DNA of 64,000 bases from Phorcus lineatus. Its lineage: Eukaryota > Mollusca > Gastropoda > Trochida > Trochidae. The notes below the pieces were generated by a model. It was given only the letters and a program-made list of their open reading frames with translations. It was not told where the DNA came from and did not search any database. Numbering within the stretch: the stretch's first letter is position 1; every line of letters starts with the position of its first letter. Below are positions 1-64,000 of the stretch, piece after piece. Location: assembly GCA_921293015.1 (NCBI GenBank), contig OV121095.1, positions 36,119,484 through 36,183,483 on the forward strand, read 5' to 3'. The position numbers and the translations under genes were made by a program.

Positions 1-93
1 TGGCACAAAAATGTTCTCCGTGAATTTCATTGGAGGGCAATGGCTGTATGCTGGCATTGCAGGTGGCAGCTTTCTTCCGGTCACGTGACCTAC

Positions 94-187
94 CTTCACA
101 CGTGGGGCAGCACTGATCAGGACGTGTTATGGGAACCTCACAAGCAGGCCGGGGACACCTTTCAGATAGACACTGGATCTCGCCTTG
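94..187 (-). CDS. Chordin-like protein, exon for the C-terminal half of VWC domain 1 (partial gene)
   Basis: This minus-strand exon encodes 31 codons plus one base. It opens at a good acceptor (cctctgttgcag, then CAAGGC) and closes at donor GAAG|GTAGGT. The peptide begins QGEIQCLSERC and ends CCPTCE. It carries six cysteines in the spacing C-x4-C-x4-C-x9-CC-x2-C, which is the second half of a von Willebrand factor type C domain. Joined in frame (phase 0) to the exon at 778-890, it completes a ten-cysteine VWC module. VWC domains of chordin and chordin-like proteins bind BMP ligands outside the cell. The exon ends in phase 1, so the next exon lies left of this window and the gene is truncated here. 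The exon and domain are seen directly; the family name comes from motif recognition. Other VWC proteins (kielin, crossveinless-2) are less likely. Confidence 0.93.
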
Positions 188-541
188 CTGCAACAGAGGT
201 AGCCAATCAAAGTTCGTTTTGCTTTGATATAAATCTCATTTAAATCTGACGACCCTTATTGTCGTACCCAGGTCAATACTGCAGCGAGGTTCTAGTTGAA
301 GGGTCGAGCTGGTTTTAACGACATTAGATTTAATTATATCTATATCTATTATTCGTCAACTTGTAAGGAAATAGTCAAAGTAGTCAATGCTCAGTATGAG
401 GGCATTGTAACTAATTAAAGAGCTCATAGCAAACTGATATTTTGTAAACATCCATTCATGTCATGTATATATAGTTTTATCTATTGGGCAACAAACCCGT
501 TATTGTTGCATTTAAGTGGGCTACTAATTGAATAGTAAAAT

Positions 542-605
<64 letters not shown>

Positions 606-777
606 AATTAAGTATCTTTCAATTTTCAAAACTGTTTCTTCAAATGATACGTGTCGAACTCCTCGTCTACCAAATACAACTTGGTACAAGGACATGGTTT
701 AGGTCATTTGGCGATCAAACTGAATGATCATGACGCGCTCTAGTCACATGACCACAAGACTGTCACGTGACACTCAC
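188..777 (-). other. Intron 3 of the chordin-like gene (590 bp)
   Basis: The intron is bounded by donor CAG|GTGAGT at its 5' end (right) and acceptor TTGCAG at its 3' end (left). It is a phase 0 intron that splits the VWC domain. It holds only AT-rich sequence and the (TA)n tract at 544-600. Confidence 0.88.
544..600. repeat. (TA)n microsatellite, about 28 units
   Basis: An uninterrupted TA dinucleotide run inside intron 3. It is likely polymorphic and self-pairing. Confidence 0.97.
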
Positions 778-890
778 CTGGTTACATGTACAGTTGATGC
801 ATGGTTTGACAGTGGACTGGTAGGGTTCCAGGGACTGGTGCCATGTCTCACCAACCTCATAGCTCCGCCCGTTCAGAGTACATGTCACTC
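778..890 (-). CDS. Chordin-like protein, exon for the N-terminal half of VWC domain 1
   Basis: A 113-bp minus-strand exon lies between acceptor tctattcctgcag and donor CAG|GTGAGT. It supplies two bases to complete a codon and then 37 codons. The peptide starts VTCTLNGRSYEVGETWHQ, continues with SLEPY, and ends with a C-x2-C-x-C motif (CINCTC). The order Cys, Tyr, Gly-Glu-x-Trp-His, Leu-Glu-Pro-Tyr, then CxxCxC is the signature of the first VWC domain of chordin-like 1 and 2 proteins, where WH and LEPY are conserved. Incoming phase 1 matches the signal-peptide exon at 11,435-11,502, and outgoing phase 0 matches the exon at 94-187. The role by family is extracellular binding and modulation of BMP/TGF-beta ligands. 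No ORF longer than 60 codons covers it, because the coding part is short and has no start codon of its own. Confidence 0.94.
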
Positions 891-985
891 CTGCAGGAAT
901 AGAAAACACTTTGAAAAATGATTTGATTTAAGAGAATTAGTAAGGCAACGGTTTCGATTTTCACACTTTGTAGTTATGCTCCGGA

Positions 986-2650
986 TTCACTGAAATCATA
1001 CACCGGGGTCATGAATTGGAGTTATTCACTGAAATCATACACCGGGGTCATGAATTGGGGTTATTCACTGAAATCATACACAAGGGTCATGAATTGGAGT
1101 TATTCACTGAAATCATACACCGGGGTCATGAATTGGAGTTATTCACTGAAATCATACACCAGGGTCATGAATTGGGGTTATTCACTGGAATCATACACTG
1201 GGGTCATGAATTAGAGTTATTCACTGAAATCATACATCAGGGTCATGAATTGGAGTTATTCACTGAAATCATACACCGGGGTCATGAATTGGAGTTATTC
1301 ACTGAAATCATACACCGAGGTCATGAATTAGAGTTATTCACTGAAATCATACACCGGGGTCATGAATTGGAGTTATTCACTGAAATCATATACCGGGGTC
1401 ATGAATTGGAGTTATTCACTGAAATCATACGACAGGGTCATGAATTGGAGTTATTCACTGAAATCATACACCGGGGTCATGAATTGGGGTTATTCACTGA
1501 AATCATACGACAGGGTCATGAATTGGAGTTATTCACTGAAATCATACACCGGGGTCATGAATTGGAGTTATTCACTGAAATCATACAACGGGGTCCTGAA
1601 TTGGAGTTATTCACTGAAATCATACGCCGGGGTCATGAATTGGGGTTATTCACTGGAATCATACACCAGGGTCATGAATTGGAGTTATTCACTGAAATCA
1701 TACACCGGGGTCATGAATTGGAATTATTCACTGAAATCATACACCGGGGTCATGAACTGGAGTTATTCACTGAAATCATACACCAGGGTCATGAATTGGA
1801 GTTATTCACTGAAATCATACACCGGGGTCATGAATTGGAGTTATTCACTGAAATCATACGACAGGGTCATGAATTGGAGTTATTCACTGAAATCATACAC
1901 CGGGGTCATGAATTGGGGTTATTCACTGGAATCATACACCGGGGTCATGAATTGGAGTTATTCACTGAAATCATACACCGGGGTCATGAACTGGAGTTAT
2001 TCACTGAAATCATACACCAGGGTCATGAATTGGAGTTATTCACTGAAATCATACACCGGGGTCATGAATTGGAGTTATTCACTGAAATCATACGACAGGG
2101 TCATGAATTGGAGTTATTCACTGAAATCATACACCGGGGTCATGAATTGGAGTTATTCACTGAAATCATACACCGGGGTCATGAACTGGAGTTATTCATT
2201 GAAATCATACACCAGGGTCATGAATTGGAGTTATTCACTGGAATCATACACCGGGGTCATGAATTGGAGTTATTCACTGAAATCATACGCCGGGGTCATG
2301 AATTGGGGTTAATCACTGGAATCATACATCAGGGTCATGAATTGGAGTTATTCACTGAAATCATACACCGGGGTCATGAATTGGAGTTATTCACTGAAAT
2401 CATACACCGGGGTCATGAATTGGAGTTATTCACTGAAATCATACGCCGGGGTCATGAATTGGAGTTATTCACTGAAATCATACGCCGGGGTCATGAATTG
2501 GGGTTATTCACTGAAATCATACACCAGGGTCATGAATTGGAGTTATTCACTGAAATCATACACCGGGGTCATGAATTGGGGTTATTCACTGAAATCATAC
2601 ACCAGGGTCATGAATTGGGGTTATTCACTGAAATCATACACTGCAGTCAT
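986..2650. repeat. 39-bp minisatellite, about 42 copies
   Basis: The unit runs from CACTGAAATCATACACCGGG through GTCATGAATTGGAGTTATT. Because 39 is divisible by three, two plus-strand frames stay open for hundreds of codons: one 560 codons from 1,016, the other covering 1,362-2,312. They repeat the 13-residue peptides HELELFTEIIHRG and MNWSYSLKSYTGV. Variation falls at a few fixed positions (ACCGGGG, ACCAGGG, CGACAGG; GGAGT or GGGGT). The rare variant GAACTGG recurs at 1,754, 1,988 and 2,183, exactly 6 and 5 units apart, which points to block amplification. I treat the long ORFs as by-products, since there are no splice or promoter signals and the array sits in intron 2 of a gene on the other strand. 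Confidence 0.96.
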
Positions 2651-2805
2651 ACACTGGAATCATACACCAGGGTTAAACATAGGAGTCATTCACTGTAATC
2701 ATACACTAGGGTCATACACTTGAGTCATACACTTGGGTCATACACTTCATTCATACACCGGGGTCATACACTGGAGTCATACAATAGACTCATACACAAG
2801 GGGCA
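2651..2805. repeat. Degenerate 15-bp edge repeats of the 39-bp array
   Basis: A decayed zone where GTCATACACT plus a short variable tail repeats with a period near 15 bp (for example gtcatacacttgagtcatac). It is derived from the ATCATACAC part of the main unit. Confidence 0.75.
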
Positions 2806-3680
2806 TTCATCATATCAGCAGATCTTAGAAGAGGACTTTTCCAATGGTTCATTTAATTTTTTTTCCAGATGATGTTATCAAATGATATTAATGGATGAAT
2901 TTTCAACGTGGTATCGTTTTCCAATGTCATTCTCTCAAATGATGGTTAAATCAGAATTAAGCCTTTTTAAAGATTTTCAAGGCGGAGATTTAAAGCTAAG
3001 ACGGAGCACTTCGATTTGTCACAATACCTGTCATTCTGCATGCATGTAATTAATATGATTGATGAATGGAGAGAGACAGCGTGGTCTGTCGCCAGTAAGA
3101 CTGTGTTATTCATATCTTATTCGAACTTAAAACAAAACTAGCACATGCGACCAAAGTATGCCAATTTACGAAAGCTTCACTCTTTCATAGTTGTATCTTA
3201 CATAATCAAAATATCCAAAAAAAATCAAACCCTGTCTGTGAAATCTTTCCTTTTCGCAGCAAGACATGTTTTGACAATGTTAGGCGTTTCAATATTCATT
3301 GTCTGAAGGCTCTTTTTTCGAATAAAATAAGCTTATATGCTTCGTTGTATCTATATTTACTTGATTGCCAAGCAAACAGCAATTGCCACGTAGACATTGA
3401 AAAAACCTATGAATAAGAAACCATTAACTGCATCGTGCAAACCTTGGCTTTTTTCAATAAAACAATATTGACGTCACAACGTCCATCATGCGCGTGTCAT
3501 CACCATACCAAAATGATAATAAAGTCGGGTAATAACTATGATTTCATGTTTGAGACATTGTTCAGAATGTCATTAAACTTTGAAGTAACAATATTACTCT
3601 TTCAATAAAAATATCTATTATATCATGAATCAATAATCAATAATTATCTACACAAAGTCATCTATGAACAAGAGTAAAAA
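2806..3680. other. Intron 2, AT-rich, no feature recognised
   Basis: No ORF, exon-like block or repeat family was recognised. It is plain AT-rich intronic sequence between two minisatellites. Confidence 0.6.
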
Positions 3681-3681
3681 A

Positions 3682-4234
3682 AGAATCATGGTAATTATCT
3701 TCACTGAATCAAAACTGAATCATGGTAATTATCTTCATAGAATCAACACTGAATCATGGTAATTATCTTCATAGAATCAACACTGAGTCATGCTAATTAT
3801 TTTCACAGAATCAACACTGAATTATGCTAATTATTTTCACAGAATCAACATTGAATCATGGTAATTATCTTCACTGAATCAAAACTGAATCATGGTAATT
3901 ATCTTCATAGAATCAACAATGAATCATGGTAATTATCTTCATAGAATCAACACTGAATTATGCTAATTATCTTCACAGAATCAACATTGAATCATGGTAA
4001 TTATCTTCATTAAAATCAACACTGAGCCATGCTAATTATTTTCATAGAATCAACACTGAATTATGCTAATTATCTTCACAGAATCAACATTGAATCATGG
4101 TAATTATCTTCACTGAATCAAAACTGAATCATGGTAATTATCTTCATAGAATCAACACTGAATCATGGTAATTATTTTCATAGAATCAACACTGAATTAT
4201 GCTAATTATCTTCACAGAATCAACAATGAATCAT
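3682..4234. repeat. 34-bp minisatellite, about 16 copies
   Basis: The unit is GAATCATGGTAATTATCTTC followed by ATAGAATCAACACT. Variants (TTATGCTAATTAT, TTTTCACAG, TCACTGAATCAAAA) recur in runs, for example the block beginning near 3,682 is echoed near 3,853 and 4,092. This suggests higher-order duplication. Its unit is unrelated to the 39-bp array. Confidence 0.93.
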
Positions 4235-4449
4235 AGGATCATGATTTCATACGTTTTTAATGATCATTAAGTCATAAAATCATAACTTCGTGGCTTGTAG
4301 TTGAACATATCATAGAATATAATATTATGTAGATGGTACTTTGATGTCGTAGTGTGTGTCACGTTATATATTTAGAAAAAATCATTTGTAAGGAGTAAAA
4401 CTCATTCAAAATATGAAACAGATGGAATTTGAATTGTACAACGTCCTCG

Positions 4450-5100
4450 GTGATGACATGGAATTGTAGTGTCATCTGTTTTATGTCAGAACATTTAAAG
4501 GTAATTGTTTTTATTCATTTCATGCATTGTAGGGTCATCTTTTTTATGACAGAACATTTTAGGGTAATTTTTTTTATGTCAGAACATTTTAGGGACATCT
4601 TTTTTATGTCATAACATTTTAAGGTTGTCTTTTTCTATTCATCGAATTGTAGGGTAATCTTTCTTTATTCATCGCATTGTAGCGTCATCTTGTTTTATTC
4701 GTTACATTGTAGGGTCATCTTTTTTATGTCAGAACATTTTAGGGTCATCTTCTTTATGTCATCGCATTGTAGGGTCATCTTTTTTATTCATCGCGTTGTA
4801 AGGTCATCCTCTTTTATTCATCGCATTGTAGGGTCATCTTTTTTATGTCAGAACATTTTAGGGTCAACTTTTTTTTATGTCACCGCATTGTAGGGTCATC
4901 TTTTTTTATTCCTCGCATTGAAGGGTCATTTTTGCTATGCCAGAACATTGTAGGGTCATCTTTTTTATTCATTCCTTTTAAGGGTCATCTTTTTATGCCA
5001 TAGCATTGTAGGGTCATCATTTTATGCCATAGCATTGTAGGGTCATCTCTTTTATGTCAGAACAGTTAAGGGTCATCTTTTTTTTATGTCATCGCATTGT
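4450..5100. repeat. Minisatellite with units of about 30-33 bp, about 20 copies
   Basis: The repeated core is ATTGTAGGGTCATCTTTTTT followed by ATGTCAGAAC or ATTCATCGC. Unit length varies mostly through T-tract length. Plus-strand ORFs here (4,429-4,614 and 4,690-4,893) are repeat translations, not genes. Confidence 0.9.
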
Positions 5101-5104
5101 GATT

Positions 5105-5310
5105 CAAATTCCAACCACGGCGAGGGTGAGGCACAGGTAAGACGCAGGTACATTCACACCTGTGGGGACTGTGAGGAGCCTTGAGACGCCAGGTAGGTAT
5201 ATAAGACTCCAGGTGAGAGGTCCGCCCGAGACTCTCAGGCCTCGCCTATCAATCATACATACTGTACTTACACGGCTTGTGCACTCTTTGGCCTGGGGTA
5301 GAGTCGGACT
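5105..5310. promoter_or_regulatory. GC-richer patch with TATA box and CAGGT/CACCTG motifs
   Basis: Inside AT-rich intron 2 this 200-bp patch is GC-rich and has a TATA-box match (TATATAAG, 5,198-5,205). Repeated CAGGTA/CAGGTG/CACCTG motifs lie within 60 bp on both sides. It could be an internal promoter or an enhancer of the chordin-like gene, on either strand. No coding exon is visible next to it. Confidence 0.3.
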
Positions 5311-5945
5311 ACGCTTCGTTATTATGACAATAACTGGTTCATCAAATGTAGTTCATCAAAAAGGGATAGGCCCATAACTGTGGTTCTGAATGTTAAAAAC
5401 CGTAGGCTGAGATTATTTCTACGTACTCTATTGGTAATTGCCAGCCGCTCGTCGTTGTGATAGCCTGCTGTTATCATATTAATTTAAACGTTAATTTAAA
5501 GTTGGTTATTTCTCCTTTGTTCCTGGTTTTTCGAGTAGATAATGATATCACAATATTGTGAAATTTGTTATTGGCAAGAGGTTCTGTGACGTTTTTCAAA
5601 AGAAATATATGTATTCCTCGAAATCTTCAGAACCTTTTTAGAAAAATGTACGCAATGACTATGACTGCGAAATCATTGAAGCTCTCGTAAAGTTCCCATG
5701 TTTCCAAGGAATCGAATTTTGGAATGAGTAATCTACTTTAACATTCAACAGTTTAGGCAGAGTTATCATGTAAAAGGAAGATCTTATGACTTCATGTAGT
5801 TGAGATGTCGCGGAGGTAACATAGAGCGAAAGTTTAAAAAAAAAAATCTAGCGTTAGTATACTAGTTTACATTCTTAAACTGTTATCCACCTTGAACTTA
5901 TATACAAATAAACTGATGTAAGTTTAATTAACTCTGACAAAAGTA
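5311..5945. other. Intron 2, nothing recognised
   Basis: AT-rich sequence without exon signals or repeats that I can identify. Confidence 0.55.
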
Positions 5946-5961
5946 TTATTGTATAGTTGTC

Positions 5962-6060
5962 CAGCTGCAGCCTGGTGGTCGAGTAGATATGCTACGGTTT
6001 AGTCGGTGCTTGCGATTGTTGACGAGGATGTGGGTTCGAATCCCACAAGAGAATAAACTC
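5962..6060 (+). repeat. tRNA-like SINE head, probably degenerate
   Basis: An A-box-like stretch (GTGGTCGAGTAGATATGCTA) is followed about 50 bp later by an exact B-box context, GGGTTCGAATCCCAC. This is the internal pol III promoter layout of tRNA genes and tRNA-derived SINEs. A cloverleaf with a paired acceptor stem is not evident, so I favour a SINE remnant over a functional tRNA. Confidence 0.4.
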
Positions 6061-7390
6061 GAAATAGGATAAAAAATTACTATCGCAGATGGTGTGCTCA
6101 AGAACACATCGATGTTGTCACACAATTTTGTGCAAAAATATCAATGATACGTTCAGACTAAAGTACATGCATCATTATTACATATTCAGCCACATATCTA
6201 ATGTGTAAACAATACTGTAATCGTCAGACAAAACTGTCACATATTTATTCCCCGTAGTTAATTTAACAAAACGAACAAAACCTCCAAGTTGCATTAGTTT
6301 CGTAAGCCGTATATGACGCGTTGAGAATAAATAGTCGCCGACAAAGAATTTTGCTCGATTCTTATCTAGGCGTGGTAGACACAAGACTGAATCATGGAAC
6401 AATAGGAGGGCCTGCGCTAGTAGTTGGGGTCCCCCCTTGTCTGCCTCTCTTGGCTAAACTGCCGTACTTGGGAGACTGAGATGTTATCGCTGTCTACATT
6501 ACAGGCCTGTCAATATATCTCTAGACTATGACAAGGAGACTACCTTTCTCCGTTTCTTTTCACTGTCAAGAAAAATGTTTTGTAGGTTTTGTATATATGT
6601 GGCAGATACCATCGCTTGATTGTTTCTAATGCGGATGGCTGAAAAGACAGATTTGATAAATTGTCCAAATTGTCCCAAAGAGTCTGTTAGGCGTTGCAGT
6701 CTGTTGTCGTTGTCGTCAACCCTGGACGATTGTAATCTGGCGCTTGTTTCTGACTGGCTGCGAGTTGGGGTACTGTCTGAGTGGGGTTGATATCATCAGC
6801 TAAACACCGGCTTAGGCGGAATATACATTTGATGTGGGGTAATAACACGGGGCTAGTGACAGGGACTAAAGACTGGATGACGGGCTCGTTCTTCAATGTG
6901 GCATTGTTATCTCCCTGAAGGCTCGTACATTAAAACACAATTACTCTGCAGATCGCTTGAGATTATACCGATGGCAACAAAAAGAATGTTTAAGAATATA
7001 AATGCAGAATGGAGTTTAAGCTGCCAACAGAAAGCAGATTTTGCCTTTTCTTTAGAGTCGAGTCTTTTGCAATTACAGTTACAAGTGACCCTATGGAACT
7101 CTTTTTCTTTGTTAGATTTCAATATCCATTCTCTTCCATTTCGAATGAAAGTAGATAAGAATGCTTATGTAAAGGGTTATGGTATAATCAAACTTGCAAT
7201 TTCCTTGCTTGTCTCATGCCGTGAACAGAATATAGTTCTTTTCTCTTTAAGCTTGTCTTGTTTTTGTCTTTTTCAGAGGTTTTGCAGATTTATTTTGTTT
7301 CACCTTTAGGTGAGATTTAGTTTTATTGCCTTTAAAGTGATAATGAATACTGATTATAATGCTCTTATGTGACCCCATCTTCTCCCGAAT
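6061..7390. other. Intron 2, nothing recognised
   Basis: It contains only short ORFs on both strands (for example 6,896-7,309 plus) with compositions expected by chance in AT-rich DNA. No splice-flanked coding block was seen. Confidence 0.5.
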
Positions 7391-7562
7391 GGCTTTAAAT
7401 TGCACCAGTCTCTATCACTAGCTAATTCAAACCTTGCTGCCAACCAGTCAAAGTTCGTGTTTTAAGTGCAACACCCTCTTCGGCGAAAATTTGTAATTCT
7501 GATATGATTTCTCATTGGACTATCGCGATCCGTCGCAGCAGCCTAGACCACAAGCACGGAGA
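7391..7562 (+). repeat. Dispersed repeat, copy 1 (inverted partner at 44.2 kb)
   Basis: About 170 bp starting TTTAAATTGCACCAGTCTC and including CTTGCTGCCAACC, CACCCTCTTCGGCGAAAA and ACTATCGCGATCC. The same blocks in the same order occur on the minus strand at 44,165-44,340 at roughly 80% identity by eye. The family is unassigned. Confidence 0.75.
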
Positions 7563-10120
7563 AGTACGGGAAATGTCGTCCCCCAGTGCTACTCTCTGAC
7601 GAAGAGACTGAGAAGTACACAATGACTGTCATTGATGGACTCTACACTACTTGTAATGCTTAAGCTATTCTCGAGTTTATTCTCCTGATCTAATTGTACT
7701 CTTAACTTTTCTCGCATTTCCTTGTACTCTCCTTTGGAGGAATAAAAGTGTGTATATATAACAGTTGACTTTTGTTTAGTTACTAAAGTGTTATCCCCTC
7801 AATTGAAAGAATGTGACATCGCATTACAGCAACCAAAATTTGTTTTCATTTTTCATTATAAGATTACTTGGAGTCTTACATCAAAACAGCAATTGTAAAA
7901 GCAGTTATCCAAAGACTTTAGTGATAAATGTTTTGCGTTTCTAGACTGTTAGGTGATTGTTCTGCCTGTTTGCTTGACTATATAGTTTTCTTCTTTCCTA
8001 GCAGAGCCATTTTGCTGTTCAAAAACTCTGGGGTGCTTAATTAAGTTCTTTGTGTATATAATACATAATTGTTTTTTACACTTGTGTTTCATAAACGCTG
8101 AAGTGGTGATAATCTTGAACTCTTCCATCGGTTTGATAGTTTCCATTTGGATTGCATAAAATCATTAAACCATACATAACGTTGTTAATATCACAGGTAA
8201 GTTTTACAGTTTCTTATGTTTGTATCACATTAGACTGTGTCCGTAGGAGAATGCTTTATATGATACAAGCACCAATATTGTCAGAAACCAATTGGTTTAA
8301 TTTATGAGGTCAAATCATACGTGAAAAAACATTCAACACGTCTGAACTAGACATACTGTTCTTTGTACACATTATTTGACCCCAGCAATAAAACATGTAC
8401 TAGAACAGATCATTGTATGATCCATAGGCTTTAATAAGGTCAGAATGATTCATCGTGGGGGTTTTAAAAGTCATGAGAAAGTCATGTCACTCCTCATGGC
8501 AGACCGAAACCACATCCCAAAACAGTTTAGAAGTATCTTTGTCGCCGACATGGCCGACACGACTCCAGTGAGTCCGGCATATCGGAGACGAATACACCCG
8601 AACATCTCCAGGTATTTACACAAGCGAGACAGGCAAACCACAAAGAGAGTTATACCTTTTAAACGACTCATAGTAATTGTATCCGGTGATTGAGTCTCGA
8701 GTCAAACGTCAGCATACTGTGTCTATGGGGGCGGGCGAAGGGGCCATCTTATCTCCTACACGTGGCCCAGTCGCCTTCAAAAGGAGCGCTTCAAGTGAAG
8801 CTATGGTGAAACCGCAAGTCAGGATTAGGCCTATTGTGAGAATGGGCTTACTGACTATACGATAATTGACCCTGTCTGGAGGAACTGTAAAGCGGATTAC
8901 CTCTATTTGTTGTATATTAAGAAGAAAATACCAAATATTTACTCAGGTTGTATACAGACTAAGCTGGGGGTATACAGTCTCGTCATTACAGCAAAGCAAA
9001 CTCCCCCGGTGTCATCAATACAGGGGAACTGGAGACACGTACAGAATAAAAACTGGTAATTAAGCGGGCACCTGTCCATACAACCAGTCAGTAATTCATT
9101 GATTTATAAATATAATTTTGTAACGTAAATTTTCTCATAATCATATCTCTTATTCTTGAAACCCTCTTGAAAGTCAGTTCGTAGTTCGTGTCATGCTCTC
9201 TAAACAAAGATAGCTCAGGTCATTCTTCCCACGTATACGCTGTTACAAGAGCAGCGGTTTAAGAGCTAGAATACGATATCCTGATTGGTTGCAATCGAGG
9301 ATTATTGATGCCAGAATTGTGGACATTCGATCGGTTCGGGTAACCGGACTGGAAAAAAATTCACCAGTGCGACGGAAAAGACGAAAGTCAGTCGGTTATG
9401 TTAAACGGTATTTGACTGGATGAGGACTCGTTTCCAGTGTTGTAGATTTTCACCACTAAAGGTTTTGATAGGAACGAGAAATTTGGCCGAGAAATCTTCG
9501 TATTAAGACAGAGGTTGTATAGGAATTTATTTTTGTCATTAATTGATTTAAGTTTTTTGTTGAGAAGAAATCGATTTTGAATAAGGTTAACAAGAGTGAG
9601 TGCATAAACAATTAATTTGATTTTATTTGTAGCTCGAAATTCTAAAGCTGGATTTTCCAATCTAAATGACATGCAAACTCCATGAGTTCGTAAAACAATG
9701 AAGTATAGGTCGCCTGTCAACAATTGTTATTTGGTCAATTCGTCATCAAAATTAATTTTGGTCACTTAATTATGCCCTTTGAACTTTGAACTTTGTCTCA
9801 TGCGCAGTTTAATTTAGTTTTTTTTAACTTAGTAATATTGTTTTCGAGGAGATCAGTAAAACGTAATACAAGACATATAACAATTACCCAAGAAAAGTGA
9901 AGGCTTGTTGATATTCGTACAAATGAATTAGTTCAAAGATTTTTTTCAAGTCAGACTTAAAGAACAATGGAAACCTGTTAAATGTCTATTTCAATCCTCA
10001 ATTTTTTTCATGAATTTCAATCATTTTTAATAACTGTACGGTCAGTTCAACGTACTGGAACAAGAGATGTAAATGGTTGGGTATTGTCATTCCATGAATG
10101 CGATATGGAGACTAGATGCT
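7563..10120. other. Intron 2, nothing firmly recognised
   Basis: ORFs at 8,445-8,693 (plus), 8,866-9,063 (plus) and 9,388-9,723 (minus) have no domain I know and no convincing splice sites. A slightly GC-richer interval lies at 8,490-8,780. The rest is AT-rich. Confidence 0.45.
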
Positions 10121-10124
10121 ACGT

Positions 10125-11115
10125 GTTATGAAGAAAGCTTGTCATGTATTCTGAAGAAAAGTTGTATTGATTTCTAAAGGATATTTGTAAAGATTCCTAA
10201 AGGATAGCTGTAATGTATTCTGAAAACTAGTTATCATGAATTCTGTAGAAAAGTTGTCATGATTTCTAAAGTATATCCATCAAGATTTCTAAAAATAGCT
10301 GTCATGTATTCTGAAGAGTAGATGTCATGTATTCTGAAGAGTAGATGTCATGTATTCTGAATACTAGTTGTCATGTATTCTGAAGAGTAGATGTCATGTT
10401 TTCTGAAGACTAGTTGTCATGTATTCTGAATACTAGTTGTCATGTATTCTGAAGAGTAGATGTCATGTTTTCTGAAGACTAGTTGTCATGTATTCTGAAG
10501 AGTAGATGTCATGTATTCTGAATACTAGTTGTCATGTATTCTGAAGAGTAGATGTCATGTATTCTGAAGACTAGTTGTCATGTATTCTGAAGAGTAGATG
10601 TCATGTATTCTGAAGACTAGTTGTCATGTATTCTGAAGAGTAATGTCATGTATTCTGAAGAAAAGTTGTCATAAATTCTAAAGGATATTCGTCAAGATTT
10701 CTAGAGGATAGCTGCCATGTATTCTGAAGACTAGTTGTCATGTATTCTGAAGAGTAATGTCATGTATTCGGAAGAAAAGTTGTCATGATTGCTAAAGGAT
10801 ATACATCAAGATTTCTAAATGTAGCTATCATGTATTCTGAAGACTAGTTGTCATGTATTCTGAAGAGTAATGTCATGTATTCTGAAGAAAAGTTGTCATG
10901 ATTTCTAAAGGATATCCATCAAGGTTTCTAAAGGATAGCTGTCATGTATTCTGAAGAGAACATATCCGCATTTTAAAGAATATATTATGGGTGCCATGGT
11001 TTGTAAATTATAGCTTTTATGTTTTCTCAAGAGTACCTGTCATGTATTCTAAAGAGTACCTGTCATGAATTTGAAGCGTAGATGTCATGATATCTAAAGG
11101 AAAGCTGTAACATAT
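10125..11115. repeat. 23-bp minisatellite with interspersed longer units
   Basis: The core unit TGTCATGTATTCTGAAGAGT plus AGA alternates with a form ending ACTAGT. Less regular units (TTTCTAAAGGATATCCATCA) are interspersed at both edges, and a block of about 110 bp is itself repeated near 10,650, 10,760 and 10,870. It is the fourth array in intron 2. Confidence 0.93.
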
Positions 11116-11434
11116 TCTTAAAGATGGCATGTGCTCTTAAGGACACATGACCTATACTAAATTTAAGTTTTGGGACAATCTTTCTTAAAATCTTTGTTCA
11201 AATCAAATTTGAAGATTTGTCTTTTCTCGTAAGCTATTTCTGTCATGTTAATTCCATCATAGAGTTCAAGCGCCTTACGTAATTTCTCACCACTTACCAG
11301 TTTCTCACTGCACTCGATGATATTCGGCAAAACAAATGAGATAGTCATTTATATGTATCATATAGAATCGAATTATCAATAAAAATGGAAAAAACTGAAT
11401 TGAATAGTTCCAGTACGTGAAAAGTACAACTCAC
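11116..11434. other. Intron 2 next to exon 2; minus-strand ORF of doubtful status
   Basis: A minus-strand ORF (11,348-11,163, 61 codons, ending KDFKKDCPKT) lies directly downstream of exon 2. No acceptor gives the phase 1 continuation from exon 2 with a good polypyrimidine tract. Only a weak site (ttaacatgacag) would join in frame and add a short tail ending in a stop. I regard this as intronic, or at most a minor truncated isoform. Confidence 0.35.
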
Positions 11435-11502
11435 CTGTTCTGATACTCGCAGCTTGGATCTGGCTCAGTGCAAATATCCACAGAAAGGCTACAACCATTA
11501 TC
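11435..11502 (-). CDS. Chordin-like protein, start codon and signal-peptide exon
   Basis: The minus-strand exon opens at acceptor gtattctcctgcag, has four untranslated bases (GATA), then ATG at 11,498. It encodes 21 codons plus one base. The peptide MVVAFLWIFALSQIQAASIR plus T has a hydrophobic core and small residues (AAS) at the expected cleavage point, so it is a good signal peptide. The donor is ACAG|GTGAGT, phase 1, which joins exon 3 to make Gly-Val-Thr-Cys. This places the first VWC cysteine a few residues after the predicted mature N-terminus, as in CHRDL proteins. The acceptor before the ATG implies at least one upstream 5'UTR exon, for which 21,944-21,996 is the candidate. Coding positions are 11,498-11,435. 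Confidence 0.86.
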
Positions 11503-14500
11503 CTGCAGGAGAATACACATTGTCAAGAAAAATGTATTTAAAGTCACTATAGCACGCTTTTTAGGTTCAAATTGGCTATTCTAAGGCATAAAGGCACTCA
11601 CTTTAGCTTTCTATCGATGCAAAGAAATACTTATTAATCTTTGCAGTTGACCTGTTATCGACAATGAAAAAGTTGATACGGCCGAAGTCGGCTTAGAGAT
11701 ATATAAAACAATCTATTGTTAGCTGTGCACCAAAATGGAGAAAACAATATGGACAGTTGAAAACGGCTGAACTAGAAATTTGTGCAGCTTTTAATTCACC
11801 ATAACTATGAACTGAGAATAAAGAATGACGAGTTCTTTATTAAAGCAATATCGTAACTTTTTTTTTACAAAATGTAGTTCATGAGATTTGTTGCATATAT
11901 GTTAAATAACTTACGAGGTTGGTTACCTGAGTGCGGATCGTAAGTCATATCGAGAGATATGCATTATCTGCATTCGTTTTATAAACAAAATATTGGTCTG
12001 CACTAGTGCTTATAAGATCACTTCAAAATTCGTAATAATCGAACTTGAACATTCAAACACTAAAGTATGTTACATTACCGTCATGCATTACTCAAGTATA
12101 TATGATTATCTGTCGCCACATTGACCCGATGGATGATGAATGGCGTATGTAACAGGATTGACTGAAAAAGGAAAAACGTTTTCCTCCACAATATTTTATC
12201 ATATACTTATATAGTCCTTTTGAGATATTATCCATCTTTCAAATGAGGTTATCATAGGGATGAAAGTTGGTATCACATATCAAAAATGATACAAATGGTT
12301 CTAAGTGAACACAAATTGGTTTAACATGTAACAGCTTTTGGTATATGCAGTACTAGTACCTGGTAAAATCATTGAAGACTTTGAGTTAAAATCTGAAAAT
12401 AGTTCATCAAAGTAAACAGTATGCAACGTGCAATATGGTTCTTGGTGAATGTGGCAACTTTCTTTGAAGCTTAAGACGAAATAGTTGGTAAAGATTTTCA
12501 TCCCCTCAAAGTTCTAGATCTTTTATTTGTTATGCGAGGAAATAAAAAAATATTTGCCTCTATATAACAAAGCTTAATCAGCAGTATAAAATCTTAACCA
12601 TGCACTGTTGGTAATGTAGTGTTCACATTTAAAGGAACAATACGACGTAATTCATCTTGCGGAACCTAGTAAGGAATATTCTTTAATGCTTAGAAACATT
12701 TCCGCGAAATTCCATTCCATCAAATTATGATGGTCTTAACATCCTATTGAAAATAATTCTGAACATACAAACATTCAAACAAATGGAAAAATATATTCAA
12801 ATTAAGATGCAATTGATTCGATATGTTTGAAATATGAATTAAACATATGGATATATCGAAAACGTCTTTTAAGGCTTATTTGCACTTCGGGTTATTTCGT
12901 TAATGACAAACGAGAGACATGTGACACCCAAAAAAGGTTAAACCTCATAACAATGATTGATATGATGGTAACAGTCAAATTAAATATTTAATTGCGCCGT
13001 TAAGCATATTTCTTTAAAAAAAGTAAAGACTCATACTTAAAGAATAACATTAAATATAATCTTTATTTATATCTATAGCTGATTTACAAGCTAATAAGGT
13101 TGAAATCAATAACAAGCTTTGTAAGTATCCTCTTTGTGATAAAATGACAGAGAAGCATACGTTTATATAAAACGATATCCATTGTTATTGCATGTTTTGC
13201 ATGTACTTGAATTTTAAATTTGACTTAACATTATATGAAATCTATAAGACATGTATGTAGATGAGTTTATAATAAGTTGTGCAATATGATTCTAAACCGA
13301 AAATGATCAAAACCATAAAAAGAATTAAAAATTCGAAAAATCAACCGAAACAAGCCAAAGTTAATTATGACGTATTCGTATTCATATAAAGAATCAAGCA
13401 ACCAATATCACCTTTAAATGACAGTTTCCAAAATATATTTCTACCTGGAGAATGCATATGTCCTTTTCAAAGCAGAAAAGACCAGTGTTATTATGTTAAA
13501 AAACGATACAAAGAATGTAGCCCTACATCATATTCACAACAGGTAGAGAGAACTATGATTCGTATTTGACACAAACAAAGTACACACGTCATAAGAATGA
13601 AATGGAATCAGCTTGACTTTTAGCCTTATCCTTGCCTACACAGTGCAGGACATGCATCAAAATATATATTGAACACATTTTTCTAAGTTTTTTTCCATTT
13701 GATTAAAATCTAAATTAAAAACTAAATTGTTAGGGTACAAATAATTCGACTAAAAGGTCTAACTTTAATTGTAAAGTCGCGCACCATTTCATAGAATATT
13801 TTGTTGCAAAAATATTGATTAAAATGTTAATATCCTTTATTTTTGTGTCATTTAACAAATATTTAATTTAATAATATTTTGATATTGTATAAAGTTGACA
13901 AAAAAAAGGTAAAATAGAATTCGATGCAAAACTTAGAAATTTATATATGAGGTAAATAAATACATACATGTCATCCATCAAGTTGTCTTGGAGAAAATAG
14001 CGTCTCAAATAACTTCTTAATGTTAATAAACAAATAGATTTAACAAACAACACGTGATATAAAACCGTTTGAAAACTGACATGATAATACATCTGTGTTT
14101 CAATTGGATAATGCGCTGCCCAATCAGGACGCTTCTTGAAGAAATTAATCACGTGATATAACACCAGGAATGGCGGCATTCATTTCATAACTAAATATGC
14201 ATTCGTTACACACTCATCGTAATTGTTTACCTGCATATAAGTATTCTCAGCATTTGACACATGTAAAAACAAGAAGCGTTTTCTTTGTTGATATTTTCTT
14301 ATTCTCTTTTCTTTGTCTCTATGTATAGTTTCTATATATTAGGTCTAAATGCTAACTTCTTTAAGTGAACAGTTTATTTTTTCCGACTCTTTAACTATGT
14401 ATATGAAATAACAGTATAATAAAGAAGTGATAATGTCGTTTTTATGTAACTGTTAACCATCACCTCCTAAATGTTAGGTTCGGTGGTGACGTACATTCTA

Positions 14501-16430
14501 TGTATCAACGTATATATATGACCACGTTCATCCATTGCAAGAAAAGCAAACTCTGTCACATATGTTCTAGTGGATAACATCGTTAAATGTCAAAATAGTC
14601 AATTTCTATTCACATGTTCATTTATCACTAAGTAAACTTTTTCATCAACAAATGTTATTTTTTAACAATTTTGAATTTCTTATAATTTACATGGACAGTC
14701 ACATCTGTATTGTAATATAATAGTTGTTCACAATTTGCGTTTTTGTCGTTAAGGAATCACCGTTGCAATTAACAAAAAGTCCTACAATTCACTACTAAAT
14801 ACAAGAGTATTGGTCTCTATTGAACTTCCTTTCTCCATGTTAAGCTGAGAAAGTTAGACTTTCAAGCAAACAATTTACTGAATACAATTTTAAAACACTT
14901 TTAAGACAAAATGTTATCAAACTTCCAGAAGACAGTTATTAATCAATTTACGTATTACGTATTATAACTTTTCAGAAACCCATTTTAACTTTAACATGCT
15001 TTTTTTAAAACATGTGTTTGGAACAATAAATAAGCATCTCCGATTGTGTTTTACCATATGCTCTCATCCTTTCTGAAATAAATTTGATATAATTTGTTGT
15101 TTGACTTCTAATCGTCCTTATGGACAAGAAATATAGTATGTTTGTTACCCATGTCTATATGATAAAAGCGAATCGTTTTCGTTTATCACCCATGTGTCGG
15201 TAACACAAGAAATCCCGTTACATAAACAGACATATCATACAGTATAAACTAACAATAAATAATCATCAAGAAAAGGGAGATAACTCTAAACCGACAAGCC
15301 AAGCCGGAGGCCAGACAGCAGCATGCGCCAGGCGGGCCGACCAAGTGTTAGACTAAGGGGCAATCAAAAGCAGATAGCAATAAAATCTCCCGCGCTGGCG
15401 ACTAACTCCCGTGCTTTTAGCTCGCTGGGGACATGCTATCAGTGGGACTGAGACGCTACGGCGTAGTAGAATCGTATATAGACTTCTCCAGGTATACCAG
15501 CCTTCATTCTCCCAATCAACTTTTATTGTGTACCTGATATGATGGCAAACTGTCAATTTACTCTGTGTTTTCGTATATGTTAAAGGTAGCCTCCCCAGTG
15601 GTTCATAAAGAAAGATAGTCGGTTGCGGTGTTTACCTTTTGCAAGCAAGAAAATATAAATACAAATCATCAAAAGGTATTGCTCAGTATCGCAAATGAAA
15701 GGTGGAAATCTTCGTAATATTTTTTTATTAAGGGAACTGACGTACAACATTTCGATAGAAAAATGAACAGCTTAAGCAATTCTTTCAGTAATTCTAACGA
15801 TCCGCGCTCAGGTAATCTACCATCATATTTATTTGAAGATATTTATGAATTCTGGTTTTAAAGTAAATTTAAAAGACCATCAACAGTGCATTGAATATGC
15901 ATGAACTGAAATATCGGCATTCGCAAGCTTTTGCATACAATCCGAAAACCAAAATCAGTATCAACAATGGTTAATACAATAGCAATGCTTGTAATAAAAC
16001 TTTGATGTGTGGTGACATATATCTAAATAAAAAATAATTCATAAGTAATTATTGCATTTCATATTAGGTGCTCAAATGAGTGCTCATGTCCTCTTTTGTA
16101 GTACTTCACTAAAATATTTGAAAAAAATATGAGGCAAAAGAACAGACTAAAACATTTGCTATATTATGTTTGAATAATATTGATGATAAATGATTAATAA
16201 CTGACCGAATGGGAAAAGGAGAACTTTTAAACTAAAAATTCTCTCTGTCGATACTCTTCCATGGCCTTGATTTTTTGGACCTTAAACAAGCGCACTTTCC
16301 TATCAATCATGTTTCCTTTCATTATTTATCATCAATATCTATTTCATTCACTTACTGTCGCCTCGTTTTCATATTACGACTTCAGCCAACCATGAACTGA
16401 CACACGTGAGCACGAATCAAACTTCAAACA
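11503..16430. other. Intron 1, long AT-rich stretch, almost featureless
   Basis: About 4.9 kb with very low GC and no recognised exons. A motif CACTATAGCACG near 11,545 resembles one near 25,402 and may be a MITE end. A GC-richer patch lies at 15,290-15,500, inside which a minus-strand ORF (15,556-15,353) has no recognisable domain. Confidence 0.5.
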
Positions 16431-16433
16431 CTT

Positions 16434-16960
16434 AAAGAGCCACTCCGTGAGTTGTTGGAGTCATATATGCCAAACTTATAAATCGTTATTACCTTTCGAT
16501 GAAATAAATCAAGGTTGTTTTTGTAACATTTAAGAATAAAAATTACTTAATGATTTTAACCATATGTGATAAAAAGTAAAAGGCGATAGGAACCTACTCT
16601 CAACATTTAGAATAAAGACTTAGATATTTTGCCTGGAAGTAGGACGATATGCAGATTAATAGAAAGGAGGTATAGTTTTTAAAGGCTTCCCTATGTCATT
16701 AATTGTCACGCTTATTGATCATCGTTTGTATTTTATGAAATTTGAATCTGTATCTCGAACGGTAAGTGGCATGTTTAAAAAAAATCTATTTCTTAAAATT
16801 TTCCCCCAAAAGAGAAATGTTCATGCCAAATTCATTATTTTCAGAGGGTCAAACGCCTCCTTACTCAACCCGATTATCCAGAATCGTAGAAGAGATTATC
16901 AAATATCAAGCAAAAACTACTGGTGGCCATTTTAGTGTGAACACCTTTTAACCATTATAT
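16434..16960. repeat. Dispersed repeat related to the 24.6-kb MITE
   Basis: The block at 16,850-16,960 (starting TTACTCAACCCGATTATCC, with ATCAAGCAAAAACTACTGG and TTAGTGTGAACACCTTTT) matches 24,690-24,785 in order and orientation at about 75% identity. The left edge AAAGAGCCACTCCGTGA (16,434) recurs at 63,898. Overlapping plus ORFs at 16,693-16,951 are translations of this repeat. Confidence 0.65.
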
Positions 16961-17900
16961 GGCTTCGCATATTTAACCAATCGAATGTCATTGGTAATAT
17001 TGATATTGGACAAGAAAATATACATCAGATCTGAAATAACTGGTATTTTACAAACACCATAACGTTTTCGTTTTAACCATTTTATTTGAAAATCATACCA
17101 AAAGTACTTTATTACATTTCATGTAACGACATTTTAACGTCTATACTCTCAATATGATGTAACCTATCGTCACTACTAGGTGACAGAAGATCGATGTAAT
17201 ATTCAAGATCCTTTCTTGTAACACGGTAGATGGCTAAACACCGAGCCTTATATTTAAACATTTATGCAGGTGCACTGATAGTTCTGTACAACAGCCTATT
17301 CGTTTCCTGGTATATTTTGAAATATAACGTGCAAAGTTCTATATTCTGAAGACGAAACATTAATCTTGATCCCTTGCTGTCTCATTTTGTGGTCAACCAT
17401 GGTTAAAATTGAGCACCGCACAAGTACGATGGTAAAAGTGTTAGGTGACGAAAAGTATGTTTTAAAAATTGTGTATGTGTCTTGAATAAGGGCTGAATAA
17501 CCATTATGGTCTGAGCGAAGTTCAAATCGCCTTTCACAAGTTGCTTACCTCTTCATGCCAATATTAATTTTTTTCTAATTGTAAGAGGAAATGGTCATTC
17601 AAAGAAGTCAAGCGTCTGCATCCGAATTACATGGTTAATAACCAACCTATATTAGTTGTTGTGTCTGCCTCATATTCACTCATTAGCGCGCGCCATTGTC
17701 CGATTTTCGATCATAAGTCTCTACTATAACCTGTTTGTTACTATACAGAACTGAAAAGCATTCATATGTTAATTTTCGGACGCAACCACTTCTTCTCGAT
17801 TAAATATGTCTTTAAGACACAGCGCCACTAATGAAACACCATAGAAGGTTACGTTTATTTAGACAAACGTTTAGGAAGGCTGTTTGAAACATGGTATCGA
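16961..17900. other. Intron 1, nothing recognised
   Basis: AT-rich sequence without identifiable features. Confidence 0.5.
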
Positions 17901-18158
17901 TAGAGTTGTGACGATATATCGTAGTATCGGTCATCGTGATATTTCATCCGGCAATATACGTATCTTGATGCTTCTCTATATCGTGAAATGTATTGTGGAC
18001 TTAAATTTATTTATTAAGGTTTTTTACTAAATTCATTTTATCGTTTAATGTAAGATACATGAGCTGGTGTATCGTGACATGTATCGTATTGAATCGTATC
18101 CTCATGATATATCGTGATACGAATCGTATTGTGAAATATCTGTACCGTCGCACGTCTA
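17901..18158. mobile_element. hAT-like MITE rich in ATATCGTGAT motifs, 258 bp
   Basis: Imperfect terminal inverted repeats: TAGAGTTGTGACGATATATC on the left, and TAGACGTGCGACGGTACA as the reverse complement of the right end. The interior repeats ATATCGTGATA/GTATCGTATTG variants. TAG...CTA termini fit hAT-type MITEs. Possible decayed 8-bp target duplications flank it (GGTATCGA and AATATCAT share TATC). The superfamily call is tentative. Confidence 0.55.
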
Positions 18159-18794
18159 AATATCATAACATACTCAATCAAGGTCAAGTTTAATGTCTGA
18201 ATTCTTTGTTTTCAAAGTTTACATACCATTTTTAAATCTTTCACTTAAATGAACTTACATTCCTAAAATATTTCTTAAATGTAGGAGGATGTCAGGTTTG
18301 CGGCGAGGCGTCATGTTTACAAGTCATAACTGAAATTTATGATAGGACATTAATTAGTGCGACAAACTTAATGTAGCAACGCCGTCGCCGGGACTAATTA
18401 CGTACAATATTTCAAGTGATATAGACAGTTGAAGGGGAAATAGTACGTCGCGTTTATGTTGTGCTATCCTAACGACTAAGAACATATTAACAACTCCGGA
18501 GTCAAGCAATTAGCGATTTGTTATCAGACTAACTCCGTTATCGGATTTTAAGGAATGTTACCCTACCGACTAATTATATGAAGTATTTCACGAAATATGT
18601 AGGCTAATGGTTCAAAGTTGTCATATTGTTTTGAATGACATATACTACAACGCTTAATCGCACTGTTTCCAGATTGAACCAGCAAGACATTTTCATTAAC
18701 AGTATAATTTGTTTTTTTTGGTCAAAATAATATATCTTGATGATGTTTTAGCACTCACTGAATGATAAAGAATACTGCGCTGAAATTAATTTTA
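18159..18794. other. Intron 1, nothing recognised
   Basis: AT-rich sequence with no features seen. Confidence 0.5.
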
Positions 18795-18930
18795 GAACTG
18801 CACCCAAACCCTACTGCCTGTAGAACAGCTCTGTACTGCAGACAAGGTTGCCGAGCCTCTGGCAGGATTCGAACCACGGACCTCTTTTACCATGACCGAA
18901 CACGCTAACCACTGCGCTATACCGCCTCCC
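18795..18930 (-). mobile_element. tRNA-derived SINE of the CACCTC-tail family, 3'-truncated head
   Basis: On the minus strand the A-box region TAGCGCAGTGGTTAGCG is followed by the B-box GTGGTTCGAATCC and then by body sequence shared with the full copy at 31,651-31,967 (CTGCAGTACAGAGCTGTTC compared with CTGCAGTAGACAACTGTTC). The tail half is missing. Confidence 0.8.
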
Positions 18931-19640
18931 CAGCACCCCGAATCGACATGGATTCAAGAACATTAAACCATGTTTTCTCACTGTTCAATAGGAATTGAAC
19001 TTCTGAATGAACGAGATGTTTTTGATTAAATGCTCGCTCTTTCATCAGATATAGTCACCATAAAGAAGATGATATCAAGACACTTTGCGAATAAATAACC
19101 TTTTAAAGACTTTGTTTTAATGTATGATCGACTTCTGTATTTTCACAACAATAGGTATGTTTTTGGCGGCATATATACCATCGTATCGTGATCAAGTATA
19201 TAAGTGATGGAAGGGCTCAGCAGTTTCTATACCAGATACAAGTAGTCGTGATCATAAGCGAGAACATTGACGATAAGATAACATGAACACAAAGAATAAA
19301 TGTTTAAAACTGACACCGGGTGTTGACGAAATAGTTACCATTTCTATCCTAGCGGAGAACTCCGCCATTCACAATGTAACTGCAAAAAGTATAGGGGCAA
19401 TAACCTTTAAGTTGTGAAAACTGCACATAAGGCAATATTATAAAAGATCAATGTGTCAAAAACATGCAATTTAACTGAGAAAAATAACATTATACACATC
19501 GTCATGCAGCAGTGACAACATAAGGTTTGAATGGCTAGCATGTTCTACCTCGCCGGTACGCCGGTAGCTAATATCAGCCTGGCTATTTCAGAAAATAGGA
19601 ATTGTCTACTCATAGCGGAACGGTACATAGGGGAATTAGG
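18931..19640. other. Intron 1, nothing recognised
   Basis: AT-rich sequence with no exon or repeat family recognised. Confidence 0.5.
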
Positions 19641-20415
19641 CACATCGAGTATAAGGCACATGTGAGGTAAGATATACATTGTAGGGTAAGATACATGGGG
19701 ATAAGACACATTGAGATACAACGAAGTTGGATGTGACACATTAAGATGGACAAATTGAGACAATACACTTATACCACACATTTAGATCGGATACATTTGG
19801 ATGAGATACATTAAATTGACACAAACTGGGAAAAGACAGAGGCACATTAAGATGAGGCACATTGTGATAAGACACAGATATCACACATTGAGATAAGTCA
19901 CATAAGGATGAAATACATTTAGATAAGACACATTGAAATACAACACATTGGGATGAGACACACTGAGATAAGAAACAGTGAGATACCAAACATTGAGATA
20001 AGACACATTGAGGTATCACACATTGAGATGACATACATTAAGATACGACACATTGGGAAAAGACACACTTAGACGCCGAATATTAAGATAAGACACATTT
20101 AGGTACCATAAACTGAGATTAGACACAGATATAAAACACTAATATAATTTTCAGACACTGACATAGGATACATTAAGATGAGAAATATTAAGATAAGACA
20201 CATTGGGAAAAGACACACTTATATGCCGGATATTGAGATAAAACACATGTAGGTACAATAAACTGAGAGACACAGATATCAAACACTGATATATCAGACA
20301 CTGACATAAGATACATTGAGATTAGATATATTAAGATGAGACACATTGGGATGGAACATATGAGCAAAACACACATTTAGATAAGACACACAGATATATC
20401 CCAAATTGAGATAGG
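19640..20415. repeat. Degenerate minisatellite, ACACATTGAGATAAG units of about 17-20 bp
   Basis: Around 40 diverged copies of GACACATTGAGATAA-like units. The Cys/Ser-rich minus-strand ORFs (19,545-19,781; 19,741-20,034; 20,188-20,376) are translations of the array and not real proteins. Confidence 0.88.
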
Positions 20416-20430
20416 GCATATTGCAGATCA

Positions 20431-20670
20431 CACACACGGGGGACAAGACATATGAAAGATAAGGTTAATTATGTGTAAGACATTTTAGATAGGGGGACAA
20501 GACATATGAAAGATAAGGGTGATTATGTGTAAGACATTTGAAATGGGGGGGGGGGGGGGCATGCCATATGAAAGATAAGGTTAATTATGTGTAAGATATT
20601 CGAGGTAGGGGGACAAGACATATGAAAGATAAGGTTAGACAATTGAGATAGGGGGACAAGACATATAGGA
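20431..20670. repeat. Tandem repeat of about 50-60 bp with a 15-G run
   Basis: Four to five copies of GGGGGACAAGACATATGAAA followed by GATAAGGTTAATTATGTGTAAGAC. One copy has a run of 15 G at 20,545-20,559, able to form a G-quadruplex and prone to length change. Confidence 0.88.
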
Positions 20671-21943
20671 TACGGTCATTGTCAAATAAGAATAATAACG
20701 AACAGACTTCTTACACACATTTGGAGTCGACATTAAACACAAAGGGTACGATGGCTGTACCATACAATTAGCATTTGATATACTAAGTATGTGGTGAGTG
20801 TGTGATTCCCCTCTGATTTGATGGTGTAACTGTTCAGCTTGTACAGCATTTGGTTAAGAGGGTGTGTGCTTGAAACAGGTTCTGCTTAAGAGAGGTTACG
20901 ATAAACATCTTTAATAGAGAGCATGCTTTTGAGAAAGTAATTAAGACACTGTCGAATCATTTCACCAAGCTTGTTAATGCTGTGCGCTTAAATGAGGGCG
21001 TGATTTGGATGGAGTCATCTCAAGATTTGTTTATCATATCAAAGAAGTTCTTGCCGACATAGTGTTTACATCTCAGCAACAAATTAACCATCTCAACCTC
21101 CCCTAGGTCACGGGGACCTGGAAATCTGAGAATTTACTGAAATACTCCAAGACAAATAATCCTTGATTAGCGAGTCGCGTCAAAACGGCGACTTGCGATA
21201 TCTCAATCCGCTTTTTCAACTTCGCAACAGTTAAAAATGGACTCCACCGTCCTATACAAAGACGGGGCATCGATTTGTGCATGTGCTTTCTTAAGATTCT
21301 CTCCCACACTTTCATGCACTTACTTAAGTGCAACGATATTCAAGTGGCCGTCTCATTTACAAGACATCGATTTGTGCAGGCTTTATCTCGAGATTTTCTT
21401 ACAAAGTAAAGATGAACAAATTAAAGAAAATAGTGTTGAATACTTATTTCACATTCATATAGGTAATTGCAAAGTATACATTTCTGTGTTTAATTGGGCT
21501 AAGAAAGTGTTTATAAAAGATATATAACTTAAATTTCAATCATAAAACGTATAAAGTTCATTTAGTTTACTGTATACAAATGTAAAAATTTCCAAGTTGA
21601 AGCGTTAATGAAATATTGATATCTTAAATGAGAAGTAGTTATAGAAAAAGTCATCCCCGATTCCGCTTGCAATTTTCAGTTCACACGATAAACCACAAAA
21701 ATATTGTCATAACTTGAAAGTAGCCTAACAAATCAAGTTTGAAAATCATACTAAATCGTATTATACTAGTGACAATAGCTAGGTTAGATGACAGACACAA
21801 CAACTTTAAAATGACATCTTAAAATATTAAAGTGATTTGATAAGCTAAAATTCTCCAGGCTTAATTAAATTTATAAAAATTAATTTAGACTAAGTATTTC
21901 ATAGAACTTTATCCTTAAATAAGTTATAAAACATGACACGTAC
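20671..21943. other. Intron 1, unassigned; ORFs on both strands near 21.1-21.5 kb
   Basis: Overlapping ORFs at 21,237-21,527 (plus) and 21,333-21,103 (minus) have no known domain. A direct repeat CATCGATTTGTGCA occurs at about 21,268 and 21,366. No convincing splice frame. Confidence 0.4.
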
Positions 21944-21996
21944 CTATGATTGGGTTATAATCCGTACCGGAGACTGCGTGTTGGAATCTGCTGGAA
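21944..21996 (-). other. Candidate 5'UTR exon 1 of the chordin-like gene
   Basis: About 28 bp downstream of a TATA-like box on the minus strand there is a stretch without ATG that ends at the strong donor ATCATAG|GTACGTG. The start is estimated from TATA spacing and is uncertain by several bases. It would be followed by a 10.4-kb intron and then exon 2, giving a 5'UTR of roughly 55-60 nt. The link to the gene is inferred from strand, donor quality and absence of upstream ATGs. Confidence 0.45.
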
Positions 21997-22020
21997 GCCG
22001 GTAATCCAGGAGTTGAGTTA

Positions 22021-22310
22021 CTTATAGAGACAGGACCAGTCAGAGAGGTGATGGTATCGCTCACATCACAAACTCGTTAGTTCTCTCTTTTGTATCACCC
22101 GTACATTGCCTCTCCGGTAGCGCATCACATCATCACCGATCATCAACTTCTCGGGGCTATATGCAAATATCTTCCTTGCTTCTCCGTCGAATTCCAAAAC
22201 TGACATTAATCACGCCGCATGATTCAAATCCGGCTCCACAAATGAAATTAACCGAAAAGAAAAAAATGATAAAGCTAATGACTAATGATAAAAGACGGTG
22301 ACGTCCCTCG
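22021..22310 (-). promoter_or_regulatory. Candidate core and proximal promoter of the chordin-like gene
   Basis: On the minus strand CTATAAG (22,027-22,021) lies the right distance upstream of candidate exon 1. Farther upstream are an octamer ATGCAAAT (22,161-22,168, plus-strand reading) and a CRE-like TGACGTC (22,299-22,305). The patch is more GC-rich than its surroundings. POU and CREB/ATF factors are the families known for such sites; binding here is inference. Confidence 0.45.
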
Positions 22311-22334
22311 GTGCATAGTATTGTGAGGCTGTGA

Positions 22335-22925
22335 GCTCGACAGCATGGGTAGAGTAGAATTGGTAGTAGAATCTCAGGTTGCAGAGAAGTTCATGGGTAG
22401 AGTAGACATGCAGTGTTAAATGTGAGCTAGTAGAATCTCAGGTACTGTAGACTTTCACGGGTAGCGTAGTTCCTAGGTACTGTAGACTTTCACAGGTAGC
22501 GTAGATCTCAGGTATTTTAGAAAGGTTTACATGTAGAGTAGACCTCAGGTATTTTAGAGAGGTTCACAGGTAGAATAGATGTCAGTTATCAGTGTGAAAC
22601 ACTTGATCACAGATAGTAAAAGGCTCACAAGTAAAGTCGATATTCATGATTTCAGGTAGTAGAAATGCTCACAGGTAGAGTAGATACACGGGAGCTCAGG
22701 TAGTCGAAAGGATCACAGGTAGAGTAAATATACAAGCGCTCAGGTAGTTGAAAGGATCTCAGGTAGAGTAGATATGCAGTATCTCAGATATTGTTTAAAG
22801 GCACACTTAAAGTAGAAGCAGGGCTTCAGTTATTTGCAAGGACTAGTAGAATCTCAGGTAGTAGCGGATCACGGACGGCCAGGTAAAGGTATAGCGAAGC
22901 AGGTTCTCAGGTAAAGGTAGCTGTA
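22335..22925. repeat. Irregular tandem repeat, CTCAGGTAGTAGAAAGG / TCACAGGTAGAGTAGAT
   Basis: About 15 diverged units near 37 bp with the core CACAGGTAGAGTAGAT and CTCAGGTAGT. It sits directly upstream of the proposed promoter. Confidence 0.85.
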
Positions 22926-23400
22926 CAGGTACACGCGTGTCTCGCTTCCCTCACCCTTCGGTGGTTGCGAGCCGATGAAGCGCAAACCGTTAACAATCCC
23001 CACTTGAGGGAGAGGAGCGCAGTTCGATGGCAGTGGGTAACTGTAGGCCTGTACGGAGACTCCAAGGTGTTACTGGGGGTTGTATGGAGCCGTGGAGTCG
23101 CCTAATCAAAGTCTTCACCTCGTCGGATGTTCCTTTCATTTCTTATGACCCGACCCGACTGAAACGGATTATTTATTTGACATTTAATGGTTTGATATAA
23201 GACGAACGTTTCTTGACGTTTTATTGTCAATATTAGACGAAAGTTTAGTGGGTTTTTTTTGTGGTAGCGACTAGAAATATATGACAATTTTCGTGATCAG
23301 ATTTGAAAACTTGACGACTAATAACATTAAATTCAATAAGCTATTGTGTTCAGAAAGACTCACATTGAAATGATGAATTATATATCGGATTTAACTGAGT
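22926..23400. other. GC-richer flank then AT-rich sequence; no gene recognised
   Basis: 22,926-23,110 is GC-richer (acacgcgtgtctcgcttccc and GGTGGTTGCGAGCC) and may be regulatory. The rest is plain. The minus ORF at 23,287-23,102 has no known domain. Confidence 0.4.
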
Positions 23401-23935
23401 TCTATTCTAAAGCTTTAGATCAATCAAAGGCAACTTTTTTTTATGTAAAATGATTGACTATACATGTATATTGGGTTTTCGAAGGTGAGTTTAAGATCTT
23501 CGAGTCGTATTCGACAATCCAAAAGAGAAGATAAAACATATCTGATGTGTTTAAGTGATACAACCAGTTACCATTTAATAGAAAAGCTAGATGAGTTGGA
23601 TTCAGAATTTTTAAAACAAACCTAGGGTTACTATTTTTCTGAAAAATGAATAGACTTTATACTGGGTTTTCAAAGTAGAGTTCTTCGAGATCTTCGAGTC
23701 GTATTGGACGAACCAGGAGAGAAGATAAAATACCTAATTTGTTTAATTGATAAAGCCATTTACCAGTTGCTAGAAATACTATATTTTGGGTTTCGAAGGT
23801 GAGTAAAAGTCTTAAAGTCGTATTCGACAAACCAAACGAGATGATAAAGATAACTAATGTATTTAATTCATAAAACCAATAAACATTTAATAGAAATGCT
23901 AAATGAGATCGATTCTAAAGTTTTGGAGACATCAT
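23400..23935 (+). repeat. Diverged tandem repeat, units of about 130-190 bp, about three copies
   Basis: Copies begin near 23,473, 23,660 and 23,787 with GGGTTTTCGAAGGTGAGT, and share CGAGTCGTATTCGACAA and GAAGATAAAACA blocks. A fourth partial copy is seen upstream (TCTATTCTAAAGCTTTAGA). Confidence 0.8.
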
Positions 23936-24412
23936 AATTTGGTAATATTTAAAAAATCAATAAGTGTAAGATAAAAGTATAACAGATTAAACAATTCAAT
24001 TAAATTGTCATCCTAGTTGCCCTGAGAACACTAAAAGGCGAGACACTTCTTTTTATACATTTATATACAGACAGACAGACCCGATCCGGTTAAAAAGTCA
24101 CACATAACTCATGAATAGAAAATGTACTTACACCAGTGACTTTGGCAGCATTATTACTCGCCCGTGTAAGATACTGCAGTGTGATATTTATACGGCGATA
24201 TTAAACTAGTGTAATACTGCTGCACGTATGACTTCTTAAAATTGTGTGGTTGAAGACTCAGACGCCAGTGGACATTGGTGACCCTGACCTCATTTTCATG
24301 GTCACCATGACACTTTGACCACTGTAATACATTGTTAACGCGATAATATTAATTATGCCAAATATCTCATAACGGCGGGGGACATTGCCATGTTAGTGGC
24401 AAACACTTGGTT
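23936..24412. other. Intergenic, nothing recognised
   Basis: No ORF or repeat was identified. Confidence 0.5.
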
Positions 24413-24496
24413 TTTTTTATTAAACTCGTTAATGATTTGGTATCAAACTCGCTTTCGCTCGTTTTATACTGAATCATTAACTCATATAATAAAAAG
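24413..24496. repeat. Palindromic foldback element with GCTTTCGC apex, copy 1
   Basis: Imperfect arms (TTATTAAACTCGTTAATGAT on the left, reverse-complement partner on the right) surround the apex ACTCGCTTTCGCTCGTTT. The downstream edge GTCGTTTAGTATCCTCTATG matches the flank of the copy at 52,406-52,547. Confidence 0.75.
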
Positions 24497-24587
24497 GTAT
24501 TAAATGGAAGGTCGTTTAGTATCCTCTATGAATCTTCTTTCAAAGTGCACTCAGAGGATCACTTGTCAGCAAGTTGGCCTCAGGGTT

Positions 24588-24942
24588 AAAGGGACAGTAG
24601 CACGTGTTTTAAAAAAAGATTTGTTTCTTTAAATGTACCCCGATAAACATCAGTTATGCCAAATTTATTACCCTCAATGAGTCATAACATCTCATTACTC
24701 AACCCAATCATCAAAAGTCGTAAAGGAAATAATAATCAGGTATCAAGCAAAAACCACTGGCGGCCTTTTTAGTGTGAACACCTTTTCATCATTTGGATTG
24801 ACATTGCTTAACTGAACATTTTACATTCATTTTAATGGTACGTTTCTCTGAAAACTGCTTCTTTGTCGTGCAATTGGAAAGATTTATTTTCATTTTCGCG
24901 AGATCACGTTATCTATCTTTAAAAATGTGCTACTGTCCCTTT
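24588..24942. mobile_element. MITE, 355 bp, 16-bp perfect terminal inverted repeats
   Basis: AAAGGGACAGTAGCAC at 24,588-24,603 is exactly reverse-complemented at 24,927-24,942. Imperfect pairing extends several bases inward. The interior shares a block with 16,850-16,960. No transposase is encoded. Target duplications are not clear. Confidence 0.8.
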
Positions 24943-27020
24943 CAGGCAGTAGATAAAAGAAGTCATATTGATAAGTTGTTTTCAAGGTAAAGGTATTTTT
25001 TTCAAAGGAGTCTCTGTTGTAAATGTTAACATTCCAATTATGATCTTTAAGTCTTTAAGTCGTTCTTTTTTTCAGTTATGATATATAAGTCTTTTTGTTC
25101 GTTTTTTTTTTTACTTAACATTGTGACAATATGGCATGTTAACAGATGCTCTACAAGAAAAGTGTGATAAATATCGTATTTGTACAAAAGGGCGATATTG
25201 AAGTAAACGAAAAGAACGTGAAGGATTAAAACACAGCTCTGAGGTCGTTCATGTACAAGCTTTATCTAAGGGGAGGGATCAACACCAGGTGTATATATTC
25301 AAGGTCGTGACAGTTGAGAAATATTGGTCATTTCTTGCCTTCTGAAACAGACCAAACATCATCATTTATACTGCAGTATACTGGAAATTTTAAATGCACT
25401 ATAGCACGTTTTCTTCGAGAAATAAACGGTTCCCCCGAAATGGATTTAAACTTATTTTAAACATACAAGAAATGGACTGGCAATAAGTTATCAAACTTAG
25501 AAAAACTCTCTCTAGATATTTACAGCTTTGATCTCAAAATTATGTACAAGTGACGGTCAGAAAGTTATAGGATGTGTACAAAGGACGTCAGTGAAAGCGT
25601 TTAGTATTGGAGATAGAAATAAATGTGTACAGATTTGAAAACATTTTGATTTTCAGAAATTGAGAGACCTACATCTTATGATAAGATTAATATCACTAAC
25701 TGTTTCTAATAACTGTTTCTAATGATTTAATCATTTTGAATGATATGCAAGGACATTCATACAAGTGATACACATTTTTATAATTGTGATCACACATGCA
25801 TCATTTCTAAGGTTTATTCAATATAAATCATAATTTAGTTAACTTCTCATATATCTTAATTGTGTGTATAGTACATTCAATTTCCTTATTCAATACAGAA
25901 GTATACGGGTGCACATTTTCCTTTAAAATTAACGTTTGATTTGAATGATGCAACAGAGTCACAATTTGCTTCAGTCATGTACAAGGTTGGCAAAAATTAC
26001 AAGAGTTACTTACAACGTAAGCTGTGAGAGTACCTACGAAAAGAGGAAGCAAATCCTGAAGAAAACTTGGTGTCAAACCTTTCTGGATTTAATAAGTTAG
26101 AATCAATTTGCACCTTCTTCTCCTCTCAAAGAGAAAATCCCACCATATTTCATAGTATGAAAAAACTAGAAGAGGCTTATCTTGGAAGACCAGTAACTAT
26201 ACGAGCTGTTTCAAGTTTAATTTTGCTAGTCTTCTACCCTTGTCTGTCAAACATCAGTCAAATACCTCACATGTATACTCGAAATGTAGCCTAATAAATC
26301 AAGTACATATTATTGATAACGTAGATATTTTAATTTCCGAAATACGACGATCATGTAAGAGTTTTTTTTACTATGTTATCAATATGATGGTGCAAACTAT
26401 CATTGGATGAGAAATTTGAGCCAACGCATTTATGATAACCGAAAGTTTTAATATCAAACATATGTTACCTATTGCATTTTTTAAATCGGAACAATGACTT
26501 CATATTGAGCGTACCAACTTTGGTAAAACCATGGCCTTTTCTCTAACTTAAAAGATTAAAAAAAATTCCTACTAAAATGGCATAATGATGGTTTTTTGCC
26601 TGATACGTGCCACCTTTTTTTATCACCTATATTCGAGTTCGGTAATGAGATGTCTTTACCTCTGAAGAAATTATTTACATGAGCTGTTATCAAAAGATAA
26701 AGGTTTGAAGAAATAAAAATCTAAAAAACGCGGAAGGAAATAACACTTATAAGTGTCACATCTGACTTTTTGCACAATCACTTTGCTGGAACTGTAGCTG
26801 TTCATATTGCATGTGCCATGGCTAAAAATAACTGCAAAACTTGCAGTGTATTTTCAAAGCAAGTTAATTATAAGTCCTAAGAACGATTTACAATTCAGTA
26901 TAAGAATAATGACTGCTAAACAACTTGCTTAACTTAACAATTTTGAAGCTACAACAAGAAAATGGCAATGCCATTATTCCTAAAGAATGTCGTTTCGACA
27001 GAGATTCTGATAACCTTGTC
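24943..27020. other. Intergenic, AT-rich; no gene recognised
   Basis: An ORF at 26,067-26,294 (plus) has no known domain. CACTATAGCACG at about 25,400 echoes 11,545 and may mark another MITE end. Nothing else was seen. Confidence 0.45.
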
Positions 27021-27023
27021 AAC

Positions 27024-27104
27024 CAGGGCCTGGGTTTTCGAAGCTCTCTTAGCACTAAGATAGTCGCAAGTAGCATACCAAGAGAGTTCTCAAAATGTAG
27101 GCCC
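27024..27104. repeat. Hairpin element 1 of an adjacent pair (TTTTCGAAGCTCTCTTA family)
   Basis: The left arm GGCCTGGGTTTTCGAAGCTC pairs with the right arm reading GAGTTCTCAAAATGTAGGCC near 27,085-27,103. Such gene-poor hairpins are typical of non-autonomous elements in marine invertebrate genomes. Confidence 0.65.
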
Positions 27105-27226
27105 AGGGTCCCGTTGCACCAAACACTAAGGTAACCTTAAATCACTAAGGTAGCCTTAGTGCAATGTTAAAGAATGGCATTAAGGTTAACCTTAGTGTTA
27201 AGTTGCTTTGTGCAACGACCCCCTGG
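27104..27226. repeat. Hairpin element 2 of an adjacent pair (CCGTTGCACC...AAGGTAACCTTA family)
   Basis: The left arm CCAGGGTCCCGTTGCACC and CACTAAGGTAACCTTAA pair with the right arm TTAACCTTAGTGTTAAG ... GTGCAACGACCCCCTGG. The two hairpins abut and share a CCCAGGG junction. Confidence 0.75.
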
Positions 27227-28171
27227 TCATTACTATACCTACGTGAAAACGTCGCCTTCACAGAATGTAGATATAAGATATAAGATGCTTAACAACAATA
27301 ATCGTCTTCAAAATTGTTGCCGGCGAATACGGCGAGTGACCGTTGAATCTTTCTATCACTCGTTTTCATTGACATTGGTATTTTTTCTTAAATTCAGTTC
27401 AGCATTTAAAGTCACTCAGAGGCGAAAAATATTAAAATGATACTTAATGTTCAGAGGTAACATTAATGATAAGCAGTGATACTGGATTAAAACAAAACAA
27501 CGTTCAAAAGGTTCTATCCCCAGCATTCGATGCTCAATCAAGGTTGTCCTAACACACGTAATGATGAGATAAATTTATACATTTGTTTGCAAATCAAGAA
27601 GTGAGCCACATTTTATCTATCAAACTAATTGTAACGTTAAAAAAGTCTAATGAAGAAAAGGTAAAGTCTCCGTAAATGCTATGAACAATCAAACTGCCAC
27701 AGCTGGGCAGGTACGATTCAACTGAGACAAGGTAGGAACATATTTCTATCTACCTGATTATAATTGCACAGGCTGAGACGATAAAACCATAACATTTGTC
27801 AGTACTGACGGTAGAGAAGCGCAAAGTAAAAACGTTAACTAAATGGACGTTTCTTAGATGGAACGTTAATAAGATTTTTATGGAAATTAAAGAACAAATG
27901 ACATTTAGAAATGAATAAATGTACATTGCTAATTTTAGGATCACGTAAACTGCAGTTTGAACAAATTCCTTAGAATGTAAGTCGCTCTTCACCCGGAGGA
28001 CTGTCGTTATTTTGCAGGTGATCAAATTACTTGAATTTTATTATTTCAGTTAGCTGGATGAAAGATGTAAGAAATTAACATGATTTTCAATTATTTTATA
28101 AAAGCTGATGACTCCTCTTAGAAAGCTTCATAAAGCTGTTTCAGGTCTTACAATCATATGCTTTATCAGCG
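27227..28171. other. Intergenic, nothing recognised
   Basis: Only chance-like ORFs (27,174-27,440 plus; 28,025-27,750 minus). Confidence 0.5.
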
Positions 28172-28540
28172 TCATGCTGTGTTCGTCAAAGCCACGAATA
28201 ATAACGCCATCATGACAATAATGGTAAAGCAAACAACAATTTCAATATCAACACCAATGCTTATCTGCTCATCAGGAACATCCCCACATTGCTTGATGAA
28301 GACGACACTTCCATAGAGATGCTTACCACCAATGGTTTGCTAGTTCCAGTCGACGCTCGGAGGTTTCATCGCAATGCATAGTCACAATGGTGTTGCGGCT
28401 TTTCTCCCTGCAATAACACTAGCGGCCGCGATATAAGTGAAATACTCTTGAAAGCGGCTTTAAACTCCAAATCACCTCACCTCACCTCTATAGAGATACA
28501 AGAGAAATGTAATGATCTCCATGACATAAAAACTTCTCTA
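28172..28540 (-). pseudogene. Hydrophobic minus-strand ORF interrupted by a SINE; possible coding remnant
   Basis: On the minus strand an open frame ends with stop TGA at 28,174-28,172. Its C-terminal part is a strongly hydrophobic run (VVCFTIIVMMALLFVALTN), preceded by the polar stretch IKQCGDVPDEQISIG, which looks like an ectodomain followed by a membrane helix. The frame stops matching at 28,320, where a SINE begins. If the SINE and one ATAGAGAT duplication are removed, the frame stays open upstream through residues reading FLLYLYGSVVFIK. I recognise no family and it may be chance, as there is no start or splice evidence. Confidence 0.25.
28321..28489 (+). mobile_element. SINE of the CACCTC-tail family, 5'-truncated, 169 bp
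   Basis: Plus-orientation body GCTTACCACCAATGGTTTGC through TTGAAAGCGGCTTTAAACTC, ending in a CACCTCACCTC tail. It is flanked by the 8-bp direct repeat ATAGAGAT (28,313-28,320 and 28,490-28,497). It lacks the tRNA head, as expected for incomplete reverse transcription. Confidence 0.88.
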
Positions 28541-28604
28541 CCTACTTAATGATTTTTTTCTGTGGAAGGAATAGAAATAAGCATTCCTGCTGGCTTCGAT
28601 TCGG

Positions 28605-28690
28605 GGGCATTATTATGGCTAAATCGGTAGAGTGTCTGCTCTTACCCTGAGGTCCTGAGTTCGATTCCCGTTGGAGGTGACCTCACTAAA
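28605..28690 (+). repeat. tRNA-like sequence (A and B boxes), probable SINE head
   Basis: A-box-like TGGCTAAATCGGTAGAGTG is followed by the B-box GAGTTCGATTCCCG 38 bp later. The acceptor ends (GGGGCATTA and GGAGGTGA) do not pair, so a working tRNA is unlikely. Confidence 0.5.
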
Positions 28691-30290
28691 ACCTTTATGG
28701 CAATTCCTTGATAAGATGGAGGTGAACTGTTGTAGGTATTTCAGGGAGAAAGACAGTTACATTATCTGGACAGGTATTTTCATGATTTTCCCTTTTAAAA
28801 AATATGCTACCCCTTGGTTGCACCATTGGTCGGACACCCATATCCGCATATGGCTTCTACAACCTTCTGATGGCTTATCCAATTTGCCTCATATGCGATC
28901 TATACTTGCCGAAATAAGTTAGGGATATTGGAATTTTCATTATTATGTCAAAGAATGATAAGATCAGTCTTCATAATTTTAAAATTTCCAAATATCTCTT
29001 ACCATTTTTGTCCTGCATATATAACCAGCCAATGAACTGTATTTGAATCGAACCGTATTTGCATTGCCTGGAGAAGAGACCCAATTCCAGTTTGTATGCC
29101 ATAATAGATAGTTACCAGCTTACAGTCTATGCGAGGCAAACTGTGACACAGTAATCAGCAGAATTCCAACCCTTGCGTGTAAATAGGTATTGCATAGGGA
29201 CCCTACACAGGAACCATGTGAAGTGTTTCTCTGATTGCCTGCTCTGTCAACGATGTTTTGATTCGATTTGAGGGTTACTTAAAAGTACAAAATAGACATT
29301 GATACTTTGTAAGAAAATGATACCTAGTTTTCTAAGGGGTCTAAGCGACTACTTGTAGGATTGGAAACAGAAATCAGAAAATTACACAGGGAGAGCTAAT
29401 ACCTGTAAGTCATGTTTAGCATTTCCGAGATAGTTATTTGAACTTTTTGCGCCTGGATGAAAAAGTCTGCAACACTATAACTGACTCAATGTTTTTTTAT
29501 TTATAAAAAAGTTCAGGATAACTGTGATTTCTAATTTCGTTTCCATTTATCGATTGAAATGCGTTCATTTAAAACGAGTAATTCAGCCTTTCTTCAAGAT
29601 GTGTGACGTGAATTTTATAAAGCTTATTTAAAACATTTACCTTTTGTCACTTGGCTTATGTGCACTTGGTGTTTATGGCTTCCAAAGCCTGTGACACTTA
29701 TTAACGTACTCAGTTCCGCATATATACCGCAACCATCTGTCTACGCTCTACGGCAAGCACGTGTGTTAAAACTTCCTCAGTGTTCTTAGTAGAAACCAAG
29801 TAAAATGTATCTCCTCAAATACTGGTCGAAACTAAATGAATCCCTGATCATAGATTAAAGGAAAGGCAAGTCTTTTGGTACATTTTAGCAAGCCTGTACA
29901 TCAAGGGATATACGTTTTTCTTTTTGTTTGAATTCAATATTACAGATTTTTTTCTCAAAATAAAAACTTTTCGAGACTAAACGTTGACTAAATGAATCCA
30001 GCCTTGTTTCTTTTGCTATAGACGTGATATAGAAGTATTTATAAGAGACTAACGTTATTCAGGGTAATGACATAGTCCGGATAGATCCCAATATCATAAA
30101 CTATCGTCCAAAAGAGAGTATAGCACGACTTCGAAAGTTTCTTAAAATTATATTGATGTTTCATTACTACTACCAATTCTGAATGTTTTGGAATGCAAAC
30201 ACATCACATCAATGAATAACATGAATTAGTCGAATGGATAGAAACGCACCGGGGTCGAAACAATGGATTTCATAATAAACTGTACAAACA
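28691..30290. other. Intergenic, nothing recognised
   Basis: AT-rich. No coding potential or repeat family identified. Confidence 0.5.
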
Positions 30291-30295
30291 GAAGG

Positions 30296-30960
30296 TTATG
30301 TACGATGAAATTTACAAAGTGTAGAGTCATTTAAAGTTACTTTGTAGTAAGTATGTCCCCCTTGTGCATCGATACAGACAGGGATACGTTGGCGAATGAA
30401 TGACGTTAGTGGAACTTGATTCCATGCACAAATCAGACACTGTTCAAGTTGTTGTCGGTTGTCTGGACGTACGGGTCCTCCCCTAATCTGCCTTTCGAGA
30501 TGATCCCACAAAGTTCAATCGGGTTCATGTCTGGTTTCAGTCGCAGGTCAAGCGAAAACGTGCAGTTTCATGTTGTTCAGGTGGCCTTATGTCAGTGTGG
30601 CTGTATGAGGTCTTGAGTTGTCATGCTTGATGATACCACGGAGCTTTTGGTTAATGAACGGAAGCGCTACTGGTTTCAGAATGAAACCCCGTACTCTTAG
30701 CGCTTTGAGGTTGCCATTAATGATGACTAGCCTTGTTTTCAGTTCACCACAGATTCCTTGTTACCACAGTCGCCATGACACTGTCTGTCAACAGAGACGA
30801 TGTCCGAGCGCCGCTGCTGCCATTGCTGTTACAGAGATAAAACTTTTTCTGAGGGTGATTTCCCGGATGTAGTGGTCAGCCAAGGTGTCCCACTTCGAGG
30901 CCAGTCTGCTGCAGTAGACGTTGAAACAGCCTGGTGATGCATGATGCATACAAAAGTGAC
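30296..30960 (-). pseudogene. Tc1/mariner transposase relic, frameshifted and internally deleted
   Basis: Read on the minus strand, three segments match the order of a Tc1-like DD34E transposase. Near 30,930-30,800 is an N-terminal helix-turn-helix-like part (ADHYIREITLRKSFISV). Near 30,740-30,610 is a catalytic-core part with VIINGNLKALRVRG and the second-Asp motif KHDNSRPHTAT. At 30,550-30,296 is the third acidic motif PDMNPIEL, then after a frameshift WDHLERQIRGG and a C-terminal part with IPVCIDAQGGHTYY. In-frame stops and a frameshift are visible, and the region that should hold the first catalytic Asp is missing. The element is dead. No terminal inverted repeats were identified. Confidence 0.85.
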
Positions 30961-31012
30961 AAGGGTTCTTGCGATGTGGGCATGTGGAGCTCCTTGTGGG
31001 ACCATTCCTACG

Positions 31013-31635
<623 letters not shown>

Positions 31636-31650
31636 TTACCTTCATTTGAG

Positions 31651-31967
31651 GTGAGGTGAGATGAGGTGAGGTGAGGTGAGTTGGGGTTTAACGCCGCTTT
31701 CAACAGTATTACTTATATCGCGGCTGCTAGTATTATTGCAGGGAGAAAGCCCGCAACACCAATGTGGCTATGCATTGCGGTGAAACCTGTGAGCATTGGC
31801 TGGAACTAGCGAACCATGGGTGGTACTACACTGAAATTCAGTGTAGCATTGCACCTAATCTTACTGCGTGTAGAACAGTTGTCTACTGCAGACAAAGTTA
31901 CCGAGCGCCTGGCGGGATTCGAACTACGGACCTCTTGATCCGAAGCCGAACGCGCTAACCACTGCGT
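31651..31967 (-). mobile_element. Full-length tRNA-derived SINE of the CACCTC-tail family
   Basis: Minus-oriented, 317 bp. The tRNA-related head has A box GTGGTTAGCGCG and B box TAGTTCGAATCCCG. A body of about 200 bp follows, with CTGCAGTAGACAACTGTTC, ACCATGGGTGG on the plus strand, and GCGGCGTTAAACCCC. The tail is a run of CTCACCTCACC. A perfect 15-bp target-site duplication TTACCTTCATTTGAG lies at 31,636-31,650 and 31,968-31,982. Pol III transcription from the internal boxes is expected by family; mobilisation would depend on a partner LINE not seen here. Confidence 0.95.
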
Positions 31968-32062
31968 TTACCTTCATTTGAGTATTGCAATTTAACTTTG
32001 TTCTTTTGAAGCACGACGATGTTTTTTTTATTTAGCTCAAACTACGCAATGTCTTCCTCAGG

Positions 32063-32178
32063 GATTTGTATTGCTGAAAAAGGCCTCGGTGAAAACTTTC
32101 GTTCACTGACCACCGTTATGAACTATGGCTGTCAGTGAACAGGTTTTTCAAACTAGTGTTTTTTCAGCAATACGAATC
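32063..32178. repeat. Inverted-repeat hairpin, 116 bp
   Basis: GATTTGTATTGCTGAAAAA on the left pairs with TTTTTTCAGCAATACGAATC on the right. An inner pair GTTCACTGAC/GTCAGTGAAC strengthens the stem. Probably a small foldback element. Confidence 0.8.
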
Positions 32179-33060
32179 ACTGTATCATCTTCTGCATTCT
32201 TTTATTTCTACTTTCGTTTTCAACACGTGTCACATCCTGCGTTCCCCTGCCTTGAACGATTTTATTGACAGACAATGTAAGACAGATTATTAATCATTAA
32301 AATAATTAATATGAGACGGAATAAAGAGGATATTCTTATCAATAGTAATCGCTTATACATTGCACATAAAAACTTTTAAAAAACAAATCACTCCACAGCA
32401 ACTTCAAGAACTTCAAGTTTGATAATAACTGTTTTTTACACAATGAATTGCGATTTTTCCGTAGAGATAGGGTTATAACATATCTTATAATATATCTTAC
32501 AACACTATATATGGATGTGTTTGCAGGAACAAAAAAAAGATTAAAATCAAGATTCACAGTGAAGATTAGAAGGAACTTTTCATGGTTTCAGTCTTCGTTT
32601 CGCATGATTTACTACAAATTGATTACGACTTCTCCGAAGGAAATATTAACCAAATTAATGCTGTTCGGTTGATATCCTAAGCCCCGTTTTTATTTGCATA
32701 TGTAATGTTACTTTATGACATAGTATAGATGAAAACTGTTGTGTTGGACAATGTGCACACGTATTTCAATCAATCTAATATAAAAATCAATATTTTGAAT
32801 GCTTATTCATCAGGTAGGCCGTGGTTCCATAAACTGATGAGTTACACAAAATGATGTTTTAGAGAGAAAAAATATCAAATTTCCTTTTTTTAAAAATATC
32901 ATGATATTAATATTTTCATGGCAAAGTCCTTGACTGAGATACCGGTCTGTGGAACAAGACCCATTTATATCACAGTTAAAATCAAATAATGCATACAGGT
33001 AAACGTCTTCACATTTAACCATCTTTACAGAATAATGAAAATACATTCCTCAAAACGAAC
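32179..33060. other. Intergenic, nothing recognised
   Basis: AT-rich. Short ORFs on both strands appear to be chance. Confidence 0.5.
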
Positions 33061-33139
33061 ACCTGTTGGAGCCTTTAAAAGTCAGTATGCAGTTTGAGAT
33101 GGCCCCCCGCTCAGCACTCCGTACAAGCAGAGAGGCGCT

Positions 33140-33170
33140 AGCGGAAGGTCAGAGGTCATATATAGATACT
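33140..33170 (+). promoter_or_regulatory. Perfect DR1 nuclear-receptor site next to a TATA-like sequence
   Basis: AGGTCA (33,146-33,151), one spacer base, then AGGTCA (33,153-33,158), immediately followed by TATATAG (33,159-33,165). DR1 is the known site type for RXR, HNF4 and COUP-TF receptors. The surrounding 33,060-33,450 patch is GC-richer. No linked exon is proven. Confidence 0.35.
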
Positions 33171-33449
33171 CGGTGTATGTGGTGTCTGACTGTCACGATT
33201 TTGTTGCTTGTTAGGAGACTGGCGCGATCAGGATTGTTTTTGAGATGGCGCTTCTTATAACTCGGAGACAAAACACATTCTAACGTACTTATCCGATCCC
33301 TTCAGCGATCAGCTTAAGCGCAATAAGATCAAACGACGCGGATACGGAATGCCAGTTCTAGCCAGTGCGTCGCAGACGGGGTCTAGTTTTTCTAACGGTT
33401 TCAAACGTCACGAAAATACCAGACAAGTGGATCGTACTGAGTTTAATGG

Positions 33450-34260
33450 GCGGGACGACAAGAGGTGAAATGATGTTTAAAAAGTCTATGACAAATTTCG
33501 CATTTTTCTAACTTTTAATGGAAGTGCGTCTAAGGTTTTAAATGTAACTTTATCGTTCTAATGAGACAGACACTGTCGTTCATTTAACGAGCGGGGACAG
33601 ACTGTATCTACTCACGATAGAAGAAGAGTCGACATAAACTATAAATGCAACAGATTATCTCTAAACGTTCCTGTCATCTATGTAACGTTGTTTTATGGCG
33701 TTGTCTTCTCTTTTACCAGCCCTGTAGCATTTTCATAGGAAGGGGAGGAGGGGGAGGCGAATTTTTTATGTCAGATTTTCAGATGTTCAGGCTACAAGGC
33801 CTGTAAGGATCAGAATACTGAATGTAAAAACAATTTCATTTTTTCTACCTCAAGAGGGGCGGGAGAGGGGGTGGCAACTTTGATTGTGGTATGGACATCT
33901 TATGAATTTAAGAATGATATGATCATTTTTACCAAAAATGTTGTTTTTTCTATAAGCCTGATGAGTTACAGATTCCAATGTCTCTTATGTACGTATCACG
34001 TCAAATTTGGTCATTGAAAAAGTGGGGCCCTCCCCTTGAATTATGGACTTATCTTGGAAGATGAAACTTAATCATGTGTGTTAAAAGACAGATTGACGTT
34101 TGATAACTTTTATTATTATCTAAGTTAAATAAGATAGGACATTTCCACCGTTCAAAACCGTAATATTGTGAAATTACAACTTATTTATAAACTGCTATGC
34201 TACATGAGGATTAAATTTTTTTAAAGGTAATATATCTACACAGCCACCTTTTAGGCCAGG
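33450..34260. other. Intergenic with two G-rich runs
   Basis: GGAAGGGGAGGAGGGGGAGG (near 33,741) and GAGGGGCGGGAGAGGGGGTG (near 33,854) could form G-quadruplexes on the plus strand. Otherwise nothing recognised. Confidence 0.5.
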
Positions 34261-34263
34261 TGA

Positions 34264-34482
34264 CGATAAAAAGTATACACGAACGTAGATTTAGAAAAAA
34301 TATAGATGTTCCAATATGACATCAGGCGTTACAGGAGGGACATTTTTATCTTTATATTTGTAATAGTTATATAGAGAATACTATAGAAATATACACCGAC
34401 GTAGAAAAAATATAGATGTTACAAAAGGACACCAGGCGTTACAGGAAGGACAATTTTATCTTTATATTTGTAATAGTTATAA
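34264..34482 (+). repeat. Tandem duplication of about 115 bp, two copies
   Basis: Both copies contain TTAGAAAAAATATAGATGTT or its near match, CAGGCGTTACAGGAGGGACA (AGGAAGGACA in copy 2) and CTTTATATTTGTAATAGTTA. Confidence 0.88.
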
Positions 34483-35290
34483 CGTTTTATTCGATGATAT
34501 GGCAAATACTATTTCCCAGTACAAGTCAGATTCGTTTCTTTCATTCAATTTTAACATACTTGTCCCTCCTCTAACGGAAACTATCATCCCTGTAACAATG
34601 ATGATTACATGTTAAGAAATTATGGAAATATACTATTACCCTCCAACTTGTCAACACTTCATTGCTTACTTTGACATGGGAATAATCAAATCATTTCACT
34701 GTCAGAATCCTATTCTGTAACTTAGGAGAACATAACCAAAATATCATAGTCATAGTCAAGAAAAACTGTATTTCCTGTAACGCATCATCCCGGTAGGAAT
34801 CACCGATACATGAAAGAATCCTTTTCATGAAAAGACAATTATATCGCTATGGGCAGTAACCTTATCTTTAGAGGACACATTTAAATAATTTACATCATTG
34901 ATCTAGGTTCCCAGTGAACCGAGCTTCAAAAACAATACCTATAAACAACAAATATATGAATGCGTTCAATAAAACGGTAACATGTGGTAAAATGCATCCG
35001 TGAGAATGAAAATTCTTTTTTTTGTACAAACTTTAAAGTTTTGTTAACGATCTTCCAGGAAGGTAACGTTTTAGTTAGAGGAACCTACTTGAATATTTTA
35101 ATCATTTTTCATAACAAATTGATATAAATAAATCATAATCGCGATGAAATTTATCTTGCCTTTTCTTGATTTTAGTTAATCATGAATCTTTAGCAATTTT
35201 TCATATTGTTAATGAAATTTGATGATTTTGGCAAAATACGTGTACATGCTTTCACAAATCACGTGGGAGATACTGTGCTGTTATTACAGG
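34483..35290. other. Intergenic, nothing recognised
   Basis: AT-rich, no features. Confidence 0.5.
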
Positions 35291-35295
35291 TCTAC

Positions 35296-35493
35296 TCAAC
35301 AATAATGTTTGATAAGTTTTCTGCGTGAAAAATGTAGAACGGGATGGAATGTCGGGTTAAAGTAAGTCCGTGGATGTTCATCGTATTTTTCAGTTGGCAG
35401 GAATGTCCGGGAAAAGTTACTCGTCCAGACTTGGCGTCGCGAACTATCAAGTGGAAATATTTCACGTATATTTTGAGGCCAGTTCATTGGCAC
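35296..35493 (-). other. Unassigned minus-strand ORF next to a promoter-like patch
   Basis: A 65-codon ORF starting MPMNWPQNIREIFPLDSS with ordinary protein-like composition, lying just downstream (minus direction) of the CTCF/YY1 patch. No known domain. Coding status is uncertain. Confidence 0.2.
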
Positions 35494-35535
35494 TCTTCCT
35501 AAGGTTAGTCTAGAGTTGGACGGCAGTGCCTATCT

Positions 35536-35735
35536 GACGCCAGGGGGCGGGTGTATCGGTCGCCATTTTATTTAGACTGTCAAAATGGCGGCGACTTTAT
35601 GCTATAATTTGTCAGCCATGTTGGAATCGGCATCTTTATGCCTAATTGTATCGGAAATGATCGCGAATTCTTTTAACGCAACAACAGCGTGTGTGAAAGT
35701 GTTCACAGCTTGAGTTTATCAACAAGAACTCTGCA
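35536..35735. promoter_or_regulatory. CTCF/YY1-like motif cluster, possible divergent promoter
   Basis: A CTCF-core-like CGCCAGGGGGCGGG (about 35,539-35,551) is followed by two YY1-type motifs in opposite orientation, CGCCATTTT (35,561-35,569) and AAAATGGCGGC (35,582-35,592). YY1 motifs overlapping ATGs are known at housekeeping promoters. The plus strand gives a 42-codon ORF beginning MAATLCYNLSAMLESAS from that ATG; the minus strand gives MATDTPAPWRQIGTAVQL from the mirror ATG. Confidence 0.4.
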
Positions 35736-35959
35736 CTTTCAATGCAGTTCCAAGAAAGTGCAATTTTTTCTCAGATATTGGCACGCTTCAATTCAAGTAC
35801 AGAACCTTTGGGTAAATCAACACAGGGTTGGACGTTCCTCGGGCAAGAAGCAAACTGGCGTCATTAAAGCTTGCTTCGTTTACTTACCAGACTTCTCAAT
35901 ATTTTATCGGAAATTTGTACCTAAACATCCCGGTTGTAACACGGTCATGTAGAAAACAG

Positions 35960-37335
35960 GTCTTTGATATCAGGTAATTGGTGACGATCAACACCGTTGT
36001 TTATTATTAAAACAAGATTCATGTTGATTTAATGAAGGAACAACTACCAGTGCTTTGACTTCATAGTCCTTGCTTTTAAAGTGTTTTATTTCGCTCATCA
36101 TAGCCCTGTCGATGACACAGGGTAATTAATTGAGCGAATGTTTTTGACAACAAATATTTTCGACGGCAGTAAACATTACATACCGACTCCTTTACCTTTG
36201 AGAGTCTGCAGGTCGATTTTCTCCTTTTACTTAGTTAGCTCGTTTTATAAAAAGATTGTAATAATGGTCTCAACACAGAACACTTGCTGCAAATGACTTT
36301 CGATTGAACGTATGAATACGTATGAATACGTATAAAGGTCATCTTGCTGGAAACTCTAATATTCTGAGATGAGGACGTTTTAACGTCAATCTACTTAATA
36401 ACGGATTTATGATAGAATAGATTATAATAAGTTTTTTTAGCAATGTTTTGTACAAACAGCGATTTGAGCTTGTCCCTCCTGTTGACGTGGAATATTTAAA
36501 TAGCCTTATTATTATTATTATAAAAACATTATACATAATATGACCAGAAGCTGTTTGAACAAAATATGGATATACCATACCTGATATGATATTTAATTGC
36601 ATATTGCAGCATGTGACACGTAAATGAAATATGTTATTTCTTCTTCTTCTTTATGAATGTTGTCTGTCCTCATGCAAGCACTATCAGGATAGTGTTTTCC
36701 TCAAGGCCCTCAATTAGGTCTAAGTTCCATAGTGACATCTCAAAGAAAAGGGTTATTTGGTGTTATTCGAGAAATACCCGCGGTTATTCATTTTGAATTT
36801 GCTATCAAATTATCATCAAAACGTCGCCGAATTAAAAAATATTGGTGAAGTAATTATAATCGCAGCATCAATGACAAAATTCCGTTGAGGAAAAATACTT
36901 CGAATTGGTCACCAAAATACTCCAATCATTGTTACTTGGAGTACTCTCGTTCCAATTCTCTGCTCTTGTTTGTTCACAAAATTGAGACTGAAGATATTTA
37001 CGACAGTTGATTAGAGTACACTTACGTCTTCAAGTATATCGGTTGATATACATCCTTTGACTGAAGTTTATACTTGAGTTAATGTATTGCAGTAGAGAAG
37101 TCATTGGTCGATGTTTAAACAACTACAATAACAATTATATTAATCATTTAGCATACCATAATTCATTCTAAAACAATTTAAGTGACTTAAAAGTTCAGAT
37201 TCAGTAAATTTAAATCGTTTGAGGAAATAAGAAAGATGAGATAAATGAAATTAAAGTAAGTATAGATACTTGATTGACATAAAGGCGGAAGGGGTTTATC
37301 TGATCGAATTACCTCTATTTGCTTGCTCAAATTCG
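35960..37335. other. Intergenic, nothing recognised
   Basis: AT-rich, with short ATT and GAATACGTAT tandem bits (36,309-36,332). No gene seen. Confidence 0.5.
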
Positions 37336-37337
37336 GT

Positions 37338-37472
<135 letters not shown>

Positions 37473-37536
37473 GCAATACTCAGCTGGATAATTGTGTGAT
37501 CTGGTGATCTGCTCTATTTCTATATATTTTGAAGGG

Positions 37537-37652
37537 TTACCTCCTTGACCATGACCAGTTTGAACCTCGAGCGCCTGACAGTGACCCTTGTATTCTTCCC
37601 ACCGGGCGTTCTCGTTGACCAGGGACAATATATCATCAAGCGCTTTGAGCAT
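37537..37652 (-). other. Possible short coding exon, unassigned
   Basis: On the minus strand a protein-like stretch begins MLKALDDILSLVNENARWEE and continues with YKGHCQALEVQTGHGQG. It has a usable donor (CAAGGAG|GTAACC) and a weak acceptor (TGCTCAAAG), both phase 1. No family recognised. It abuts the inverted-repeat element at 37,660. Confidence 0.22.
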
Positions 37653-37659
37653 GTAACAA

Positions 37660-37918
37660 TTTCAAAATAATTCAATTACCGAGATTCGAACTCGTTTTAA
37701 CAGGGTGTTTCATCTATACTCAGTCTGACCGCAGCCCCATGAGTCGTATGTTCTGACGTAATCTCACTGATTTGTCCGGGTTTGTATTGGACCGGACTAG
37801 GTTTTGTATGAAATAAACTGGTAACAGAACATGCGCCAGTATAGGCTACGATCAAATCGAGTGGAGAGGAAACTTTCTATTTAAACGAGTTCGAATCTCG
37901 ATCGATTAGGATTTTGAA
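37660..37918. mobile_element. Foldback/MITE-like element whose inverted repeats contain a B-box-like motif
   Basis: TTCAAAATAATTCAATTACC plus GAGATTCGAACTCGTTTT at the left (37,661-37,699) is reverse-complemented at the right, including an exact 18-bp pair CGAGATTCGAACTCGTTT / AAACGAGTTCGAATCTCG. No ORF inside. Confidence 0.7.
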
Positions 37919-38920
37919 ACTTATATACCTCGGAACTCAACGTCACAGGGGAACTAAAATGTGTCAGGCTTAAGACATTGTGGCATTTATGATATTGGAG
38001 AGGGGTCCTGGAGCTTAATGACGTAATGCCTAAACAAATTCATAATCAGATTCTTCTGAAGCTGTTTCCTTGACTGGTTACACAAGCCCATTCACTTCTA
38101 CAAGCAACCGAATAACCAGTCCTGTTTAAACAATCATAACTGACAGAGGTTAGCACACGCTCGGTCAGACCCTCTGTTACTGTCTGTTTGCAATACTGCA
38201 TCCCTGCTAGATTTACTCACGTCTATTTAAATGGTAAACATAATACCTGAAAATTATATATAGTGTACTCCTTTCTACACAGACAAGGCCTAGGACCCGG
38301 CAACAATTTTGATTTAGAGGGATATAAGACTGGAGTGAGTTTTCATGTAACGTGGACCCATTCGTCAGCATGTGTCTGATTACAGGGTATGCCGGATTAG
38401 AGGGGTGAAGGTTTATAAAGAACACACCTATAACTGTGAGTTTAGTCTTAACCACGGCACGTCCGTAAGTAGCTTGTTGGTTCTCTCGTAATTAGTTATC
38501 TCAGCTTTGTGTAGACGGGTCTACGGCTCAACGGGTCTACGGCACAGGAACTGACATGGCAATGGTAGTTTCATCTGTCTGCCAATCATCATTACGAGAT
38601 GATATACTTAAATGAACTTCACTGAAGAATACATAGAATTTTAGTCTAGGATCATAAATGATAAAAATGATATGTTTATGCATATAAAATGCAGACGCAT
38701 GATAATGGTTATCCTTAAAACTTAAAAACGTTCGCGATTCAAGAAATTTCTGTATCCTTTCGTCGACAAACAAATGAAGACAGAAAACCTAGACCATTGA
38801 GAGATAAAATTATTAAAACGCAGTTCAAACAGGGTACAGACTAGTTCAAGGGGTATAAACTTCTCTTCTTCTTGGTTCATGACTTATCCATACGCAAAAA
38901 TAAACATGTTTATTTCCCAA
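37919..38920. other. Intergenic, nothing firmly recognised
   Basis: A short direct repeat ACGGGTCTACGGC occurs twice at 38,515-38,545. Minus ORFs at 38,455-38,213 and 38,773-38,537 have no known domain. Confidence 0.45.
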
Positions 38921-38929
38921 ATATCTCGC

Positions 38930-39260
38930 AAACAGTGCTCCCACTAAGACGACACGGGTTCACTCTAGTAATGGGACGAGAGGGCTAGAGCTGTATTTCA
39001 ATTATGCAAATATCATTATAAGCATCTCCCGTCTTGTGTTCTCACTGTCTCATTAGTGCAAGTACAGCCCTTTTCGACTACCTCCCAAGTCTGGCCATAA
39101 TGACATTAGCGGCTTTTTAAGCTCACCTGTCATAAATTTGCCCGTGAATCCTGGTTCCCATGATCTATACGGGTAGACTGTCTCTCTGAAGGTGCCGGGT
39201 AGACGAAGCTCCAGCCTACTGGTCTACCCGGCCGAGTCTATACCGGGTATGTCCACCCTA
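38930..39260. promoter_or_regulatory. GC-richer patch with octamer, E-box and a CCGGGTAGAC hairpin
   Basis: Contains ATTATGCAAAT (POU octamer, near 39,001), CACCTG (39,125) and a perfect 10-bp inverted pair CCGGGTAGAC / GTCTACCCGG near 39,197-39,231. The appearance is of a candidate regulatory element only. Confidence 0.25.
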
Positions 39261-41235
39261 GTCTGAAGGAGAGCAGACCGGTCGTAAAGAAGAGGGACGT
39301 CGTAGGGGTCGTCTCAAAACTAAAACATTTAATTTTTTTAACTGCAATATGTCAAAGCTAGATTCGTTTTTCAGTAAGAGAGCTATTTGGTCAATCACGA
39401 TCTCGTAAAGTATGTGGACGTCTTGAGGGGACGTCTCAAAACTCAATGAGCTGAATTTTGATAACCTGAACAATCTTCGTTTATTATTCACATACTTACC
39501 TGCACATTTACAATCTCGTAAAGAAGAGAGCACTTGATACGGTGCGTCTCAACGGTTTATCTATTTGACAACACACTAATTTTGCTTTCTTTAAAAAGTG
39601 CAAAAAGAGACCTTACGATTTGCCGTTTCTGGGGTTAATTTTGAAAAACATCAGTGGCACCAGTCGCAGTGATGATGCGCCATGACATACATGTAGTCAG
39701 TACCACCAAACACAACATGAAACATTCGTCCCAACTAGTATGAAGGATGTGTCGGAACAACCGATACTTATATATTCCCTCGTCGACCATATCTATCAGT
39801 AATTAAAGTTTAGCTTTCCTTAATGTGATTTTACATTTAAGGAAATTGCAAATGCATTAAAATAGATGATCATTTATTTTCTGTTTCAGCATTATGAGTA
39901 AACTGTCAGTCGATAAGACGGAGCCGGTTTTGAGACGAGAAGGGTGACTTCAAACCCAATACTCTAATTACTCGGTATTTTATAAAAGTGCTGGTTGTAA
40001 TCTGGCATAAATATGAAACTACTAGACCCATTATCAACAGATTTGGAACACTGCCTCTTCATATCATGTATAGATGTGCCTTTTTATTTTTTCTTCTGTT
40101 TCCAAAAATTGGATTGTGGGTGAAACAGGGTATATCATGGGAGCATCATTCTGAAACTACCGTGACATTGGGGGAAGGGGAGATTTTTGTTTTTACGAGT
40201 AAAAACGCTCAAGTTTCATAATGTTACTGATTTCACTTTGAAGACATGTTCAGAAGAATGAAATGGGGGATACAGCTGTACCATATTTATTGGGGACATC
40301 TCAAACGTTGAAACGTTGCTGCTGCTGGAGACGAAATTAAGGATGTATGAATCAATAGAATGACACACTGATGAAATGTCCATCATAAAGGTACCCCTTG
40401 CATTTCGTGTTAGCGTTCACAAAATTGAAAAAAATGCATACTAATGAAGAATTATGATATTTGTCCAAATTAAGTAACCAAAACGTAATTCAAGAGATGC
40501 TTTCAGGTTTCAATGATCCAATCTAGCTGACGTCAAAAATATATCAAATTTCCAAATATTTAACCACATGAAGTTGGCACAGTGGTGAGCAGACATAAGA
40601 GCAAAAAAGTTTTTCATCACCGATCACCTATTAGTTCTTCAAAGAACCTTTCGTTTAGATTTTGACTTTTAGCACACTGACCGGTGTTTGTCAAGTTTCA
40701 CGTAATATTTTAATCTGTCATGCACAATAAAGTATCATTTGAAACATGTGATTATATAATATCATTTTGATAATTCCAAGACAGACAGATCGTTTATTTT
40801 AGTCCAACCTCATTATATTAAAATACAAAATACAGGGAACGTAAACCACAAAAATGCAATGAGTCACCCTATAAGGAGTTATGAGAGACTATTAAGATAT
40901 TTATATACACAACTCTTAAAAATTACATATCTTTAAAAATAAATTTTAAAAAAGACACATACATAATCAAGTTGTAAAAAGGATTGTAAACTGTTAGATA
41001 AGATATAAGTATATATCACAGAGAATAAGATATTTATACATATGTGTTAATAAAACATTATAATTAAACTTGGTAAAGGAAACATTTTCGTCGTTTTTAA
41101 TATATAAGCGCAGGTCTTGACAGTTAAAGTATTCTAATTACAGTGGAAGCCTTATAAACAAAGTATCAAGGTACTCGTCAAATATTCAACTTATGAGGTA
41201 TTTTACTTATCAAGATCTCGTGATGATCACCACAT
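39261..41235. other. Intergenic, nothing recognised
   Basis: AT-rich. Only chance-like ORFs (39,533-39,258 minus; 39,988-40,221 plus). Two related blocks (GTCTCAAAACT with TTGAATTT-like context) near 39,310 and 39,432 hint at a small duplication. Confidence 0.45.
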
Positions 41236-41237
41236 AA

Positions 41238-41240
<3 letters not shown>

Positions 41241-41281
<41 letters not shown>
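41241..41281. repeat. (AT)n microsatellite, about 20 units
   Basis: Uninterrupted AT run. Confidence 0.96.
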
Positions 41282-41284
<3 letters not shown>

Positions 41285-42235
41285 AAAAGAATGTTCAAAC
41301 TCTATGGTAATATATATTAAAAAGAAGAAGATGAAGTTGAATTACATTTGGCAAACGTTTTCAACATCTAATAAGTTTGGTAATTGTTGCAATATTATCC
41401 ATCGTATAGTTGAAGGTAGAAAGGAATATCTCTCATTAAATGTTTCTGTTCTTAGAAAAATATTAAGTGAACAAACTGCTTGGATGCGATTACAACTTTT
41501 TCTTATCCCTAGACTGTTCGAAATTGTATAAAGAGTAGACAAATAGTGTAACTATGTAACCAATTACTACAACTTTGGCTGCATAATTTCTACTACTTCA
41601 AATCAAAAACAGCTTTATTATTGCCATATTGTAAAACATTGACTAAGAGAAAAGTGCCATATATTTCTTGAAGTTGAAACAAAGCCGACGTCAGCACTTG
41701 GAGCAGAGATGCTATTATACGTTTTATTGCACCTTGAAGTTGAAAGCAAATTTCCATAAAAGTAAGAGAGAAAATCAGAACATGTTTTCAATGCAGACGT
41801 ACTTATTGTAAGTACTTAACACTACCGTCCATTTCAATTACTGTGTAATGAAATAATTTAATTTGGGGTTATTTTGGTAATTAGTTTTAATAAATCGGTC
41901 AATGCGTTGTACATTTTTCTAACAGTCAAACCGATGTACTCTTATATTTTTTCGCAGAGTCGTCATTATGAACATTTGGATATTGTACATAATAATAAAG
42001 GAGTCAAATGTTACCCAGAACATATATCTCATCAATAGTTGAAGACTGAATTTGCACTCCTTGACTCGCATATCCTATAAAAGGCACTTTGATGTCGTCA
42101 GTTGATGATTCGTGATTTTGAAACTGTGCTTATGTTTTTCGTATCAGACATCATTTCCTATCCACAGAGGTTCCTCAAGTCTTCTTCCCACGTACCCTCT
42201 GTTGCAAATGGATAATCGTCTAATGGCGGTTACAT
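41282..42235. other. Intergenic, nothing recognised
   Basis: AT-rich. Overlapping ORFs at 41,304-41,542 on both strands have no known domain. Confidence 0.45.
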
Positions 42236-42350
42236 TTGTAACAGGGATACCTTCCTTACTTCTATTCCGACTACCCCTATGACTTAGGAAATGTGAGCAT
42301 ATGAACAAACCGTACTCTTCTCGGTGGCTAGAGGAAAAATCCGAATACTC
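42236..42350 (-). repeat. Dispersed repeat, copy A (partner at 42,955-43,075)
   Basis: Shares TGTAACAGGGATACCTTCCT, CCCCTATGACTTAGGAAATG and TTCTCGGTGGCTAGAGG blocks with copy B in the same orientation, about 720 bp apart. Orientation of the source element is unknown. Confidence 0.88.
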
Positions 42351-42954
42351 GTTTTGAAACTTTGAAACTATTTTTGATAGCAACCAATCAAGATTCAATT
42401 GACCATTGATTAAAATCTATTCATAGCAGAAAACGCTTGTATTAGAACAAAAGCCTTTGAGGAAAGAGAACTCTTTTGTGCGTTTTGTGAGGAAAAAAAG
42501 GTTTTACACTGAAATAATATATGAAGAATGTGAATAAAATCCCCCATGTTATAATTTAAAACATAACCTCATGACACTCATTTAAAATTTGTTTTACTTT
42601 AATCATGTATGATAATTTGATATGTTTGATAATGTAATATACCTTTTTTTAGAATAATGTTAATGGGGTTAAGAAGTTGTACATGATTTAATTTTTGGTG
42701 CTGATTTTTAAACAATTTCTATAACGGCTGATTTTACTATGTAAATGTTTGTTTGTTTGAATATTTGAAAAACGAAGTTCAAACAGTCAGTAATAGAATG
42801 TCCAGCTGCTACTCGCCATATATACAATTATATACATTGTAGACACACTTGAAGATCATGCATTCTGGCAATGTTGGCATGACATATATCATGTCTCAGG
42901 CAAAACCATTAAAAAATCATAAGAATCCGTGATAAAAAAATAGTTTTGCTTTTA
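42351..42954. other. Intergenic, nothing recognised
   Basis: AT-rich, no features. Confidence 0.5.
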
Positions 42955-43417
42955 TATGTAACAGGGATACCTTCCTTACTTCTATTCCGTTTCCCCTATG
43001 ACTTAGGAAATGTGAGCACCGCACATATGAACAAACCGTACTTTTCTCGGTGGCTAGAGGGAAAATCCGCATACTCCCCCACCCCAAAAAACAACAACCT
43101 AAAACTGCTAAATTCTTCATAAAATTGTATATCACGCATTCTGACAAAGTTAGAATGATAGAGTATATAGCATGTGCAGAAACATTAACTAAATCCTCAA
43201 AATTACACATATGTGTTAAAAATATACATTCCAGGTGTTTTTTCCCTTGTAATGTTCTTGAGGGGCGCCATATATTGTTTACGTCACTACCTGACTTCTG
43301 CACGGGTTGTATGAAGTGATAAGTGGTCGTTGGCATATTGATGGTGGCAGGGACGACAAGCTTTTGTCTGGACATGTCGTCACAGTGTAGAATTCTGTCT
43401 GCTCGCCTCGTCTCCAC
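42955..43417 (-). repeat. Dispersed repeat, copy B, within a 166-codon minus-strand ORF
   Basis: 42,955-43,075 repeats copy A. A minus-strand ORF (43,417-42,917) begins METRRADRILHCDDMSRQKL and is the longest non-repetitive frame in the window. It runs through the repeat and an AT-rich middle with no recognised domain. Its first 160 bp are GC-richer. I regard it as part of a mobile element or a chance frame, not an established gene. Confidence 0.4.
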
Positions 43418-43624
43418 ATTTTAGTAGGTTCATGTCACAACACATTGGTTTTGTAGGAATGAAGGGAAAACAGTTTACAAAAAAATTAGGACATAACGGG
43501 ATAAATACGATAATATAATGAATTATTCATTGTGAAAACTTTTAATTGAAGAGTATCTTATTTTTCATGATACTATCTATCAAATCAAATCTCTTTCGTT
43601 TTATCATTTATGATATGTACTATG

Positions 43625-43940
43625 TATGCGAGCTGGCCTCTCACGCTAAAGGCCTGGGTTCGAATCCAGGTGGAGACACCAAACATTTGTGACCTGGGCT
43701 TTACCCGTGTTGTGTCCTTAGGCAAGGCACTTCATTCACATTGCACTCAGTCAACCCAGCTGCACAATTGGGTACCTGTATACGGGATGTATAGAGCTAT
43801 TGGCGCGCGAAGCGCTTAGTAGCAGCATCGTAAGTACAATTCCCTCAGGGTAATAAATAAATGTTCAGCGCTTTGAGTATGTGCCTTGTACGTGGAAAAG
43901 GCGCCATACAAATGCACATTTATTATTATTATTAAGTTAA
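43625..43940 (+). mobile_element. tRNA-derived SINE with (ATT)n tail, 5'-truncated head
   Basis: B box GGGTTCGAATCCAGG near 43,656. The body contains TTAGGCAAGGCACTTCATTC and ends AGCGCTTTGAGTATGTGCC ... GGCGCCATACAAATGC with a TTATTATTATTATTA tail. The central and 3' motifs resemble the MetaSINE/V-SINE type described from many marine animals. The A box is incomplete. Confidence 0.78.
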
Positions 43941-44164
43941 CACTTACTGCGTAACCATGATGCGCAATGATGAGAGCAATTGCTTCATACTGTTCTTTGG
44001 TTGCGTCAAATGCTAGAGTTGAGGCTTTAGCTCAGAGTCTATAACGTTTCCTTTGCCCCAATTGCGTTAATTCAAAATGTTTCAATCTCATCTTCCCACG
44101 CATGGCCTTTTCATACGCAAGCGCCAATGACTTGCTAAGATAGACCTTGCCGCATTTGCCAAAT

Positions 44165-44340
44165 GTTTCTGTGTTTGTCGCCAAGGTTGCTGCGATGGAT
44201 CGCGATAGTCTAATGAGAAATAATATGAGAATTGTTACTTTTCGCCGAAGAGGGTGCTGCACTCAAAACACATTTTTGACCGGTTGGCAGCAAGGTTTAA
44301 ATTAGTCAGTAATCGAGACTGGTGCAATTTAAAACCAGGC
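44165..44340 (-). repeat. Dispersed repeat, copy 2 (inverted partner of 7,391-7,562)
   Basis: The reverse complement carries the same ordered blocks: TTAAATTGCACCAGTCTCGA, CTTGCTGCCAACCGGTC, CACCCTCTTCGGCGAAAA and ACTATCGCGATCC. Confidence 0.75.
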
Positions 44341-45534
44341 ATGGAAGATGTTGCAATCTGTGCAACTGAACATTTTAATTTATCTAACGTTGAAACTTAT
44401 TTTACTCCACGGTACCAAATGGCAACGGCAAACAATTGTAATTTTATTTGGATTCCTGGGCATTGACACTTGAAGACAAAAAAAAATAATCATGACGTTA
44501 TCTTGAAAATTCTACGTTTATTTATCCATATCTCAAAAATGATAAAAATAGTTATAATTCAAACAAATGTACGGAAATATCAACTAACTCCTTAAACGAA
44601 ATCAGTTGCAAGAACGCACGCGTCTTTACCCGACAGGCCTGGTATACTGGTTTCATCTCCTGACAAGCTCCTTGCTTGAATTTCAGTAATAAAAATACTT
44701 GAGACTTTTCCCAATAAATATATCAGACATTACTGATATAAGTCTATGAAATGAAGGACACTATCCCAAAACCTGTCCAAAATATGCCGAGGTTTCTGCA
44801 TGATGGTCTAAGCACAGAAAACTGTATCTACATAACGTAAGTATCTATTACTTTAATGTAAATACATTTTGATATAGGTATAATTCGAAACATACGATGC
44901 TGATAAGGAGACGAGGGTGTTTATATATAACATATTAACATCATTCATCAAGTCATAGTGACATTTGTGTTGAAATAATAATTATTGATATGCATATTAA
45001 TGACAACATTTGTATAATTACTCTGAAGCCACATATACCTTAAAGACATCGACGGATGTGTTTTTCCAACCCTTATAGTACATTAAACCAAAATAAGTCT
45101 ATCACTTTAAGGCAAGTCTAGAAAACTAGTAATAAAAAGTATGAAAAATAAGTGTTCAGAGGAGCTTGTTAAATAATTCAAATCTAACTGTTCTTGCTCA
45201 ATTTGGATTCCATTTCTAGGACCAATTTTAGTTCAGGTAGTCGTTAATGAAGCGAAGGTGGGGTCCTTTTGATGCGCAATTTAAAGACGAAGAGTGAAGA
45301 GCTCGTATCACAACAGAGGTTAGAATAGGAAAAATATAACGGAGTTACCTCTTTGGGGAGAGACTGGTGTAAATGAATACGAGCTTTTTAGAATCAAACA
45401 ACGTTACAAACATCTGGTGTCAGCCAGACATCATCAGGAAAGAAAACATCTACATTCTCATAAAAAACAGTGTCTTTTCATTAAGGTACTTTTAAAAAAA
45501 TAAAACCTGCTTACTATCAATTATTGAAAAAGTC
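44341..45534. other. Intergenic, nothing recognised
   Basis: AT-rich, no features. Confidence 0.5.
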
Positions 45535-45536
45535 CA

Positions 45537-45695
45537 ATATTTATCATGTCCAAGTGGGTTGAGCAGAAGTGTACATATAAGTGATAGACAGGGGATTTGT
45601 ATTTCTTCAACCCTTAATTTCTAACATTACCATATCCAAGTGGGTTGAGCAGAACCTACAAATATACTTGAATGAAGGATAGACAGGAAAGATGG
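45537..45695 (+). repeat. Short tandem duplication, about 92-bp period
   Basis: ATGTCCAAGTGGGTTGAGCA near 45,547 and ATATCCAAGTGGGTTGAGCA near 45,634 are followed by matching ATAGACAGG contexts. Confidence 0.7.
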
Positions 45696-48290
45696 ATGTA
45701 CTGAAATTAGATTTTTGAAATAAGATATTTACCTTAGAAAAGTGTAATCGAGCAATACAATGTTTTATCCATAGATAATGTGCTCTGTTTTACGGTATAC
45801 AGTGAATGTTTATACAAATAAAGTTAATACACCAAGGCGTCCTATAATAAAAGAAATAGTGGACGGCTCACCTCAAGGCTATAACATATATAATTACATT
45901 TACACCTCATCAAGTCTTAATTAAATGACATCGAGGCGTCCACAAGTAAAATTCAACGATTCATCTTTTTACGTGTTGGTACATCTATGATACAAACATG
46001 TAGAGTGTATCTCACCTAACACGTGTCTGCTAACATGCGTAATGACACCTCCCCACCTCACACCGGCGAGACGTTTATCTCCAACTAACCACCTGATAAC
46101 GATTCCATTATGTGGAGGTGTGAATTGAAATTCCTGAATTTGTTCTCCGGCTCTTGAGACAAACCCTTCTAAGTCTGATAACTCCGTACAGCGACCGCCC
46201 TGCTGCCGACACCTTATCGTTCTGGCTTTTCTAGCATCTACCTTACTTGCTCTGGATTACGCGCGGGAATCAAGCCATGGGTACATTGGCCAAAGCGATA
46301 TTATATTTCCGGGATTTATGATGGTAGATTATGTTTCATTCCTTCTAAGTAATCATGCCTCAAAAGTATTCGTTATCGCATTGATGACATAATATCACCG
46401 TGAAGTGATTGAATGGATATTTTAATGACATTTTTCACATAGTTGGATATTTCTTTTATCACAAAAAGCATAAAAGATCTTGGGAAGCAATGTTGATGTT
46501 CAATGAAAAAAATCATAGTCTGTTTTAATGCATGTCTTCGAACTTCAGTTGTCACCTTAATTACGTTCTGAAATGGCAGAAAATGATTTTAACATATGTT
46601 ACAACCTTCTCTCGAAACAGAGGTAGTTTCGTCACAAATTCCTTTATAGGAATTAATAACGGAGATTCCTATATGGGGAGAGATTGATATTACACTATTG
46701 CTTCTATGATATATAGTAGTATGATATAACACATTCCTTCAAATATGCATTTAGTTATGTAATAAATTTACATTTTATTGAGGTTATAATCGACAGTTAA
46801 TGGATAGTTATCTTTCAAAATTTCATTGTTTTCACAATTCTACTAAATAAAGATTGACTTTACTCATAAACCGAGATTTATAAGCAATTATTGTATATAA
46901 AATATGTAATATCAAACTGAGACCATAAATCAAAACTGCGGTATACCGAATATTCAATGAAATAATGGAAATGATTAACCGATTTTCAAAGCCATGAAGT
47001 GGGAAAATATTTCTGGTCATGTTACGAGCACGTACATCAATAAAATGCGTATGGAAGTGTTTACCCAACAATTTGTGGCAGATTCTTTTGGATAAACGTC
47101 AGTTCATCATTTGTAGCTTATCTTGTAAAGTGAGATACTTATATGTTCTTATTTCCAATTCAAGCTAACGAATCACTTCTCAAAAGAGTAATTTATTAAG
47201 TTATTTAGCGCCGCTTGGACAATATTTAAGCCATAAGCGGCGTATAAGAGAAATTCATTTTTACATAAAAGTGAGAGTTTAAATTGTTTACGAGAGTGAC
47301 TACGGCACCGTACCCCGTCCAGTTCGTAGACATAAGCAGTTAAACTTTCAACAAGACAGCAACAAGTAATGCACTAACTACACCAGTGGTGAAAAGAAAA
47401 GTGTCTCGCCTTTTGAATAAAGATACAGATTATCTTGGCAATGTACCTAGTGATCTAACATGCCCACATAATTCCCCATGCGATGAAAAACATGGCGTGA
47501 AATTAAACATATGAGTAATGCCTTACATTTAACATTTTGAAGTCGTATAAGCACCTTTTTTCTGTTTAGAATACAAATATCTTCAATATGGAGTATTAAA
47601 TTTGCCTTTTAAGAACTTGTAAAGTGCATTTTATTTAAAAAATACTGAGTTTTGGAAACGTTAAAATTTACCATCTACTTCTAATTCTAGCAATATGTAA
47701 ATCTATTTAAAATAAACCGATAGCGGTTACTGACATATGTGAAGCTCTAAAACATTGTTACAGACTTGTACATAAGATTATGACGCTTCACTCCAAAAGA
47801 GCTTGGCCAATGAGGTTCCTGTCTATCACGAATCTCGCCTTGACCGTATATACAACCGAACGTCTTCTGTTTTGCAAACATATGGTAAAAGGTTGCTTTT
47901 GCAATTCAGACATTGCCTATAAAATCTTAAATTTACATTGATAATTAGAAAGATAATTAGGTCTGTATATTATGTAATACTGACCACACTGTATATCTTT
48001 TATCTAGCAGTACGTTATGTAAGCCACTTGCTGCCCTAACATTTCATATGTAGAGACGAAGGTTGCGCCTCACTTAACTTTTTATGATCTTTCTCCATCC
48101 TTTTATTCCATGTTTTATATTATATTTATCAATGTTTTAATATATAATGATTGATATTTAAGGAAATATGGTGTCTCATAGGCCTTGTGCTATCTTGTTA
48201 TATGCAATGTTTTATATCATGTGAATGAGTGTTTTACTATGCCATATGGGAAATGACTGTAAGCACGTGACACCGAAATAGGATATATTT
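45696..48290. other. Intergenic; one GC-richer patch at 46,020-46,290
   Basis: 46,020-46,290 is GC-richer with GATA-type (CTTATC, TGATAA) and AACCACC (Runt-type) motifs and could be regulatory. A small hairpin (GCGCCGCTT/AAGCGGCG) lies near 47,210. No gene recognised. Confidence 0.4.
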
Positions 48291-48299
48291 CTTCTTCTT

Positions 48300-48720
48300 C
48301 TTTTTTTTCTGTAAGGGACCACAGAGTCACCAAATCTGTAATCCTAATAAGACAGATAGCTAAAGACGTCGACTTCACAGCTGTCTAAAGTCAGTGGTTT
48401 CAGAGCAGAAATAAAGAAAACGGGAAGACGGACGAATGGGCGGACCTATAAATTACAATCCTCATTAGCCAATGAGTTTGTACACAATATTCAAGCTTTC
48501 TGGGCATATTGTTTCTGGAGAATAAGAAGAAAAAAGGTTTAAAGGACGTGGTATGAAAGGAATGAATTAAAATTCTCATTAGTCGTAGAGTCTGTACACA
48601 AGATTTCAGAATTCTATGGTAAGTGGTTCTGAGAGAAGATTTAAAAACGGCCAAAAAACCCGGACGCCGGGCGCCATGTCATGCCTTGTTCCAATCGGGT
48701 CTTATAAACTGAAAAAAGCA
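48300..48720. repeat. Dispersed repeat ending in GACGCCGGGCGCCATG, with two internal copies of about 110 bp
   Basis: Internal copies share TCTCATTAG or CCTCATTAG, GTCTGTACACAAGAT- and TTCTGGAGA/TTCTGAGAGA-like blocks (near 48,460-48,540 and 48,572-48,650). The 3' edge GGACGCCGGGCGCCATGTCA is a style common to molluscan repeats. Confidence 0.55.
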
Positions 48721-50870
48721 AATCGAGATTGAGTTTTGTTCAATAGATTAGGGGTGCAAGGAGGATAGCAGGTCGTCCACGGTTTTTGAAGAAAAACTCC
48801 GCGGTTACAACCTGTTTCAACCCGGATCAAATCCTCCACAAACGTCGTAATTAACAGAGAGACTTGCGCAGTGTAAACTATTTACCCTGTCAATTTTCAG
48901 AAATTCTAAGACTCCTAAAAACTGATCGACATTTGGTCACATCAAACCAACCGACGTTGCAGACGAGCCTGTTTATGTCGCTGTTAGGAGCCCCGACATC
49001 AGCTGATGCCATTGTCAATACAGGCACCCGCCGTCAAAGCTCCGCCGCACTGCCGTGAATCGAGAGTCAATATTTGAATGGTTAGCAAGACCGCCCCTAT
49101 GTTTGCATGTTGTGTTTGTGTTGAAAGGGATGGCTGGCTAAAGATGTCCACTAGACGAGTTGGCTGGGTAAGTCTTGACCAGGCCGGACAATCCTGAAAG
49201 TTGTAAAGGACCCCGTGTGTCCCCTGTGTAAAATAGCCATACGTACACAATTACCTTTGACTAGTTTAACTAAATCGTTTCAGAAGTAATGCTTTTCTGA
49301 ATTGTACCGCCCCGATCTTTTTCCTTTTCCTTTTCATGTTGTCATCGATAGCAAAGAAGAACCCGCTCTAGTTGTTTTGGAGGAAAATATTGACTATCAA
49401 TTATATCTAAAACACCATGCTCACTTACAAAAGTCAACCAAACTTTGCTATATTTCAGTAGTTCATAATCTGGAAATAAGTCTTTATAGAGATTGACACG
49501 AAAGAAATGAATAACAATTTACTGTGTGTAAGCGAGGTCCCTCTATATCTAATTATTCATTAACTTTTGCCACTGTCTACAAGGAGAAATGGTTGGACAC
49601 GATATTCGCAATTTAAGGTTTCATGCATAGGGTGAATAAATACCATCTTTTTAAACAATTATTAGGAGATACATGTGCAAAGTAAACATGTCCAGTGGTC
49701 CAACGGAGAAAACACCTCATTTCGTCTAATAAGAGTATAGACCCAATGACTGTCCCTTTTCAATACAAAGACAAATCCTGGGCAGAATCCTTGCTCGGTC
49801 ATTGCCTTGGGGGGCAATGTCAGACCGTCCTTATTACAGATCGATTGTCTCACTCAATGTCACAAAGCATGGTCGAGGTGACTGAAAAACTCGAATTCCT
49901 GATCCGCCCAAAATACCGATGTATAAACCAAAGCAGCGTTTAAATATTTGTGGAATCAGTAATTTTTCAAAGTCTAGCAATGAGAGTGGACTTCAATGGG
50001 CGACTGTCAGACCTGAGTCTGTGGGATAATCGTTTTTCGTTTTGATGTTCAACAGTCGTGTTTTCGCACGACCATTCTCCAATTGCTAGCATCGCCCGTC
50101 AGTCTGGGTTATACAAATACCCAGACAAGATTTCAATAAAACGAAATGAGATTTTTAAAGCAAAAACGCGAAACGTGATTTAATCTACTTAGTGATGAAA
50201 CGAAATGAGTATTTTGAGATAGGTGATTCGTTATGTTAGGAGATATCAAACTTTTCGCATGATAAAAGAGTGACAATCAATGATTAAGTGCAACTACCAA
50301 ATATACAGCAATACAAAACTAAACGATTTACCTTTTGGGTTACGTCGGTGTTTCTTCATAAGAATTTCAGAGATCTGAATTTATAGTTTTGTCAGAGATA
50401 ATCAAATCGTGAATTCAACATTACAGGCGATAACAAGTGTAGAAGCAAGCGGAGCTCACATACCCCGGCTCCCCGCTTCGGTCAGAGAATACATATCAAT
50501 ATGAATTGATTGACAGTGGGTAAAAATGTACAACAGAAGAGAAACTTTCATCAACTCATAGAGTTGGCCGCCGGAGGAGTATTTTGTTTTCTATATATGT
50601 TAGATCCCTTCATCAGATTGGTGGAGTTAACTCAGTGTTTAAGATTTACTGTTGTCACCTTTTGAAATTATATCTTCATACATATAACTATTCTTAACAA
50701 ATATGTGGACGGAAGAAACATTCAGCCAACTGGATGTTGTTTGTCTTCAGAGACATATCATAATGAAATATCATTGTTTCTCTTGTTTTACTGTTTCCAT
50801 GTTGTAGCTATCATGTATAGAATAGGGGATATGTTCAAGATGACATAACTCCCTCTCAAGTCATTGTGTT
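48721..50870. other. Intergenic, no gene recognised
   Basis: 48,840-49,220 is GC-richer and includes the perfect 12-bp E-box palindrome CATCAGCTGATG (48,997-49,008). ORFs at 49,302-49,496 and 49,695-49,943 have no known domain. Confidence 0.4.
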
Positions 50871-50874
50871 AATC

Positions 50875-51510
50875 ATGTTTCACAGAGATACAAAAATTTC
50901 CTTCATTGGTTTAACCCTCACACAAGGGGATGACGTTTGATGTGAATCAAGTTTGGTGTAGATATCTTGTAAAGTATCTTTGTCATGTAGTCACTGTTCT
51001 ATTTATGTGTCCATGGAAAACCCAAAGTAGAAAAACTCATATATAAATCTTACTCTTAAAAGGCATCTCTAGGGATTATGGTTGACAAATTTATTAAAGT
51101 GGTGTAGCTCTCATGTACAGTAAAAGAGAAATTCTCCTGATAAAATGACTTTTATAGAGTTACTGTTATAGTCAATGGAAGCCGCAAAAAAATCATTTGT
51201 AGGCCTTACCCTTAAAAGGCACATTTAAGGATCATAAATGATATGTGTATAAAGTTTAGTAAAGCATAGTAAAGTACAAATGTAAATAGTAAATGTTTCT
51301 GTCATGTTTCCATGGAAACCGTAATAGAATTCCTTTGCAGGTTTAACCCTCAAACGGCACATCTTGGGATCATGACTGATATGTGTATGGAGTGTGGTGC
51401 ATAGTTAAGTAAATATGCTCTGGACAAAGTTCTGTGACGGACAGACAGACGGGCAGAATGAACGCTATATACCCCCGCTCACGCCGTAAGGTGGGTGTTT
51501 AAAAATGATA
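50875..51510 (+). repeat. Dispersed repeat with internal units of about 150-170 bp and a CCCCCGCTCACGCC 3' edge
   Basis: Repeated internal blocks include TTTAACCCTCAAACGGCACA / TTACCCTTAAAAGGCACATT, GATCATGACTGATATGTGTA / GATCATAAATGATATGTGTA and TCCATGGAAACC. The right edge GACAGACAGACGGGCAGAAT ... TATATACCCCCGCTCACG resembles terminal sequences of abundant molluscan elements. Confidence 0.6.
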
Positions 51511-51639
51511 AAATGAATGCAAAATACGAATTGAACATGTCTCCAAAATGTTTTTATTACACCCTCGTTGGAGATACTACAGTTGTGAAACAATAAAATG
51601 TTATTCAACACTGTTGTGAAACATTGCACGTGAAAGCGA

Positions 51640-52160
51640 TCGCATCCGGAACTATTTTCCTGTAGTCACATGACAAGTTATCACGTGATGATGTAAATCA
51701 AAATAGCGATAACATTCCTTCCAATCAAATCATGCAAATTAGTGGTCACAAAAATATCCAAAGCATAAATAATTACTCTCAGTTGTCCAAGAAACAGCAC
51801 AGAAATATCCGCACAATTATTATTAATCAACGTCCATCTTCTTCAAATGTTAACATGTCCTACGAATCCGGGTCAAGCGGGCTTTCGTCAGTATATCGGG
51901 CAAAGTCATCCCTGCCGATTTCGGTAGGTTCTTGTCAGCGTCAGTGCTTCCAAATTTCGATCAATAAACTCAATCTTCGGTGGTTCCGTTAGCAACTGTC
52001 TCATCAATGTTAACTTCATCGGCAACAACAAGGACAGTTCCTCCCACTGTCACTCAAACTAAAAGAATCGCGCTTCAAAACTCACATTCCAATGACGTCA
52101 CGATCACGTGACATTCATTCACACAAGTCAGTAACGTTCATTCAAGTAATTCAGTGACTG
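51640..52160 (-). other. Promoter-like patch with acidic, decayed-looking reading frames
   Basis: On the minus strand CACGTGATC and TGACGTCA (E-box and CRE, 52,090-52,112) precede short protein-like stretches in shifting frames: VTVGGTVLVVADEVNIDETV, then MKLTLMRQLLTEPPKIEFID, then RDDFARYTDESPLDPDS. Frame changes and stops between them suggest a broken coding sequence or transposase relic. No family is recognised, and it could be chance. Confidence 0.25.
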
Positions 52161-52405
52161 GTGTTATGTTTTGTTAACTCGCCAATTTGTGTTCGTAGTG
52201 ACCAAAACACGAATGAGTGTCTTCCATTTGAATTAATCAAAATTAAAGCTGTTATAAACGGACTTACTCTTGGCCTATTTCTCCAATGCAGTCTAATGAC
52301 GTTATGCGTCGATTGTAAGAATTGTATTCCTACGCACAACTACGAGAATTGAGAGTAAACATGATGTTCATTTTATATTATTAATTTAAAGAGTGTAATA
52401 AATAA

Positions 52406-52547
52406 AATACTAAACTTCGTCCAGTTAAATAACATATTTATGAAACTCGTGGATAGTATTTGTATTTAACTCGCTTTCGCTCGTTAAATACGAATACCAT
52501 CCACTCGTTTCATAAATATGTTATTAGACTGAACGTCGTATAGTATT
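52406..52547. mobile_element. Palindromic foldback element with GCTTTCGC apex, copy 2
   Basis: Near-perfect inverted arms of about 65 bp (inner parts ATAACATATTTATGAAACTC and GTATTTAACTCGC) meet at the apex CTCGCTTTCGCTCG. Ends read AATACTA and TAGTATT. Same family as 24,413-24,496. Transcripts would form a long hairpin. Confidence 0.88.
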
Positions 52548-53484
52548 CTCTATGTAAACCATTTTAAAAAGTAAAAGCTCCTTTTATTTAAATGGTATTT
52601 TGGAGATATTAGTATGAAACAATAACATAATGACACATGGTGCATTGTAAATTGACTATTTCGAAATTTTGAAATCTATGTGAAACCTGCTCCTGACCTA
52701 TGTAACATTGTTATGTATATATTTGGAATCGCTCCATCTGCAAATGGTCAAAATTCGCGTTTGTTTTGTGGTCTCGTTTCAGGGTTCAACCAACACCTGA
52801 GAGTCGGGCACTATTGTCGACGCTACAAACTATATTTCTCAAATACATATCTAGGGTATAAGTCATTGATTGGTAATTCAAAATAATCTAAATGAAAGTT
52901 TCGAAATTAAGACAAAAAGAATAAATACTTAATGAGAGAAAGATTCTATCTATTCTATCTCCATCTCCCCAGAAGATTCGATAACTGCTTTATAACCGGA
53001 AATAAATTCCAAATATTTTAATAATGTTTTCAAACTTCGTTAGTGTTCTCGAGAAGCGTTTACCAATTTCGTAAAACATGACTTTGAAGTTTGAAACATG
53101 GGAGTAGTGACCATCTATATTGGTCTTGAAACCAAAATGTGGTAATAAGAAATACCAACGGATATGTTTTATCAAAGGCGTTGTCACAAACTGTATTGAA
53201 AGTAAATGACTAAAATTGTTATCTATAATTGTTAAAACATGTCAGTGCGTGTGTGTATAGTTTCCTTACTCTAATACTACCGTGTAAATAATATGTACTA
53301 AGTAAGTAAAAGTAATCAAACGGGTTTGGAATAATATGGACAGAGTAAAACATTCAAAGAGAGATCGCAATGATAATAAAACGAGGATATCCCCTTCACT
53401 TAATTTTTTACAAACTATTACCATCTCCCTGCACATAAAGCATAATTCGATTTTTATTTTGAATGCCATTATATGTCATATTAT
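52548..53484. other. Intergenic, nothing recognised
   Basis: AT-rich. Chance-like ORFs only. Confidence 0.5.
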
Positions 53485-53730
53485 AAACATATTTATCATT
53501 ATTGATATTTAAACTTCAATTTGGAACATGCCACGCATATTTTAGTCCATCATGATATGATAAATCTTAAATAAAGATGTAAAATGATGCTATAACGTCT
53601 ATAAAGCAAGGTTCGTATCCGACTGGCGACCTATCAAATGCCGAGAGGAACAACTTGTCGTAAAAACATTCGGAATCTCATAAATACGCTACTTGTCAAT
53701 CTGCGGACCTAGATAAAAAGGGATTTGCCA
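53485..53730 (+). repeat. Recent duplication, copy 1 (246 bp; partner 55,749-56,000)
   Basis: From AAACATATTTATCATTATTG to AAAAAGGGATTTGCCA. It is nearly identical to copy 2 apart from a few substitutions and a 6-bp indel (TGCATT present in copy 2). Confidence 0.95.
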
Positions 53731-54240
53731 TAATTCCCTTCCCAATAAAGCTAACATAACGGCCCGTGTTAGAATAAACTCCAACGATTAATTAGTCGAG
53801 CTATTTGCTTTTTATTGGCAAGGTTTCCTCTCAGTCTGGCGACATGGTGGCTATACGAGCAGATAGAGGAGATCGGAGCCTATCACATAAACTGCACGAG
53901 ATTGCAACGAAAATAATCCCGCCTGTAGTTTTAGCAACAAAGGCGATGGATTTAGATCCTCGTCGTAAACCGTTTATTCCTGGATAAAAGCGTAGAGGAT
54001 AAACATACCACAGTTGACGTAGCAAAGTTTATTCACTCTATTAAATGCTGTTGAATCGAAATGATATACATCTTTGCGTTTGAAATATTTCGAATTTCCT
54101 CTGAAATAATGGCAGGTACATTAGATCACTACAGATATATAAGGGTCCCGCTTATAGTTCAGGTTAACCTGGTGGAGCTGACAGCAGTATTTGTACGGAT
54201 TGTTGGAATCGTCGACGGTTTAGTGGTTGGTGAGAGCTGA
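53731..54240. other. Intergenic; GC-richer ORF pair of unknown meaning
   Basis: ORFs at 53,805-53,987 (plus) and 54,025-53,831 (minus) overlap. Neither has a known domain. Confidence 0.35.
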
Positions 54241-54249
54241 GACGGTGGT

Positions 54250-54712
54250 TGTAGTAGTAGTAGTAGTAGTAGTTGTAGAAGTATTAGGAGTAGTAGTAGT
54301 TGTAACACTTGTGGAGGTGGTAGGTGTTTGGTGTTGGTGCAGAAGCATTAATAGTGGTAGTTAATGTTGTTTGTGTTATCTGTAAAAGAGAGAGCGCTGG
54401 TGGTCGTAGTAGTAGAAGAAGCAGCAGCAGTAGAGGTAGTATTATTAGTATTGGTAGCATTAGAAGTAGTAGAAATAGTAGTTGTAGTAGTTGTTGTTGT
54501 TTTTGTTGTTGTAGTAGTAGAAGCAGTAGCAGTGGAATTAGTAGTTGTAGTAATAGTGGTAATAGTAGCAGTAGCAGTAGTTGTAGTAGTGGAAGTAGTA
54601 GTAGTAGTAGTAGTAATATTAGTTATAGTAGTATTTGTAGTTGCTGTTGTAGTACCTGTAGTTGAAGTAGTAGTAGTAGTAGTAATAGTAGTGGTAGTAG
54701 TACGTGTGGTAG
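54250..54712. repeat. Imperfect (TAG/TTG)n trinucleotide repeat
   Basis: Long run of GTA/GTT triplets broken by short interruptions. The Ser- and Val-rich ORFs of 113 and 126 codons are repeat translations. Confidence 0.95.
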
Positions 54713-55540
54713 TTTCATTCAGAAGGACACCGAGATGTACATAGCTTTGTATCGAGACAGCAATTTAATATATAAAATAAGTAAATAGTAAGTGTATATA
54801 TGTTTATATGTTTCGCGCCAGTCTATGCGAGGCGGTGTTACACTCAGGATCGAATAATTACGTTCAGTTGTCTTCGGAAGTCTGCATTATGCACATGCGC
54901 AGTCCTCTTTAAGTTCACATATTATATATGAATCGACATGCTTACAACTGATCGGTTTCAACCCGCTCAACTGTCACCGAAAAAACCCCTCTATTTTGGT
55001 ATCGTCGCATATACAATCAGTTACCTGTTGATTGTCGGCGTATTTGAAGTTACCTGTCTAGCTTAATGAGACATAACAATGCTAGTGACGGGTGTGGTCG
55101 CGTCAGGGACTGCCGGCCAGCCTTTGTGGTCATATCCAAGACGCCGAGATTTCACGAGAGTAACACACGTGGTTTTCTTGACGCCGGATTGTTGCGATAT
55201 TTGGCAGACAAACTTAGCTTGTGTCGGTTTGATTCAGTGTGGTAGAAAGGTTTTAGATGAATCAAATTGATTCTACATAGCAATTTAGTGTAAGAATAAG
55301 CAGAATGGATAAAAACGGATTTATGTCCTTTTAGAATCAAATCAACCATAATACACATCACTTCAGCGTGTTTTTTGCATTTAACAAGACACTAAGAATA
55401 TCATTGTCATTTCACGTGTTTTGTTCCTCTCTTTCGTAGATAAATGGATTTAAAGACTGTTATCCGTGACGACATGCATCATGGTAGTAAAGCATCCGAA
55501 ATCAAAATTTATTTGCATATGTCTTATAAATTGAGACTCC
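54713..55540. other. Intergenic, nothing recognised
   Basis: A GC-richer patch at 55,080-55,220 has ORFs on both strands without known domains. Confidence 0.45.
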
Positions 55541-55541
55541 A

Positions 55542-55748
55542 AGAATAAAACATTACCTTAATGCTTCACAAAAAATCTTGAGGCTAGAATACAACTAGAT
55601 TATATAAAAACCCTGTCAATACAAAAACATACATTCTTTTAAAACTCTTTACAAGATGAGTAGTGAAGACACTAGACGATTACAAAGGCAGACATTCCCA
55701 GAGACTAAGAAGATATATTGCCAGAAATCAAAGGAACATATTGCTTAA
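55542..55748 (+). repeat. Local duplication block A, copy 1
   Basis: Starts AGAATAAAACATTACCTTAA and includes GAAGACACTAGACGATTACA and ATATTGCCAGAAATCAAA. Copies follow at 56,001-56,210 and, partially, 56,404-56,480. Confidence 0.92.
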
Positions 55749-56000
55749 AAACATATTTATCATTATTGATATTTAAACTTCAATTTGGAACATGCCACGC
55801 ATATTTTAGTCCATCATGATATGATAAATCTTAAATAAAGATGTAAAATGATGCTATAGCGTCTATAAAGCAAGGTTCGTATCCGACTGGCGACCTATCA
55901 AATGCCGAGAGGAACAACTTGTCGTAAAAATATTCGGAATCTCATAAATACGCTACATGCATTTGTCAATCTGCGGACCTAGATAAAAAGGGATTTGCCA
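55749..56000 (+). repeat. Recent duplication, copy 2 (252 bp), wedged between block A copies
   Basis: Matches 53,485-53,730 almost base for base. It lies exactly between block A copy 1 and copy 2. Confidence 0.95.
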
Positions 56001-56480
56001 AGAATAAAACATTACCTTAATGCTTCACAAAAATCTTGACGAGGCAAGAATACAAATAGATTATATTTTTTAAAAACCTGTCAATACAAGAACATACATT
56101 TTTTTTAAAACGCTTTACAAGATGACTAGTGAAGACACTAGACGATTACAAAAGTAGACATCCCTAGAGACCAAGAAAATATATTGCCAGAAATCAAAAG
56201 AACATATTTCTGGTAATAGAAGAAGGGCGAGTCAGAAACCATGAAAAACAATGTCTGAAACAAAGACCCTACAAAAAAAGAAACCTGAATAGGAGACCAA
56301 GCTAAAAACCAAGGGAGCGGACTGTCAGAAACCAAGCGAAACCATTTCTTGAAATCATGGAAACAGATTGTTAGTAGCCGTGGGAAAACATCATCAGAAA
56401 TATCTTTTAAATTGAGACTCCAAGAATAAGATATTATGACCTTAATGTTACACGAAAATCTTGACGTGGCAAAAGTACAA
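56001..56480 (+). repeat. Local duplication block A, copy 2 and a third partial copy
   Basis: 56,001-56,210 repeats block A with moderate divergence. 56,404-56,480 repeats its first part (GAGACTCCAAGAATAAGATA, ATCTTGACGTGGCAA). Confidence 0.85.
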
Positions 56481-56512
56481 CTATATATATCACACATTAT
56501 ATATAGAACACA

Positions 56513-56870
56513 TTGTCATTAACCAAGGAAACAGGTTGTTAGAAACCAAGGGAACACATTGTCATTAACCAAGGGAACACATTGTCATTAACCAAGGTAA
56601 CAGATTGTTAGAAACCAAGGGAACACATTGTCATTAACCAAGGTAACAGATTGTAAGAAACCAAGGGAAAACATTGTCATTAACAAAGGAAACAGATTGT
56701 TAGAAACCGCGGAAACACATTGTCATAAACCAAGGAATAAGAATGTTAGAAACCGCGGGAACACATTGTCATTAACCAAGGAAACAGATTGTTAGAAACC
56801 AAGGGAACACATTGTCATAAACCAAGGAAACAGATTGTTAGAAACCAAGGAAACATATTGCATTAGTTAC
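56513..56870 (+). repeat. 46-bp minisatellite built of two 23-bp half units
   Basis: ATTGTCATTAACCAAGGAAA plus CAG alternates with ATTGTTAGAAACCAAGGGAA plus CAC, about eight times. Confidence 0.93.
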
Positions 56871-56976
56871 CGTGGGAACATGTTCTCAGAAATGAAGACG
56901 ACATTATCAGAAACCTCGAAAATAAATAGTCAGAAACCAAGAGAAAACTTTTCAAGAAACAAATAGACAGGACTGT

Positions 56977-58118
56977 CAATCTCATTGAAATCAGCCCGAG
57001 ACTAATCGCTCGTACCTCGCTGCGTTTCTTGATCTGACCACGGCTCCATAAGAGCCGCGTCAGACGGCCTTGACCGCCAGACTGTGCCAGCCAATAAGAA
57101 TCGAGGCTGGAAAGACTTTGGCAACTGTTGAATTGACATTCAAAACATCACATCTAACCTTTTTATCTCGGGATTCGAGCTTTTTCTGAGAAAAAGCCGC
57201 TGGGATGAACGCAAAATGATCGTGTGTGTGTTGACTATCATGATAAATACGCTCATGTTTGGTCGGAAATTTAGCTGTGTGCGACCCGAGGAAGATACTG
57301 ATTAAGATGCATCATCGTGATAATTTTTGCGTTTGATTTGACATTTTCTTCGTCCAAAAGACGTTTTCAAAAAATTGAAAAGTTATAGTGAAGAAATGTA
57401 CCACAACAAAACTACGACACATTAATGAATTGGTCTACAAAGCATTTATATCAAAATTGGGTCGACAATAATTTTGTCAAAGGGTTCCGAGGAATTCATT
57501 TAAATTTTAAGATTTCAAATTAAGTATTTTTCTGAATGGGGGCAGGTAAATAAAACAACTGTAGAAACAGAAACATTTGCAGTTGGATTTGATAAATAAC
57601 ATACTGTTATATATTTAGAAATCAGAAAATGTGCAATGGTTGACCATTCACCCGACCCCCCGGCCCTCTATCCCCGGGGATTATCGACAGTCAAAAAGAT
57701 GACCACCACCCCCACCCCGCCCCCAGGGTGCCCCCTCTCGCTCCATAGCTGTCACTCAAAATTCCTGGATTCGCCACTAGTGTTTATCTCAAAAGTGACA
57801 ATCATGTTTTCAGTAAGAAAGCTGATCATACAAGTCAAAATGAAAGATCTCAGTTTCAACAACAATGATGTTAATTTTTTATGCTATCTATTCAAAACTT
57901 TTTCAAAACATTTTTCAGAGCGTCCTTTATTTTCAACTTCCGCAATCTTTGATGTTCAAACAAAACCGATATGTACACGGACCCGTGATTGGTTAGCATA
58001 ATTGGAGGTGAAAGGTCGCGGTCAAGGCCGTCTGACACGGCGTTTATGGAGCCGTGGTCAGATCAAGAAACGTAGCGAGGTACGAGCGATTAGTTTCGAG
58101 CTGATTTCAATGAGATTG
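56977..58118. mobile_element. Non-autonomous Mutator-like element (MULE), 1,142 bp
   Basis: Terminal inverted repeats of 101 bp (56,977-57,077 and 58,018-58,118) begin CAATCTCATTGAAATCAGC and include TCGTACCTCGCTGCGTTTCT and CAGACGGCCTTGACCGC, with only a few mismatches. A perfect 9-bp target-site duplication CAGGACTGT flanks it (56,968-56,976 and 58,119-58,127). Long TIRs with 9-bp duplications are the hallmark of Mutator-like transposons; hAT (8 bp) and Merlin (8-9 bp, short TIRs) fit less well. The interior has no transposase; an ORF at 57,636-58,001 has no known domain. High TIR similarity suggests a fairly recent insertion. Confidence 0.92.
57636..57785. repeat. C-rich insert inside the MULE, G-quadruplex-prone on the minus strand
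   Basis: Four C-runs at 57,709-57,713, 57,715-57,718, 57,720-57,724 and 57,731-57,735 have loops of 1, 1 and 6 bases. The adjoining AATTCCTGGATTCGCCACTA, read on the minus strand as GGCGAATCCAGGAATT, is a motif frequent in other invertebrate repeats. Confidence 0.6.
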
Positions 58119-58127
58119 CAGGACTGT

Positions 58128-58450
58128 AGGTTGACTGAAACAAATCAAGAGGATTTTTATATTATCATATGATTTACAATGCCTATATAACTTTATGTTT
58201 TTGTTCAATTCATCTAGGCAAGTGTCCTAATATCTCAATTCAAATCTCGATTCTTCAAACAAAGGAGATTTACTGATGAACTTTGCAGTTACCGAATAGT
58301 GGAATTTCTAACATCAATTATTTCAACGGAAATTGTACCTTTGAAATAATTTTACTGTAACCACTTGGGTATGGGTTGGTTCAGTTTACAACGTTGCTTA
58401 GGCGCATTTTTCATGAACAAATTATAAAAGTTGTCTGGACAGTGGCATGT
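58128..58450. other. Intergenic, nothing recognised
   Basis: AT-rich, no features. Confidence 0.5.
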
Positions 58451-59420
58451 AAGGTAATGTTAGCTCCCTTCAGACTAGTTTAAAGCTAACAAACATTTGT
58501 CTGCCGACTAAACTCGTGCATTGTGCGCCATACCACAGTGTGTGTCGTCATGTACGAGACAAGCTACCTTGGATAAGACACCACTCTTCACTCAATGACG
58601 GCGTATTATACCTCTCAAATGGGGACAGAAACAATTTATTCTTAGACGTTATATATTCTGTTTTTCGCTAAGTGTTTTTGTCAGACATGTGTCGGAAAGT
58701 AGCCAATGGGCGACCAGAGTACTAGCCTGGTTTTAACTGCAGGGTGGTCATTACAAATGACACGGGACGACGTGAAATGTGTCTCCCTCTACCTTCTCGC
58801 TCAACCCTCTGTCCGACAGACGTCATTACGCGTTAGCCGCAACTTCTGGGTAGATGTGACAGCTTTTGTTTGTTGTCAGCATTTTCGGCGTCCGGCCACG
58901 TTTCGTTATGCGATTCCCGTCATGATACGTCGCTGGCTGGTCAACGTCAGGGCTACGTCTGGCGCATAGTCGGTACGGTTTCTACGCCGTAACGATAAAG
59001 GGCCTATATGACCGGTAATGTTATATCCTGATCGCGGTGATACGTCACCAAACAGTGACTGTTTTTGACACTATCATGGCCGCAGCGACAATCAAGATCC
59101 CTGGATGACAATGATTTCACCTCCGACACAAAAGAGCGGGGTTCCTTTACGATTGATGTCAAGGCTAAGACGTTCAGAATGGGACGGAGGCATTTTCGTG
59201 ACTCCAGTTGTGAGACGAGGCGCATTAACAGACGACTTGGCGGAATATTTCAAATAATCACAATAATTTTCCTGTTATGTTAACGGAATGACTTGGTGTC
59301 TTCCACCGCGCTGTCCCCCCAGGTAACAAAATGTCAGCCGTGACATATGTTCCGTGCTGTACATCAATATTGAAGGGACCCTTCTATCAAACAAGAAAAC
59401 TGAGGTCTGACGGTACAAGG
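58450..59420. promoter_or_regulatory. CpG-richer island without a recognisable gene
   Basis: Clearly more CpG dinucleotides than the surroundings (for example CGTCCGGCCACGTTTCG, TACGCCGTAACG). ORFs at 58,706-58,969 (plus), 59,065-59,283 (plus) and 59,225-59,004 (minus) have no known domain and no good splice model. It might be a first-exon or promoter region, or a conserved non-coding element. Confidence 0.3.
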
Positions 59421-60125
59421 GAAGTCCGCCATCCGTCGTAATTAGAGAGAGCTCTGCTTTGTTGTTTATACCTTATCATGACAACATGTGACAGTTTGAA
59501 ACCATCGCGGCAATCGGCACGTGTCATATTAATATTAGATATGATGTGATTGATCTATAGTTGTAAGTGACTGCACCAGCCTCATGCAAACGTAACGTGA
59601 AAGTCAAGAATTTTCCATTTCATAATGATTGAAGCGTAGTAATAAGCGTATATAAATATTCTTCTTGCTCACTTGTTCAATGGTAAATTTCTTTCAAATT
59701 AAACGTTCTGGCAAAATACACAAAATACACAAAATATTCATTTGGTTAGATTTCTCCCAATATCGCTAGTGGCATAATTCTCTATTCTCAAAAGTCATGA
59801 TTTTCGGATCAAAAAGTTCGTCATAGTCGCAAAATGGCCATGATTGTTACGAATATAACTTGTATCTATTGTTTGAATGTGGCAATGGTGTACATTCCAT
59901 TGAATTGTGGTCCCGAAACCACATGATCAGGAGTGCTCTACTGACCTAAAAGATAATACGATCATCAACACGTGGTTCATAGATTCAATAGGAAATCGAT
60001 TTAGTAAATCATATAAAAATCATTGTAAACTGCATATTCTGTCAACAAATGAGATTAACAGCCAAAACTAACATGGACTGGTAATGTGACATTCAGAATA
60101 AGAACACATGTGTAATAGATCAAAG

Positions 60126-60296
60126 CTGATTTTAATGGTCAGAATATAGATGAGTCTTTCAGAAATGACAGCCATTCACAGAACATATCTACCCAAAATG
60201 GACACCTTCGCCCGTGTTTCAGTTCACGGTTAATTCGTTCTTCGATTCCGTTAATGCAATGTGTCGTCAAAGCGTGGAAGGCTGGATCCAAAGTGC
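60126..60296. repeat. Direct duplication, copy 1 (partner 60,484-60,663)
   Basis: Blocks ATGACAGCCATTCACAGAAC, CACGGTTAATTCGTT, TTAATGCAATGTGTCGTCAA and GCGTGGAAGGCTGGA recur in order in copy 2. The minus-strand frame in copy 1 (residues AFHALTTHCINGIEERI) is recognisable but interrupted in copy 2. Confidence 0.88.
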
Positions 60297-60483
60297 AGTA
60301 AAATACATTCAAGGTGATATATAGCCTAAGAGCATATTTGAAAGGTAAACAGCGTATGTTCAGTTTACGAGACACTTAGACACCTATCAAGAACGTTATA
60401 GTAAAACTGCAGGTGAAATATATTTTTGGTTAAAATGGTTTACAAACAAAAGTGTAAATCATATCTCTTTGAAACTGAGGTTA

Positions 60484-60663
60484 AAATAGTTTGAATGGTA
60501 AAAATATTTATTGGGCTTTTGAAAAATAACAGCCATTCACAAAATGTCTACCCCAAATATTTTCTCTCTTGTCACATCTTTAACCCATGTTTCGGGTCAC
60601 GGTTAATTCGTTTTCTATTCTGTTAATGCAATGTGTCGTCAAGGCGTGGAAGGCTGGAGCCAT
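60484..60663. repeat. Direct duplication, copy 2
   Basis: Same ordered blocks as copy 1 with a short insertion (near 60,560-60,580) and substitutions. Confidence 0.88.
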
Positions 60664-61470
60664 ACGAAGCCCTGGTCATAGGAGAAGATAAAATCGCCTG
60701 TCAACACAAACCACTAACAAATGACGTCCGCCAGTAAGTAAGTGTTCTACCGGCTTATCTCCCCTTGTTATCTTTCCGAATCGAAAGTTTACAGATATTC
60801 GGAAACCAAATCCATGTCACGCGAGATTTCGGGTTTCAGGGCGAGAGGTGACAGTAATGGCGGTCGGGGCGAGACGAGTATCAAAGCATTGGGTTTCGTC
60901 AACCTTTTAAGCCCTGGATGATTAACTACATTTTCAAAGAAAGACGCCGGTATTTGATAACTGAACGTTGAAGTTGTCATTTAGAGAAAAATGTACTCCA
61001 GGTATTCAAAACAACGTCATATTTATTTAAACTAAGTCTATCCAAGGACGAGTTGTTCTTATTCACGTCCTTGGTATATCCCTCACACCTCTATTAGATA
61101 ATATTTTAACCGTATATTAAACCTTGCCTGAGACATACACTCTTGAAAAGCAAAAAGGGCTTAATGTATACATCCGAAAACCCTAAAATAAGATAAAAGC
61201 CTAAGCGAGTCTATAAGGATTCTTGAGAGCTTGATTTGAAGAAAGATTTCATTTTATTGAAAAAATTAAAATTTCGATGTATTTGCCAAATTTTTATTTC
61301 AGGGTCTAACTGTTCGACTAACAAATCCGAGATATCACTGATACAAGTGTTTGTCATGTGACATCCGTTTTTACTTCATCCTAATAATGAACAGTATAAA
61401 GTTCTGCTTGTGAAAAAGATAACGTGTACATACTCATGATGAACTGTCCAAGGGGAGGATATATATCCTG
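60664..61470. other. Intergenic, nothing recognised
   Basis: A GC-richer patch at 60,720-60,950 with a minus ORF (60,980-60,789) of no known domain. The rest is AT-rich. Confidence 0.45.
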
Positions 61471-61680
61471 TAAAAGGCACGTAATCAGGACGTTGTGAGG
61501 ACGTACCACTGGACGTGACATAACTACGTTACATTTACGTAATAAATACGTATAACACATCGTCGTAACAACGTTGAGAAATTACGTTATTTTTTATACG
61601 TACTTAGTACGTCGCAGGTACGTCAGGAAATTACGTTACCAAAAAAAGACCTCCTCACAACGTCTTATGTACGTCGTGTG
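61465..61680. mobile_element. ACGT-rich inverted-repeat element
   Basis: GGACGTTGTGAGGACGTAC at the left and CCTCACAACGTCTTATGTACG at the right form imperfect terminal inverted repeats. The interior is packed with ACGT/TACGT motifs. Likely a non-autonomous DNA element. Confidence 0.6.
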
Positions 61681-62100
61681 TTAGCTGGGTACTCAAGTTA
61701 CTACAAGTGATTTGTTTGCAAGAGAGGAAAAGAAATTTGATCTGGCCCCGTAAGAACTGAGGGAACTGGAGTGCCTTCACCTTTGGCAAGCGCACATGTT
61801 TTCTGACAGAAAAGATATTATCCATAGAGGCATTGCAAATTCCTACTGCTGGGGGATTTTGCTAAAACTAAACATTGACCAATTGTAATATATTACGTGG
61901 GAAATATGACCTGTGTAACCCCTGTGGGCAAGGAAAACCACCATACGAACTTACAGTTATATACAGCATATCTTCAGACGTAATATATTCAGTTATATAT
62001 GTAGACTTGTCCTTATAAAAATACATTCTAAATACTTAATGAAATGAACTTATTTACATGGTTTCTTTTCATTAAATGATTAACAAAATATTCATTAAAT
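61681..62100. other. Intergenic, nothing recognised
   Basis: No features. Confidence 0.5.
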
Positions 62101-62104
62101 CGTA

Positions 62105-62138
62105 ACTACTGCTACGACCACTACTACTACTACTACTA

Positions 62139-62188
<50 letters not shown>

Positions 62189-62196
62189 GCTGCTGC
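62105..62196. repeat. (CTA)n trinucleotide microsatellite
   Basis: About 30 CTA/CCA/CTG triplets. It abuts the SINE fragment to its right. Confidence 0.97.
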
Positions 62197-62205
62197 AAAT
62201 ACAAC

Positions 62206-62462
62206 TAGATGCTGGATTTCAGCGCAGTAAGCTACCACCCATGGCACCCATGGTTCGCTAGTTCCAGCCGATGCTCGCAGGTTTCACCGCAATACGTAGC
62301 CACTATAGTGTTGCGGGCTTTCTCCCTGCAATAATACTAGCAGCCGCGATATAAGTGAAATAATCTTGAAAGCGGCGTTAAACACCAACTCACCTCACCT
62401 AACTACCACCCATGGTTCGCTATAGTTCAAGCCGATGCTCGCAGGTTCCACCGCAATGCAAG
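62206..62462 (+). mobile_element. SINE of the CACCTC-tail family, headless copy plus a partial second copy
   Basis: 62,206-62,400 carries the body (TAGTTCCAGCCGATGCTCGC, TTGCGGGCTTTCTCCCTGCA, GAAAGCGGCGTTAAACACC) and the CACCTCACCT tail. 62,401-62,462 restarts at ACTACCACCCATGGTTCGCT and stops after CCGCAATGCA, so two family members lie head to tail. Confidence 0.88.
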
Positions 62463-64000
62463 GAATTCACTTTGAATCATAACAAATCTCGTGGACAATA
62501 AAGGTTAAACGAAGACAAAATTACATTACTTTTTCAATTGTACATAAAGTTGAATTTATACAAAAGTCTCAAATTTTGTTATTTGTGAAGTATAAAATTC
62601 ACGAAATTCCTTTTTATTACTCAACATTTCCACTGACGTGTTGAACAATTAGAAACCAATAGGGACGAGGCGAAATGTTACGCTTTAATTTATTGTCTTC
62701 TAATTTTCTAAACCGAGTCTTGATTGAGTCGGGACCAGCTTTAGTTGGCTCCAAAACAAATAAATTTTAGTCTAGGATTTTCTAAATGAAGATTTTCTAA
62801 TGAAACTCTGGAATGTCTTTGAAGTTTAAGCGAGCCGGTGTGGAAGTATGTCTAATTTGGCGTCGCTCAGTTCCTAGTTAGCCGTTCTAACGCTTTCATG
62901 GAATAAAGCGAGTTGTGTTCTGGAGACTAATCGGCGGGGACCAACACATTATAAACCTATCCTTTCTTGAATTAGAATCAAACGCTATTTGATTTCCATC
63001 GCCATCATGCGCTCCCTTTTGATCTGCGCAATCAAGCAGTCACGGACAATTAGCAAAGCGGTGATAGAGCTTGACCTCTCTGCTCTTCGCACTTTCGCCC
63101 GTATTACTGCGCGATATTCTGGCGGCAACGGTCTCGTGCCAATCAACATTGTCGCGATGATTACTGGTTGAATTAGTCTGACAATCTTTAACGAATATTT
63201 CATCTGACATTTAAAAACAAGTTGAGTCAAGAATGACTAAATAGAACCGATTTCTGATAACACGTGAACAACAGTGTCTGGTAGGTCAGTCTTACAGGAT
63301 ATCGCTTCCTTATATGGGTGCGGACTGTCGGTTAATTATTCACCAGGGACAAGACTCGAATATTCACTACAATTAATTTAAAATCTTGATTTTATAGGTT
63401 GTTTTTTTTTAAAGAAAATAACATGCAAAAAGTTATTCCGTTGCAAATTCCTAATTTCCGCTAGGTTGAATTAAAAGGACAGTCCTATCGGGATATTTTT
63501 TGTGGAAACGAAATTCAAGAGGATATTCCTGTTTATTCATATATATCATTAGTACATAACTACAGCACATCACAATTAAAACATGTTATTGAGGGTAACA
63601 TTTTGGTTGATTTAGATTCGAAAACCCACACTCGGGGAATCTGAGTTCCATAACAATGAGAAGTGAAGCCATTCATCGGCGTTACTGGTGTGAAAAGCAT
63701 TGCTACGGCATTATAAGACATTGCTAATTAGTCTCATCATGACTTATTTATAATTGTGTCGATATTATATCCATAATTATAGTTGTGTATATAATGTTAT
63801 AATGTTTTAAAATTAGTGAAAGTACAGCGATTTTTGTCATGTCATTTTCCTTCAAAGCAACCTGGCGGACCGATTTCCGACAAGACGGATTCTTTTAAAG
63901 AGCCACTCCGTGATTTTCATAACATATTATTTACCTATGATACGAACCTAAATGTCATATGTGGTGATATGAATTCAAAACATCAAAACTTTTCATGTCC
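62463..64000. other. Intergenic; one GC-richer patch, no gene recognised
   Basis: 62,980-63,170 is GC-richer with overlapping ORFs on both strands (minus ORF 63,230-62,985) and may be a conserved or regulatory element. AAAGAGCCACTCCGTGA at 63,898 repeats 16,434 and probably starts another element running past the window edge. Confidence 0.4.

Follow-up and report, generated by a model that had tools for sequence, protein, structure and literature searches.

Three short exons on the minus strand of a 64,000-nucleotide stretch of the genome of the gastropod Phorcus lineatus (the window; C32:36119484-36183483 in an assembly of 957.8 Mb and 74 contigs) form, as we hold with high confidence, the 5' coding part of a single-copy chordin-like gene of the CHRDL1/2 type. 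The gene has three VWC domains and its structure can be followed exon by exon up to the last junction; on sequence criteria the encoded protein most likely comprises a signal peptide, the three VWC domains and then a basic, CHRDL-type C-terminal region. It has no close second copy and is distinct from a chordin-type locus found elsewhere in the genome. The window covers approximately the first fifth of the protein (90 of 412 to 443 residues, depending on the model), with the remainder encoded to its left (Table 1). Most likely, this is an ordinary new member of a well-known family.

Table 1. Coordinates of the exons, introns and minisatellite arrays. Positions are relative to the window, with negative values lying to its left.
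Feature	Position	Strand	Description
Coding exon 1	11435..11502	-	68 nt; TGCAG before, GTGAGT after; likely signal-peptide exon
Intron 1 of coding region	891..11434	-	10.5 kb; four long minisatellite arrays inside
Coding exon 2	778..890	-	113 nt; TGCAG before, GTGAGT after; first VWC1 half (VTCTLNGRSYEVGETWHQSLEPYQSTVKPCINCTCNQ)
Intron 2	188..777	-	phase 0; (TA)28 run at 544-600
Coding exon 3	94..187	-	94 nt; TGCAG before, GTAGGT after; second VWC1 half (QGEIQCLSERCPRPACEVPITRPDQCCPTCE)
Start of intron 3	1..93	-	gene carries on left of window
Exon 4	-1335..-1483	-	VWC2 with exon 5
Exon 5	-1970..-2066	-	VWC2 with exon 4
Exon 6	-4160..-4257	-	VWC3 with exon 7
Exon 7	-5389..-5611 (or -5542)	-	VWC3, then strongly basic linker
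Exon 8	-6083 to between -6343 and -6436	-	C-terminal region
Exon 9	-7930..-8069	-	C-terminal region, ends at stop
Minisatellite, 39-base unit, 42.5 copies	985-2641		intron 1
Minisatellite, 34-base unit, 16.2 copies	3683-4234		intron 1
Minisatellite, 30-base unit, 21.2 copies	4463-5100		intron 1
Minisatellite, 23-base unit, 35.8 copies	10139-10957		intron 1

The three exons had been proposed in an earlier sequence-only reading and lie exactly where that reading placed them, on the minus strand, flanked by AG and GT sites and with matching phases. Translation begins at an ATG at 11498-11496, and conceptual splicing gives end phases of 1, 0 and 1 for exons 1, 2 and 3, respectively, to yield a stop-free peptide of 90 amino acids (MVVAFLWIFALSQIQAASIRTGVTCTLNG...CCPTCE). 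Since an acceptor directly precedes 11502, a non-coding 5' exon further to the right is suggested. The earlier description of the gene as cryptic reflects merely the shortness of the exons and the position of the window edge. Likewise, the claim that all coding exons are under 60 codons is true of the window but not of the sequence beyond it, exon 8 being at least 261 nt in length and exon 7 either 223 or 154 nt.

The joined peptide matches the Pfam VWC profile over its full length (positions 1-57 of 57) with an E-value of 1.2e-10 and a score of 42 bits, against a cut-off of 27.6, and the matching stretch contains ten cysteines together with WH and LEPY motifs. A search of solved structures using the 121 amino acid form obtained by reading through exon 3 returned five sequences at E-values up to 1, the best of which was chordin (9rd6, E=2.7e-15); the remaining four were fibronectin sequences, with E-values from 1.7e-4 to 0.37.

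We inspected 98.9 kb to the left of the window and found that the gene continues, still on the minus strand of the same contig, within the first 8.1 kb. The later VWC exons that the sequence-only reading had predicted are present here and, with the Pfam match inside the window, bear out its proposal of a chordin-like VWC gene at this locus. Scored separately against Pfam VWC (cut-off 27.6), the two domains reach 34.5 bits in the case of VWC2 (E=2.5e-8) and 41 bits in that of VWC3 (E=2.4e-10), whilst the joined 412 amino acid model scores 82.1 bits in three stretches. Each of the three domains has ten cysteines (two more are found in the linker that follows VWC3) and each is encoded in the same manner, with phase 1 on entry, phase 0 between the two halves and phase 1 on exit, the split falling in every case one or two residues past the first-half C-x-C. 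So regular a construction argues strongly, and independently of databases, for a real modular gene. The W-H motif is found in VWC1 and VWC3 and is absent from VWC2. Exons 4-9 are in phase at every junction except the last, which is unsettled. Exon 7 is 223 nt in length in our model; use of a second possible in-phase donor, lying 69 bases earlier, would shorten it to 154 nt, at the cost of some of the linker and nothing else. Two partial copies of the 3' end of exon 6, splice donor included, are present in the intron that follows (at about -4313 and -4725); they measure ~45 bases or more, begin 87 and 499 bases past the original and could act as decoy donors.

The C-terminal region was compared with the Pfam profile CHRDL_1_2_C (PF19548). 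Joined without a gap, exons 8 and 9 match positions 23-110 of 120 with a score of 20.4 bits (E=6.5e-4 and 6.6e-4 in two scorings), below the cut-off of 27. The best-scoring join between these exons lacks a GT donor, the intron in this case beginning GAATGG. Inserting a further exon of 93 nt gives a fully canonical model, with a score of 17.2 bits (E=0.0065). No match to the profile is seen with two other canonical joins, one of which gives the 412 amino acid model, or with exon 8 or exon 9 alone, and the match is lost in all four forms in which either the middle or a flank was blanked with X residues, so that this masking control did not discriminate between the joins. The direct join of the exon 8 donor AAAG/GTAAGA to exon 9 was rejected here: although it is canonical and keeps the phase, the match to CHRDL_1_2_C disappears. 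A first search for micro-exons between exons 8 and 9 found none, and a relaxed search several candidates, two of which were scored. On the sequence, a CHRDL-type tail is likely, the exon 8/9 joins modelled here being candidate junctions. Human CHRDL1 has a similar stretch ahead of its last cysteines, a likeness that serves as a lead.

To what extent is the gene unique in the genome? A genome-wide protein search with a 421 amino acid query, from which exon 1 was left out, gave 32 matches at E≤1, eight of which are exons 2-9 themselves. Strong matches are confined to the chordin-like locus, the rest being mostly VWC loci (best E=1.7e-7), and this search found no second gene with the same tail. 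Searching the genome with PF19548 by single exons likewise gave nothing credible, the single match (on C16, E=0.114) being interrupted by six stops. A genome-wide search for the CHRD domain gave a lone match at E≤1, on C29, which at 23.7 bits falls just under the cut-off of 24.1; the sensitivity of this search for intron-split domains is low. Within the 29.8 kb inspected there, VWC-matching frames lie on both sides of the CHRD match and on the same strand, an arrangement like that of chordin, so that chordin proper is most likely encoded separately, on C29.

Other VWC sequences in the genome are organised in various ways. Many VWC-matching places are clustered at C19:19438446-19620800, including seven matches with an identical match range spaced ~2 kb apart (19500802 to 19513171), suggestive of VWC genes or exons arrayed in tandem. 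At C9:35387737-35388927, six VWC matches lie in one open frame of 450 codons with no introns between them, whereas in the chordin-like gene each VWC domain is divided between exons. On C12 there are 16 haemocyanin beta-sandwich matches in two clusters of eight, a domain and a number indicative of a mollusc.

How well does the gene fit the CHRDL1/2 type? Vertebrate CHRDL1 and CHRDL2 have three VWC domains. The gene described here resembles them in having three VWC domains (each above 27.6 bits) and no CHRD match, and probably also in a signal peptide and a C-terminal region weakly matching CHRDL_1_2_C; it differs from them in that this match falls below the curated cut-off and in the very basic linker (KKRKNRKRDCKKRRGK...) that follows VWC3. 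The 412 amino acid model has no CHRD match, the sole genomic match being that on C29 in a search of low sensitivity. With Chordin/Sog the gene shares VWC domains, chordin also being the top solved-structure match, but the chordin-like locus has no CHRD match; in particular, the same low-sensitivity search gave none between VWC1 and VWC2, in the 1.4 kb that separates exon 3 from exon 4. Evidence for a brorin-like (VWC2/VWC2L) protein was not obtained: the VWC2L_2nd profile scores 23 bits, under its cut-off of 27, and overlaps the VWC match. Crossveinless-2 (CV-2, BMPER) and kielin have longer VWC arrays and VWD/TIL domains; the present gene shares their VWC domains but differs in having three of them and a CHRDL-like tail. 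VWC aside, the 412 amino acid model matches two Pfam profiles, VWC2L_2nd below its cut-off and TILa at E=5.1.

Alternatively, the locus could hold a real multi-VWC BMP-modulator gene from outside the CHRDL orthologues, such as a lineage-specific one whose basic C-terminus merely resembles that of CHRDL; this would be compatible with a C-terminal Pfam score that is under the cut-off and hinges on the unsettled join, and with the many other VWC places in the genome (at least 38 matches at E≤0.001). We consider this quite unlikely: of the three VWC domains, VWC1 and VWC3 carry a W-H motif, and the tail, albeit with a score under the threshold (E=6.6e-4), aligns with the greater part of the CHRDL C-terminal profile.

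Exon 3 has an open frame that continues past its donor and over the window edge, giving 97 codons from stop to stop, and this raises the question of whether the gene might instead encode a short, secreted single-VWC protein, either alone or as a second isoform. Beyond the donor at 94 there are 50 open codons before the stop at -56 to -58. Against this, the tail so produced has no Pfam match, the donor (GAAG/GTAGGT, phase 1) fits exon 4, and six more exons follow. Read-through was dropped as the main C-terminus of the protein because exons 4-9 were found in phase, and we regard a short protein of this kind as very unlikely. Secretion of both the complete three-VWC protein and the short read-through form from this one locus seems more doubtful still; in that case, the short form could bind BMP without the other domains.

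Of the three exons in the window, that encoding the signal peptide is the weakest supported. Exon 1 is one of two among ten candidate first exons in the window that combine a hydrophobic core with a cleavage motif, and both start-context positions are as expected. Under a strict filter (strong donor, good acceptor and full start context), which was set with prior knowledge of exon 1, it is the sole candidate to pass in the window, and none passes in 20 random windows. A signal peptide in exon 1 is likely, judged from hydropathy and the cleavage motif.

The VWC1 exons were also assessed with an exon-pair scan, in which phase-compatible candidate pairs on both strands were prefiltered for two cysteines and a minimal score and then scored with a control VWC profile built from 18 peptides from other loci of the same genome, none of them on C32 (23 were found and five dropped for length). 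With 49.9 bits, the pair 890-778 and 187-94 ranks first of 488 prefiltered pairs in the window; the remaining five pairs shown are variants of it or share its exon 3. The top pairs in ten first-order Markov windows score 5.3-8.1 bits; the earlier judgement that the arrangement is unlikely to have arisen by chance is thereby upheld. The exons are short, and random sequence readily yields hydrophobic first-exon candidates (0-4 per window at the loose level in 20 random windows), but the probability that the three pieces are a chance coincidence is negligible in view of the Pfam VWC score, the exon-pair scan score and the matching continuation of the gene outside the window. The case shows that reading raw sequence can locate short-exon genes correctly.

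What might the protein do? By analogy with its family, it would be secreted and would bind BMP ligands through its VWC domains, contact most likely being made by VWC1 and VWC3, the two that carry the W-H motif. Bound BMPs would be kept from their receptors, tuning BMP signalling outside the cell. Secretion, BMP binding, the direction of the effect and the site of expression are all points that we infer from such comparisons. According to PMC6270503, CV2 makes contact through an N-terminal Clip and subdomain 1, with the disulphide between the first and fourth cysteines setting the Clip. The same text describes the likeness of CV2 VWC1 to the domains of chordin and CHL2 as low, with no general code known (PMC6270503), and it is for these reasons that BMP binding by the present protein is something we infer. 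CV2 VWC1 has eight residues (Leu1-Ala8) ahead of Cys9 (PMC6270503); eight residues would also precede the first cysteine here if the signal peptide were cut after SQIQA, which is a guess, and the likeness is one of count, not homology.

The sequence-only reading had further suggested that the gene is of interest for axis and shell-field patterning. This finds no support: a locus with the layout of chordin lies elsewhere in the genome, and the accessible portion of PMC11226491 ties molluscan dorsoventral patterning to chordin, not to chordin-like. In the open-licence literature, as judged by titles and the opening lines of abstracts, our searches turned up no work on a patterning role of a chordin-like gene in molluscs. 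In the annelid Capitella, the single chordin-like gene (Ct-chd-l) has been knocked down by CRISPR, with asymmetry phenotypes in some of the animals, clear in 10 of 47 (PMC11067212); these phenotypes suggest that chordin-like genes can matter in spiralian development. The present work adds one mapped chordin-like gene in a mollusc genome that apparently also keeps chordin proper. An animal with both genes makes a useful, if unsurprising, comparison; loss is also reported in PMC9977687.

Beyond the chordin-like gene itself, the search for spliced genes in the window consisted of the VWC exon-pair scan. Ten of the 23 stop-to-stop frames of at least 100 amino acids in the window were scanned against Pfam and none reached the cut-off, the best being a TraG P-loop domain match (E=0.0032, 16.6 bits against 25.8) that we do not believe. 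Of the remaining 13, eleven are simple or tandem repeats by eye, and those at 13868-14179 (minus strand) and 32370-32672 (plus strand) are non-repeat frames by the same inspection. The window contains no tRNA, and nothing in it reaches the gathering score of an Rfam family. The 39-base minisatellite starts 95 bases from exon 2 and holds a stop-free frame of 574 codons, which looks like a repeat artefact. Further simple repeats, namely long and perfect runs of the dinucleotide CT and one run of the trinucleotide ACT at 91%, are found at 31015-31140, 37339-37469 and 62105-62188.
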